A DNA stretch of 64,000 nt from Gari tellinella (taxonomy: Eukaryota > Mollusca > Bivalvia > Cardiida > Psammobiidae), in assembly GCA_922989275.2 (NCBI GenBank), contig OV277858.1:2728001-2792000 (forward strand). Reading direction: 5' to 3'. The stretch's first letter is position 1; every line of letters begins with the position of its first letter. A model generated the notes under the pieces. That model did no database searches. It saw only the letters and a list, made by a program, of their open reading frames with translations, and was not told where the DNA came from. Below, one piece after another: positions 1 through 64,000 of the stretch. A program made the position numbers and the translations under genes.

Positions 1-426
1 ATCACATGCTGTGGGTAACAAGGTCACTGTGACCTAGATTTCACGGTCCAATGACTTAGAGAATTCTTGGTTAACCTTTTCGTTTGCGTCTTGGTTTACC
101 TTTTTGTTAGTGTCAGTTTTAGTCAAAGTTTAAGTCCTACAGCAACCAAATTCGGCATGTACAGTTGTAGTGAGGTCATCATCACATGCGATATTTCGCA
201 CGAAAAATGACAGATATCGCATCAAAATTTGTATAACGTGAATATTTCTCGCACTCGTTTCTCAGATACGTGCGAGCTAAAGTTTATTCTTCTCGATTTA
301 TTTCCGATATTTACAAACATTTCTGATCAATTTCGTCGAACGCCTTATCGTAATCGCAGCATCCCGCGCACCAATAAGTATAACAGCAAACCAATAAACG
401 GAAAGAACCGAGAGTTCCGAATTCTG
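1..426. other. Unannotated flank
   Basis: I see no gene, RNA or clear repeat here. The only open frame on the + strand (from about 229) lacks any recognisable motif and runs into the 5S-like RNA region, so I do not call it. This stretch is not part of the duplicated segment. Confidence 0.4.
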
Positions 427-434
427 TATATAAA
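427..434 (+). promoter_or_regulatory. TATA-like box upstream of the 5S-like RNA
   Basis: TATATAAA lies 27 bases before the first base of the terminal helix of the 5S-like sequence at 461. 5S rRNA genes of several invertebrates carry a TATA-like element near -30, so the spacing is suggestive. An eight-base AT motif in AT-rich DNA is weak evidence on its own. Confidence 0.35.
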
Positions 435-460
435 ATCAAAACACATCCGGTTCAGAATAA

Positions 461-564
461 AACGTGTACCAGACCGCATGTAGACTAATTGGTTAAGCAA
501 CGTCCTGTGAGGTTAGAATCTGGATGGGTGACCGGCAGGGATTACCGTCGGCCCGGTACACGTT
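461..564 (+). ncRNA. 5S rRNA-like RNA or 5S-derived pseudogene
   Basis: Positions 491-502 (GGTTAAGCAACG) and 522-533 (GGATGGGTGACC) match the internal control regions of 5S rRNA, box A and box C, in the right order; GGTTAG before box C and GGGATTACC after it also fit. The segment is closed by a perfect 10-bp inverted repeat, AACGTGTACC (461-470) with GGTACACGTT (555-564). This is placed like helix I of 5S rRNA but has a different sequence. Total length is 104 against about 120 for 5S, and the 5' half (helices II and III) is not recognisable. It may be a diverged Pol III gene, a 5S-headed SINE or a pseudogene. No T4 terminator follows directly. Confidence 0.5.
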
Positions 565-1240
565 ATGTCCTCTGTCATTGGATCGTACTTTCTTTCGAAA
601 ACAGGAATGTAATTTCCCTTCACTGGATTGAATAACTGCACAATGCACCAAAATATCGTTCATTTTATTCCTTAGTTATCGTCGTAACCGCGCCGATAAT
701 TTTTGTCACTAGTTTTCGCGAACTGACCCTCTACAGACGAAAATGAATCTGCCGATAACATATACGCTAATGGCGCGTGCGGTAAACTATCAATTTATGG
801 TATGGATTAAATCTTTTCACTAGATTTCGATAAGGAGAAGAAGAATAACAGTTCCATGTCATATAAATTTTATTTACACAAAATTCTCAAGCAATAGATA
901 TAGCAGTAGTGCTTGTTGGTACAAACAGACTACCAATTAAAATTTCTCTCATCATCTAAAAAAATCTCTCACTTTTTTTTGACAAATGAGAGAATTTCTC
1001 TCACTTGCATTCTGCGACAGAATAATCCCTGCAAAGCAAAATTGTAGACAATCCGGCCATACCGACATTGGCTGTTTCTCGTTTTAATCATATGATGCTT
1101 CAACACAAGTGAAACCGTCTGTAGTTAGGTCCGGTATTGTTTTGAAACCACTGTGTCGGTGTCCGTTTTGTAGCCCTTATCTTAAAATAATGTCACTTTC
1201 GTTTTCACATTTGTTTATAACATGATTGACAGCTAAGAGG

Positions 1241-1357
1241 ATGAAAAAGTTTCTTGTAAGAAAAGACAGTAAAACTAAAGCTGTTGGAGACAATGGCATT
1301 CAAAACGAAAGTGATTGTAACTACGAAAAAAATAAACGTAAGCGAACTTTTTATTGA
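1241..1357 (+). CDS. Short ORF or first-exon candidate (lysine-rich N-terminus)
   Basis: An ATG at 1,241 opens 38 codons (starts MKKFLVRKDSK, ends KRKRTFY) before TGA. A donor-like GTAAGC lies near the end (1,336), so it could also be a first coding exon. A basic MKKFLV start followed later by KRKRTF resembles the N-termini of TTF/ZMYM-type zinc finger proteins related to hAT transposases, but the zinc finger itself is absent. No downstream exon was found. It may be a remnant or chance. Confidence 0.25.
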   Translation: MKKFLVRKDSKTKAVGDNGIQNESDCNYEKNKRKRTFY

Positions 1358-1496
1358 TTTTAAATGGTTACATGTCTGCCGTTTGTATCCCTAAATCGCT
1401 GATACTACAGTACCTCAGTGATACAGACCTCTGCTCAACCTGTGACCTCCAGTAAGAGGTCCTGTACTCTATTACTAGATACAAAATATATTCTCA

Positions 1497-1596
1497 CGGA
1501 CCCCTAGCCTACCCTCACAGGACTCGTTAGGAGTATGTGACCGTATCGCTAATTTCAAGTATTAGAGGTACGATCACGTACCCCCAGTCACTACCT
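1497..1596. repeat. Degenerate solo terminus of the 20,468-21,430 Mutator-like element
   Basis: This stretch matches the right inverted repeat of the complete element (21,328-21,430) in the same orientation: CCCCTAG, then CCCTCACAGG, then two opposed GTACG..CGTAC blocks, ending GTCACTACC. It carries many substitutions, so it is older than the intact element. The left half is not recognisable. Confidence 0.6.
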
Positions 1597-1730
1597 TTCG
1601 AATATAGTCATGTCTGAATAATTGGCTGAAATTTATAGAGTCAAGAAATTTAGCTTAACTCACTTGATTCTCGGTATTACAGTAACGTAACAGATAAGGG
1701 ACCGCCTAAGCACTCGGTGAATGCAATGCC

Positions 1731-2690
1731 CTGGCTAAAGCCCCGATCTCAATGTCCCGGTACGTCCCGGTTGAGATAGCCGGTGGACTTGGATGAGCCG
1801 GGGCGGTTTTTATGAAAAAATAAATTGCGATCTCACATTCCCGGTGTCTCCCCTGGTGGAGCACCGGTTATGAAGCCGGACCTTCCTGGTGAGTTCCCAG
1901 TTTGGCCCGGCGTAGTTACGGTGCAGGGCCGGTCTGTTCCCGGTTAACCCCGGTATAATAATAACACGGTGTAACCCCGGCCATCGCCGGTGGTATCTGG
2001 ATGACCACTGGTGTCGTCCCGATCAACCCCGGTTGTTCACCGGTGACGTGCCGGTGTTCGCCGGAAAGGACATAAACCGGGGCGGACGTGAATTAGTATC
2101 AATTCTCTTTTGTCTCTCGGGGTATATGAGATGAAAATCAAATACAAAGGAAATGCAATAAAATAGAACATAATAATGTTGTAGACTGTTCAAACTTCAT
2201 TTTAATATGAGTTTCAAACAGTTTGCCCGGCGTCTGATCTGGTAACTTTCGTTTTTAAATATTAGATTTACCCTATACAATAGAGAGGACGATATTATTT
2301 CCTATTTAAACACAGACGAAACAGAAACGCTAAAAATAAAATGTAGTAATCTGCATTTTTAAAAAAAAAAATCAAATTTATGCTCGCATATTATATACAC
2401 CCCGGTTGTTCAGGGTAGAGGCCAGGATGTGCTGGTAAAGATCCGGCGTTGCTCTGGCATTCCCCTGACCCTGGATGAAGCCGGTTCTGGTTTCTGTCCC
2501 GGTGACCCCCGGTTGTATTAAACATTTTAAAGCATCCGGGGAAGTTAGCCGGTGGAAGCTGGTCGATCTAGGATCGAGCTGGTCGCCCCCGGCGCCGCCA
2601 AGGTTGTACTCCAGGTGACTGCCGGTTTGCTAAACCGGGACTCACGGGGACCCAAACCTGGACAGTGAGATCGTGGCTTAAGCATCAGCT
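1731..2690. mobile_element. CCGG-rich foldback element, copy A
   Basis: Both ends carry related sequences in opposite orientation: GCTAAAGCCCCGATCTCA near 1,734 and, on the minus strand, CTTAAGCCACGATCTCACTG near 2,660-2,685. The two flanks of the element are unusually dense in CCGG, roughly one per 20-30 bases, around an AT-rich centre (about 2,090-2,395). No coding frame is visible. An alternative is that this is the 3' untranslated region of the CR1-like element, which it directly follows in copy B. Relative to B it lacks about 53 bases near 2,245 and a 1.06 kb insertion. Confidence 0.5.
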
Positions 2691-2960
2691 ACGGGCTAAT
2701 CCTAGCGTATTACAGTCGTTTATTTTTGCTGTTAACTGAATTAGCAACATCACTTTTTGTCATAAAACAGTTAAATATAGTTTTGAGAAGAACTTATTAC
2801 AAACCATGCCTTATTTATACCATGATGAGGTTGACAGGCTATCTCTAGATATGACCAAAAATCGCAGTTAAATGAACTCGGACCCGTACACATTTCTGGT
2901 ATTTGAGTAGGTTTCCCTGGTCAAACAATGCAGCGAAAGGGCCATTTTAAAAACAAAATC

Positions 2961-4257
2961 AAGAGATCTAGTTCTAGATCTAAAGTTCCGTCCATCCGCT
3001 CGTCCAGCTTGTCCGGAGCATAACTTCTAAAGTATATTAGCTATTGACTTCAAACTTCATATACAGATAGATCTTATTGACCAGGAGTGCAGTGCGCCAG
3101 AACCATTACTCTGACCTCAGTATTTTTGGAGTTATTGCCCTTTGTTATTTTTATCAAATTTAGGCTTGTCAGGAACATAACTTCCAAAGTATAATAGCTA
3201 TTGACTTCAAACTTCATATACAGATAGATCTAATTAACTAGGAGTGCAGTGCGCAAGAACCGTTACTCTGACGTCAGTATTTTTGGAGTTATTGCCCTTT
3301 GTTGTTACATTTTTACCCAATTTAGGCTTGTCCGGAGCATTACTTTTAAAGTATAAGAGCTATTGACTTCAAACTTCATATACCGATAGATCTCATTGAC
3401 TAGGAGTGCAGTGCGCAAGACCCGTTACTCTGTCATCAGTCTTTTTGGAGTTATTGTCCTTTGTTGTTATATTTTTACCCAATTTAGGCTTGTCCTGAGC
3501 ATCACTTCTAAAGTATAAAAGCTATTGACTTCAAACTTCATATACAGATAGATCTCATTGACTAGGAGTGCAGTGCGCAAGAGCGTTACTCTGTCATTAG
3601 TATTTTTGGAGTTATTGCCCTTTGTTGTCATATTTTTACCCACTTTAGGCTTGTCCGGAGCATAACTTCAAAAGTGTAAGAGCTATTGACTTTAAACTTC
3701 ATATACAGATAGATCTTATTTACTAGGAGTGCAGTGCACAACAACAATAACTCTGCCATCAGTATTTTTGGTGTTATTGCCCTTTGTTGTTATATTTTTA
3801 CCCAATTTAGGTTTGTCCCGAGCTTAACTTCCAAAGTATAGAAGCTATTGACCCCAAACTTCATATACAGATAGATCTTATTGACTAGGAGTGCAGTGCA
3901 CAAGAACCATAACTCTATCATCAGTATTTTTGGAGTTATTACCCTTTGTTGATATATTTTTTATCCAATTTAGGCTTGTCCAGAACATAACTTCCAAAGT
4001 ATAAGAGCTATTGACTTCAAACTTCATATACAGATAGATCTCATTTACCAGGAGTGCAATGCATAAGAACCTGTACTCTGTCATCCATATTTTTGGAGTT
4101 ATTTCCCTTTGTTATATTTTTATCCATTTTTTGAGTTGTTGCCCTTTGTTATTCTTTTCCAAGTTAGGGAGCACACATTAACTTTATCCAGAAACATTTA
4201 TCTCTTGTGACAAGACCCCACTGGGGGTATGAATCACCATTTGTGATAGGTCTAGTT
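2961..4257 (+). mobile_element. Helitron-like non-autonomous element, AGATCTAG family, copy A
   Basis: Begins with a perfect hairpin, AGATCTAG (2,964-2,971), TT, CTAGATCT, followed by a CCGTCCATCCG tract. Seven tandem core units of about 160 bases follow, each recognisable by AGCTATTGACTTCAAACTTC and GGAGTGCAGTG. The 3' end has hairpin ATCAC/GTGAT and finishes AGGTCTAGTTT. CTAG after a short hairpin, a T-rich target and no target duplication fit Helitron/Helentron derivatives. No protein is encoded. Orientation follows the hairpin-to-CTAG order. Confidence 0.65.
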
Positions 4258-4325
4258 TGAATATGTACAGTCATGACTATGAATCGGAAGATAAAAATTC
4301 TATATTTCATCAAATGGTAGCTTAA

Positions 4326-4858
4326 AGAGGCTCGCAACCGGATTTAGCATTAAAAATAGTAATTTGTAAATATATGTCAAATGCTTATATAAATGGGTAA
4401 GATTTAGTTTAGGATAATAAATTCTGTTAAAAAATCCATTTCAAAAAAAAAAAAGAAGAAGCCCTGGTGGGATTCAAACCCGTGACCCTCCATGCGGAGA
4501 GAAACGTGAAAAAATGAGGAAGCTCCTATACTACCTCGGCTACCAGCGCTCTCTATATCTATAGTAGCGAATTAACGTACTTCACTAGCGGCGATCGATA
4601 GTACTTTTACTATTTTATTCGTCTCGGGTTTATGTCTGAGCCCGTGTAAAGGAGCAACAACAACTATACCGTTAGCTAACGCTATAGAAAAACGATAGAA
4701 AATATCTTAAAAAAACTAAGATTCGGTGCCGATTCTTGAGACTTTTTTTGGACTGATCATATTTTTTTAATGTCAGAAGCCAAATAATGCCACAAATTTG
4801 CTTTTATTTGAGTATTTTATTTTATTTTGACAAGTACACCATCCGGTTGCGAGTCCCT
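4326..4858. mobile_element. TTAA-targeting MITE (piggyBac-like), copy A only
   Basis: Flanked by TTAA at 4,322-4,325 and 4,859-4,862. Inner ends are inverted repeats: AGAGGCTCGCAACCGGAT on the left, and the complement of ATCCGGTTGCGAGTCCCT on the right. Copy B has one TTAA filled by a different element at the homologous place, proving insertion. Length is 533 bases with no transposase frame. TTAA duplication is the signature of piggyBac-type transposases. A 5'-truncated relative lies at 5,515-5,852. Confidence 0.85.
4461..4549 (-). pseudogene. tRNA-like sequence with long variable arm (Ser/Leu type)
   Basis: Read on the minus strand, GCGCTGG (acceptor 5') faces CCAGGGC (acceptor 3') with 6 of 7 pairs. 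TAGCCGAGGTAGT resembles box A and GGGTTTGAATCCC is a good box B. CTCC-gcat-GGAG fits a long variable arm, and 89 nt is right for a class II tRNA. D and T stems have mismatches and I cannot place an anticodon safely. It sits inside the TTAA element, so a captured tRNA gene or tRNA-headed SINE fragment is more likely than a working tRNA. Confidence 0.45.
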
Positions 4859-4860
4859 TT

Positions 4861-4939
4861 AAAGCAGGCTGAAAGTAAAGCAGAATGCAGTATATTGCAC
4901 CTTAAGGCGCGTTCTGCTTTACTTTAAACCTGCCTAAAG
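4861..4939. mobile_element. Small foldback (AAAGCAGG...CCTGC), copy A
   Basis: Imperfect hairpin of about 80 bases: AAAGCAGGCTGAAAGTAAAG pairs with CTTTACTTTAAACCTGCC. The counterpart in B is about 31,629-31,706. A second member is at 9,875-9,935 (B 37,916-37,986). Part of the exon-like block at 5,107-5,178 resembles its left arm. Confidence 0.55.
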
Positions 4940-5413
4940 TGGTAATTTATCTTCAAAATATGAAAATATATGTGCAGGGTTAAAGTATAAACTGAAAGAC
5001 ATCCTTTTTGTTGCAGATAAAAGCCAGTCTGGACTTGGACACAACCAATGTTAAGGTGAATATTTGTTTACTTTTGAACTGACATAACCTGTTTTCTTTT
5101 CTATAGACACGTGGTTGTTTAAAGCATGTTGAAAGTAACACGGAATGCTTGTTACTGCAATGGTACATATACATCTAGGTATGAAGCTTGCAAGGGTAAC
5201 CATATAGCTGGTTCCCTCATCGAGTTTGGTACCTGGCATGAGTCATATTATGATGTATGAAGAACTTGCATTTTGTGTTGGAAGTTTGGTGTTCCTAAAC
5301 CAAGCTAATGCGTTTATAGGCCGTAAAGAGGTAAATACAACATTATTTATTGTATTTTCTATGCGATCTATTTTAAGATTGATATTATAAGTTACACAGT
5401 ATAAAATAATTTA

Positions 5414-5508
5414 GGCAGGGTGAATTGGCTTGTATGACGGTTTTGGATTCCGAATTTCCTGAACGCGAAGGAAATAAGGAATCCAAAACGGTCATACAAG
5501 GCCATACA
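5414..5508. mobile_element. Palindromic foldback, copy A, 3' truncated
   Basis: Left arm GGCAGGGTG..GGCTTGTATGACGG..GGATTCC, right arm GGAATCC..CCGTCATACAAGGCC. The outermost right arm is lost: A goes from CCATACA straight into TTTTTCCCGG, whereas B keeps the closing CACCCTGCC. This dates a deletion in copy A. Confidence 0.75.
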
Positions 5509-5514
5509 GAGTTT

Positions 5515-5852
5515 TTCCCGGTCTAAATGAGGATTAATTTTATTCCCAGCTGAAGAAAATCATAATGCCTGAGCTGTTATCTCTCCTTTTCTGAGTTTAA
5601 TATTACATTTTTAGTTCACCAGAGCTTATGTCTGAGTCCTGACTTAATTTTCTATAGCAACTTTCGTCGCTATGGATAAAACGATGGAAAATATCTAAAA
5701 AAACTAAGATTTGAAGATTTTTCGAGAGGGTGTTATTAGACTGGTCATATTTTTCCAATGCCAGATGCACGATAATGCTACCCTTTTGTATATATTTGAG
5801 TAATTTCTTTTATTTTTTGCAAATGCACCATCTGGTTGCGAGTGGCTTTAAG
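5515..5852. mobile_element. 5'-truncated relative of the TTAA element, copy A
   Basis: Its right half parallels the end of 4,326-4,858: AACGATGGAAAATATCT, then a TTTTTC(C/G) region, then CATCTGGTTGCGAGTGGCTT and TTAA. The left terminus is missing. The counterpart in B is 34,914-35,255. Confidence 0.6.
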
Positions 5853-6781
5853 AAGTCACATATTTGGCTATATCTTTATGAGTGTCTGTCAGTGCCATGT
5901 CCTTCATAAAATTTAGGTCACACTTGAAGCTTGGTCATGTGGGATCTTAAAGTAGGTAAAATCGCAAAACTATGGGATATGCCGTCAGTCATTGTGTTAC
6001 ACAAGCTGTTCTCACCTTGCGGACGGAGATATCCAGAAAAGGTGGGGGGGGGGGGGGGTTGAGATTACCTTATCTGTCTGGACGGACAAGTCAAATTAAT
6101 TGATGTTAATTAGATAACGAATCCATTGGGAACAATAAATGAACATTAATTTATTGTGTTTCATGGGATGACGTAACGACCGAGTCTAGGATTGAAATGT
6201 TATTACTTATTAAGCGAGTCTTGGCGTGCTAAATAATTTTTCTATTCTAGCCGAGGTTTAGATCAGTTTGTCTCATACAACGACTAGTGACAGGTTCTTT
6301 TTCTCACATAACCAATAGTTTTAATCTATTTTAGCTCAGCAAAGCATGACAAGAAATTGTGTATGATTATGGGGACAGCAATTATCTCTGATGGAGGAAT
6401 GAGGTAAGTTTTTTGACATCTCTCTTTTAGTCGAAACTCTTCAAAAGTTATTAAAAAATTATGAACCAATGCAAATTAAGGAAAAATCTGTTTGTGTCAA
6501 AATGTAGGGTTACAAATCTCATCGGATTTTAATGCAACTAGGTCAAAATGTTTATCTCAATTATAACTAGGTCATGGATGAATATGGGAAATGTCCGGTC
6601 AAAAACATGGTAACTAGATCATATCAGACAACATTTGTTAAGAGCTAGAAGCTAAAAATCTTTTTAAATGTTGATGAAACTTGGTAAAAATGTTTTTTAT
6701 TGATATCTAGGTCAGGGTTGAATGTTGGTTGTGTCGGGTCAAAATATAGGTCACTGGGTCAAATCATAAGAATACATTTTT

Positions 6782-7851
6782 AGCTCACCTGGCACGAAGT
6801 GCCAAGGTGAGCTTTTAGGACCGCTGGATGTCTGTCGTCTGTCCGTCTGTCTGTCTGTTCACAATTGGTTCGTTAACACTCTAGCTGCTACAAATTTCAT
6901 CCAATCTTCATGGAACTTGATGACAATGTTTGTCTTGGTGAAATCTAGGTCAAGTACGATTGTGGGTCATGTCAGATCAAAAACTAGGTCACTAGGTCAA
7001 ATCATAGAAAAATCTTGTTAACACTCAGAGGCTACAAATCTTATTGGATTTTAATGAAACTGTCAAAATGTTTGGCTCATTGATATCTAGGTCAAGTTTG
7101 AATATAGGTCATCCTCGGTCAAAAACTAGGTCACTAGGTCAAATCATAGAAAACCTTGTTAACACTCCAGATTCTACAAATCTCATTGGAATTTAATGCA
7201 ACCTAGTCAGAATGTTTGCCTAATTGATATCTAGGTCAAGTTCGAATATGGGTAATGTCAGGTCAAAAACTAGGTCACTAGGTCAAATCATTGGAAAACA
7301 TTGTTTACACTCTATAGGCTACAAATCTCACCGTATCGTCATGAAGCTTGGTCAAAATGTTTGCCTCATTCATATCTAGGTCAAGTTCGAATGTGGGTCA
7401 TGTCCGGTCAAAAACTAGGATACTAGGTCAAATCAAAGAAAAACCTTGTTAACACTCTAGAGGCTACAAATCTCAATGGATCTTAATGAAACTTGGTCAG
7501 AATGTTTTCCTCATTGAAATCTAGGTCAATTTCGAATGTGGGTCATGTCCGGTTAAAAACTAGGTCACTAGGTCAAATCATAGAAAAACCTTGTTAACAC
7601 TCTAGAGGCTACAAATCTCAATGGATCTTTATGAAACTTCATCAAAATGAATGTCGTGATGAAATCCAGGTCAAGTTCGAATGTGGGTCATGTCCGGTCA
7701 AAAACTAGGTCACTAGGTCAAATTTTAGAAAAATCTTGTTAACACTATAAAGGTTGATTATGGGTCATGTTCAGTCGTTAACTAGGTCACTATAGGTCAT
7801 GTTTTACATGGTGTACCAGGTGAGCGATTTAGGGTCATGATGGCCCTTGTT
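6782..7851 (+). mobile_element. Helitron-like element, AGCTCACC family (GCAC/GTGC subfamily), copy A
   Basis: The 5' hairpin AGCTCACCTGGCAC / GTGCCAAGGTGAGCT is followed by a CTGTCTGTC tract. Six to seven core units of about 147 bases follow (GTTAACACTCTAGAGGCTAC, TCAAGTTCGAATGTGGGTCA, CTAGGTCACTAGGTCAAAT). The subterminal CAGGTGAGCGA is the inverted match of the 5' end. The 3' end reads GGGTCATGATGGCCCTTGTT. Copy A has one more core unit (about 7,444-7,590) than copy B. Confidence 0.75.
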
Positions 7852-8471
7852 TACACTAGCAGTGATTCTTTTACCTGTGCATCCTGAGTTCTGTACTCAT
7901 TAAATTTGCCAGGGACTCATTATTTGAAAAGTTGCGCATCCCATGGACCCAAAGCTTTTCTGGCATTTATTAACACATTACTCCATATGATATAAGTTGA
8001 ATTATAACACAGTTGTTTGCCTTTATTGTACTCTTCCACTGCCGTGAATAATTCTACAGTACTTGTATATTATGCAACATCTTTATCCCAGCAGATAGTA
8101 GGACATATGCTACCAATGCGTGAGACACCTGGTGGCTTTTAAATAAGTATGATAAATCAAGCATCGTTACTCTACGAAATCGTGCATATCAGTTACCTCC
8201 CAAAGGTACCTTCAGTTCCAAACAATCTCCAATAATTGCGTATTATAAACGTTAAATGCATGCCATGAAATTGTACTTGGTAAATGAAAGTATGTGAAAC
8301 TTAGCAAATACTCTTATCTAATAAGGCTAAGTTAATTACCCAGAACTTTATCAAATTGAATATAAGCGTTAACCTGGGAACACATAGAAAAAGCTGTCTG
8401 CTTTTTTAGGCCATTTGTATAGGTATATAAGTGCCTGTAGTTTCAAACGAAGCATTATAACTTATTCTTTT
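7852..8471. other. Non-repetitive stretch of the duplicated segment
   Basis: No gene or repeat motif seen. Almost identical to 37,110-37,727 in copy B, which helps show that the duplication is not merely shared repeats. Confidence 0.5.
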
Positions 8472-9684
8472 GTAGCTCACCTGAGCTAGCTCAGGGTGAG
8501 CTATTGCAATCCTTGAATGTCCGGCGTGCGGCGTCAACAATTTTAGTGTTTACACTCTAGAGACCACAATTTTTATCCAATCTTTCTCAAACTTGCTCAG
8601 ATGGTATATTGCCAGAAGAGTTCGGATGAGTTCGATTATGGTTGAAATCGAACAAATAGGTCATGAGTTATCTACCTTTGAACTGCTGAAAATGCCATAT
8701 TTAACAGTGTTTACACTCTAGAGGCCACAGTATTTATCCAATCTTTATAAAACCTGCCAAGATTGTATATGACCATAAGAGTTCGGAAGAGTTCGATTTT
8801 GGTTGAAATAGGACAAATAGATCAAGAGTAATCTACCTTTGAATTGCTGAAAATGCCATTTTTAACAGTGTTTACACACTAGAGTTCACAATTTTTATCA
8901 AATCTTTCTTAAACTTGGTCAGATTGTATATTACTATAAGAGTTCAGATGAGTTTGATTATGGTTGAAAGCAGACTTATAGGTCGAGAGTTATCTACCTT
9001 TGAATTGCTGAAAATGCCATATTTAACGCTGTTTACACTCTAGAGGCCACAAATTTTATCCAATCTTTCATAAACTTACTCAGATTGTATATTATCATAA
9101 GACTTCGGATGAGTTCAATTTTGGTTGTAATCTGATCAATAGGTCAAGAGTTATCTACATTTGAATGGCTGAAAATGATATATTTAACAGTGTTTACGCT
9201 CTAGAGGCCACAATATTTATCCAAGCTCTCTCAAACTTGCCCATATTGTATATGACCATAAGAGTTGGACAAAGGGTGATTATGGTTGGAATCAGACAAA
9301 TAGATCAAGAGATATCTACCTTTGAATTGCTGAAAATGCCATATTTTACAGCGTTTACACTCTTGCAACTACAGTTTTCAATGGATTTTGATTATACATG
9401 TACACAAAGGATGTAGCTATACATTCTCGAAGGAGTGAAATTACTGTTGAAATGTAATCATTGTGGCAATAGTTACCTGCCCTTGATATACTTTGAAATG
9501 CTAGAAAAAGGCTTAATTTCAGTATTGTTTAGGCTCTAGTTATCTGCCTTTGATGTACTCTACTATACTACAGTAGGTCGACAAACTTGAGTGGATTTAG
9601 AATAAAACGGGTGAAATTCAAAGGTAAAGCTATCAGGCTTCATTACAAATGGTGATCGATATCAGGGCCTTCAGGCCCTCTTGT
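8472..9684 (+). mobile_element. Helitron-like element, AGCTCACC family (GAGCTAGCTC subfamily), copy A only
   Basis: The hairpin AGCTCACCTGAGCTAGCTC opens the element. Core units of about 150 bases follow (GTGTTTACACTCTAGAGGCC, GAGTTATCTACCTTTGAATTG). The 3' end is hairpin GGGCC-TTCA-GGCCC and TCTTGT. In B the site reads uninterrupted CTTTTTTACCATTG, giving a precise empty site inside a T-run and no target duplication. The + strand frame at 9,165-9,416 lies across core units and is not a gene. Confidence 0.8.
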
Positions 9685-9990
9685 CACCATTGTCTTATTA
9701 TTCACACCTATAGCTTTTATTGTGAGAAGTTTCATCAATTTAATTTCAGTTAAATTTTGATTCAGTGAGTGTTTTCATTGAATTGGAGCCGAAAACAATT
9801 AAGAAAAAAACATATATATCGGGCAAAAAAAGATCCTTCGGAGATTTCATTTGGTCGCATATGTCCATAAAGCAGGTTTGAAGTAAAACAGAAGTGCTTT
9901 AAGGCAAAATCTGCTTTACTGTCAACCTGCTTTAAGTTGTCACCTGTCTTCAAAGCAGGAAATAAGTTATAGGATATAGGGTAAATTTTT

Positions 9991-10168
9991 AGCTCTAGAA
10001 GCTACAAATCTCATTTGATCTTAATGAAACTTTTCTCAAATTTTTTGCCTCATCAAAATCTAGGCCATGATTGAATGTGGGTCATGTGAGGTCAAAATCT
10101 AGAGCACTATAGGTCAAGTTTTACATGGTGTACCATGTGAACAATATAGGGCCATCGTGGCCCTTGTT
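9991..10168 (+). mobile_element. 3' remnant of an AGCTCACC-family element, copy A
   Basis: Only one partial core unit and the 3' terminus remain (GGGCCATCGTGGCCCTTGTT). AGCTC is fused directly to core sequence, so an internal deletion removed the rest. In B (about 38,118-38,297) an extra stretch of about 85 bases precedes it. Confidence 0.65.
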
Positions 10169-10957
10169 TTTAAAGTGTTGCATGTAGTTAAAGTTAGTAT
10201 GTGTATCATATTTTGTCAATTTCAGAAAGAGATGATTTCAGTTTGGAAGATCACGTAACACAGTGGGGAAAAAAAGAAAAAGCTCAGGTAATACTGATTG
10301 ATCCATTTTATGCGGCTCACCGTATATTCTAGTGTAAACATACTGTATTTCTCCTTGTAGATACCCAGTATGACTTATAGTTGGGGCAAATTGTTTCGGT
10401 CCTCGCTGCTTGTCTGTCCACAGATTGAAACTTGACCATAAATTTTGAATCACATATGATCTATAAAGACTTCAATAAAATATGATAGAGACTTCATAGT
10501 TTGCATTTGGTCTCAATTCAAGGTCAACGTCATGTAGAGGTTATTTAAATACTTAATAGGCTGAATTTAACATTGGTCATAACTTTTGAACTTAGTAACA
10601 TGTGATAGAAACTTCATAGTCGGTATGTGTACTCATCTGATAAAGCTCTTGATTTCAATACAAGTTTGGTCATGTCTGTCAAAGTCATAAGAGGTTATGG
10701 TAAAGTCAGGCATAGTATTGACTTCAAACTTCATATACAGACATATCTCATTGACCAGGAGTGCAGTGTATAAGAACCGTTACTCCGTCATCAGTATTTT
10801 TATTGTTTGTTGTTATATTTTATCGAATGTAGTCTTGTCTGGAACATAATAATTTGCCAAAGTATAAGAGTTATTGACTTAAAACTTAATATACAGATAT
10901 ATATCATTGTCTAGGAGTGCCATGCTCAAGAACTGTTACTCTGTCATCAGTATTTTT

Positions 10958-12512
10958 AGCTCACCTGCCACGCTGGATGGCTGTCGTCCTTCCACAATTG
11001 CTTGTTAACACTTAAATGGCCACAAATTTCATTGGATCTTCCATGAAACTTGATAACAATGTTTATCTTAATGAAATCTAGGTCAAGTGCGAATGAGGGT
11101 CATGTCCGGTTAAAAACTAGGTCACTAGGTCAAATCAAAGAAAAACCTTGTTAACACTCTAAGGACTACACATTTCATTTGGTATTCATGATAATTAGTC
11201 TAATGTTTGTCTTGAAAAATGTAGGTCAAGTTCGAATGTGGGTCATGTCCAGTCAAAACTATGTCACTATGTCAAATCATAGTAAAAACCTTGTTAACAC
11301 TCTAGAGGCTACAAATCTCATTGTATCTAAATGAATTTTTTTTAAATGTTAACCTCATTTATATCAAGGTCAAGTTCGAATGTGGGTCATGGCCAGTTAA
11401 AAATTAGGTCACTAGGTCAAATCATAGGAAAACCTTATGAACAATCTCTAGAGGCTACAAATCTAATTGGATTTAAATGCAATGCCTAATTGATATCTAT
11501 GTCAAGTTTGAATGCGGGTCAGTTCGGGTCTAAAACTAGGTCATTAGCCACTAGGGCAATTCATAGGAAAACTTGTTAACAATTTAGAGGCTACAAAACT
11601 CATCCAATCTTCATGACACTTACTTAAAATGTTTGCCTCATTGATATCTAGGTCAAGTTCCAACATGGGTCAGGTCTGGTCAAACACTCAGTCACAAGGT
11701 CAAATAATTGGAAAACCTTACTCATACCATAGAGGCTACAAAACTTATCCGATCTTCATGACACTTGGTAAGAATGTTTGCCCAATTGATATCCAGGTCA
11801 AGTGTTAATGTGGGTCATGTCTGGTCAAAAACTAGGTTACTCTAGGTCAAATCATAGAAAAACTTTGTTAACACTCCAGAGGCTACAAGTCTGAATGGCT
11901 TTAAATGCAAAAAAAATAGAATGTTTGCCTAATTGATATCTAGGTCAAGATCAAATATGGGTCATGTCAGGTCAAAACTAGGTCACTAGGTCAAATCAAA
12001 ACCAGTGTTAACTCAGATCTGAATGATGCTCACCTACATCAAATCAAGGTCAAAATTAAATGAGGGTTGTGTCTGGTCAAAAACTAGGTTACTAGGTCAA
12101 CTCATAGAAACATCTTGTTAACATTCTATTGTTGATTGAGGGTCATGTCTAGTCATACATAATCTAGGTGGGGGGCCTCCGTGGCCTAGTCACTGTGACT
12201 TACATCACTAAGCTCCTCACCGCTGTGAGTTCGAATCCCAGTAGGGTCGTTCGGATTGTTCATGTGGGGAAGCCTTCCAGCTGGCTTGCGAAAGGTCGTT
12301 GGTTCTACCCAGTTGCCGATTTGTGCCTGTTACAGTGCATAAAGGGCTTCTGGGGTCTTCTTCCACCTGTGATTAGCTGGACGTTGCGATATGACTGAAA
12401 TACTGTTGAAAGCGACGTAAAATCAAAACAAACAAACATAATCTAGGTCACTATAGGTCAAGTTTTACATGGTGTACCAGGCGAGCGATTTAGGGTCAAT
12501 GTGTCCCTTGTT
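10958..12512 (+). mobile_element. AGCTCACC-family element nested in an AGATCTAG-family element, copy A
   Basis: Left flank CATCAGTATTTTT and right flank GGAATTACTTCCCTTTG together rebuild the AGATCTAG-family core (normally CAGTATTTTTGGAGTTATTG). The insertion therefore fell within a T-run with no target duplication. About nine degenerate core units follow. The 5' hairpin is damaged here (GCAC..GTGC arm lost) but intact in B at 39,090. A SINE sits near the 3' end at 12,170. The element ends GTGTCCCTTGTT. Confidence 0.75.
12170..12436 (+). mobile_element. tRNA-derived SINE 1, copy A
   Basis: Flanked by the 12-base duplication CATAATCTAGGT (12,158-12,169 and 12,437-12,448). The tRNA-related head has box B GAGTTCGAATCCC. 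The box A region is reduced to GGCCTAGTCACTG, missing eight bases kept in copy B (GGCCTAGCGGTATAGTCACTG). The body carries GGAAGCCTTCCAGCTGGCTT and GCTGGACGTTGCGATATGAC, and the tail is AAAACAAACAAA. Such SINEs are copied by LINE machinery after Pol III transcription; loss of box A should silence this copy. Confidence 0.85.
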
Positions 12513-13120
12513 GGAATTACTTCCCTTTGTTGTTATATTTTATCCAAATTAGGCTTGAAGTTATTGCATTTTGTTATAGTTGGGGAGCACATTAGTGCAC
12601 ACAACAATTTTATCCTGAAACATTTACCTCTTGTGACAAAACCCTACTGGGGGTTTGAATCACCATTTCTGATTGGTCTAGTTTTCCAGCTCATCCAGTG
12701 GCCTTAACTCTGTAATTCTTTGGAAGAGTGGAATGAAGATTTGGGTCGTGAAAATTAACACTTCATTTTTAATTATGCATATACAAAGTTTTATATGAAT
12801 TGGTACAGAAATGTAGCATTGGTTTGGATCCAAAAATGTACAAGTCCCATCAGTGGCCATAACTTTACCTATCTTAAAACAACTCACTTGAAAAATGTCT
12901 TGTCATGCACATATACACTTCATGTTAAATGCATATGCAAAGTTTTATGTCAATCGGTACAGAAATGTAGAAGTCATTTGCATCAAAGCTTTTATCAGTA
13001 AGAAAAGGTCATAAAGTAGCTGTTTGTCCTTGATTGGTAGAAAAAACTTCCCAAAACAACCATGTGATACTCCCTCATTTCTCTGGTGAGCTCTTCAGGA
13101 CCCTTTTGTTGATCTTTTTT

Positions 13121-13750
13121 ATGCCCCCGGCATATGCAGAGGCATATAGTAATTGTCCATCCATGCGTGTGTGCGTCCGTAACAAGGTTAAGTAGATGTT
13201 ACCGTTTCGTCTAGCATCAACACCGCTTACTCAAATACTTTGACACTTATACAGTTATTGTTTTGGACCATTCCCTATCCACCAATATCAACAAACCATG
13301 ATTTTGACCTTGACCTTATTTGTACTTAGAATATTTAGATAGGCTATTTCTTGGAAAACTAGATTTTACCATTTCATCTAGCATCAACACAACTGACTAC
13401 AATGTGTTGATACTTATTCGGATATTACCTTGGATCACTACCAATCCACCCATATTACCCAACCTTGATTTTGACCGTGACCTTGACTTAATTTGAACTT
13501 AGAATATTTTAAATAGGCTCTTTCTCAGTTAACTAGATTTTACCGTTTCATCTAGCATCAACACTGCCTAGTACAATGCTTTTGTACTTATACAGTTATT
13601 GACATGGACTATTACCAACTCACCAAGGATATCCAAACTCAGTTTGATCTTGACCGTGACCTAATTTTGACTTAGAAAAGATTTAGAATATTATTATTGT
13701 CAAGGATGCCACCGGGGGCATAAGTGTTTATTGAACGCGCAGTCTTGTTT
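13121..13750 (+). mobile_element. Helitron-like element, TATGCC family, copy A, first
   Basis: The 5' part reads TATGCCCCCGGCATATGCAG then AGGCATATAG, a hairpin. A GTCCGTAACAAGG tract and core units of about 165 bases follow (TTTACCGTTTCGTCTAGCAT, GACCTTGACCTAATTTGGAC). The subterminal CACCGGGGGCATAA is the inverted match of the 5' end. The 3' hairpin GTGTT-tattg-AACGC precedes CAGTCTTGTTT. The B counterpart is 41,295-41,932. Confidence 0.75.
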
Positions 13751-13898
13751 CCATTTGTTATATGCTCAGATGGGATATAGGCTCTAGGTGACCATTTTGG
13801 CTGTAAAATTTGATATTAATCCAGAGTCATAATGGCCCATATGGGACATAGTATTGTATGGTGAAATTTATCATATTTTATGCAATGAGTCACAAATA

Positions 13899-14128
13899 CC
13901 TGGAGCCCGTTTCAGAAAACTTCGAACAACAAAAAAGATTGTAAGTCTAAACTTTAAATACATTTAATATCTGATTTCTCCATCTAATCAAGCCTTGTGA
14001 CTAAAAAAACGACTCCAAACCGATGTCACAAGACAGCATTAGATTGAGAAATAAATAATAGTTGAGCATTTTATAATCTGACTTATGACAACATTTGTCG
14101 TATGAATATTTATGAAAAGGGCACCTGG
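13899..14128. mobile_element. Palindromic MITE with GCCCGTTTC ends, copy A
   Basis: Ends CCTGGAGCCCGTTTCA and, inverted, CCAGGTGCCCTTTTCA. Inner arms TTTCTCCATCTAAT / ATTAGATTGAGAAA and TTGTGAC / GTCACAA make almost the whole element foldable. In B (42,080-42,309) the right end is better preserved (AAACGGGCCCCTGG). Confidence 0.7.
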
Positions 14129-14339
14129 TTGCTAAATGTCTGATTTCTTTTAGAACTTTTGTGTAAAATGTAAGTTCGTTTTCTGTTTTTAAGGCAAAGA
14201 CCAGATAATGGAATATCTGAAAAGGTGCAAGCCACAGTCACTGTTAGCTTTTTGGAAACCCCAGCAGTATGTGAAAGCAAGAACAAAGCTTTTCAATGAA
14301 AGGAAAACACTGAGAACAGAAGCCAGAGCAACACATTAA

Positions 14340-15662
14340 AGAGAATTACAGTGAACAAAACATGTTTCTGAAGGGTGTGTGTGTGTGGGGGGGGGGGGGG
14401 GGGGAAACACAAAGAGCATGCTGCTTGACACTTTTACAAGGAGTGTTTCATAACTAACGAACTTGAACAATAACTTGGATATAATAAGTGTGACATATCA
14501 GTGAAAAGGACAATTATTTACTATTGTATAATGCACGATAAGATCACAAAACTTGATAAATCACAATACTAACCTAAATTACCCCTTTCAAGAGCACTTG
14601 AACATAGCACTTTTCGTACATTTTGCAATAAGTTCTCAAAAAGTACATTTTGTTAAATTTGACTGACTACAATGCTTACAGTTGTTGCGTTGGACCAATA
14701 CCAATCAACTCATACTACCAAACGTTGATTTTACCTTGACCTAATTTGGGCTTTAAATATCTTAAATGGGCTATTTCTTAGTTAACTAGACTTTACTGTT
14801 TCTTCTAGTATCAACACTATTTACTACAATCCTTGATACTTAAACAGTTATTGTCATGGACCAATTCACTGTTATTGCTAAACCTCAATTTTAAGTTTAA
14901 CTTGACTTAATTTGGACTCAAAAAGTTTCAGAAGGGGACATAATTAAGTGTTCATGGAAACACCCTTGATAATATATTCTCAGAGCAAGTATAGCTATAT
15001 TGTTGATATTTTACAAAATGATAATATCTCAAACAGTGTACCGTAGTTGGTGCATATTTGACAAAAAAAATTATGGACTTATTTAGAATAATAAAGTGGC
15101 TACAATAGGGAAAGAATCGGGTCTCGCAGAGACCCACATGATTAAAAAATGTGGAGATCGTGTGTTAGAAATTGCCATGTGGGCAGCTAGCCAGTTACCT
15201 GGAAGGGAGTCCTCTGTCGTTGACAATACACCCACCTCTGCATGTTAATAGAAAATCTGATGTTGATATACTTGTATCCAAGTTTATTAAAAAACAAATT
15301 ACCAGTACCCTGGAGTGGGGGTCATCTGGGTTAATGTTGTGACTTATCAAGTTAATTTGTCTTCAAAACTATATGGGACAATGTATTTATTATGGGTGAA
15401 TATCATCATGTTAATTTGCAAAAGTGATATTCAATGCCATCGTGGTTGTCATCTGTTGCTTGTTTCAATATATTGTCTACAGAAGTATTACAAGACTTGT
15501 TGTTTTCTTAACCTTCTCTTACTGAATATTCATGTAAAAATCTGACCCACAATGAACATCATCATCTGAGCTAGCTTATCATCTATTAACACATTCAAAA
15601 TTTACAGTGTATTTGTCAAGATCACACTTATCGTATTCAAACTGTGTAATCTGCCCGTCTGC
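14340..15662. other. Mostly non-repetitive stretch, copy A
   Basis: Holds a GTGTGTG then poly-G tract near 14,377-14,404 and a degenerate fragment of a TATGCC-family core (about 14,690-14,945). No gene seen; small frames here differ between A and B and lack motifs. Confidence 0.4.
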
Positions 15663-15666
15663 TCGG

Positions 15667-16252
15667 TTTTTATGCCTCCCGCATCGACAGATGCGGAGGC
15701 ATATAGTAATCGTCCAGTCCGTCCGTCTGTGTGTCCGTAACAAGGTTAAGTAGAATTTACCGTTTCGTCTAGCATCAACACCGCTTACCCAAATGCTTGG
15801 ATACTTATACAGTTGTTGCCTTGGATCATTCCCTATCCACCAATATCTCCAAACTTTGATCTTGACCTAATTTGGACTTAGAATATTTTGAATAGGCTAT
15901 TTCCTGGTTAACAAGAATATACCGTTTCGTCTAGCATCAACACATCTGACTACAATGCTTTGATACTTATACAGTTGTTGCATTTGACCATTCCCTATCC
16001 ACCAAACTCTGATTTTGACCTTGACCTTGACCTAATTTGAACTTAGAATATTTTAAATAGGCTATTTCCGGATTAACTAGATTTTACCGTTTCGTCTAGC
16101 ATCAACACTGTTTACTACAATGCTTCGATACTTATACAGTTATTGCTTTGGACCATTACCAACTCACCAATAATACCCAAGCTCAGTTTGACCTTGACCT
16201 AATTTGGATGCCAACGGGGGCATAAGCGTTTATTGAACGTGCAGTCTTGTTT
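15667..16252 (+). mobile_element. Helitron-like element, TATGCC family, copy A, second
   Basis: The hairpin TATGCCTCCCGCATC / GATGCGGAGGCATA opens it. About three core units follow, and it ends GGGGGCATAAGCGTTTATTG, AACGTGCAGTCTTGTTT. The 3' stem GCGTT/AACGT here replaces GTGTT/AACGC of the first element, so pairing is kept by wobble or compensating change. In B this element is split by the 43,826-45,282 insertion. Confidence 0.75.
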
Positions 16253-16977
16253 TTTTATACGCCCACCTCAAGAAGTGGTCGTATATTGGCATGGCCCTGT
16301 CTGTCCGTCCGTGAATAAGTTCGTTCGTTTGTCTGTTCTTCTGTCAACATTTTGTTTGTCCTCAGTTTTTCCAGAAAACTATTGAAATGGTATATGCATA
16401 AAGATCTGAAGTATGAGTCGAGTTGAGGTTAATTCAATTTTTCGTTACAGAGTTATCTGCCTTTGATGTACTTAAACATGCTATAATAAGCTTGTCCGGA
16501 GTTTTCTCGAAAAGCTGTTAGAGGAATATTAATGGAACTTCACACAAATGTTAAAAAAATTAAGATCTGAAGCTGAGTCAAGTTTGAGGTTCATTTCATT
16601 TTTCGTTACAGAGTAATCTGCCCTTGATATACTCAAATATGCTATAAAAAGCTTGTCCGGGCTTTTTGAAGGATGTTGATGAAACGTCACACAAATGTTA
16701 AAGTCATCAAGATCTGAAGATGAGGGAAATTTTAGAATAATTTGATTTGTTGTTACATAGTTATCTGACCTTGATGTACTAAAATATGCTATAAAAGGCT
16801 TATTTGACAGTGTTAACACACTAAGCAACTACAGTTTTGAATGGACTTTGATAATATTTACCCACAGTATAATTATTGAAGTAAAAGTTCATGAAAGGGT
16901 TGATTATTATTGAAATCGGGTCATTGTGTCAAGACTTATTTGCCCTTGGTGTACTCAGATATGCTAGAAAAGGTTTT
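16253..16977 (+). mobile_element. TATACGCCCACC-family element, 3' interrupted, copy A
   Basis: Opens with TATACGCCCACCTC / AGTGGTCGTATA hairpin and a CTGTCCGTCCG tract, then core units of about 170 bases (GAAACTTCACACAAATG, GTTATCTGCCTTTGATGTAC). No typical 3' end is found because a TATGCC-family element begins at 16,978. It has the same build as the other families but is incomplete. B counterpart is 45,840-46,587. Confidence 0.55.
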
Positions 16978-17275
16978 TTATGCCCGCGGCATCTATAGAT
17001 GCGGAGGCATATAGTAATCGTCCTGTCCGTCCGTCTGTCCGTCTGTAACAGGTTAAGTAGATTTTACCGTTTCGTCTAGCATCAGCATAACTGACTACAA
17101 TTCTTTGGTACTTATACAGTTGTTGCCTTGGATCACTACCAATCCACCCATATTGCCCAACCTTGATTTTGACCTTGACCTTGACCTAATTTGGACTTGG
17201 AAAAAATTCAGAATATATTGTCAAGGATGCCACCGGGGGCATAAGTGTTTATTGAACGCGCATTCTTGTTTTTAG
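16978..17275 (+). mobile_element. Short TATGCC-family element, copy A, third
   Basis: Complete ends (TATGCCCGCGGCATC / GATGCGGAGGCATA; CACCGGGGGCATAA; AACGCGCATTCTTGTTT) around a single core unit. Copy B has two core units plus foldback insertions at the same site. Confidence 0.7.
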
Positions 17276-17289
17276 TAATGTTGGTGCTT

Positions 17290-18450
17290 TACCCCTCGAC
17301 TACATCCGCCAGTGAATAATTTGAGAGAAAAACCATTGATAATACATTAATTTGAATTCAGAATGAATTTTTTTCCTTTTATCTTGTATACATATGAATC
17401 GGTCTCCTTTAACTAAAATCGGTCAACTTAAACTGGAATATATGTTGTGTCTACTTAAAACTCCCAAATAATTGGAGAGAAAACAATTGATACATTAATT
17501 TGAATAATTTGAGAGAAAAACCATTGATAATACATTAATTTGAATTTAGAATAATTGTTTTCCATTTATGTTGTATATATATATATCAATCGGTCTCCTT
17601 AAACTAATATCGGTCACCTTAAACTCGAATATTATGTTGTGTCTACTTAAAACCCCCAAATAATTTGATAGAAAAACCATTGTTTATACATTAATTTGAA
17701 TAATTTGAGAGAAAAACCATTGATAATACATTAATTTGAATTTAGAATGAATTTATCCCTTTCATGTTGTATATATATTTGATTTGATTTGTTTTTTATT
17801 TACGTCACTTTCAACAGTATTTCAGTCATATCGCGACGTCCAGCTAATTACAGGTGGAAGAAGACCCCAGAAGTTCTTTATGCACTGTTTCAGGCACAAA
17901 TCAACAACTGGGTAGAACCACCGTCCTACCGCAAGCCAGCTGGAAGGTTTCCCTACATGAAAAATCCGAACGACCCTACTGGGATTCGAACTCACAGCGG
18001 CGAGGAGCTTAGTGATGTTAGTCACAGTGACTAGGCCACGGAGGCCCCCCTGTATATATATGAATCGGTCTCCTTAAACTTATATTGGTCACCTTAAACT
18101 CAAATATATGTCGTGTTTACTTAAACCTCTCAAATAATTTGAGAGAAAAACCATTGTTAATACATATACATTAATTTCAATAATTTGAGAGAAAAACTAT
18201 TGTTAAGTAGATCTAAAAATTTGTAAAAAAAAAAAAAAAAATTTTTTTTTTTTATTATTATTATTTTTTTTTTTAATTTTAGGGCAGGGCGCGGCACCCT
18301 CCTAAAAAGGCCTAGCTGTAGCACTGTTAAATACATAAATTTGAATTTAGAATGAATTTATCCATTTTCTGTAATATATATATGAATCGGTCTCCTTAAA
18401 CTTTTATTGGTCCCCTTAAACTCGAATATATGTTGGTCTACTTAAAACCC
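17290..18450. repeat. Tandem array of about 170-bp units (GGTCTCCTTAAACT), copy A
   Basis: Units contain ATTTGAGAGAAAAACCATTG, ATACATTAATTTGAAT, TATATGAATCGGTCTCCTTA and GTGTCTACTTAAAAC. SINE 2 is inserted at 17,779 and a long A/T homopolymer run lies at 18,222-18,280. GGTCTCCTTAA recurs in the palindrome that follows, so the array and palindrome probably belong to one element. Confidence 0.65.
17779..18050 (-). mobile_element. tRNA-derived SINE 2, copy A
   Basis: Same family as SINE 1, reversed. Target duplication TGTATATATAT at 17,768-17,778 and 18,051-18,061. Box B is intact (GGGATTCGAACTC on + strand). Box A again lacks the eight bases kept in B (copy A CTAGGCCACGG preceded by AGTCACAGTGA; B has an extra CACCACTA-type stretch). 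Confidence 0.85.
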
Positions 18451-18454
18451 TCAA

Positions 18455-18662
18455 CGTCCTTACAAAATATTAGGGAGACCAATATTTTTGTATATTTTTA
18501 AAAACTTAATTTTTCTAATTTTTTTTTTTAAAAAAACCTTAATTACAACTTAAACATGATTTATTGAGTAAAAAAAACCAAAAAACCCATAAGATAAAAA
18601 ATATATAAAATGTCTCCTTAAACCCCATTTTTAGGGACGGTCCCCCTAATGCCTTCATTAGG

Positions 18663-18707
<45 letters not shown>

Positions 18708-18826
18708 ATATATATAAATATAATGACGGCATTAAGGTGACCAGTTATCCTTTAAAATGGGGGTTAAGGCGACCGGCAGTTTAGGGTGACCAAAAGCGGT
18801 CTCCTTAATATTTTGACATTAAATTT
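18455..18826. repeat. Large palindrome centred on (TA)n, copy A
   Basis: The left arm from CAAAATATTAGGGAGACC (18,456) to CCCCCTAATGCCTTCATTA (18,641) is mirrored by AATGACGGCATTAAGGTGAC (18,723) to GGTCTCCTTAATATTTTG (18,788 on). Arms of about 170-190 bases flank about 55 bases of TA. Such AT-rich cruciform-forming centres are known breakpoints, and copy B stops matching exactly here. Confidence 0.75.
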
Positions 18827-19016
18827 CAGGGGTAAAAAATGGTGCGAGAGCGTCGAAACTTTGCAAACACCTTAAAAACAGTCCTCTTACTCATATGGAA
18901 TTAACTTTTCTGGTCTGAAAAGATAAAGAAAATCAGAAAAATAACTTGAAATCTTGATCGCGTATATTTTGAAGTCCCTAAAATAAGTGTTTAAGGCGAC
19001 CAACGTAAAACCTGAT

Positions 19017-19220
19017 TTATTTCAGAATTTGACTATATATTGATACTTTCAAAGTTGTACTTTTGTTTAATTGTCCGTCTGAGGTAGTGTGACGATGCTT
19101 GTCCCTTTTCTGCTGAAAATAAAGAAATCGAGTTGTTAAGCCTATAAATTTGTCATATTTTAAAACCGTTACAGTGGACATATTCGCTAAGTTTCGGACA
19201 ACTTTCTGAGACGCATCCAT
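19017..19220 (-). CDS. Unrecognised 67-aa ORF, possible first exon
   Basis: Starts MDASQKVVRNLANMSTVTVL with a favourable AAATGG start context (minus strand GTGAAATGGATG) and ends at a TAA. A TTTCTTTATTTTCAG within it, about 110 nt in, could be a splice acceptor, so the true product may be spliced. I do not recognise the family. It faces a second candidate start 60 bases away on the other strand. Confidence 0.3.
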   Translation of the reverse strand: MDASQKVVRNLANMSTVTVLKYDKFIGLTTRFLYFQQKRDKHRHTTSDGQLNKSTTLKVSIYSQILK

Positions 19221-19280
19221 TTCACATCAACATTCGAAGGTATTCCAAATTAGCAGTTCCGCTTCAACGACCGCCAAAAA

Positions 19281-19304
19281 ATGGCAATATACGGGAAACG
19301 AATG
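19281..19304 (+). CDS. Candidate first coding exon (8 codons)
   Basis: AAAAATGG start context, ATGGCAATATACGGGAAACG then AATG and a consensus donor GTAAGT at 19,305. Reads MAIYGKRM. No downstream exon could be assigned, so this is a signal-level call only. Confidence 0.2.
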
Positions 19305-20467
19305 GTAAGTTTTTGACGCTTTATCACACACTATGTAGCATATGTCTAGTTATTTGATTTAATTTATTTTTCTGCAATCTATCTTTGGTTGGTTTGCAAT
19401 GTTGTCCGTTGACGTGCACACTTATCGACGTGTCGGACTGTCCGGGCGTCAAACTGTTTATAACTACTGGTGGGTGGGGGGACGGAGAAGTTCCACTTGA
19501 AGTCTTGAGAATATCTGTGAGGTAGGCCCCTATGTAGGAGGCTCTTCCGCTTTATGTAAAAATCAACAAACGTATATTGTACCTGTTGAAATATAGAATG
19601 TTGATCTACATTTCTTTGAAATATTTGAGACTGTAAATATTTATGGCGCCGGCACATACTCTTCAATTATGAAGGAGTGTTGTACATATGATCTCTACAT
19701 CTACATGGTACGTCGTCACAGTCACACTTGACTATTACGCGACGGGTGGTTGTCAGAAGAAATAAGATGATGATGATGATGATGATGAAAAAATAGAGCT
19801 AACAGTCATAATATTATATTTGGAAGCCTAAATGTGCCTTCAAATCTGACCAAAATAGCTATAAATTCAAAGAAATGGAGATAATCTGCGACTTCTGACG
19901 TTTATGTTTGAATAAGGCGAATGTGTTCACTAAATAAGCTGATTTCACTTCCGGTTCCGGTTTCACCAGCAATGGACGGGCTTTCTTGAGGAGAGAGAAA
20001 TTGGAGAAGAAAATCTGGATGCATCTACGATATTGATCATCATCTAGTGTTTTAAATTAGTGGAAAAGGAGCATAATATGCTGCTTTAATTAACTGCAGT
20101 TGTTTATTTGGGAACTTTCGGAGAAATGAGTTGAAAATTAAGTTTTGGGGAAAGCATACGGCATGGTCTTTGGCGCAATTTAGAACAGCCATTCCAAATT
20201 CGAAATTTCTTGTTTATATCACATTATCTAAATATTTAAGTAATTACCTTTAATATCCTACCAATATCATAGTCCACATTAACAATTATCGCCATTATTA
20301 TTGGCTTGGGTAAATAATTTACTTAGCGTCGCTAGTGTGGGTGCCTAACCTCCGATGAATATTGTCAGATTCCATTTTTGATTCCATTGTAAGACGAGCA
20401 GACTTGTCCGCCTTTTGATCCTTGAAATTCTCACGTTATAGCTTTTTTGTGTGGTTGTATAAATTAT

Positions 20468-21430
20468 GGTAGTGACTAGGGGTACGTGACCGTACCTCTA
20501 ATATTTGAAATTAGCGGTACGGTCACGTACCCCTAGCGAGCCCTGTGAGGGCTGACTAGGGGTACGTGAGTCCATAACACTGTATAGCAACACTTTATTG
20601 TGTCTGCAGATATGTTAATAGCGATGCTAATGTTAATAATATCTCATTTCAACCTTCTATTCTGACTGTTTAACGCAGAAAAGCAACAAAAAAAATAATC
20701 CAAAAATAATTTCCAATCGGCATTTTTTTCACGGCAGCGAAAACTATACCTATGAATAAAGAACGTTCACACATTTTTACAAACATGTATAAATATCCAA
20801 TACCAGCCTTGTTTAGAATAAATGCACTGTTTTAATTGCGATCAGTTATCAAACGTGTTTTACGAGTTGATTTGTGTAGGTCATTAACCAGCAAACTTGG
20901 GTACCGGCAAACTTACATGTTTGATACTTGATTGGAGCCGAAGCTTCGATATTTTTTATTTTCTTAGATCTACCACTTTATATTCATCGCTAAGTTAGGA
21001 AGGCACATCAGCAGTAGTTTCTTACAAGCTTATTGTATTAATTAAGTTACCATTGAATCAAAATTTTAAGAAAAAAACTTAACATTGGTCACGGATTTTC
21101 AGATATCGGGCGTATCTGACGATAATTAACCCAATTCATGTATGCGGAATACATCTATTCTCATCGCTGCCGGTGAGAACAAGTTGGGTGGGGAATATTT
21201 GTCGAAGTTTCTTTGTTTTTCTCCATTAAATATCCACAAGATAAGGTAGAAATGAGAGATTATTAATATTAGCATCAATAAAACGTATCTGCAGGCAAAT
21301 TAATATGTTGCTACATAGTTTAAATGACTCACGTACCCCTAGTCAACCCTCACAGGGCTCGCTAGGGGTACGTGACCGTACCGCTAATCACTAATATTAG
21401 AGGTACGGTCACGTACCCCTAGTCACTACC
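20468..21430. mobile_element. Mutator-like MITE with about 100-bp inverted repeats
   Basis: Target duplication ATAAATTAT at 20,459-20,467 and 21,431-21,439 (9 bp). Inverted repeats start GGTAGTGACTAGGGGTACG and extend about 100 bases on each side. Each repeat is itself nearly palindromic (GGGGTACGTGACCGTAC ... GTACGGTCACGTACCCC). The 750-base core shows no transposase frame. Long inverted repeats plus a 9-bp duplication are characteristic of Mutator-type transposons; a solo relic is at 1,497. Confidence 0.85.
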
Positions 21431-21663
21431 ATAAATTATCATAATCTTGTTGTTGGGAGCATTTCAGGGACCAGAAGGTAGGAGAGTTTAATTTCGTTGT
21501 ATTTCCATGTAAATATATTGTCTTTTAATAGATAATCTTTTTAGTAAGAGCTGCAACTCTTTTTTACTACACCAACAGGAACTTTTATACTTATTATTTT
21601 AAATTGTTGAACATACCAAAGAAAAAAAAAGTATCATGTGAACAGAATACAATTAAAGCCCCA

Positions 21664-21717
21664 GAAGGCTACTTATGTAGGAGTGACGATCTGACGTACC
21701 CTACAGACAGTGCCTTC
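21664..21717 (+). other. 5' member of the conserved hairpin family
   Basis: Outer stem GAAGGC / GCCTTC, inner stem TGTAGG / CCTACA, loop of exactly 18 nt (AGTGACGATCTGACGTAC). The loop matches the array downstream (TGTGACAATCTGATGTAC) except at four places, two of which turn the inner ACA/TGT pairing into ACG/CGT. It lies about 290 bases before the esterase start codon, so it would be in the 5' leader of the retrotransposon RNA. Confidence 0.7.
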
Positions 21718-22004
21718 TCCATGCCCGTGGGATTGTGATACTTAATTTGTTTATCATATTTTTTCCGTAAGAAATTCATCTTATTTTTCACATGGGGAGT
21801 TCCATCCATTCCATATAAAAAATTATTTTTTTGGGTATCATATCAGGAATTGCTCAGGCCGAAATCCTATAAATATCAGGATAATATTTGTGTTGCATAA
21901 TAGTTAAAACTGTTTAAAATTTCTCATTAATAATGTGAGTAACCTGCTCATTTTTTCTCATTGAATAACGTCTGTTCTGGTCTGGTTTGTCCCTCCTGTA
22001 TTGC

Positions 22005-22721
22005 ATGGATTGTCTGCAAATCAAAGAGGTTGAAGATTTTTTGAGTAGGGAGCTGAACAGAGAGTTAGTATCAGAGTACGAACGTGTTGTAATCCTGAGC
22101 GACAGCAAGGGAAGATACCTAGAGGCCGAGTTTGGCGACCTACTCCACAAACCTACTGAAGTACTTTGGTGGACCTGTAGTGGCAGGGACACCAAAGCAG
22201 GTGTTAAATACTTGGTGGAGAATATTCACAAAATCAGGGACGGAAAAAAAACTAAAGTATTGTTCTGGCACTTTACATGCAACGTGACTAAAAAAATTGA
22301 CAGACTAATTTTTCCAAGATATACCAACAGTGACGACTTGACCAACTTCATTCAACCACATTTAGATACGTTAGTTACAATTCATCAGACAGAAAAGGAC
22401 ATTGACATTGGGATTTTAGAAACACCGCCAGTATTTACAAGGGAATGGAATAGGGGGAAGGACGCAACAGACTGGGAAATCACCGACGATACGGACCTAC
22501 ATAACCAAATTTCGGACCTTAATGACTTAATAGTTCAGACCAACAGTAATTTGCAATTTCGATCTCCAAGATTCACCATTGACTTTGTCCATAGGAGGAA
22601 AAACAAAAAATCACAAACAAAAATTAAACTTAACCCAATACTCTTAAAGGACGGGGTGCATCCTGTTGGAATTGTGGCAAAAAAATGGTTAGTCAAAATT
22701 CTTCAATCAATCTCTAAGTAG
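22005..22721 (+). CDS. SGNH-hydrolase-like esterase ORF of the CR1-like element
   Basis: 238 codons from the first ATG. Residues about 27-40 read RVVILSDSKGRYLE, where DSKG resembles the block I nucleophile motif (GDS-like) of SGNH hydrolases. Near the C-terminus LKDGVHP gives the block V D-x-x-H pair. Between them the protein has no membrane segment. Esterase modules occur in ORF1 of several CR1-type elements as part of a longer protein; here it is a separate upstream ORF, followed after 22 bases by the hairpin array. The frame is intact, unlike the rest of the element. Catalytic activity is inferred only. Confidence 0.7.
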   Translation: MDCLQIKEVEDFLSRELNRELVSEYERVVILSDSKGRYLEAEFGDLLHKPTEVLWWTCSGRDTKAGVKYLVENIHKIRDGKKTKVLFWHFTCNVTKKIDRLIFPRYTNSDDLTNFIQPHLDTLVTIHQTEKDIDIGILETPPVFTREWNRGKDATDWEITDDTDLHNQISDLNDLIVQTNSNLQFRSPRFTIDFVHRRKNKKSQTKIKLNPILLKDGVHPVGIVAKKWLVKILQSISK

Positions 22722-22743
22722 TTCATTAATAAATATCTCAGCT

Positions 22744-23173
22744 CTCAGTGTGTGACAATCTGATGTACCACTGAGCTAAATTCAATAAATTCCTAGGTAG
22801 TTCAACAAATTAATATCCAAGTTCTCAGTGTGTGACAATCTGATGTACCTCTGAGCCAATTTCAATCTTATTAGGTTTCTGTTGGGTGGAGGAGCGTGTC
22901 TTGTGGTATGCAGTGACTAGATAGTGGCAATAATTAAAAACTAGATAGGGTAGGTTGTCAGGGTGTGTGACAATCAGATGTACCACCTATCCAGTATTGA
23001 AGTAGGAATAATAACCCATACATCCTAATTCTATGGAAACCGTACACAATCTGATGTACCACTGGTTTTTTCAATTAAAATAGTCCTCATGTCTAGTGTG
23101 TGACAATCAGATGTACCACTATCCTAACTAAGTTAAATTATATTCAGTGTGTGACAAACTGTTGTACCACTGA
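22744..23173 (+). other. Array of six covarying hairpins with an invariant 18-nt loop
   Basis: Hairpins (stem 5'/3'): 22,744-22,775 CTCAGTG/CACTGAG; 22,824-22,855 CTCAGTG/CTCTGAG; 22,962-22,987 GGTG/CACC; 23,037-23,068 AAACC/GGTTT; 23,094-23,121 TAGTG/CACTA; 23,144-23,173 TCAGTG/CACTGA. Five of the six have an 18-nt loop of form TGTGACAATCWGATGTAC (the sixth differs at three bases); the fourth uses GTACA/TGTAC instead. Stem sequences differ while pairing is kept. They lie between the esterase stop and the ORF1 start. The first two are part of an 80-bp tandem duplication. Function unknown; candidates are a protein-binding site or control of translation of ORF1. Confidence 0.75.
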
Positions 23174-23178
23174 GATCA

Positions 23179-24696
23179 TTGGAAACCGCTATAAATATGG
23201 CCACAGGGGGCGACTTTGTGCACAGCACCCCTATATCTAAAAAAGAGTCACAAAACAGACAGGCCGGAACAGAGAGACGACTGTCTTTCTTAAATGCTGA
23301 GTATCAGAGACTCAGAGACTCTGAATCTCTAGAAACTTTTAAAAGGACACTGAAAACACACTTCTTCGTGCAAATACATGGACAATAAATGTCATATTGA
23401 CTGTGTATATGTAGAAATATATTTTTATTCCTGACTAGACAGAATTATATTTGTTTTATATAACTGCCAATATGCCATCTTTAAATGTAGTTATGCCTGT
23501 TTTAATGATTTATTTATTTAATTAATTATTTTTATAACGCAATGATTATGCTTTAAACTGTATAGGTAGTCTTATGAAATGTTTATTTTAATTGTTACTC
23601 TCATTTCATGTTTTATTTGTGTTTTTATAATTGTAAAGCACTTTTGAACGTATGATTATATATGAAAAAAGTGCTATATAAATATGGTATATAATAATAA
23701 TAATAATAATAGTATGAGGCCAAAAGAAAAAGACTTTTAAGCCCAGAAAGTAGCAATACATGTGCAAAATGTGATCAGGATTTGAACGAAAATGCAGTTG
23801 AGTGTGAGAACTGCAACATGAAATTCTGTGTTAAATGCACAGGGATGTCTCTGGTTGCTCTGAAAATAATACAAAACGGAGATATTCCGGATTACCATTA
23901 CCATTGTAAGTGGTGTAAAACAACCATGCCAACCCTAGAAAAAATAGACAAGAAGCTTACACTGATGAATAATCAAAACGAGGCAAGACTAAGGGAAATG
24001 GAGGAAAGAATAAGAGGCATTGATATGAAAACGGATGAAAGGATTCATGATAAGATGAAGGATACCAAATCTGAAATCCTGAGTGGTATCGATGACAGAA
24101 TTAGGCAAGTAGTAGACGAAAGAACCAAAGAAATGGATAACAGAAGAAGAAGAGAACTGAACATAATGGTCTTCAACCTGCCAGAAGGTAGAAACTTAGA
24201 AGGATTACATAATAAACAAGAAGACGAGGAAGCCTTGAAATCTATTTCAGAAAGTATAGGATTAGATGACCTTAATATTTTAACTAATTTTAGGCTAGGA
24301 AAGAAATTGCCCAATAAAATTAGACCATTAAAAGTAGTCCTGCACGAACATAAACAAAGGAAATTCCTACTTGAGAACACAAAAGAAATAAAAAATAAAG
24401 CTTCAGGTAACTATAAAAGAGTTGTTTTTTTCAAGGACCTGACGGATGAACAAAGAAAGGAAAGGCGTGATAAAAGAGCAATGAAGGCTAATCCGGAAAC
24501 GGATATGGACCAGGATGATCCAGTTGCTACACCAACCAGAGAGGATAGAGTCTTATCCCAACAGTTAGAAATAACGAGGATCCATAGTGATTTATCGCAT
24601 GAAGCTTTGGATCCCTTCGAGGAGGATACTTTGCTAGAGGATAGCTCTGTACAGGATCAAACTGTTCTGGGGGGTATCCCCATGAACATGGCCTGA
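23179..24696 (+). pseudogene. ORF1 (PHD finger, coiled coil, RRM-like), split by a nested insertion
   Basis: Starts at ATG 23,179 six bases after the last hairpin (a second ATG is at 23,197), reads 43 codons, is interrupted at 23,308-23,710, and resumes in the same frame. Without the insertion the junction reads NAEY-EAKRKR. The resumed part has CAKC, CENC, CVKC and HYHCKWC, a C4HC3-like PHD finger, then an acidic/basic heptad-rich helix (about residues 110-190 of the joined protein), then RELNIMVFNLPE with LTNFRLGK, the RRM-like nucleic-acid-binding core of LINE ORF1 proteins. Ends TGA at 24,694. Such proteins coat the element RNA. Confidence 0.75.
23308..23710 (+). mobile_element. 5'-truncated LINE tail nested in ORF1
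   Basis: Flanked by AGTATCAG (23,300-23,307) and AGTATGAG (23,711-23,718), an 8-bp target duplication with one change. It begins with the C-terminal codons of a reverse-transcriptase ORF (SLETFKRTLKTHFF, stop at 23,386). The 3' region has AAAGCACTTTTGAACG and AAAGTGCTATATAAAT, a hairpin-forming pair usual at L2/CR1-like 3' ends, and the tail is (AAT)n. Length is 403 bases. It must be younger than the host element. Confidence 0.8.
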
Positions 24697-24742
24697 AATG
24701 TGACCGCAACAATGCATGTTAGCAGTGGACTCGGTCATGTGA

Positions 24743-27742
24743 CCAAGCCTAAATGTGGTCAATGAGTGTTTTAAAGATGTAAATACGGGTAAAAGTTTTA
24801 AAATTCTTCAAAGTCATGCCATTAAGTATTCCAGAGACAGACTCAAAGTATTATATACTAATGCTGAATTGGACTGTATTACAAAAGAGACTAAATCTGA
24901 CATTCTGGCAATCACAGAAGTATTTCCAAAATTCTCAAGAAATCCCTGCAAACAGGAGGAAATTTATAAACTCCAAGACTATAAAATGTTTTTGTCTAGC
25001 CCAGAAAAAGGGAGAGGTATAGCCTTATACATTAATAAGAACTTAAAGGCAAGTGAAATTGATTTTGAAATCGAGTTTAAGGAGTCACTATGGATTGAAA
25101 TTCTAATGGCTGAAAATGAGAAATTACTTATAGGGTGTATATACAGAAGCCCAAATAGTGACGACAGAAATAACGATAAATTATTAGAACTGTTGAAAAT
25201 AGCTAATGAAAGAACATATTCAAATATTTTAGTGATAGGAGACTTCAATTTCAGAGAAATTAACTGGGACTTGTGGTCTACTGATAAGGGGCCAAATCAT
25301 ATAGATTTTAGATTCTTGGAGGGTGTGAAGGACCTGTATTTGCATCAACATGTTAAAGAATTCACCAGATTCAGAGAGGGAAATAAACCTTCATTACTAG
25401 ACTTGATTTTCACAAATGAAGAAAACATGATTGATGAAATCAGCTTTAAACCTGGGATTGGTAAAAGTGACCATGTGGTTATAGATTTTGAATTGATATG
25501 TAAAACAGTTTGTAAGAGTGATATCTCTCCAAAATATCAGTATAGGAGGGGAAATTACAATTCCATTTCTAGTGAACTGGAAAAAACAGATTGGGGAAAA
25601 CTAGAAGACATAGGGGTTCAGATGGCTTGGGAGTTATTAGCAGAACAAATTTCCATTTTGATAGAAAAAAACATTCCATTAAGCTCTAACTCTGCAAGGC
25701 ATAAGAACCCATATGTTGATAGTGAAACCAAGGCTGCCATTAAGAAAAAGCACACAAAATGGGTGAAATACTCTCACTGTAGAAATCACTTAACGTTTAA
25801 GGAATATAAAGAAGCAAGAAACAGGGTAAGTTATCACATCAGGAAATCTAAATATAAATATGAAAAAAATATTGCTGAAAATGTCAAAACTAATCCAAAA
25901 CAATTTTGGAAATATGTCCGATCGAAAACAAAAACACCTTCAGGAGTTGATACTATTGAAATAGATGGAGTAAATGTAGAGGATAACACAAAAATAGCGG
26001 AGGCCTTTAACAATTATTTTGTATCAGTATTCACATTAGAAGTTACACCAATTCCAAAAGCGTAGGTCAAAACAGAAATTCTACTTTGTGATTTGGACTT
26101 GTCTGAGGATGCAGTTTTATCTGTCATACAGCAAATTAACCCAAATAAGGCTCAGGGACCTGATGGTATTCACCCAAAGGTATTATATGAGTGCAGGAAT
26201 TCATTAGTGAAGCCATTACATATGTTGTTCAGCAAATCTATCATAGAGGGTAAACTCCCTAAAGAATGGAAGCATGCAAACGTAAGCACGATATATAAGG
26301 CAGGTAAAAAACAAAAGGTAGAAAATTACAGGCCAATAAGCGTCACCTCAATTTGTTGTAGGGTAATGGAAAAATTAGTCAGAAACGCAATAGTGGAACA
26401 TTTAGAATGTAATAATCTCTTATCAAGTTATCAACATGGTTTTAGGTCTAGACGTTCATGTATAACGCAACTATTAGAGTGCATAGAAGAGTGGTCTACT
26501 GCAATAGATGAGAGTAAGGAAATTGACATCATTTACTTAGACTTCAAATCAGCTTTCGATAAGGTTCCACATAAAAGACTCTTGGAAAAAATTCATTGTT
26601 TTGGAATTAGGGGCAAAATATATAAATGGTTAGAGAACTTCCTTGAGGATAGGTTTTAAAGAGTAGTCGTAGGGGGAGATAAATCATCATGGCAGAGAGT
26701 TACCAGTGGAGTTCCTCAAGGAAGTGTGTTAGGGCCAGTTTTGTTCCTGATTTATATCAATGACCTGCCTGATATTATTGATATGACACTCAAGCTTTTT
26801 GCTGATGACACCAAATTATATTCTATACATAATAATCCAGAAGATGAGGATAGGTTACAAAATAGTATTTTCGATGCTTGTTCCTGGTCAAAGAAATGGC
26901 AAATGACCTTTAACACTAAGAAGTGCAAATCGATGCACATTGGTAGGACTAGTGCAAGTGAATATTTCATGAAATCCACAAACGATAACATAGTCAAAAT
27001 AAATCAAGTTACGCAAGAAAAAGATTTAGGAGTAGAGTTTGACTGCAAGTTAAAGTTTGATAAACACATATATTTAAAGATAAACAAAGCAAACAGTATT
27101 TTGGGATTAATCGCTAAAACATTCACATGTGTAACAGGAGACATGTTCCTCCACCTATACAAGGCACTAGTTAGACCGCATCTAGAGTATGCTTCATCAA
27201 TATGGTCGCCACACTATAAGAAATACAGGATAGCAATAGAAAATGTTCAGCGCCGTGCAACTAGATTATTAAAGAATATGGAAGGTCGTAGTTACAGTGA
27301 GCGGTTGAGGCAACTTGGCATTCCAACCCTGGAGTACAGGAGGGACAGAGCAGATCTGATACAGACATACAAATTACTAAATGGTTTAGATGTAACTTCT
27401 GTAGATTTACTTAAACTAAAAGGTGACACCAGTACTAGAGGTAACAAACTCAAACTATGTAAACCTAGAGCAAGAACTGAGCTAAAAAGGGGGGTGTTTA
27501 GTCATAGAGTAGTGGATAAATGGAACTCCCTTCCAGATATGGTAGTAGAGGCACCCACTCTTACTACATTTAAATCTAGGTTGAATAGTCACTGGGGGGT
27601 CACCTACAAATTTGATGCCAATTGCTACCACCCATACGTAACAGACAAGGGACCCCCTAAGCACTCGGTGAATGCAATGCCCTGGCTAAAGCCCCGATCT
27701 CAATGTCCCGGTGCTGGCCCCGGTACGTCCCGGTTGAGATAG
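24743..27742 (+). pseudogene. ORF2: endonuclease and reverse transcriptase with two nonsense codons
   Basis: A single frame from just after a TGA (24,740) to the stop at 27,740-27,742, broken only by TAG 26,063-26,065 and TAA 26,657-26,659. Endonuclease (AP-type) motifs: YTNA, ITEVFP, IYRSPN, GDFNFREINWD and GKSDH. Reverse transcriptase: GPDGIHPKVL, YRPIS, HGFRSRRSC, YLDFKSAFDKV, GVPQGSVLGP, FADDTKLY (about 26,795-26,818). A C-terminal WSPHYKK region follows. No ATG is found at the expected start, so the start codon is lost or translation begins otherwise. The stretch between YTNA and ITEV seems short, hinting at a small in-frame deletion. The protein would nick DNA and copy the RNA at the nick. 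Confidence 0.85.
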
Positions 27743-29757
27743 CCGGTGGACTTGGATGAGCCGGGGGCGGTTTTTATGAAAAAATAAATTGCGATCTCAC
27801 ATTCCCGGTGTCTCCCCTGGTGGAGCACCGGTTATGAAGCCGGACCTTCCTGGTGAGTTTCCAGTTTGGCCCGGCGTAGTTACGGTGCAGGGCCGGTCTG
27901 TTCCCGGTTAACCCCGGTATAATAATAACACGGTGTAACCCCAGCCATCGCCGGTGGTATCTGGATGACCACTGGTGTTGTCCCGATCAACCCCGGTTGT
28001 TCACCGGTGACGTGCCGGTGTTCGCCGGAAAGGACATAAACCGGGGCGGACGTGAATTAGTATCAATTCTCTTTTGTCTCTCGGGGTATATGAGATGAAA
28101 TACAAAGGAAATGCAATAAAACAGAACATAATAATGTTGTAGACTGTTCAAACTTCATTTTAATATGAGTTTCAAACAGTTTGCCCGGCGTCTGATCTGG
28201 TTACATACTGTTTGTTACAATGACTTTAGCCTGAAGCCGTTTATTTATAGAGAAAAACTTTCGTTTTTAAATATTAGATTTACCCTATACAATAGAGAGG
28301 ACGATATTATTTCCTATTTAAACACAGACGAAACAGAAACGCTAAAAATAAAATGTAGTAATCTGCATTTTTAGCTCACCTGAGCCAAAGGCTCAAGGTG
28401 AGCTATTGGGATGGCCCTGTGTCCGGCGTCCGTCGTCGTCCGTCGTCGTTAACAATTGCTTCAAATGACATCTCCTCCTATACCGCTTGACAGAATTCAA
28501 CCAAACTTTACAGAAATGTTCCTTGGATCAAGCTCTTTCAAATTTGTTCAAAGAATTAAAAACAATGCAGAAACCAAAGTGAAAAAATAAGGAAATCTTT
28601 AAAAATCTTCTTCTCAAAAACTGCAAGGGCCAGAGCTTAGATATTTGGCACACAGCATCATCTACAGGTCCTCTATCAAGTTTGTTCAAATTATGTCCCT
28701 GGGGTCAAAATTGGCCCCGCCCCGGGGGTCACAGTTTTACATAGAGTTATATAGTGAAATATTCAAACGTCTTCTTCTCTGAAACTAATATGGCCAGAGC
28801 TTTGATACTCGGCATGGTGACACTTCTAGATGTCCTCTACATATTTTGTTCAAATGGTTCCGGTCGGTTGCATAAGTAGGTCACAGGAGCTAAAAATAGA
28901 TTTTTTCAATGAAAACTTAAAAAATCTTCTTGTCTGAAACTACAAGGGCCAGAGCTTAGATATTTGGCACATAGCATCATCTACAGGTCCTCTATCAAGT
29001 TTGTTCAAATTATGTCTCTGGGGTCAAAATTGGCCCCGCCCCGGGGGTCACAGTTTTACATAGAGTTATATAGTGAAATATTCAAACGTCTTCTTCTCTG
29101 AAACTAATATGGCCAGAGCTTTGATATTCATCATGGTGATACTTCTAGATGTCCTTTACATATTTTGTTCAAATGGTTCCGGTCGGTTGCATAAGTAGGT
29201 CACAGGAACTAAAAATAGATTTTTTCAATGAAAACTTAAAAAAAATATTCTTGTCTAAAACCCTAGTATCCTGATCTTAGATATTTGGCACATAGCATCA
29301 TATACAGGGCCTCTATCAAGATTGTTCAAATTATGCCCCTCAGATAAAAAATGACCCCATCCTGGACATAAGTCATTATCTCCATTTTGTCAGTGATTCT
29401 CAGGTGAGCGAAATATGCCCCTTGGGGCTCTTGTTTAAAAAAAAAATCAAATTTATGCTCGCATATTATATACACCCCGGTTGTTCAGGGTAGAGGCCGG
29501 GAGCTGCCCCGGATGTACTGGTAAAGACCCGGCGTTGCTCTAGCATTCCCCTGACCCTGGATGAAACCGGTTCTGGTTTCTGTCCCGGTGACCCCCGGTT
29601 GTATTAAACATTTTAAAGCATCCGGGGAAGTTAGCCGGTGGAAGCTGGTCGATCCAGGATCGAGCTGGGCGCCGCCAAGGTTGTACTCCAGGTGACTGCC
29701 GGTTTGCTAAACCGGGACTCACGGGGACCCAAACCTGGACAGTGAGATCGTGGCTTA
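27681..29757. mobile_element. CCGG-rich foldback element, copy B, with nested insertion
   Basis: Same block as 1,731-2,690, with the inverted ends GCTAAAGCCCCGATCTCA and (minus strand) CTTAAGCCACGATCTCACTG. It is enlarged by the Helitron-like element at 28,373-29,433 in its AT-rich middle. It keeps about 53 bases (near 28,202-28,255) missing from A. Directly adjoins the ORF2 stop, so it could be the CR1-like 3' UTR instead. Confidence 0.5.
28373..29433 (+). mobile_element. Helitron-like element, AGCTCACC family (GAGCC/GGCTC subfamily), copy B only
   Basis: Copy A shows the empty site: GCATTTTTAAAAAAAA. Inserted: AGCTCACCTGAGCC-aaa-GGCTCAAGGTGAGCT hairpin, a CGTCCGTCGTCG tract, two and a half core units of about 300 bases (GGGCCAGAGCTTAGATATTT, GGTCACAGGAGCTAAAAATA), subterminal CAGGTGAGCGA, and the 3' hairpin GCCCCTTGGGGC then TCTTGTT. 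No target duplication. Confidence 0.8.
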
Positions 29758-30037
29758 AGCATCAGCTACGGGCTAATCCTAGCGTATTACAGTCTGGTTT
29801 GTTTGCTGTTAACTGAATTAGCAACATCACTTTTTGTCATAAAACAGTTAAATATAGATTTGAGAAGAACTTATTACAAACCATGCCTTATTTATACTAT
29901 GATGAGGTTGACAGGCTATCTCTAGATATGACCAAAAATCGCAGTTAAATGCACTCGGACCCGTACACATTTCTGGTATTTGAGTAGGTTTCCCTGGTCA
30001 AACAATGCAGCGAAAGGGCCATTTTAAAAACAAAATC

Positions 30038-31315
30038 AAGAGATCTAGTTCTAGATCTAAAGTTCCGTCCGTCCGCTCGTCCAGCTTGTCCGGAGCATAA
30101 CTTCTAAAGTATAACAGCTATTGACTTCAAACTTCATATACAGATAGATCTTATTGACCAGGAGTGCAGTGCGCCAGAACCATTACTCTGACGTCAGTAT
30201 TTTTGGAGTTATTGCCCTTTGTTATTTTTATCAAATTTAGGCTTGTCAGGAACATAACTTCCAAAGTATAACAGCTATTGACTTCAAACTTCATATACAG
30301 ATAGATCTAATTAACTAGGAGTGCAGTGTGCAAGAACCGTTACTCTGACATCAGTATTTTTGGAGTTATTGCCCTTTGTTGTTACATTTTTACCCAATTT
30401 AGGCTTGTCAGGAGCATTACTTTTAAAGTATAGGAGCTATTGACTTCAAACTTCATATACTGATAAATTTCATTGACTAGGAGTGCAGTCTGCAAGACCC
30501 GTTACTCTGTCATCAGTATTTTTGGAGTTATTGCCCTTTGTTGTCATATTTTTACCCAATTTAGGCTTGTCCGGAGCATAACTTCAAAAGTATAAGAGCT
30601 ATTGACTTTTAACTTCATATACAGATAGATCTCATTGACTAGGAGTACAGGGCGCAAGAAATGTTACTCTGTCATCAGTATTTTTGGAGTTATTGCCCTT
30701 TGTTGTCATATTTTTACCCAATTTAGGCTTGTCTGGAGCATAACTTCAAAAGTATAAGAGCTATTGACTTTAAACTTCATATACAGATAGATCTTATTTA
30801 CTAGGAGTGCAGTGCACAAGAACAATAACTCTGCCATCAGTATTTTTGGTGTTATTGCCCTTTGTTGTTATATTTTTACCCAATTTAGGCTTGTCCGGAG
30901 CATAACTTCCAAAGTATAGAAGCTATTGACCCCAAACTTCATATACAGATAGATCTTATTGACTAGGAGTGCAGTGCACAAGAACCATAACTCTATCATC
31001 AGTATTTTTGGAGTTATTACCCTTTGTTGATATATTTTTTATCCAATTTAGGCTTGTCCAGAACATAACTTCCAAAGTATAAGAGCTATTGACTTCAAAC
31101 TTCATATACAGATAGATCTCATTTATCAGGAGTGCAATGCATATTTTTGGAGTTATTTCCCTTTGTTATTATATTTTTATCCATTTTTTGAGTTGTTGCC
31201 CTTTGTTATTCTTTTCCAAGTTAGGGAGCACACATCAACTTTATCCAGAAACATTTATCTCTTGTGACAAGACCCCACTGGGGGTATGAATCACCATTTG
31301 TGATAGGTCTAGTTT
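30038..31315 (+). mobile_element. Helitron-like element, AGATCTAG family, copy B
   Basis: Counterpart of 2,961-4,257, with seven core units. The hairpin AGATCTAG-TT-CTAGATCT is at 30,041-30,058. A short stretch near 31,140 (AAGAACCTGTACTCTGTC in A) is deleted. Confidence 0.65.
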
Positions 31316-31382
31316 AAATATGTACAGTCATGACTATGAATCGGAAGATATAAATTCTATATTTCATCAAATGGTAGCTTAA

Positions 31383-31625
31383 CTCTTTCCTCCCTGAAAC
31401 CTTAAATGGACAATTCCAGTTTCCATTTTAGTTCAGTCCATTTCTGACTTTTAAGGGTTGTTTTTGTCAGTGATTGGCATTATAACAAACAGTGAAGACC
31501 CTGATCAGAGGGCTCCTTTTGGAGCCCTCTGATCTGGGTCTTCACTGTTTGCACAGAACAAGTATACTATTCATGTGTACACTGTTTGAAAACGACGCCT
31601 ATAGGCGTGACTAGATTTCAAAGGG
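31383..31625. mobile_element. Second TTAA-targeting MITE, copy B only, at the same TTAA as the A insertion
   Basis: TTAA at 31,379-31,382 and 31,626-31,629. Ends CTCTTTCC and, inverted, CCCTTTGAAA, close to the CCCTTT ends of piggyBac elements. Inside is a near-perfect hairpin, CAGTGAAGACCC..GAGGGCTCC-TTTT-GGAGCCCTC..GGGTCTTCACTG (31,490-31,552). It is unrelated to the 533-bp element occupying the same TTAA in copy A. Confidence 0.8.
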
Positions 31626-32177
31626 TTAAAGCAGACTGAAAGTAAAGCAGAATGCAGTATATTGCACCTTAAGGCGCGTTCTGCTTTACTTTAAACCTGC
31701 CTAAAGTGGTAATTTATCTTCAAAATATGAAAATATATGTGCAGGGTTAAAGTATAAACTGAAAGACATCCTTTTTGTTGCAGATAAAAGCCAGTCTGGA
31801 CTTGGACACAACCAATGTTAAGGTGAATATTTGTTTACTTTTTAACTGACATAACCTGTTTTCTGTTCTAAAGACAGGTGGTTGTTTAAAGCATGTTGAA
31901 AGTAACACGGAATGCTTGTTACTGCAATGGTACATATACATCCAGGTACGAAGCTTGCAAGGGTAACCATATAGCTGGTTCCCTCATCGAGTTTGGTACC
32001 TGGCATGAGTCATATGATGTATGAAGAACTTGCATTTTGTGTTGGAAGTTTTGTGTTCCTAAACCAAGCTAATGTGTTTATAGGCCGTAAAGAGGTAAAT
32101 ACAACATTATTTATTGTATTTTCTATGCGATCTATTTTAAGATTGATATTATAAGTTACATGGTATAAAATAATTTA

Positions 32178-32279
32178 GGCAGGGTGAATTGGCTTGTATG
32201 ACGGTTTTGGATTCCGAATTTCCTGAACGCGAAGGAAATAAGGAATCCAAAACGGTCATACAAGGCCATACACCCTGCC
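32178..32279. mobile_element. Intact 102-bp palindromic foldback, copy B
   Basis: Ends GGCAGGGTG / CACCCTGCC; the arms are complementary almost to the 10-nt centre (TGAACGCGAA). The intact closure shows B is ancestral here and A carries the deletion. Confidence 0.8.
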
Positions 32280-32604
32280 AAAATGCCGTGTAACAAATTT
32301 GCAACTACTGTCACGAAACTTCATATGCTGATGCGCCTCAATGGGTAGACCATAATGCATTGCAGTTTGGTGACCAATACCTTTGACCTTGACCTCTAGG
32401 GTCAACATTAAAGTAAAAGTCTGTGCTGAGCAAACTGCACCAATAGTAATGAAACTTCAGGAGCTCATGCGCCTCAATGACAACAATGTATCAAGGTTTG
32501 GTGACTTTAACCTTGACCCCTAGGGTCAGTGTTATGGTTTTCTGTTAAAAGTGTGTTATTAGTTTACAGGAGTTGAGCTTCTTAATCTTTGATTTCCCAT
32601 TCTG

Positions 32605-33978
32605 TTTAAGGCTCAAGGTGAGCTATTGGGATGGCGTCCTTCCTCGTGCGTCGTCCGTCGTTGTTAACAATTGCTTCAAACGACATCTCCTCCTATACCG
32701 CTTTACAGAATTCAACCAAGCTTTACAGAAATGTTCCTTTGGTCAAGCTCTTTCAAATTTGTTCAAAGAATTAAAACAATGCAGACAACCAAAGTGAAAA
32801 AATTAGGAAATCGTTAAAAAATCTTCTTGTCAAAAACTGCAAGGGCCAGAGCTTAGATATTTGGCACATAGCATCATCTACAGGTCCTCTATCAAGTTTG
32901 TTCAAATTATGCCCCTGGGGTCAAAATTGGCCCCGCCCTGGGTCATCGTTTTACATAAGAGTTATATAGTGAAATTTTTGAACGTCTTCTACTCTAAAAC
33001 CAATATGGCCAGAGCTTTGATATTTGGCATGGTGACAGTTCTCGATGCCCTTTACCGATATTGTTCAAATGGCTCTGGTTGGTTGCATATCTAGGTCACA
33101 GGAGCTAAAAATAGATATTTTTCAATGAAAACTTAAAAAATCTGCTTGTCTGAAATTACAAGAGCCAGAGCTTAGATATTTTGCACATAGCAACGCCTAC
33201 AGGTCCTCTTTTAAGTCTATTCAAATTATGCCCCTTGGGTCAAAATTTTTCCTGCCCCGGGGATCACCGTTTTACATAGAGTTATATAGTGAAATTTTCA
33301 AATGTCTTCTTCTCTGACACTAATATGGCCAGAGCTTTGCAATTTGGTATGGTGACTCTTCTGAATATCCTTTACATATATTTTGTTCAAATGGTTCAGG
33401 TCTGTTGCATATCTAGGTCATAAGAGCTAAAAATATATTTTTTCTATAAAAACTTAAAAAATCTTTTTGTCAAAAACTACAAGGGTCAGAGCTTAGATAT
33501 TTGGCACATAGAATCACCTACAGGTCGTCTATCAATTTTGCTCAAATTATGCCCCTGGGGTCAAAATTGGCCCTGCCCCAAGGTCACAGTTTTACATTGA
33601 GTTATATAGTGAAATTTTCAAATGTCTTGTCCTCTGAAACTTATATGGCCAGAGCTTTAATATCAGCAGGGTGACACTTCTTGAGTAGATGTCCCAAAGT
33701 TACATTTTTTGTTCAAATGGTTCCAGTCTGTTGCATATGTAGGTCACAGGAGCTAAAAATAGATTTTTTCAATGGAAACTTTAAAAAATCTTCTTGTCTA
33801 AAACCCTAGTACCCTGATCTTAGATACTTGGCACATAGCATCATCTACAGGTTCTCTATCAAGATTGTTCAAATTATGCCTATCAGGGAAAAAATTACCC
33901 CGTCCTGGACATAAATCATTATCTACATTTTGTAATCTTTTCTCAGGTGAGCGAAATATGCCCCATGGGGCTCTTGTT
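32605..33978 (+). mobile_element. AGCTCACC-family element (GAGCC subfamily), 5' arm lost
   Basis: Starts at the second arm of the hairpin (GGCTCAAGGTGAGCT). It has about three and a half core units like those of 28,373-29,433, then CAGGTGAGCGAAATATGCCC, ATGGGGCTCTTGTT. One more core unit than the 28,373 member. Confidence 0.7.
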
Positions 33979-34239
33979 ATAAATTAAGGTTAAGATTGAA
34001 TGTAGGTGACGTCTGGTTTGAAAACTTGATCAAATTATATAAACCTTTCTAGCTCACCTGAGCTATATCAGGGTGATTGTTTGCAATCCTTGAATGTCCG
34101 GCGTCCGTCTTCAGTCAACCGTCGTCCGTCATCAACAATTTTAGTGTTTACACTCTAGAGGCCACAGTATTTATCCAAACTTTCTCAAACTTACTGAGAT
34201 TGTATATTATTATTACCATAAGCGTTAGATTATGTTTGA

Positions 34240-34895
34240 AACCCCCCATCATCCTAACGAAATATACAATGTTGGTGTCTACTTAAACCCCCCAACATCC
34301 TAACCAAATATATGATGGTGTCTACTTAAACCCCCCCCCAACATCGTAACGGAATATATGATGGTGTCTACTTAAACCCCCCAACATCCTAACCAAATAT
34401 ATGTTGGTGTCTACTTAAAAACCCCAACATCCTTACCAAATATATATTGGTGTCTACTTAACCGCCCCCCCAAACATTCTTACCAAATATATGATGGTGT
34501 CTACTTAACCCCCAAACATCCTAAACAAATATATGTTGGTGTCTACTTAAACCCCCCCAACATCCTTACCAAATATATGTTGGTGTCTACTTAAACCCCC
34601 CCCCCCCCAAACATTCTTACCAAATATATGTTGGTGTCTACTTAAACCCCCCAACATCCTTACCAAATATATGTTGGTGTCTACTTAAATCCCCCCCCAA
34701 ACATTCTTACCAAATATATGTTGGTGTCTACTTAAACCCAGAAACATCCTAACCAAGTATATGTTGGTGTCTACTCCCCCCCCCCCCCCCCCAACAGCCT
34801 AACTAAATATATGTTGGTGTCTACTTAAACCCCCCAACATCCTTACAAAATATAAGTTGGTGTCTACTTAAACCCCCCAACATCCTAACCAAATT
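34240..34895 (+). repeat. C-rich minisatellite, about 14 units of 42-50 bp
   Basis: Unit core GTTGGTGTCTACTTAAACCC..CCAACATCC then TAACCAAATATAT. Length varies through the poly-C run (5 to about 18 C). Each unit can form a CCAACAT / ATGTTGG hairpin. The GTGTCTACTTAAAAC part also occurs in the 170-bp array at 17,290-18,450, so the minisatellite may derive from it. Confidence 0.8.
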
Positions 34896-36186
34896 TTATA
34901 AGTAATATTATACAGTTTTTCCCGGTGTAAATGAGGATTAATTTTATTCCCAGCTGAAGAAAATCATAATGCCTGAGCTGTTATCTCTCCTTTTCTGAGT
35001 TTAATATTACATTTTTAGTTCACCAGAGCTTATGTCTGAGTCCTGACTTAATTTCTATAGCAACTTTCGACGCTATGGATAAAACGATGGAAAATATCTA
35101 AAAAAAACGAAGATTTGAAGATTTTTCGAGAGGGTGTTATTTGACTGGTCATATTTTTCCGATGCCAGATGCACGATAATGCTACCCTTTTGTATATATT
35201 TGAGTAATTTCTTTTATTTTTTGCAAATGCACCATCTGGTTGCGAGTGGCTTTAAGAAGTCACATATTTGGCTATATCTTTATGAGATTCTGTCAGTGCC
35301 ATGTCCTTCATAAAATTTAGGTCACACTTGAAGCTTGGTCATGTGGGATCTTAAAGTAGGTAAAATCGCAAAACTATGGGATATGCCGTCAGTCATTGTG
35401 TTACACAAGCTGTTCTCACTTTGCGGACGGAGATATCCAAAAATATTGGGGGGGGGGGGGGGGGGGGGGGGTTGAGATTACTTTATCTGTCTGGACGGAC
35501 AAGTCAAATTAATTGATGTAATTAGATAACGAATCCATTGGGAACAATAAATGAACATTATTGTGGTGTTTCATGGGATGACGTAACGACCGAGTCTAGG
35601 ATTGAAATGTTATTACTTATTAAGCGAGTCTTGGCGTGCTAAATAATTTTTCTATTCTAGCCGAGGTTTAGATCAGTTTGTCTCATACAACGACTAGTGA
35701 CAGGTTCTTTTTCTCACATAACCAATAGTTTTAATCTATTTTAGCTCATCAAAGCATGCCAAGAAATTGTGTATGATTATGGGGACAGCAATAATCTCTG
35801 ATGGAGGAATGAGGTAAGTTTTTTGACATCTCTCTTCTAGTCGAAACTCTTCAAAAGTTATTAAAAAATTATGAACCAATGCAGATTAAGGAAAAATCTG
35901 TGTCAAAATGTAGGGTTACAAATCTCATCGGATTTAATGCAACTGGGTCAAAATGTTTATCTCAATTATATCTAGGTCATGAATGAATATGGGAAATGTC
36001 CAGTCAAAAACATGGTAACTAGATCATATCAGACAACATTTGTTAACAGCCAGAAGCTAAAAATCTTTTTAAATGTTGATGAAACTTGGTAAAAATGTTT
36101 TTTATTGATATCTAGGTCAGGGTTGAATGTTGGTTGTGTCGGGTCAAAATATAGGTCACTGGGTCAAATCATAAGAATACATTTTT

Positions 36187-37109
36187 AGCTCACCTGGCAC
36201 GAAGTGCCAAGGTGAGCTTTTAGGACCGCTGGATGTCTGTCGTCCGTCGTCTGTCTGTCTGTTCACAATTGGTTCCTTAACACTCTAGCGGCTACAAATT
36301 TCATCCAATCTTCATGGAACTTGATGACAATGTTTGTCTTGGTGAAATCTAGGTCAAGTATGATTGTGGGTCATGTCAGATAAAAAACTAGGTCACTAGG
36401 TCAAATCATAGAAAAATCTTGTTAACACTCTAGAGGCTACAAATCTTATTGGATTTTAATGAAACTGTCAAAATGTTTGGCTCATTGATATCTAGGTAAA
36501 GTTTGAATATAGGTCACCCTCGGTCAAAAACTAGGTCACTAGGTCAAATCATAGAAAACCTTGTTAACACTCCAGATTCTACAAATCTCATTGGAATTTA
36601 ATGCAACCTAGTCAGAATGTTTGCCTAATTGATATCTAGGTCAAGTTCGAATATGGGTAATGTCAGGTCAAAAACTAGGTCACTAGGTCAAATCATTGGA
36701 AAACATTGTTTACACTCTATAGGCTACAAATCTCACCGTATCGTCATGAAGCTTGGTCAAAATGTTTGCCTAATTCATATCTAGGTCAAGTTCGAATGTG
36801 GGTCATGTCCGATCAAAAACTAGGTCACTAGGTCAAATCAAAGAAAAACATTGTTAACACTCTAGAGGCTACAAATCTCAATGGATCTTTATGAAACTTC
36901 ATCAAAATGTTTGTCTTGATGAAATCCAGGTCAAGTTCGAATGTGGGTCATGTCCGGTCAAAAACTAGGTCACTTGGTCAAATTTTAGAAAAATCTTGTT
37001 AACACTAAAGGTTGATTATGGGTCATGTTCAGTCGTTATCTAGGTCACTATAGGTCATGTTTTACATGGTGTACCAGGTGAGCGATTTAGGGTCATGGTG
37101 GCCCTTGTT
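36187..37109 (+). mobile_element. AGCTCACC-family element (GCAC/GTGC subfamily), copy B
   Basis: Counterpart of 6,782-7,851 with one fewer 147-bp core unit and the same termini. Confidence 0.75.
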
Positions 37110-39089
37110 TACACTAGCAGTGATTCTTTTACCTGTGCAACCTGAGTTCTGTACTCATTAAATTTGCCAGGGACTCATTATTTGAAAAGTTGCGCATCCC
37201 ATGGACCCAAAGCTTTAATTTCTGGCATTTATTAACACATTACTCCATATGATATAAGTTGAATTATAACACAGTTGTTTGCCTTTATTGTACTCTTCCA
37301 CTGCCGTGAATAATTCTACAGTACTTGTATATTATGCAACATCTTTATCCCAGCAGATAGTAGGACATATGCTACCAATGCGTGAGACACCTGGTGGCTT
37401 TTAAATAAGTATGATAAATCAAGCATCGTTACTCTACGAAATCGTGCATATCAGTTACCTCCCAAAGGTACCTTCAGTTTCAAACAATCTCCAATAATTG
37501 CGTATTATAAACGTTAAATGCATGCCATGAAATTGTACTTGGTAAATGAAAGTACGTGAAACTTAGCAAATACTCTTATCTAATAAGGCTAAGTTAATTA
37601 CCCAGAACTTTATCAAATTGAATATAAGCGTTAACCTGGGAACACATAGAAAAAGCTGTCTGCTTTTTTAGGCCATTTGTATAGGTATATAAGTGCCTGT
37701 AGTTTCAAACGAAGCATTAAAACTTATTCTTTTTTACCATTGTCTTATTATTCACACCTATAGCTTTTATTGTGAGAAGTTTCATCAATTTATTTCAGTT
37801 AAATTTTGATTCAGTGAGTGTTTTCATTGAATTGGAGCCGAAAACAATTAAGAAAAAAACATATATATCGGGCAAAAAAAGATCCTTCGAAGATTTCATT
37901 TGGTCGCATATGTCCATAAAGCAGGTTTGAAGTAAAACAGAAGTGCTTTAAGGCAAAATCTGCTTTACTTTCAACCTGCTTTAAGTTGTCACCTGTCTTC
38001 AAAGCAAGAAATAAGTTATAGGATATAGGGTAAATTTTTCACCTGAAGGACTCAATTTTTGTCAGACTCATTGTTTTACAGAATGAGACTCATTCATCTG
38101 ATTTCTAAAATAATCACTGCTCTAGAAGCTACAAATCTCATTTGATCTTAATGAAACTTTTCTCAAATTTTTTGCCTCATCAAAATCTAGGCCATGATTG
38201 AATGTGGGTCATGTGAGGTCAAAATCTAGAGCACTATAGGTCAAGTTTTACATGGTGTACCATGTGAACAATATAGGGCCATCGTGGCCCTTGTTTTTAA
38301 AGTGTTGCATGTAGTTAAAGTTAGTATGTGTATCATGTTTTGTCAATTTGAGAAAGAGATGATTTCAGTTTGGAAGATCACGTAACACAGTGGGGAAAAA
38401 AAGAAAAAGCTCAGGTAATACTGATTGATCCATTTTATGCGGCTCACCATATATTCTAGTGTAAACATACTGTATTTCTCCTTGTAGATACCCAGTATGA
38501 CTTATAGTTGGGGCAAATTGTTTCGGTCCTCGCTGCTTGTCTGTCCACAGCTTGAAACTTGACCATAACTTTTGAATCACATATGATCTATAAAGACTTC
38601 AATAAAATATGATAGAGACTTCATAGTTTGCATTTGGTCTCAATTCAAGGTCAAGGTCATGTAGAGGTTATTTAAATACTTAATAGGCTGAATTTAACAT
38701 TGGTCATAACTTTTGAACTTAGTAACATGTGATAGAAACTTCATAGTCGGTATGTGTACTCATCTGATAAAGCTCTTGATTTCAATACAAGTTTGGTCAT
38801 GTCTGTCAAAGTCATAAGAGGTTACGGTAAAGTCAGGCATAGTATTGACTTCGAACTTCATATACAGACATATCTCATTGACCAGGAGTGCAGTGTATAA
38901 GAACCGTTACTCCGTCATCAGTATTTTTATTGTTTGTTGTTATATTTTATCGAATGTAGTCTTGTCTGGAACATAATAATTTGCCAAAGTATAAGAGTTA
39001 TTGACTTAAAACTCAATATACAGATTATGTATATATCATTGTCTAGGAGTGCCATGCTCAAGAACTGTTACTCTGTCATCAGCATTTTT

Positions 39090-40686
39090 AGCTCACCTGG
39101 CACTTAAGTGCCAAGGTGAGCTATTAGGATCGCTGGATGTCTGTCCTCCGTCCACAATTGCTTGTTAACATTTAAATGGCCACACATTTCATTGGATCTT
39201 CATGAAACTTGATAACAATGTTTATCTTAATGAAATGTAGGTCAAGTGCGAATGAGGGTCATGTCCGGTTAAAAACTAGGTCACTAGGTCAAATCAAAGA
39301 AAAACCTTGTTAACACTCTAAGGACTACACATTTCATTTGGTATTCTGTATTCATGATAATTAGTTTTAATGTTTGTCTTGAAAAATGTAGGTCAAGTTC
39401 GAATGTGGGTCATGTCCAGTCAAAACTAGGTCACTATGTCAAATCATAGTAAAAACCTTGTTAACACTCTAGAGGCTACAAATCTCATTGTATCTAAATG
39501 AATTTTTTTTAAATGTTAACCTCATTTATATCAAGGTCAAGTTTGAATGTGGGTCATGGCCAGTTAAAAACTAGGTCACTAGGTCAAATCATAGGAAAAC
39601 CTTATGGACAGTCTCTAGAGGCTACAAATCTAATTGGATTTAAATGCAACTAGAGTATAATGTTTGCCTAATTGATATCTATGTCAAGTTTGAATGCGGG
39701 TCAGTTCTGGTTTAAAACTAGGTCATTAGCCACTAGGGCAATTCATAGGAAAACCTTGTTAACACTTTAGAGGCTACAAAACTCGTCCAATCTTCATGAC
39801 ACTTACTTAAAATGTTTGCCTCATTGATATCTAGGTCAAGTTCCAACATGGGTCAGGTCTGGTCAAACACTCAGTCACTAGGTCAAATAATTGGAAAACC
39901 TTACTCATACCCTAGAGGCTACAAAACTTGTCCGATCTTCATGACACTTGGTAAGAATGTTTGCCCAATTGATATCCAGGTCAAGTGTTAATGTGGGTCA
40001 TGTCTGGTCAAAAACTAGGTTACTCTAGGTCAAATCATAGAAAAACTTTGTTAACACTCTAGAGGCTACAAGTCTCAATGGCTTTAAATGCAAAAAAATA
40101 GAATGTTTGCCTAATTAATTATATGGGTCATGTCAGGTCAAAACTAGGTCACTAGGTCAAATCAAAACCAGTGTTAACTCAGATCTGAATGATGCTTGCC
40201 TACATCAAATCAAGGTCAAAATCAAATGAGGGTTGTGTCTGGTCAAAAACTAGGTTACTAGGTCAACTCATAGAAACATCTTGTTAACATTCTATTGTTG
40301 ATTGTGGGTCATGTCTAGTCATACATAATCTAGGTGGGGGGCCTCCGTGGCCTAGCGGTATAGTCACTGTGACTTACATCACTAAGCTCCTCACCGCTGT
40401 GAGTTCGAATCCCAGTAGGGTCGTTCGGATTTTTCATGTGGGGAAGCCTTCCAGCTGGCTTGCGGAAGGTCGGTGGTTCTACCCAGTTGCCTATTTGTGC
40501 CTGTTACAGTGCATAAAGGGCTTCTGGGGTCTTCTTCCACCTGTGATTAGCTGGACGTCGCGATATGACTGATATACTGTTGAAAGCGACGTAAAATCAA
40601 AACAAACAAACATAATCTAGGTCACTATAGGTCAAGTTTTACATGGTGTACCAGGCGAGCGATTTAGGGTCAATGTGTCCCTTGTT
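39090..40686 (+). mobile_element. AGCTCACC-family element nested in an AGATCTAG-family element, copy B
   Basis: Counterpart of 10,958-12,512. The 5' hairpin is intact: AGCTCACCTGGCACTTAAGT then GCCAAGGTGAGCT. Contains SINE 1. Confidence 0.75.
40336..40610 (+). mobile_element. tRNA-derived SINE 1, copy B
   Basis: Same site and same CATAATCTAGGT duplication as in copy A, so insertion preceded the duplication. Box A region intact: GGCCTAGCGGTATAGTCACT. Box B GAGTTCGAATCCC. Confidence 0.88.
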
Positions 40687-41294
40687 GGAATTACTTCCCT
40701 TTGTTGTTATATTTTATCCAAATTAGCTTGAAGTTATTGCATTTTGTTATAGTTAGGGAGCACATTTAGTGCACACAACAATTTTATCCTGAAACATTTA
40801 CCTCTTGTGACAAAACTCTACTGGGGGTTTGAATCACCATTTCTGATTGGTCTAGTTTTCCAGCTCATCCAGTGGCCTTAACTCTGTAATTCTTTGGAAG
40901 AGTGGAATGAAGATTTGGGTCGTGAAAATTAACACTTCATTTTTAATTATGCATATACAAAGTTTTATATGAATTGGTACAGAAATGTAGCATTGGTTTG
41001 GATCCAAAAATGTACAAGTCCCATCAGTGGCCATAACTTTACCTATCTTAAAACAACTCGCTTGAAAAATATCATGTCAGGCACATCTAAACTTCATGTT
41101 AAATGCATATGCAAAGTTTGATGTCAATTGGTAAAGAAATGTAGAAGTCATTTGCATCAATGGCTTTTATCAGTAAGAAAAGGTCATAAAGTAGCTGTTT
41201 GTCCTTGATTGGTAGAAAAAACTTCCCAAAACAACCATGTGATACTCCCTCATTTCTCTGGTGAGCTCTTCAGGACCCTTTTGTTGATCTTTTT

Positions 41295-41932
41295 TATGCT
41301 CCCGGCATATGCAGAGGCATATAGTAATTGTCCATCCATGCGTGTGTGCGTCCGTAACAAGGTTAAGTAGATGTTACCGTTTCGTCTAGCATCAACACCG
41401 CTTACTCAAATACTTTGACACTTATACAGTTATTGCTTTGGACCATTCCCTATCCACCAATATCAACAAACCATGATTTTGACATTGACCTTGACCTTAT
41501 TTGTACTTAGAATATTTAGATAGGCTATTTCTTGGAAAACTAGATTTTACCATTTCATCTAGCATCAACACAACTGACTACAATGTGTTGATACTTATAC
41601 GGATATTACCTTGGATCACTACCAATCCACCCATATTACCCAACCTTGATTTTGACCGTGACCTTGACTTAATTTGAACTTAGAATATTTTAAATAGGCT
41701 CTTTCTCAGTTAACTAGATTTTACCGTTTCATCTAGCATCAACACTGCCTAGTACAATGCTTTTGTACTTATACAGTTATTGACATGGACTATTACCAAC
41801 TCACCAAGAATATCCAAACTCAGTTTGATCTTGACCGTGCCCTAATTTTGACTTAGAAAAGATTTAGAATATTATTATTGTCAAGGATGCCACCGGGGGC
41901 ATAAGTGTTTATTGAACGCGCAGTCTTGTTTC
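41295..41932 (+). mobile_element. TATGCC-family element, copy B, first
   Basis: Counterpart of 13,121-13,750; ends CACCGGGGGCATAAGTG and CAGTCTTGTTT. Confidence 0.72.
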
Positions 41933-42079
41933 CATTTGTTATATGCTCAGATGGGATATAGGCTCTAGGTTACCATTTTGGCTGTAAAATTTGATATTAA
42001 TCCAGAGTCATGATGGCCCATATGGGACATAGTATTGTATGGTGAAATTTATCATATTTTATGCAATGTGTCGCAAATA

Positions 42080-42309
42080 CCTGGAGCTCGTTTCAGAAAA
42101 CTTCGAACAACAAAAACGATTGTAAGTCTAAACTTTAAATACATTTAATATCTGATTTCTCCATCTAATCAAGCCTTGTGACTAAAAAAACGACTCCAAA
42201 CCGATGTCACAAGACAGCATTAGATGGAGAAATAAATAATAGTTGAGCATTTTATAATCTGACTTATGACAACATTTGTCGTATGAAGTTTTATGAAACG
42301 GGCCCCTGG
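42080..42309. mobile_element. Palindromic MITE with GCCCGTTTC ends, copy B
   Basis: Counterpart of 13,899-14,128, with the right terminus GAAACGGGCCCCTGG well preserved. Confidence 0.7.
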
Positions 42310-42559
42310 TTGCTAAATGTCTGATTTCTTTTAGAACTTTTGTGTAAAATGTAAGTTTGTTTTCTGTTTTTAAGGCAAAGACCAGATAATGGAATATCTG
42401 AAAAGGTGCAAGCCACAGTCACTGTTTAATAGCTTTTTGGAAACCCCAGCAGTATGTGAAAGCAAGAACAAAGCTTTTCAATGAAAGGAAAACACTGAGA
42501 ACAGAAGCCAGAGCAACACATTAAAGAGAATTACAGTGAACAAAACATGTTTCTGAAGG

Positions 42560-42590
<31 letters not shown>

Positions 42591-43782
42591 GGAAACACAA
42601 AGAGCATGCTGCTTGACACTTTTACAAGGAGTGTTTCATAACTAACGAACTTGAACAATAACTTGGATATAATAAGGGTGACATATCAGTGAAAAGGACA
42701 ATTATTTACTATTGTAATGCACGATAAGATCACAAAACTTGATAAATCACAATACTAACCTAAATTACCCCTTTCAAGAGCACTTTAACGTAGCACTTTT
42801 CGTACATTTTGCAATAAGTTCTCAAAAAGTACATTTTGTTAAATTTGACTGACTACAATGCTTACAGTTGTTGCGTTGGACCAATACCAATCAACTCATA
42901 CTACCAAACATTGATTTTACCTTGACCTAATTTGGGCTTTAAATATCTTAAATGGGCTATTTCTTAGTAAACTAGACTTTACTGTTTCATCTAGTATCAA
43001 CACTATTTACTACAATCCTTGACTTAATTTGGACTCAAAAAGTTTCAGAAGGGGACATAAGTGTTCATGGAAACACCCTTGATAATATATTCTCAGAGCA
43101 AGTATAGCTATATTGTTGATATTTTACAAAATGATAATATCTCAAACAGTGTACCGTAGTTGGTGCATATTTGACAAAAAAAATTATGGACTTATTTAGA
43201 ATAATAAAGTGGCTATAATAGGGAAAGAATCGGGTCTCGCAGAGACCCACATGATTAAAAAATGTGGAGATCGTGTGTTAGAAATTGCCATGTGGGCAGC
43301 TAGCCAGTTACCTGGAAGGGAGTCCTCTGTCGTTGACAATACACCCACCTCTGCACGTTAATAGAAAATCTGATGTTGATATACTTGTATCAAAGTTTAT
43401 TAAAAACAAATTACCAGTACCCTGGAGTGGGGGTCATCTGGGTTAATGTTGTGACTTATCAAGTTAATTTGTCTTCAAAACTATATGGGACAATGTATTT
43501 ATTATGGGTGAATATCATCATGTTAATTTGCAAAAGTGATATTCAATTCCATCGTGGTTGTCATGTGTTGCTTGTTTCAATATATTGTCTACAGAAGTAT
43601 TACAAGACTTGTTGTTTTCTTAACCTTCTCTTACTGAATATTCATGTAAAAATCTGACCCACAATGAACATCATCATCTGAGCTAGCTTATCATCTATTA
43701 ACACATTCAAAATTTACAGTGTATTTGTCAAGATCACACTAGTCGTATTCAAACTGTGTAATCTGCCCGTCTGCTCGGTTTT

Positions 43783-45837
43783 TATGCCTCCGGCATCGAC
43801 AGATGCGGAGGCATATAGTAATCGTGGGTGATGGACAATTCGTCAAAGTGCAAACTCGTCAAAAAGGAATTATAGTACAAAAGGGGTAGTCAACTCGTCA
43901 AAAAGGAATTACATGTATAGTACAAAAGGGTAGTCAATTCGTCAAAAAGGTTTTGCATACTTATTTAATTATACAATAAATACAACGATATTCCAGATAG
44001 GGAATTAAAATAGTATTAATATAAGAACTGTTCTTTTCTAATATTTTCGATCTCTAAGGGCAAACTTTAATTTAAAACAGAGTAGACCCTGATCATTAGG
44101 CTTCGGCGCTATAAGATATAAGGTAGGCTACTAGGTAATATCGTGCAACATGACAAACAGTGTATTAATCTATAGAGAATTCAAACACTGTCGGGAGCCC
44201 TTTGGTCGGAGTCTACACTGTTAACAAATTAAATGTTTATCATCTGTATACATATTTACATTATGATGCGAACTGTCATACAGTGTATAGGCCTACCATG
44301 ATCACTAGACTTCGGCGCTATAAGATATAAGGTACACAGTAAAATCGTGCAAAATGATAAATTGACAAACAATGTATTAATCTATAGAGAAATCAAACAG
44401 TCGGACGCCCTTAAAATTTGGTCCGGGTCTACACTGTTAACAAATTAAATGTTTATCATCTAGCTGTGTACATATTTACCGTATGGTGCAAACTGTAGAC
44501 CATGGTCATTAGGCTTCGCGCTATAAGATAAGTTCGTATCAGTATCCAAACTGTTCGACACATGTTTGATCACTGCAGCAATACATTCCAGTGTACGTTT
44601 GCCTATGATGATTACATTAATTGGTTTGTTGTTTTAACAGTTTTAACACCAGTGCAGATATAACAAGTCGAGTAATTGCCAATCAACTTTTCGCACCAGA
44701 TAAACAACAATGCCCAGCCAATTAAAGTCATTTGCACGTGGCGCTAGATATATACCGTTTCTTATTAAAGCATTGCTTCTTGGTTAATTTTAACATCAGA
44801 TCAATGTCTAAACCATATATACACCCAGACTCAATTTTTTAAATGATTTTAAATAACACATTCTATCAAGGATAAGGCACGGGATATTCCAATAGAAATT
44901 AATATTGCTTAATGTATGGGCGAGGGCATAGCTGATTTCTGTATTACTTTTGTCCTGATTTAAGCTAAATCTTTCTATTGCAAATCAATTATGATTAAAC
45001 ACTAAATAAAATGTACACTCAATGTAATACATTGAAAAGTCTCCCTATTATGGTAAAAGTTTAATTTTATTTGGACAAATCGGCATCAATATTCATCTTA
45101 CATATATTTAGATCTGGTTATTTATATGTTACAACTTTTTAACAAAAAAATAGTACTACATATATATTTAACAGGTTAGTAGATATACCCCAACACAAAA
45201 TCCTTTTTGACGAATCGTCTTTTGCCATTACTATATATTGCCTTTTTGACGAGTTTGCACTTTGACGAATCGTCCGTAATTCGTAATCGTCATATCCGTC
45301 AGTCCGTCCGTCTGTGTGTCCGTAACAAGGTTAAGTAGAATTTACCGTTTCGTCTAGCATAAACACCGCTTACCCAAATGCTTGGATACTTATACAGTTG
45401 TTGCATTGGATCATTCCCTATCCACCAATATCACCAAACTTTGATCTTGACCTAATTTGGACTTAGAATATTTTGAATAGGCTATTTCCTGGTTAACTAG
45501 AATATACCGTTTCATCTAGCATTAACACATCTGACTACAATGCTTTGATACTTATACAGTTGTTGCATTTGACCATTCCCTATCCACCAAACTTTGATTT
45601 TGACCTTGACCTTGACCTAATTTGGACTTAGAATATTTTAAATAGGCTATTTCCGGGTTAACTAGATTTTACCGTTTCGTCTAGCATCAACACTGTTTAC
45701 TACAATGCTTCGATACTTATACAGTTATTGCTTTGGACCATTACCAACTCACCAATAATACCCAAGCTCAGTTTGACCTTGACCTAATTTGGATGCCACC
45801 GGGGGCATAAGCGTTTATTGAACGTCCAGTCTTGTTT
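43783..45837 (+). mobile_element. TATGCC-family element, copy B, second, split
   Basis: Counterpart of 15,667-16,252, interrupted at 43,826-45,290 just after its 5' hairpin. The 3' end is CACCGGGGGCATAAGCG and CAGTCTTGTTT. Confidence 0.72.
43826..45282. mobile_element. 1,457-bp DNA transposon remnant with 8-bp duplication, copy B only
   Basis: Target duplication GTAATCGT at 43,818-43,825 and 45,283-45,290; copy A has a single GTAATCGT there. Inverted repeats share ATTCGTCAAAGTGCAAACTC then GTCAAAAAGG, with imperfect outermost bases. Subterminal CGTCAAAAAGG repeats lie near the left end. The interior has two to three degenerate units of about 220 bases (GGCTTCGGCGCTATAAGATA). An 8-bp duplication suggests hAT-type transposition. 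No transposase. Confidence 0.82.
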
Positions 45838-45839
45838 TT

Positions 45840-46587
45840 TTATACGCCCACCTCAAGAAGTGGTCGTATATTGGCATGGCCCTGTCTGTCCGTCCGTGAA
45901 TAAGTTCGTTCGTTTGTCTGTTCTTCTGTCAACATTTTGTTTGTCCTCAGTTTTTCCAGAAAACTATTGAACGGATATTAATGAAACTTCACACAAATGG
46001 TATATGCATAAAGATCTGAATGTGAGTCGAGTTGAGGTTAATTCAATTTTTCGTTACAGAGTTATCTGCCTTTGATGTACTTAAATATGCTATAATAAGC
46101 TTGTCCGGAGTTTTCTCGAAAAGTCGTTAGAGGAATATTAATGAAACTTCACACAAATGTTAAAAAAATTAAGATCTGAAGCTGAGTCAAGTTTGAGGTT
46201 CATTTCATTTTTCGTTAGAGTAATCTGCCCTTGATATACTCAAATATGCTATAAAAAGCTTGTCCGGACTATTTGAAGGATGTTGATGAAACGTCACACA
46301 AATATTAAAGTCATCAAGATCTGAAGATGAGGGAAATTTTAGAATAATTTGATTTGTTGTTACCGGTACATAGTTATCTGACCTTGATGTACTAAAATAT
46401 GCTATAAAAGGCTTATTTGACAGTGTTAACACACTAAGCAACTACAGTTTTGAATGGACTTTGATAATATTTACCCACAGTATAATTATTGAAGTAAAAG
46501 TTCATGAAAGGGTTGATTATTATTGAAATCGGATCATTGTGTCAAGACTTATTTGCCCTTGGTGTACTCAGATATGCTAGAAAAGGT
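45840..46587 (+). mobile_element. TATACGCCCACC-family element, copy B
   Basis: Counterpart of 16,253-16,977 with about 30 extra bases near 45,970, again cut short by a TATGCC-family insertion. Confidence 0.55.
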
Positions 46588-47452
46588 TTTTTATGCCCCC
46601 GGCATCTATAGATGCGGAGGCATATAGTAATTGTCCTGTCCGTCCGCACAACCAAAATGGGTTAGAGGGCCTTTTCTGGCCAGATAACGGTAAACATAAC
46701 AAAAGAAGACAATAGAGTTCATTCCGTAACAATACAATAAGAGGCCGTGGCCCGTTATTCAAACAAAAGAAAAGGCCCTCTAACCCACTTCGGTGGCACG
46801 TCCGTCTGTCCGAGCGCACGAAAGGTCCTTTAGTTTAAACAATATTTTATTCAGAAGAAAAGGATTGGACAACAGGCAAAGCCTATGTGAGTCCTCTCCA
46901 AAAAAGGTCCTTTGTTGGGTAGGGAGAACAATTGATTCCATTCATTCCGTGATTACCCTATTGTTATTGTTGGGTATTTTGTGTACTGTTGGGTACTTTT
47001 AAACAAAGAAAATACCCAACAAATGTCCATCTGTGAGGACGTCCGTCCGTCCGTAACAGGTTAAGTAGATTTTACCGTTTCGTCTAGCATCAACACCGCT
47101 TACTCAAATGCTTGGATACTTATACAGTTGTTGCCTTGGACCATTCCCTAACCACCAATATCACCCAACCTTGATTTTGACCTTGACCTAATTTGGACTT
47201 ATTTTAAATAAATAATATATTTTAAATGGGCTATTTCTTGGTTAACTAGATTTTACCGTTTCGTCTAGCATAAGCATACCTGACTACAATTCTTTGGTAC
47301 TTATACAGTTGTTGCCTTGGATCACTACCAATCCACCCATATTGCCCAACCTTGATTTTGACCTTGACTTAATTTGGACTTAGAAAAAATTCAGAATATA
47401 TTGTCAAGGATGCCACCGGGGGCATAAGTGTTTATTGAACGCGCATTCTTGT
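46588..47452 (+). mobile_element. TATGCC-family element, copy B, third, enlarged
   Basis: Counterpart of 16,978-17,275 with two core units instead of one. Two foldback segments sit between the 5' hairpin and the core (46,648-47,040). Confidence 0.7.
46658..47021. mobile_element. Two adjacent foldback inserts, copy B only
   Basis: First: TGGGTTAGAGGGCCTTTTCT (46,658-46,677) with its exact complement at 46,768-46,787. Second: TGTTGGGTATTTT (46,968-46,980) with AAAATACCCAACA (47,009-47,021), plus AAAGGTCCTTT twice around 46,825-46,915. The short open frames here lie inside these inverted repeats. No clear target duplication. Confidence 0.65.
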
Positions 47453-47572
47453 TTTTAGTAATGTTGGTGCTTTACCCCTCGACTACATCCGCCAGTGAAT
47501 AATTTGAGAGAAAAACCATTGATAATACATTAATTTGAATTCAGAATGAATTTTTTTCCTTTTATGTTGTAT

Positions 47573-48189
47573 CCTGGTTCACCCAATTACCGGTGATCTA
47601 AGGATTCGTCTGACTATTTCTCATCAATTAATAAGGTTTTTAACTAAAAAATATATTAAACATATAAAGTAAACATTTCTTTATGATTTTCAGCTTTAAT
47701 ATATAAATACACCCATAATTTGACATAAATAATCATAGTCAACTGTAGCGAGTGCGCCGCCATGTTTGTTTTGGTTACTCGTCCTATTATCGGTGATCAG
47801 GTAAAATGACATCCGGAATAATTTTCAGGTATCGGCTTGAACTTCTATCAAACATTATTAAGAAAGGCTATCTGTTAACATAATTTTTAACTGAAAAGTT
47901 GTAATATTTTCCGTCACATTTTTTCACAGTGGGGGCAATGGAATATGTCACATTATACAAATAAGTTAAATGGTTTTATATGGGGAGAAAATGATTTATC
48001 TTGCGTAATTAATAAAAAAAATGCACACTTTCCCTTTAGGAAAGTTTTTTTTGCTTTATACACATTAGTCTTGAGCAGCAGCCGAAAGATAAACGGAAGT
48101 TACGATTTTACACATGCGCGTAGCGGCGCTATGTGGAATACTCGGAAGTCACCGGTAATAGGATGTCCACGGTAAACGGGTCAATGGCG
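47573..48189. mobile_element. 617-bp insert with ACCGGTGA motifs, copy B only
   Basis: Flanked by GTAT (47,569-47,572 and 48,190-48,193); copy A has one GTATAC-type site. Imperfect inverted ends: CACCCAATTACCGGTGATC on the left and, inverted, GACCCGTTTACCGTGGAC and CCTATTACCGGTGAC on the right. A third TCCTATTATCGGTGATC is internal (about 47,785). A 76-codon open frame inside is not recognised. Confidence 0.65.
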
Positions 48190-48572
48190 GTATACATATG
48201 AATCGGTCTCCTTAAACTAAAATCGGTCAACTTAAACTGGAATATATGTTGTGTCTACTTAAAACTCCCAAAAATTTGAGAGAAAACAATTGATACATTA
48301 ATTTGAATAATTTGAGAGAAAAACCATTGATAATACATGAATTTGAATTTAGAATAATTGTTTTCCATTTATGTTGTATATATATATATCAATCGGTCTC
48401 CTTAAACTAATATCGGTCACCTTAAACTCGAATATTATGTTGTGTCTACTTAAAAACCCCAAATAATTTGATAGAAAAACCATTGTTAATACATTAATTT
48501 GAGAGAAAAACCATTGATAATACATTAATTTGAATTTAGAATGAATTTATCCCTTTCATGTTGTATATATAT

Positions 48573-48852
48573 TTGATTTGATTTGTTTTTGATTTACGGC
48601 GCTTTCAACAGTATTTCAGTCATATCGCGACGTCCAGCTAATTACAGGTGGAGGAAGACCCCAGAAGTTCTTTATGCACTGTTTCAGGCACAAATCAACA
48701 ACTGGGTAGAACCACCGTCCTACCGCAAGCCAGCTGGAAGGCTTCCCCACATGAAAAATCCGAACGACCCTACTGGGATTCAAACTCACAGCGGCGAGGA
48801 GCTTAGTGATGTTAGTCACAGTGACTACACCACTAGGCCACGGAGGCCCCCC
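48573..48852 (-). mobile_element. tRNA-derived SINE 2, copy B
   Basis: Same site and TGTATATATAT duplication (48,562-48,572; 48,853-48,863) as copy A. Keeps the eight box A bases that A lacks. Confidence 0.88.
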
Positions 48853-49476
48853 TGTATATATATGAATCGGTCTCCTTAAACTTATATTGGTCACCTTAAA
48901 CTCAAATATATGTTGTGTTTACTTAAACCTCTCAAATAATTTGAGAGAAAAACCATTGTTAATACATATACATTAATTTGAATAATTTGAGAGAAAAACT
49001 ATTGTTAAGTAGATCTATTAATTTGTAAAAAAATAAAAAAATAATTTTTTTTTTTTTTTTTTTTTTTTATTTTTTTTTTTTTTTTTTAATTTTAGGGCAG
49101 GGCGCGGCACCCTCCTAAAAAGGCCTAGCTGGAGCACTGTTAAATACATCAATTTGAATTTAGAATGAATTTATCCATTTTCTGTAATATATATATGAAT
49201 CGGTCTCCTTAAACTTTTATTGGTCCCCTTAAACTCGAATATATGTTGGTCTACTTAAAACCCTCAACGTCCTTACAAAATATTAGGGAGACCAATATTT
49301 TTGTATATTTTTAAATACTTAATTTTTCTAATTTTTTTTTAAAAAAAAACCTTAATTACAACTTAAACATGATTTATTGAGTAAAAAAAACAAAAAAACC
49401 CACAAGATAAAAAATATATAAAAATGTCTCCTTAAACCCCATTTTTAGGGACGGTCCCCCTAATGCCTTCATTAGG

Positions 49477-49477
<1 letters not shown>

Positions 49478-49516
<39 letters not shown>
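49478..49516. repeat. (TA)n tract at the end of copy B
   Basis: Homologous to the palindrome centre of copy A. Sequence before matches A; sequence after does not. Confidence 0.85.
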
Positions 49517-49519
<3 letters not shown>

Positions 49520-49860
49520 GAGAAAGAAACTTATTCATACAGTGCGAAATAAATATTTGCTAAATCCTGCAAATGTTTCCCGAGCGCTTTCGACAGTTAC
49601 GTCTTCTTCAGGGGATATGCAATAATGCAGTGACCTTGTTTTGGTTTTAAAACAAGTCGGCCGCTTATATATATATACATATAAGGTAGAGAATAATATA
49701 AACAGACATCTACAAACGACCTTTCGTAGCACTTGATCATAAAAAGATTTGATTCGCAGAATAAGAATGGTTTTAAGATATGGTTGAGATATAAGTTACT
49801 CTTACAGTGCTGCAATATTCTAACTAAATATATATATTCCCGAGCGCTATGTTATTTAGA
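49517..49860 (-). mobile_element. Penelope-like or retrozyme-like fragment with repeated ends
   Basis: TTCCCGAGCGCT occurs at 49,577-49,588 and 49,837-49,848, 260 bases apart in direct orientation. GTAGAGAA precedes a similar stretch twice (about 49,516 and 49,686), both next to TA-rich sequence. Penelope-like elements carry hammerhead motifs in repeated termini and often sit in microsatellites. No reverse-transcriptase coding is seen. Confidence 0.4.
49577..49616 (-). ncRNA. Hammerhead-ribozyme-like motif
   Basis: On the minus strand: CCC (stem I), CTGAAGA (core CUGANGA, + strand 49,605-49,611), A, GAC-gtaact-GTC (stem II), GAAA (core), GCGC (very short stem III), TC (cleavage-site type UH), GGG (stem I). 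Every core block is in order and stem I pairs. An extra A before stem II and the tiny stem III are departures from the consensus; short stem III is usual in Penelope-associated hammerheads. Activity is unproven. Confidence 0.5.
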
Positions 49861-52249
49861 ATTGTTAGAGAGTATTGCTTATGCAATATTCTTGGTAAAG
49901 TAAGACGTAATAATTATCAAAGCCAAAGGTTAAGGTCATATAGACCTGAAATGTTCATCTTGCACATCTACACTTTCTGATTTAACAGTTACACTAAGTG
50001 TTAAGCACCGCATATTAAACCTGAAATAGGAGTTCGCCAGACAAGAAATTTTCTGATATCGATCGGGCAATCGACCGATCAACATTATAATTCCTATATA
50101 ATTATATTCTTTGTTGGTTGGATATAACGAGATGTTAACGTTTGTTTCGTTTAACAGTGATATATATTCCTATTCAAAGCCACTGCAAAAGAAATTCCTC
50201 AAAAGCATGATTTTGATTAAGTTTCAAAGGTTTTACCCCATACTGGTAATAAACTTGTTTTTATTTTATAGAACAGTTTGTCTAACTTGTTGAGGTGGAG
50301 CAGTTAAACTCATATTTAAAGCCACTATAATTATGTAAATTTCAAAAATTCATGTTTCTATTTTTGTTTTAACATTTTTACCATAAAAACGCATATTTCA
50401 AAACAAATATTAATATTTTCTACCATTTACTTTATTAAGAAAGTGTGTGTATCTATTTTTTTTCAAACTTGAGTATTTATTTTCAAAGTTGAAAACAAAA
50501 AAAACCCACTTTTATTCGAAATGTGTGACATGTTCGAGTTATTGTTTTAACATAAGAGTTTATAATGGTTAGTAGGTAACAGGGTAACATCGTATATATA
50601 TTCATAAAACACTTTCCTACTTGAGATAAGCATGATCATCCGGCAGCACGAGACCGCTGCGCTAACTTTACTGATACGTTATTCTTTTCCAATACACCTG
50701 TTTAACCATTACCTGGTAACGTGTTTGCCACTCAGATAAAATAAGATATGTCTAAGAGTGTTCTACAGTTCAGTGCATTCCGTTTGCGTTTAATGGGAAA
50801 TAATAATGTATTCTCTACTGTACATTCTGAAATTTCATTTAATTAGCTGGCTTTATAGAAATCATCGAGCACAATGATCATACTTTTTTCAGTTTAAGAA
50901 GATTCAAATCTAAAAATAACTCGGCCATGTCAGAAGAAAACTCTAATACCAACACTCATTGAGCAAATCAGTAAACAGTGAAACATTAACGAAAAGCAGT
51001 TCTAGTCACATTCTAGTTTACGAAACAGCTTAGTGACGAAAATATCAACATGAAGACCTGAATTAACTATTTGGTATAAACAACTGATGAAACTCTCATC
51101 ATATACACGATTATTAAACATAAAATACAGAAAATGCTAATATTTATGGATGTTAACATCATTTTAGAATAATGGCGATGTTTTCGAACTTATGGTCAAT
51201 GCAATTTCGAAACATCCCCAAACTGTTTTGCTATTATCTGTGTTGTGGTCGTGACTCTATTCAAACGGTGAATCTGATATGGGTCTAATCTGATTGCAAT
51301 ATAAACGAATTCTTATAAAAAACAAAGACAAAATGACCGATAGTTTAAATACACATTAGAAAAAACAAGCTAAAAACGACTACGTACCCTTTTGTGACAC
51401 AGTAATGGTCCATGAATAAAACTATTGTAATTACTGTAATAATATGTCGCGCTACAACATTGCCGTTCATTGTACCGACTCTTATTTGTAAATGTGTCTG
51501 TTTACTGCAAAGGCAGTTGCAACTGAGACTAAATCCCTTACTCTATCTTACATTGGTGTTTATACTGTTAACCTTCATACCACAGTACACGTTCTAAGAT
51601 ACAACTGAAGTCATCGTCCACAATGTACTAAATCCTACTATGGACACACTGAAATATTGGTAAAACTGTGTTCATATATAATTATACTGTATGCGTTATT
51701 TGCTACTGAAGTAACTCTTAAAGTATCAATGATGCGGTTTCCATAACTTTACTGCTTGTTAACCCTTAACCAACTATCCTATTCTAGTACGCCGTATCTG
51801 ATAATAATATATGGAAAACTGTACCTGATAATAAAAATCAGTACACACTACCATCAAAACTGGAAATATTAGAAAATTAGTGTGAATTTGACACCTGTTT
51901 TGCAAGACATAATAACCGCAATTATATTTCTAATTAGCGTTATGGTGTAATATAAAGAAGAACAAGGAGAAGAACGTTTATTTGACTTAAACTATACAGT
52001 TTCTCGTCATACAAACAAAACATACATATTTACAACATAATATAATACAAGGTCAACTCTGATATGTAGATCGACCCAGACCTACTACAGCAATTTTCAG
52101 CCCGAATTTTTTTACGTTAAGTATATTAATAAATACCACGACTTCGAGGGTGGTCTCAAATGCATTGTTGCATTGTCGTATAAAATAGATCCACTAATTA
52201 TAGGGATAGAGGCAATGTACATCACTCAGTTTGATCCAACTGAGACGCC
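49861..52249. other. Single-copy AT-rich stretch without a recognised gene
   Basis: No coding motif or clear repeat. Small frames near 50,111 and 51,412 are AT-rich and lack motifs. A small hairpin (TATTGC-TTAT-GCAATA, about 49,880) is the only structure noticed. Confidence 0.4.
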
Positions 52250-52310
52250 GAGTTACTTGGCGCCTAAGATTAGCTCGATCTGCTTGAATGGGTGATCGCC
52301 TAACAATTTG
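52250..52310 (+). pseudogene. Degenerate 5S-like fragment
   Basis: GATCTGCTTGAATGGGTGAT then CGCC resembles the box C region of 5S rRNA (TACTTGGATGGGTGACCGCC), with GAGTTA upstream in a box A-like position. Weaker than the candidate at 461 and without a terminal helix. Confidence 0.3.
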
Positions 52311-52524
52311 TCAACGCTGCAGAATATTCCGATCTACATAACAATACAGGTGCAAGACAATTAACCCTTACTGCGCGAGAGCCCAGAGTATACATCCAGT
52401 GCAATCAGTATAGACCCAGATCAGGGGGATCCTGATGGAGCCCTATTTTCTTGGCCTAAAGTATGTCCAGTTAATTCAACGCGCGAGTCTTTCTATGCTC
52501 AATACCTTATTATTTTTACTTATT

Positions 52525-53126
52525 TATACGGCCGAAACAAAAAGCTGGCCGAAGGCCAGCTTTTTGCGGAGGTCGCCTTTAGATAATGTGTATGCGTTGC
52601 GTGAATAAAACAAGGATAAAAACAAAAAATTTTCATTATCTGATACTGCTTAAAAATTATCGCACAACGGGCGCCGCCATTGTTACTGAACATGATAAAC
52701 TACTTCCGGATACCAAAGGAGTCTTAAAAAGAAGAGCTTTCTAGCACGGGGGGTAACTCTTATGAGCTCAAGATTCGGTATAAAACGCGGCCAGAAAACG
52801 GCGCTCTAACTCTCATACTTTGTTAGTAATATAAACTGCTTTTTTCTAATATTTCGACTTCTATGGACCTTTTCCAAAGAAAATCACATCAAAACACACT
52901 TATACTTTGTACGACCGAAACAAAAAGCTGGCAGCAGATTAGTGAATCGAGTTGACCTGCGGGCGATTCCAACATGGCCGCCATTGTTGTTCTCACGGCA
53001 ACGGGCCATTTCGTACCCTCGCCTTTTCGCATCCTATTTTTTTGGTCAGTTCGTACCCTCGAAAAATTAAGTTGCTGTTCCATACCTTATTTTTTATACT
53101 TTGTAGAATCAGGTTTCGGCCGTATA
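52525..53126. mobile_element. MITE with TACGGCCGAAAC inverted ends
   Basis: TATACGGCCGAAAC at 52,525 and its exact complement at 53,113-53,126. The left end continues into a perfect hairpin AAAAAGCTGGCC-gaa-GGCCAGCTTTTT (about 52,540-52,566). CGACCGAAACAAAAAGCTGG recurs directly at 52,912, and GCCGCCATTGTT occurs twice inside. About 600 bases without a transposase. TA flanks would fit a Tc1/mariner-like target. Confidence 0.6.
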
Positions 53127-53887
53127 TAGGTTTTACCTATAGTTATATTATTTTTGAGAGAATATTGTCACCCGCTATATACAATAAAACATTTCCAAAT
53201 AACCTGGATCTGTATCAGGAGTCGAGTACAGTCATTCAGCTAGATCACTTTTTACACCGACAAAAAATCGGCATCAGATATTTATTGAGGCATTGAGTTT
53301 TGCGTTAAAAAGCACTAACCATTCAATTTTGTACAAAGTGAACAATAAAAAGCAAAATATACATTTACAATAAAGTAAAGAAAGTCATTAAACAAAAGTA
53401 AAATAGAGAATTTCTTTCCGAACGCATATTATATATATGAGCCGTTCTCTGACAAAACCAGTCTTAATGACAAATTTTTCGATTTCTATGTGTTTGCCTT
53501 TCTGCGGCCTTAAAGGTCGACTTCCAATTTGTATTGATTTTCTTTTAAAATAATAGGGACTTTCAAGTCCGAGTCCGAGTATTCGAGAATGTTTGTAAAT
53601 GACGTGATACCTCACTTGTTCTGAAGCTAGGCCGTTTGTGCTCCATAAATATTGTTGACCTTGCACAGTTTTTAAATTCCGTGAGTATACATGATTAGTT
53701 CTTTATGTTAAGGGTATCACAATACAGAGTATGCAAATCAGAAATTATATTAAAATCTTAACAACACGGCAACAACCTTAAAACCCTGATGGGCAAATGA
53801 GAACCGGTTGTTTTTTATGTTTATGCATGCAATATTCAATTTACTATTTTTTTATATATATGTATAAACACTTTTCTTGTATTACAG
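53127..53887. other. Sequence upstream of the glycosyltransferase-like exon
   Basis: Presumed intron of the gene whose last exon begins at 53,888. A 92-aa minus-strand frame (53,388-53,666) has no recognisable motif. No upstream exon was identified. Confidence 0.35.
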
Positions 53888-54421
53888 ACCGTTGCCAAGG
53901 AACACCCATTTTTATTCTGGTTAGATGCATCGGTTCGATTTAAGACTGGCAATATAGACGATTTGATAGCAGACGCGAAACAACAAGGACTTATGGTTTT
54001 ACTTGGAGAGTTTAGTATTGTGCATGTTACTGTGAAACAAACGTTTATGTTTCTGAACGAACCCCCATGCGCTTATGAAAATGTGAGTGAAGCACAAGGC
54101 GGATTTTTTGTCATCTTTGCCAATCAATTGATAACAAAATATTTTCTCTATCCGTGGGTGGCATGCGCGTTGTCATTTGGATGTATGGAGCCCTTTGAGA
54201 AATCTAGAAGATTCTTGAGTTGTAATTCTAAAAATAATGCACGGCATGTTTGCCACAGATTTGACCAGTCGGTCCTGGGAATTCTCTATAGACTCCTTTT
54301 TCACTTTGAATGGAGAAAGCATGTCATTGACGGAAAATATCTAATGATTTGCAGTTTTGCGGGAATAAGCCCAAATTGTTATAATTATTTACATTTGCTC
54401 AACATAAATAAAAAAAATTGA
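53888..54421 (+). CDS. Last exon of a putative glycosyltransferase-like protein
   Basis: A good acceptor (TTCTTGTATTACAG) precedes 177 codons ending TGA. Key pieces: FLFWLDASVRF (residues 8-18), HVTVKQTFMFLN (about 46-57), EAQGGFFVIFANQLITKYFL, PWVACALSFGCMEP and CHRFDQSVLGILYRLLF (about 133-150). The order WLDxSxRF, E-x-GG, PWxxCAL-x-GCM-P and HRFDQS is that of a family of predicted nucleotide-sugar-dependent transferases (DUF1647-like) expanded in molluscs and nematodes; WLDAS would be the metal- and nucleotide-binding acidic motif. The frame is intact. The N-terminal half, including any signal anchor, is outside or unrecognised. Enzymatic role is inferred from family resemblance recalled, not searched. 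Confidence 0.6.
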   Translation, partial: TVAKEHPFLFWLDASVRFKTGNIDDLIADAKQQGLMVLLGEFSIVHVTVKQTFMFLNEPPCAYENVSEAQGGFFVIFANQLITKYFLYPWVACALSFGCMEPFEKSRRFLSCNSKNNARHVCHRFDQSVLGILYRLLFHFEWRKHVIDGKYLMICSFAGISPNCYNYLHLLNINKKN

Positions 54422-54594
54422 TTTTGGATTGTTTTCGCTGACACTTATATATTATCCGATGTGGATCTATACGGTTTACAGTTTTTTTGGAAGAATAAAT
54501 TATATCTCGCTTTTTCAAGTTTGCTAATTAATATTTTGTATCTAAGAATAGTCGTTCTGCTTTCTTGATGTAAATCATAGATATCCAAACTATA

Positions 54595-55523
54595 CGAGGG
54601 TAGTTCAAAAAGTTTTGATACTGGGTTAATAACTTCATTATTATAAGTGCAAAATGCATGTGTATATATTAGTTTAAAGATCCATTCTTTGCCAACACGG
54701 TGATATCATTCAGAAAAGATCGCATTACTCGACCATCTCCAACATGAACCTTAATGACCCCTCCTCGAGGACACTGGACCTGTTTGTGTATATTTTAGTT
54801 AATTTTCTAAACACAATTTGATACTATAATTATTATTACGCCTTTATTGTTTTAAATAAGATTATGAAATGTTCTGTCAAATACAAAAAAGACAATTATG
54901 CAAAGTTTTAAATGTTATTATTACATAAAATATCCAAAATATAGCTAACTTTAAACACGTACTGAAAACATAATACAAAATTAATCTCCTGTTATGTGTA
55001 AAATAGTAAAGGAAACTAAAAACTATTTTTTATTATCAAACCAGGGTATATTTGATGCAATTGAAAAATGGTTTCATGTTTTAAAATCAAATTGCAGTAA
55101 TGCTGATCAAGACAATTGTCATTGCGTTTGAAAAAGCATGTCCACTTTCGTCATTAGCAAAATAAGAAATGTTGATTGGGAAAAAAGACATTTTAGACAG
55201 TTAACCCTTTCAATAGAAAAAAAGTTTTAATTTACTATAACATTTAGACACACACTGATGTATTTCCAAAAGAAATCAGGAAATTGTATTCTTTTAGAAG
55301 TTATTACGTCAAAAAGAAATGCCTGAAAAGTGCTATGGTCCTTGTCCTCGAGTAGGGGTCATTTAGGTTCATGCTGTGACTCATCAGGTTATGTAATCTT
55401 ATCGTGCATGATACCATCGTGTAGGCGACGAATTTCTCTTTAAAATGATATATCACACATGCATTTTGCAGTCACTATATTGAAGTTATTGATCCAGTAT
55501 CAAAACTATTTCAACTCTCCTCG
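54595..55523. mobile_element. Mariner-like MITE with about 190-bp inverted repeats
   Basis: TA at 54,593-54,594 and 55,524-55,525. Ends CGAGGGTAGTTCAAAAAG then TTTTGATACTG, matched by CAGTATCAAAACTATTTC at the right. Inverted similarity continues inward through GTGCAAAATGCATGTG and ATGACCCCTCCTCGAGGACA. The ACGAGGGT..TCAAAAAGT type end is typical of mariner-like elements. The central 550 bases are AT-rich and non-coding. Confidence 0.8.
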
Positions 55524-55525
55524 TA

Positions 55526-57787
55526 TTTCAAACAATGTACTATTACAGATTGCTCTAAAACTAGATAATAGATTCCCCACCGAGTTTCCGACGGGGACAG
55601 ACAAATGTTAAGTATAGGTTAGACCATGGTTGCAAGCGAATAAACGATATAGTTCGAGGGGGCGTAACCTATTTAGCACTGGCTTGGTCTCGAGGAAAAC
55701 AAGAAAACCATTCGTTTCTGATTTCTGTTTTAGACGATAAAGTCATTTTGTTTGTAATATTTTACTAAAATTGAAAGGTTATTTCAAATGATAAGTTTGA
55801 GACATTAAGCATGCTTTAACACCAACATAAATAACGCTTATTGAAGCTCTATATGTAAGCACAATTCATTAGTAATTGTCTTTAAAGTCTAGGTCTCACT
55901 GTACATACTATAACGTCATGAAGCGTGTGCAGTTCACCTCTGACCTCAGCTGTTTTTAGAATTGTGAAGTCAAATTGCCTTGAGATGACGGAAGCTTGGA
56001 ATAAGTGAACAGTTTGTTAGTTATTCTATGGTTTGTTGAAATAAACGATATATTCACAGGTTTTTTAGGCATCTGATTGGCCGAGAGCTCCAAGCCATGT
56101 GCTAAGCTCAGGTATATTATCCGCTGTCTTTACCGAAACCATGCTTGATTCTATAATTCTCATGACTTGACTGACTTTGTGTGTAACCCGTTCACCGCCT
56201 TAGGCAACGAACGTCGATTTTATTAACAGCTTGGAACCTGATTAGACATCCCACAACGGGGTGTCTGATAAGTATATGAATGTATGGTATTCATGTTGAA
56301 GTCTCGCAAAGCTTACTGCCTTATATAAACATAGGGAATACACTACAGAAAACAAATATTGAAATAAACGGCGATGTATAGTGTAAGAGTGAGCACATAG
56401 TAATATTCGGATAGAAAGGTTTAAAAGTTGTGTAAACATATTGTAATAGTAATGTTTTATAAATCAATATAACAGTTTAAAAAAGATTTCCAAAAACTAC
56501 ACGTTGTCAAACTGAGAATCTCTTAAACCTTTAACTACAAAAGCATTGCCTCTACTTACTATCGACTCATTTTACGTAGATGTTTTCGTCCTTGAATCGA
56601 GTACATCTTGTCGTTGTGAAATATGTACTAAATAGGTCAATATGATTTTATTTTCAAAACACGTATCGGGTCCAGTCGGACCCGAGAATTCTAAAGATTA
56701 GTCCATTTTAAAGTCGTTCCTTGTTGTTTACAACTACAATAATTACATTTATTGAATACTAGATATCACAGACAATACTGCTCCTCAATTGCACATATCA
56801 ATAAACATTCAAACTATATCTTTCATCAACTTGAGATTGATTTATTTCCCTTGGATATTATAACCCAGGAGTGCAAACCGGGAATCCAAGGGATTCACAC
56901 TGAATGGAATGCATACAATTATATCTGACCTCAAATTATGCAAATGATTTCAAGAATCAAATAAGTGTACTGTATTATTGTTGGTTTTGGTCCTTTCTGG
57001 AAGTTTCCATAGCAGTCAAGGGCCAATTTTGGTGACATTGACCTTGGCTCTTGACCATATTGAACGTTGGCCAACTAGGTCTGGTCGGTCGGCGTCTATT
57101 TCAATGTTTCATTGCCATTTTTCAATATATCAGATTCAACTATATCGCTACAGGGGAAGAAAGATATACAACAGACAAACATGCTCCAATTAGGGTGTAT
57201 GACAAACGCTTGATCAGCAGTGGCTTAACCTAATATTTGATACACTTTCTTGTTAATTCATTCATGACTCAAAATTAATGTAATAGATGATGATCGCTGG
57301 AAACCTCAAATCATAGTTCATTACAGTGATACCAAAAGCTTGTGTAGACCTTTGATCAAAACGAACCGTGGTTACACCTGTTACTGCGTCTAGGACACTA
57401 TCGTGCAGCTCATCAGACATGTGTTGATGTGAAGCAGACACATTTATGAGTAGTACTCAATGCATAGTGTTAAGCAATTGATATGTTATGTATGTGTTAC
57501 TTTCAATGAATGTGTTTACCATACTAAGTTTTATCACATATATTTGACATGCTACTGTCTCAGTGTCAGCGTCATGAATCTTGCACGGAGCTAAGACATG
57601 CACGGTGACAGCTCCAATAAATTGGATAAGTATTGCTATGAAATAATTTGAAGCAGAAACAAAGCTTACCAAATTGACTATATTGGTCACCTGGGTAGCT
57701 GTTTTGGTTACATATGTTCCACTTATAAAGTTTTCAGATCAGTCGTGCCTCAAAGTTGTACAGTAACCCATGTTAATATGCATACAT
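55526..57787. other. Single-copy stretch without a recognised gene
   Basis: Small hairpins only: CGGGTCC-agtc-GGACCCG (about 56,667-56,684) and CCCTTGGAT..ATCCAAGGG (about 56,850-56,900). Open frames here are short and lack motifs. Confidence 0.4.
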
Positions 57788-58155
57788 ATTATTTGGGGTC
57801 CACTGGACCAAAACTATATTTTTCCATTTTCTTCCAAATATTTACATAGTTCTGTAAAAGATACACCATTAATGTAACAAACTGTATATCAAGTGATACA
57901 TATGTCAACATCTCCCCATCTGTACATTTTCTGCACAAATTATCAGATAAAATTCGATTTTACAGCAAAAAAAATAGTTCGTTGGTGTTACTTAGTCTTT
58001 GGTTGTCATGGTTACAGCAAGAGCAACGTTCGGTTTTATCACTACACTATAGCATAAACACACCAATTGATAATGCGGCATCAGTTATGTCACAAATACC
58101 CATCTTGATTTGGAAAAATAGCAAAATTCACAACGGCGTCCAATGGACCACAAAA
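57788..58155. mobile_element. Possible MITE with GGTCCAYTGGAC ends
   Basis: GGGGTCCACTGGACC (57,795) faces GGCGTCCAATGGACC (58,135). Both are followed inward by TATTTTTCC on their own strand, suggesting about 60-bp imperfect inverted repeats. No target duplication could be fixed. Confidence 0.45.
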
Positions 58156-58559
58156 GTCTCAAAACGGGAAGTTTTTGCAAGGTCCGGATGAGGGTTAAGA
58201 AGTGCTTGTAAACCTGTATTGTCTATTTGTGTGAATTCCCAATTGATGCTACTGATAGTCCAGGGGGGAATTTTGTAGACATATTTGTTCTTAAAATACA
58301 TTGTCTTAGAAACATTTAAAGACATGTCTGCACTCTGGCCGTTGGGGCGTTTGTGTGAAACGGTCATTTGAAATACGTTACCCTAGCATATATTGCACTC
58401 AAATATGAGAGAAGTCACAATATTTTCAAGATATGCACACATTAGAAAATTGATCAGACTAACTTAATACATGTTTAACATTGGAAGTAATGGGAATATC
58501 CGGGGTGTTGCGTTGGAAGTTTGGCATAGTATATAAATATAAGAAATTCTAATAACGTA

Positions 58560-60060
58560 TTAGGAATTGAGGTTAAACTTACAAATGAACATCGATCGCT
58601 TAAAAACTTCCAGCGTGCTGACGATACAACATTATTCCTAAAGAAATAGACAAATAATCGTCTCGGCTTTAAACAGCATTAAATAATTTGGAAAATAATC
58701 TGGACTTGAATTAAATAAAAACAAAACGGAAGGAATGTGGATTGGGACAACAAAAATACTAAAAGAAAATGAAGGAAATATTACATGACCAGAGGGTCCC
58801 ACCAAGGCCCTAGGGGTATATTTTGGACATAATAAAGAGGAGTGCTATGTGCCAAATTGGGAAACAAAATACTTGTAAAAAGAGAACTAGCGTAAGCGGA
58901 ATTCAACTTTTGAAGGAAAAATACAAATAATAAAAACCCTATTGATACCAAAATTTACATATTTATTTTATAGTATTTTAGTTACTCACAATTATAATTA
59001 AATAAACAGTATAAACAGTATAAAAAATATGACTTTTTATGGAGTGGAAAGCGTGAAAAAATAAAGCGAGCAACTTTAATAGGGACAAGATCAGAGGGTG
59101 GACATCAAGTGATTGACTTAGAAACTTACATTGCTATAATTAAAATCAAAATGGAAAAAAGCGATGTTATCAGATGACGACGCTAACTGGAAGTTAATAC
59201 CAAAATATCGTTTCCAAGCTTTTGGGAATAATTGTTTGGTATTTCACTACAACTCAGACAGTATCAAAAGCATAAATGCAAATAATATTCCTGAATTTTA
59301 TAGAAATAAACTTGAATCATGGATACACATTATAAGATTCAAAGAGAAACGCACTATGTCATTTAGTGATGTCGGAAACCAAGTTATATTGGGGAATAAA
59401 TGTGTTAAATTTAATAATAAATGCCTTGTGTTAACAAGCTGGATAAACTCAAATATGATTTTTATAAATGATATTATTAACGAAAGAGGGGAAATGAAAG
59501 AGGAGTATATATAAGAAAAACACTCTTAGATAAAAGAAACTGGATAAGTGAAATTGCAAAACTTGATAAAGCTTTCCTAACAGATGGAATTAATTAATTC
59601 AAAGTGAAAATTATTTTAAAACTAAAGTTAACACATCTTTATCTTTATATATCCGTAACATAAATGTTATACAAAGCAACAATAAAACTATCTATAAACA
59701 GCTTATGTCTGAAAAGTTTCATGAACCTATAACACATAGGCTCTGGAATGACAAGTTTGAAGACAAATTACAATGGTTAGAAATATATAAATTTATTAAT
59801 AAAACTTACGATAATAGACACAAACAATACAAGTATAAAACAATAAATAACATTTTCCAATCAACATCAAAACGATACAAGTGGAAAATGGAAAACTCTC
59901 CAAACTGTCTAATATGTCATGAAGTCGAAGACGATGAATGCATTTTCATCAGCTGTTCAAAAAATGCAACCATTTTGGATAAAACGTGTGTCACTGTTTA
60001 AAACATGTGGTATAGAACGTGATATAAAACATCTTAAAACACTTTAAATAGGATATAAGA
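58560..60060 (+). pseudogene. Degenerate L1/Tx1-type LINE ORF2, 3' half
   Basis: Scattered frames in order: ADDTTLFL (reverse-transcriptase active-site box, about 58,617-58,643), LELN-NKTEGMWIG and KALGVYFG (about 58,700-58,830), then open pieces 59,164-59,514 and 59,705-60,001. The last ends with CLICHEVEDDECIFISC, the C-terminal zinc-knuckle position of L1/Tx1 ORF2 proteins. Several frameshifts and stops separate them. An old dead copy; no ORF1 seen. Confidence 0.65.
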
Positions 60061-61019
60061 TAACACACACGGACTACTTTTTACGTCAATATTATTTTAA
60101 CTATTGTTGGTTTCAGTATATACAAATCGTACTTTCTAAGCGAAAACTGAACACTTCAAACTGATATTTATAAAGTTTTTGTTTATGAAACACAAATAAA
60201 GGAATAACGAATCCTTTTGTTTTAAGAGTTCAACAAGTATTGTTTCTTTAATATAAAGAAATATTAATTATACTTGAATACTCTAATCATAAGATTAATC
60301 ACGGCAATTAAAATACCTTTACTTACTACCGCTTTGCGGTATTTAGCAGGTCAACACAAATATTGTATAGTCTTTATTCATACATGACCTTGCTGATTTG
60401 TTAGTTTTCATGTGTGTATGTATGTTATTGTCTGTGTATATGTAAATAGTAATGAATAAAAGATAAAAGAAGTCTAGGCTTCACCAAAATAAAAATAGGA
60501 TACATTAAAGCTCGTTGTACCTACTACAAAGTATAGCGAAGATGTACCTGTTATAGTTGCCACAAAACTTATACGTTTATTCTATCTGAAAAACGAACAA
60601 ACATGAAGTTCCGAAAGAATGAAACTTACCATTTCAATGCAAAACGGATGATAAGGCTGGTGTTGTTAAGTAACGTTGAGATTCGTACTTCAACCATTCG
60701 AGGAGAGAAACTCAATAAGTTTATTCTTTCGTTTCAATCCTTTTCCTAAGTATTGTAAAATAACGTTAGCATGTATAATTGTAATCATATGTACTTCTGG
60801 AAATAAATATGTTTAAACTAACCATTCGAATCTAGGAAAAAAAATTAGGAGACAAAACGCAGGTACAACTACTGTTACAAAGAGGTGTTATGTAAATATT
60901 GTTCAAACATAGCTGTATGTCCGCGTGTTGTAACTCTAGATCGGCATGGGACAAATGTTCTAATTTCGGTTAAGCTTTTCAAAGTGCCGACCAAGCATGT
61001 ATCCATAGCTTTTAAATGT
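60061..61019. other. Stretch without a recognised gene
   Basis: AT-rich. A short hairpin TACCGC-TTT-GCGGTA lies near 60,325. Nothing else recognised. Confidence 0.4.
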
Positions 61020-61940
61020 GTGGGCTGCAAGAGGCTTAAATCATGAGAGCTGTACTAGTAGCCAATGCTAAAGAAATAGGAAGTGCAACTGCGAAGAATA
61101 AGTCCATAGTAATCAAAAACGTTCTGAAAGAAACACCAAATACAATATTCAAAATTATGTACTACCCGGTACATCTTAGTGAAACAAACTTAACATCAGA
61201 ACAACCAGCTAAAACATATTTTCTCCAAAAGGCTAACAGATTTAGGTCACACATATTTGATAAAGCATGATATACATTTAACAGATAAAATACCATCCAA
61301 GGATCCAGGCATGTTCCACCAGGCATGCTCAATGAAGTGCAATAACACATTATGGAAATGATAGAATGTGGTGCTATTCGTGAATATTGTAGTCTTTATT
61401 CTTCCAACATTGTAGTGGAAAAAATGAATGATGGAACTTTGAGAATTTGCCTAGATTTAAGAAAATGAACAAAATAACATTTAGAGACGTATGCTATGTA
61501 AAATACATTAAATATTTTGAGTGGATCAAAACAGCGTTATTATTGGCCTGCGATGGATACCTGGATAGCCGATTAGGTCAGAGCATATGGGAGGTGTCTC
61601 AAACGCAATAAATTACCATCAGCAGCACCGTAAGTCATTATTGAGTCTTCTGTCCAAATTGAGGTGTTTTCTTGCATGGATTTCTGGAAGGTTGACCGCT
61701 CTAAGGGAGGATTTGAGGATATTCTGGTAGTGACTGATCATTTTACTAGATTTTCACAGGCCCTTCCAAAAATAACTCAGGCAACCAGAGCAACTGCAAG
61801 AGTGCTATTTGAAAACGTTGTCATACACTTTAGTTTTCCTTCAATAATCCATAGCGACCAATGTCCGAATTTCATATCTAGTCTCATGAAGAAACTTTGT
61901 GAACTGGCTGGTGTTTCGTTCAGAAATATCAGTTTCTGAT
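61020..61940 (+). pseudogene. Ty3/Gypsy-type pol fragments, internally deleted
   Basis: An old LTR-retrotransposon relic. From about 61,300 the frames resemble the start of a reverse transcriptase (PPGM, ECGAIRE, LRICLDLRK). From about 61,522 they jump to the integrase zinc-binding and core region (RYYWPAMDTW, CMDFWKVDRSKGG, VVTDHFTRF, IHSDQCPNF). The catalytic part of the reverse transcriptase and RNase H are missing, with stops and frameshifts between pieces. Integrase acidic residues D (CMD) and D (SDQ) are visible; the third is beyond the break. No LTRs found. Not functional. Confidence 0.7.
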
Positions 61941-62439
61941 TACTCTCATATTAAACATTAATTAATTCAATGTTATTCTTATACAGTATAGGTATGCAGT
62001 TAATGGCCAAGGAATCAAATTTGAAATCTGTCAAATTTTAGAATATAACAATAGAATGTCTAAGACAATCAGAAATGGTCTGCATTTCTTTGATAATTCA
62101 CACTAAAATATGTGTTTGAGAGTTTGAGACAGTATATTCTAGGAATTATTCAGGATAAATATAAAATGGCACTCAGACACAGTGTATACCTAGATCAAAT
62201 CTAACATTGCATCTTATCTGGATTTACAATCTCAAACATCGACCAGTGTAGTTATAATGCCTTGTCCTCCACTGTTTTAAACAGTCCAGACGAAATTCCA
62301 CACATATGTAATACAACAGTGTATATATGTCCTCACTGTAACAGAGTGCCTTTAATCTTCATATTAAAATAACTAACAATGTTAATATGTCTTTATCCAA
62401 CTTTATTCAAATATCCAAAATATGGGTATAAAGCAATAA
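61941..62439. other. Stretch without a recognised gene
   Basis: AT-rich, no motif seen. Confidence 0.4.
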
Positions 62440-63453
62440 CCGTAATTTCCGGCAAATAGCCCGCGGGCTATCTCATTTTTTAACAGTCAATGAGGGGCCT
62501 GCGGGCTATCTAACGGAGTGGGCTATATGACGAATCTTTTTGCCTATCGGGATCGTGGAGAAAAAAATAAAATAAAAGAGCTACCGTAGTGTAAAATGGT
62601 TGTTTTCGGGAGTAATTTGATTTCGGCATATTCCATGTATATATACACTGTAGGAACAATAGCGGTCTATAGATACTTTGATAAGCAGCTAACTGTTTGT
62701 GTACGTAACACAGTCACCGTTAATTTCAAAAGTGAAACAGATGAAGAGGAAATTAAAATAGTTTAGCATTAGTTCTAATAAATGTCTTACCTTTAGAAAT
62801 GCGTGTCTATTCTATGGCATTTTAAACAGGAAATCGGTGATCGTGTTATTTGTTATATGTTGAGACGCTGATTTACTCAGCGTTTAAACAGGATCAACAG
62901 TGTTTGGAACTTTAACACAAGTCGCGATTAGCAGGCAAAGGGTAAAATTAATTGCATGAAAAAACACGAAGCACAATAGGATGCATGAATAACAATACAA
63001 CAATACAATCAACAGTGCTTTATTGTTCTCCAACAGCTAACGGCCTGTCCTGCGTACGTTTTCAAGGGTTTATCAAATCTCGAATGAGATTAAAAATAGT
63101 CATAGCCTACCCGACACTCTCGATTTATTCAACAAATACAACCAGTTGGATCCACACTGTTTTCATTGGTTACTGATGTTCTAAAATTTACCGTTGTCAG
63201 TAGAATTGAGAGCTTAATATAAAAAAGCATAGAATAAAAGCTAACATTTTACTTTGATAACGCGATGACATTAATACCTTTACACGGTGCTCCTAAGCGG
63301 TGAATCTTACGACGTGCAAGTTTCACAATATGGCTGCGGGCATATAGACGGTGTGGCTTATTTGCCGAATCTTTTTTCATTTTTCTTTTTTCTGCGGGCA
63401 ATATGCCGGATGAGGGCTATATGAAGGTGCGGGCTTATTGCCGGAAATTACGG
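62440..63453. mobile_element. 1-kb terminal-inverted-repeat element (CCGTAATTTCCGGC)
   Basis: Left end CCGTAATTTCCGGCAAATAG then CCCGC; right end, inverted, CCGTAATTTCCGGCAATAAG then CCCGC. Subterminal GCGGGCTAT / GGGCTATAT(GA) blocks repeat several times near each end, a layout usual for transposase-binding sites. No clear target duplication beyond AA/AA. No transposase; the 74-codon frame at 62,952 is unremarkable. Confidence 0.75.
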
Positions 63454-64000
63454 AACTCCAAAATACCTTCTAACAATTGAATAAAAGTGAATAGACTAAA
63501 TAAAACGGAGGGACATTAGATTACATTTGCAAGCAGCTTGAATCCAGATCAGAAGCCGCGTAAGGCGGCGCCTGATATTGATTCAGGCTGTTTGTCACTC
63601 GTCATTTAGTTTTGTTCTGTCAAAATGTCAATTATATAATTTTGAAAAAAGACGACATTGCAGCCGTTTATAAGTTGGTCATAATTGTCCTGTTTAGGGA
63701 ACTGCGACAAGGGTCGTTGTAAGGAGGGGTCGTTGTTAGGGGGGCGTTGCAGGGAGGAACACTGTATATGTGAAGTATGTCATAGTTTCACTGCAATCAA
63801 TTGATCGAAGTTAAACTATATACAGGAATGCAGGAACAGCCCTTTCACTCTCTAATGTCATCTGCTTCAGAATTGTTATCTGCTTCAATTTCTCCAAAAA
63901 AGGTTTTAGGCATTTTAACCTTAGAACAATTGGTTCAAAGTTTCAAACAGTTTGGAATTTGATCAAATACACATTATTTGGCATCTGACAATTAGATCAA
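63454..64000. other. Right-hand end of window, nothing recognised
   Basis: No gene or repeat family recognised. A GC-rich hairpin-prone stretch lies around 63,553-63,590 (GCCGCGTAAGGCGGC). Confidence 0.35.

Follow-up and report, generated by a model that had tools for sequence, protein, structure and literature searches.

A loop-conserved RNA hairpin repeated in the leader and between ORFA and ORF1 of SGNH-ORF-bearing LINEs in the bivalve Gari tellinella

Cis preference, by which a LINE protein picks out its own RNA, has to our knowledge found little explanation outside the 3' tail of the element. The closest described systems are the stringent LINEs ZfL2-1 and ZfL2-2 of zebrafish, in which, according to the accessible part of the report, a stem-loop in the 3' tail is read by ORF2p and needed for retrotransposition (PMC4176376); the recognition described there for LINE 3' tails is specific for the loop and tolerant of the stem. 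ZfL2-1 also encodes an SGNH esterase, as stated in the available sections of a second paper (PMC3905857), and a further paper deals with a stem-loop in the 3' UTR of L1 and Alu. Furthermore, CR1/L2 LINEs bearing an esterase and a PHD domain have been described in outline (PMC4120745, PMC5408684), esterase ORF1s being reported only in two vertebrate groups in the portion of the first of these papers that was available.

Here we analysed a 64-kb stretch of the genome of Gari tellinella (hereafter, the window) that contains a three-ORF LINE with ORFA, ORF1 and ORF2. A single hairpin in its leader and six more between the ORFA stop (22721) and the ORF1 ATG form an array spanning 21663-23174 on the plus strand (Table 1).

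Table 1. Hairpins and open reading frames of the LINE in the window
Feature	Position	Strand	Description
H0, leader hairpin	21663..21718	+	core 21682-21699; inner stem TGTAGG/CCTACA, long outer stem; ACG/CGT in loop (leader subtype)
ORFA	22005..22721	+	238 aa; predicted SGNH/GDSL hydrolase fold
H1, hairpin	22744..22775	+	loop from 22751; 7-bp stem CTCAGTG/CACTGAG
H2, hairpin	22824..22855	+	loop from 22831; tandem duplicate of H1; stem with one mismatch
H3, hairpin	22961..22988	+	loop from 22966; stem GGGTG/CACCT
H4, hairpin	23037..23068	+	loop from 23042; divergent; stem AAACC/GGTTT, inner stem GTACA/TGTAC; 28.7 bits
H5, hairpin	23094..23121	+	loop from 23099; stem TAGTG/CACTA
H6, hairpin	23143..23174	+	loop from 23150; stem TTCAGTG/CACTGAG
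ORF1	23197..24696	+	N-terminal HSTP motif; putative Cys-rich zinc-finger-like part (by reading), coiled coil, RRM, CTD; interrupted by insert
ORF2	24755..27742	+	endonuclease and reverse transcriptase matches; single frame, two internal stops

A Pfam search of ORFA gave no match. Its AlphaFold model (pLDDT 91.2) has GDSL/SGNH esterases among its best PDB matches (probability 1.00, 14-16% identity), and we are confident in the predicted SGNH-hydrolase fold. The start of ORF1 was set at 23197 because its N-terminal HSTP motif recurs, in varied form, in the relatives P0022-P0027. The ORF1 model (pLDDT 77.1, pTM 0.42) includes a coiled coil, finds human LINE-1 ORF1p as its best PDB match (2yko, E 4.1e-5; central domain 2w7a, TM 0.71 by target length) and shows the LINE-1-like architecture of coiled coil, RRM and CTD. 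In Pfam the window ORF1 was without a match, and its relative P0022 matched FYVE only below threshold; in our reading, the Cys-rich start of the protein looks zinc-finger-like and is possibly a PHD. ORF1 is broken at about 23305-23715 by an insert that ends in an ATA repeat and that we take for the 3' end of a second LINE; the 5-bp sequence AGTAT is repeated on its two flanks, at 23300 and 23711. Since ORF1 is interrupted and ORF2 contains two in-frame stops, the window copy is apparently dead; elsewhere in the genome both ORFA and ORF1 occur as open frames.

Matches to ORFA, ORF1 and ORF2 follow one another in the loci L170-L172, so that the SGNH ORF is part of the LINE. Among public proteins, an ORFA relative (P0005, the fourth match) and the top ORF1 (P0022) and ORF2 (P0057) matches come from ENA contigs all of size 6314, and an ORFA (P0003) and an ORF2 (P0059) relative from JGI contigs both of size 7474; these equal sizes suggest that the three ORFs are linked there as well. 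A named ORF1 relative belongs to the clam Ruditapes philippinarum, and relatives of ORFA and ORF2 occur in assemblies named Sedimenticola and Thiodiazotropha, which are bivalve symbionts. Compared with the esterase- and PHD-bearing CR1/L2 LINEs, as far as the accessible texts describe them, the element shares the predicted SGNH fold, an ORF1 with coiled coil, RRM and Cys-rich start, and an endonuclease-reverse transcriptase ORF2, but it has a separate SGNH ORF placed 5' of an ORF1 of another type, a hairpin array between the two, and a bivalve host.

Several other features surround the array. A 117-nt inverted repeat (20500-20616 and 21282-21398, 86% complementary), resembling the ends of a short DNA transposon, lies just 5' of the LINE leader. 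Folding gives a longer and different hairpin at 24698-24740, between ORF1 and ORF2 and directly 5' of the ORF2 frame. A CCGG-rich stretch at 27640-28050, at and after the ORF2 end, probably belongs to the LINE 3' region and is without a hairpin of the type described here, and a tandem repeat with a period of 319 bp occupies 28592-29340.

The positions given in the first-pass annotation hold for all seven hairpins, the leader copy as well as the six inter-ORF ones. Six copies match the 18-nt loop core TGTGACAATCWGATGTAC with at most three mismatches (0.13 expected in shuffles), and the fourth inter-ORF copy, H4, deviates as described, in its first four loop bases. The compensating loop changes it reported, from ACA/TGT to ACG/CGT in the leader copy and to GTACA/TGTAC in H4, are real. 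The distance of six bases that it gave between the last hairpin and the start of ORF1 was wrong, as the ATG stands 22 nt after the last stem base. Folding of the copies suggests, in order, a lower stem, one unpaired 5' base, GU paired with AC, a one-base bulge (G or A), ACA paired with UGU, and a six-base loop. The coat-protein operators of MS2-type phages, which serve in translation control and packaging, have a bulge below a short apical stem, a small specific loop and a variable stem. By analogy, the window hairpins would share the bulge, the short apical stem, the specific loop and the free stem; unlike these operators, they belong to other hosts and proteins, have no coat protein, are unrelated in sequence and come in arrays.

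A covariance model built from the seven copies (R1) found only these seven in the 64 kb, all 5' of ORF1, with no convincing eighth copy in the window (next best E 1.7). Six of them score 42-50 bits, and H4 scores no better than the best decoy (28.4 bits, from 90 of 131 loci, L001-L010 and L012-L091), a comparison that is non-independent in that the model was built from the same copies. Searches with Rfam 15, ribozymes included, gave no family at the gathering threshold in the window and nothing at E up to 5 over the hairpins (20000-30000).

Pairing in the seven copies was evaluated in several ways. At least five contiguous pairs close the 18-nt loop in five of them, a state reached at <1% of window positions; the exceptions are H2, with one pair before a mismatch, and H4, with none in that register. 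Swapping the 3' flanks among copies reduces pairing (own score 86, mean 58), with 32 of 5040 permutations as good, or 7 of 720 when H2 is left out; by folding energy the contrast is weaker (144/5040, and 10/720 without H2). Paired cells amount to 87%, against 76.5% after shuffling (0/500), and 5 of the 11 pairs have changed on both sides, which 8 of 500 shuffles reach. The swap test and the share of paired cells uphold the description of stems that differ yet stay mostly paired. The folding stability of single hairpins is marked in H0 (z -4.27) and not striking in the other six (z -0.4 to -2.3).

The genome (1.6 Gb searched, 80 contigs) contains many relatives of the element, and the hairpin region used as query gave 36 matches in it. 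Our close sample (L140-L169) comprises the best 30 of 150 scored ORFA matches, with ORFA 70-100% identical; these loci are non-independent, many being near-identical copies of a few families, and reach about 1.5 kb past ORFA, ORF2 and the 3' region being covered in the window alone. On 32 loci, R1 gave 199 matches at E up to 0.05. Counted with at most three mismatches, two to nine core copies follow ORFA in all 30 close loci, and 28 have a leader copy, in most about 300 nt before ORFA (793 nt in L165), L146 and L163 having none within 1.5 kb. Placement before ORF1 rests on 26 of the 30 loci, those other than L146, L163, L165 and L168, in which the search did not locate the ORF1 ATG; between families, the distance separating the last core from this ATG ranges from 28 to 72 nt. 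No antisense core copy was found in the 30 loci, and genome-wide the pattern GTGACRANCWGAYGTACC occurs 203 times, against once for the reversed pattern. Beyond this genome, relatives were mostly unmatched in viral contigs, where we read the few single stretches (two, one and at least 120 in separate searches) as chance; contigs of other genomes gave either none or eight single matches in bacterial records, none accepted as relatives, and phage and plasmid collections gave no match.

The copies fall into two subtypes by place. Of the 29 leader copies, 28 have G-C as their loop pair and 1 has G-U, whereas all 163 inter-ORF copies of the 30 loci have A-U, the copies being non-independent; the mixed pair A-C was found in none of the close loci. 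We considered, and rejected, kissing loops through a palindromic loop (ATCWGAT), as the seven copies had suggested, because in the relatives the second loop position is A or C, its would-be partner remaining A in most cases.

As hairpins of this kind recur at corresponding places in close relatives, they are probably tags read by a protein. One possibility is a translational operator, with a protein of the element or the host acting on the hairpins before ORFA and ORF1 to repress or promote (re)initiation, and with packaging secondary or absent. The hairpins do stand upstream of both ORFs, and in the 30 close loci neither ORFA nor the covered stretch of ORF1 contained one. An AUG is present in the core of 148 of the 163 inter-ORF copies and absent from 28 of the 29 leader copies; in the window this core AUG opens short frames, for example AUG-UAC-CAC-UGA. 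However, copy number and distance to the ORF1 ATG vary widely, and avoidance of AUG in the leader, an idea we discarded, is not strict, as the leader loop is without AUG yet four AUGs lie outside it (21664-22004). We regard a purely translational role as rather unlikely. The narrower proposal of the first-pass annotation, reinitiation at ORF1, is weakened by the copy that most loci have about 300 nt before ORFA and by the variable gap to the ORF1 ATG.

We then compared rates of change and pairing across relatives. Between families (5 locus pairs), mismatch is 0.06-0.24 in the core, 0.18-0.41 in the stem and 0.39-0.55 in the spacers, a contrast exaggerated by the anchoring of the comparison on the cores. 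Within families (7 locus pairs) it is 0.00-0.05 in the core and 0.02-0.05 in the spacers: the three pairs of the window's own family show no contrast (0.037-0.046 in the core vs 0.045-0.052), and in the other four the cores are lower than the spacers, on small counts. Among 57 distinct copies, taken from the best 150 of the 199 matches and aligned to fit the structure, 93.6% of the cells are paired (18-49% for slid structures), 7 of 11 pairs have changed on both sides (16/500 shuffles reach 7), and the covariation score is 0.283 against 0.111 in shuffles (0/500). In our in-house G-test in the manner of R-scape, with substitutions re-dealt along a tree built on the same 34 columns, which limits the test, no pair reached E<0.05. 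Under the tree-based null, overall pair retention was 0.936, where the null averaged 0.681 and peaked at 0.845 (0/200), and double compensatory events averaged 2.7 (minimum over reconstructions 0) against 0.41 (maximum 3). The check named in the first-pass annotation, covariation beyond phylogeny, gave a mixed outcome: every single pair failed it, and overall pair retention passed.

These data bear on whether the copies are neutral remains of tandem duplication that pair by chance, a reading for which the non-significant G-test, the lack of slower change of the hairpins in the window's own family and the H1/H2 pair, an 80-bp tandem duplication, can be cited. Duplication with drift, which the first-pass annotation had named as a way in which its proposal could fail, accounts for H1/H2; the remaining window spacers are mutually unlike except for one of 21 pairs (p 0.04), pair retention exceeds the whole null distribution, and the hairpins occupy the same places across families whose spacers align poorly. 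With place conservation and slower cores between families largely refuting it, the neutral reading is hardly credible. It is also highly improbable that the repeats act at the DNA level, as binding sites or promoter units with palindromic flanks. The sites are indeed repeated with a conserved core, and copy number does vary between near relatives with an even 70-nt spacing, as by tandem duplication (seven copies in L149, nine in L160). Nevertheless, the flanks preserve pairing and not sequence, all 30 loci keep the sense orientation, and the paired sites hold 19 G.U against 6 A.C, an excess expected for sense-strand RNA.

Next to the close loci we considered a distant sample of 20 ORFA loci (L170-L189, ORFA 27-43% identical). 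The first-pass annotation had held that relatives lacking the hairpins would speak against it: the 30 close loci keep R1, and the 20 distant loci are without it (best E 3.1), 12 of them carrying another hairpin type at the same places, in the leader or after ORFA. Several have their own repeats at the corresponding place, which fold into hairpins that have a bulge on the 5' side, some 6-7 bp of upper stem and, at the tip, an NNUG tetraloop. The type of L170/L171/L174 has two inter-ORF copies, with a leader copy in L170 and L174; that of L172/L173 has two leader copies and one inter-ORF copy, and that of L183/L187 one and three, respectively. L185 has leader and inter-ORF copies recognised by folding and missed by our descriptor, L184 an inter-ORF one, and L178/L181/L182 share another type, distinct from the NNUG set. 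In the remaining eight (L175, L176, L177, L179, L180, L186, L188 and L189) we found no convincing hairpin type, L186 and L188 giving weak descriptor matches. The leaders of L176 and L177, upstream of ORFA, contain a repeat of no recognisable hairpin type, its copies about 110 nt apart in L176.

Scanning the 20 distant loci with the descriptor gave 17 sense and 0 antisense matches in the spacers (0.65 in shuffles), 16 and 3 in the leaders (1.75), and 0 and 7 inside ORFA (0.6); the descriptor was set after some of the hairpins had been viewed, the shuffles keep single-base composition only, and families are counted repeatedly. By eye, 15 of the 17 spacer and 8 of the 16 leader matches belong to recognisable types, the remainder being chance-like. 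Swapping arms among 13 NNUG hairpins never equalled the observed pairing (0/20000), a value biased by their having been chosen for pairing and by several near copies. In an ORFA tree of 26 rows (the 20 distant and 6 of the 30 close loci), with a midpoint root and a program warning of long branches, the R1 rows cluster (99/100) and join the L170 and L172 groups in a single larger group of 11 rows, all with a hairpin type; 7 of the other 15 have a type and 8 have none. The single control for hairpins in the absence of ORFA was L202, a 1.2-kb stretch that covers the beginning of an ORF1 relative, with no ORFA match nearby, and the sequence 5' of it; it contained no ORFA (best E 3.4), repeated 11-mers or hairpin at the cut-off. 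Considering the place, strand and core kept in 30 loci, the retained pairing, the slower change than in spacers between families, the G.U excess and the analogous hairpins of distant families, a selected RNA structure is well supported.

R1 hairpins have a second carrier. L198-L200 are copies of one repeat (main aligned parts 89.5-95.8% identical) in which an ORF of L200 matches TatD_DNase (E 4.1e-21); tblastn of ORFA, ORF1 and ORF2 in 4 kb of each gave no match. Each copy has two R1 hairpins (L198 1408-1504, L199 2076-2172, L200 1811-1905) and, further along, a hairpin-like motif of the L181 type. In L198 the two hairpins lie within a stretch of about 100 nt that is 81-83% identical to the LINE loci L147/L148. 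L199 differs from L198 at 0 of 70 hairpin sites and 35 of 469 surrounding ones, and from L200 at 1 of 68 and 13 of 475, the second L200 hairpin being short of two bases. L201, which covers the 4 kb upstream of the TatD repeat, has no R1 hairpin. The repeat may be a LINE passenger with a borrowed tag or a mere holder of a LINE fragment. Tentatively, we entertain a wider scheme in which the hairpins would be clade-wide, family-specific RNA address tags, renewed at persisting places as families diverge and each read by the family's own protein, and in which the unrelated TatD repeat would have captured a tag (two hairpins of the window type and one of another family) for carriage by the LINE machinery.

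Hairpins read by a protein typically show themselves by conservation of loop and bulge while the stem is free to vary. The reading that we prefer, and hold with about even confidence, is that the hairpins are family-specific recognition elements of SGNH-ORF LINEs, bound by a protein for ribonucleoprotein assembly and maybe for translation control; the binding, the binder and the purpose are what we infer. Directly observed are the place, strand and copy number of the hairpins, their conservation, the retention of pairs and the change of type between families. In a clade of such LINEs the hairpins would be cis-acting RNA recognition elements, many families having their own type, with one or two in the 5' leader and one to nine between ORFA and ORF1. 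The stems would need pairing and be free in sequence, and specificity would lie in the loop and the adjoining bulge. The candidate binder is an RNA-binding protein made by the element, either its ORF1 protein, which is of LINE-1-like type, or the portion of ORF2p that binds RNA. The match between the ORF1 model and the RNA-binding core of human LINE-1 ORF1p makes the first of these plausible. Occupancy of the array would mark full-length RNA for ribonucleoprotein assembly and might also tune translation of ORFA and ORF1. With copies before both ORFs and with varying number and distance, an assembly platform fits best and a translational operator second.

A different reader would be ORF2p during target-primed reverse transcription, making the hairpins a 5' counterpart of the stringent-LINE 3' stem-loop. 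In the accessible parts of the respective papers, ORF2p of the zebrafish L2 clade reads a loop on a tolerant stem (PMC4176376) and the structure of the RNA 5' end affects insertion by an R2 protein (PMC11331408), both in line with this idea. As in the stringent LINEs, to the extent that the available text describes them, the loop is conserved and element-specific and the stem changes but stays paired (the single-pair G-test being non-significant here); unlike their single hairpin at the 3' end, several stand here 5' of ORF1, on both sides of ORFA, and binding by the cognate ORF2p is putative. Against this reading, R1 found no hairpin of its type in the 3' region of the window's element, and we know of no parallel for an inter-ORF placement of ORF2p-read hairpins. 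Recognition by ORF2p at this step thus appears quite improbable.

Among the matches listed in our literature search, which covered titles and abstract openings with subscription papers mostly outside, there was no report of such an array. Returning to hairpins as recognition elements for ribonucleoprotein assembly, a specific hairpin that is repeated, has natural variants, is replaced by other types and possibly has a hitchhiker makes a system for direct tests of LINE RNA recognition. Moreover, the hairpin families may supply new orthogonal RNA-protein pairs.
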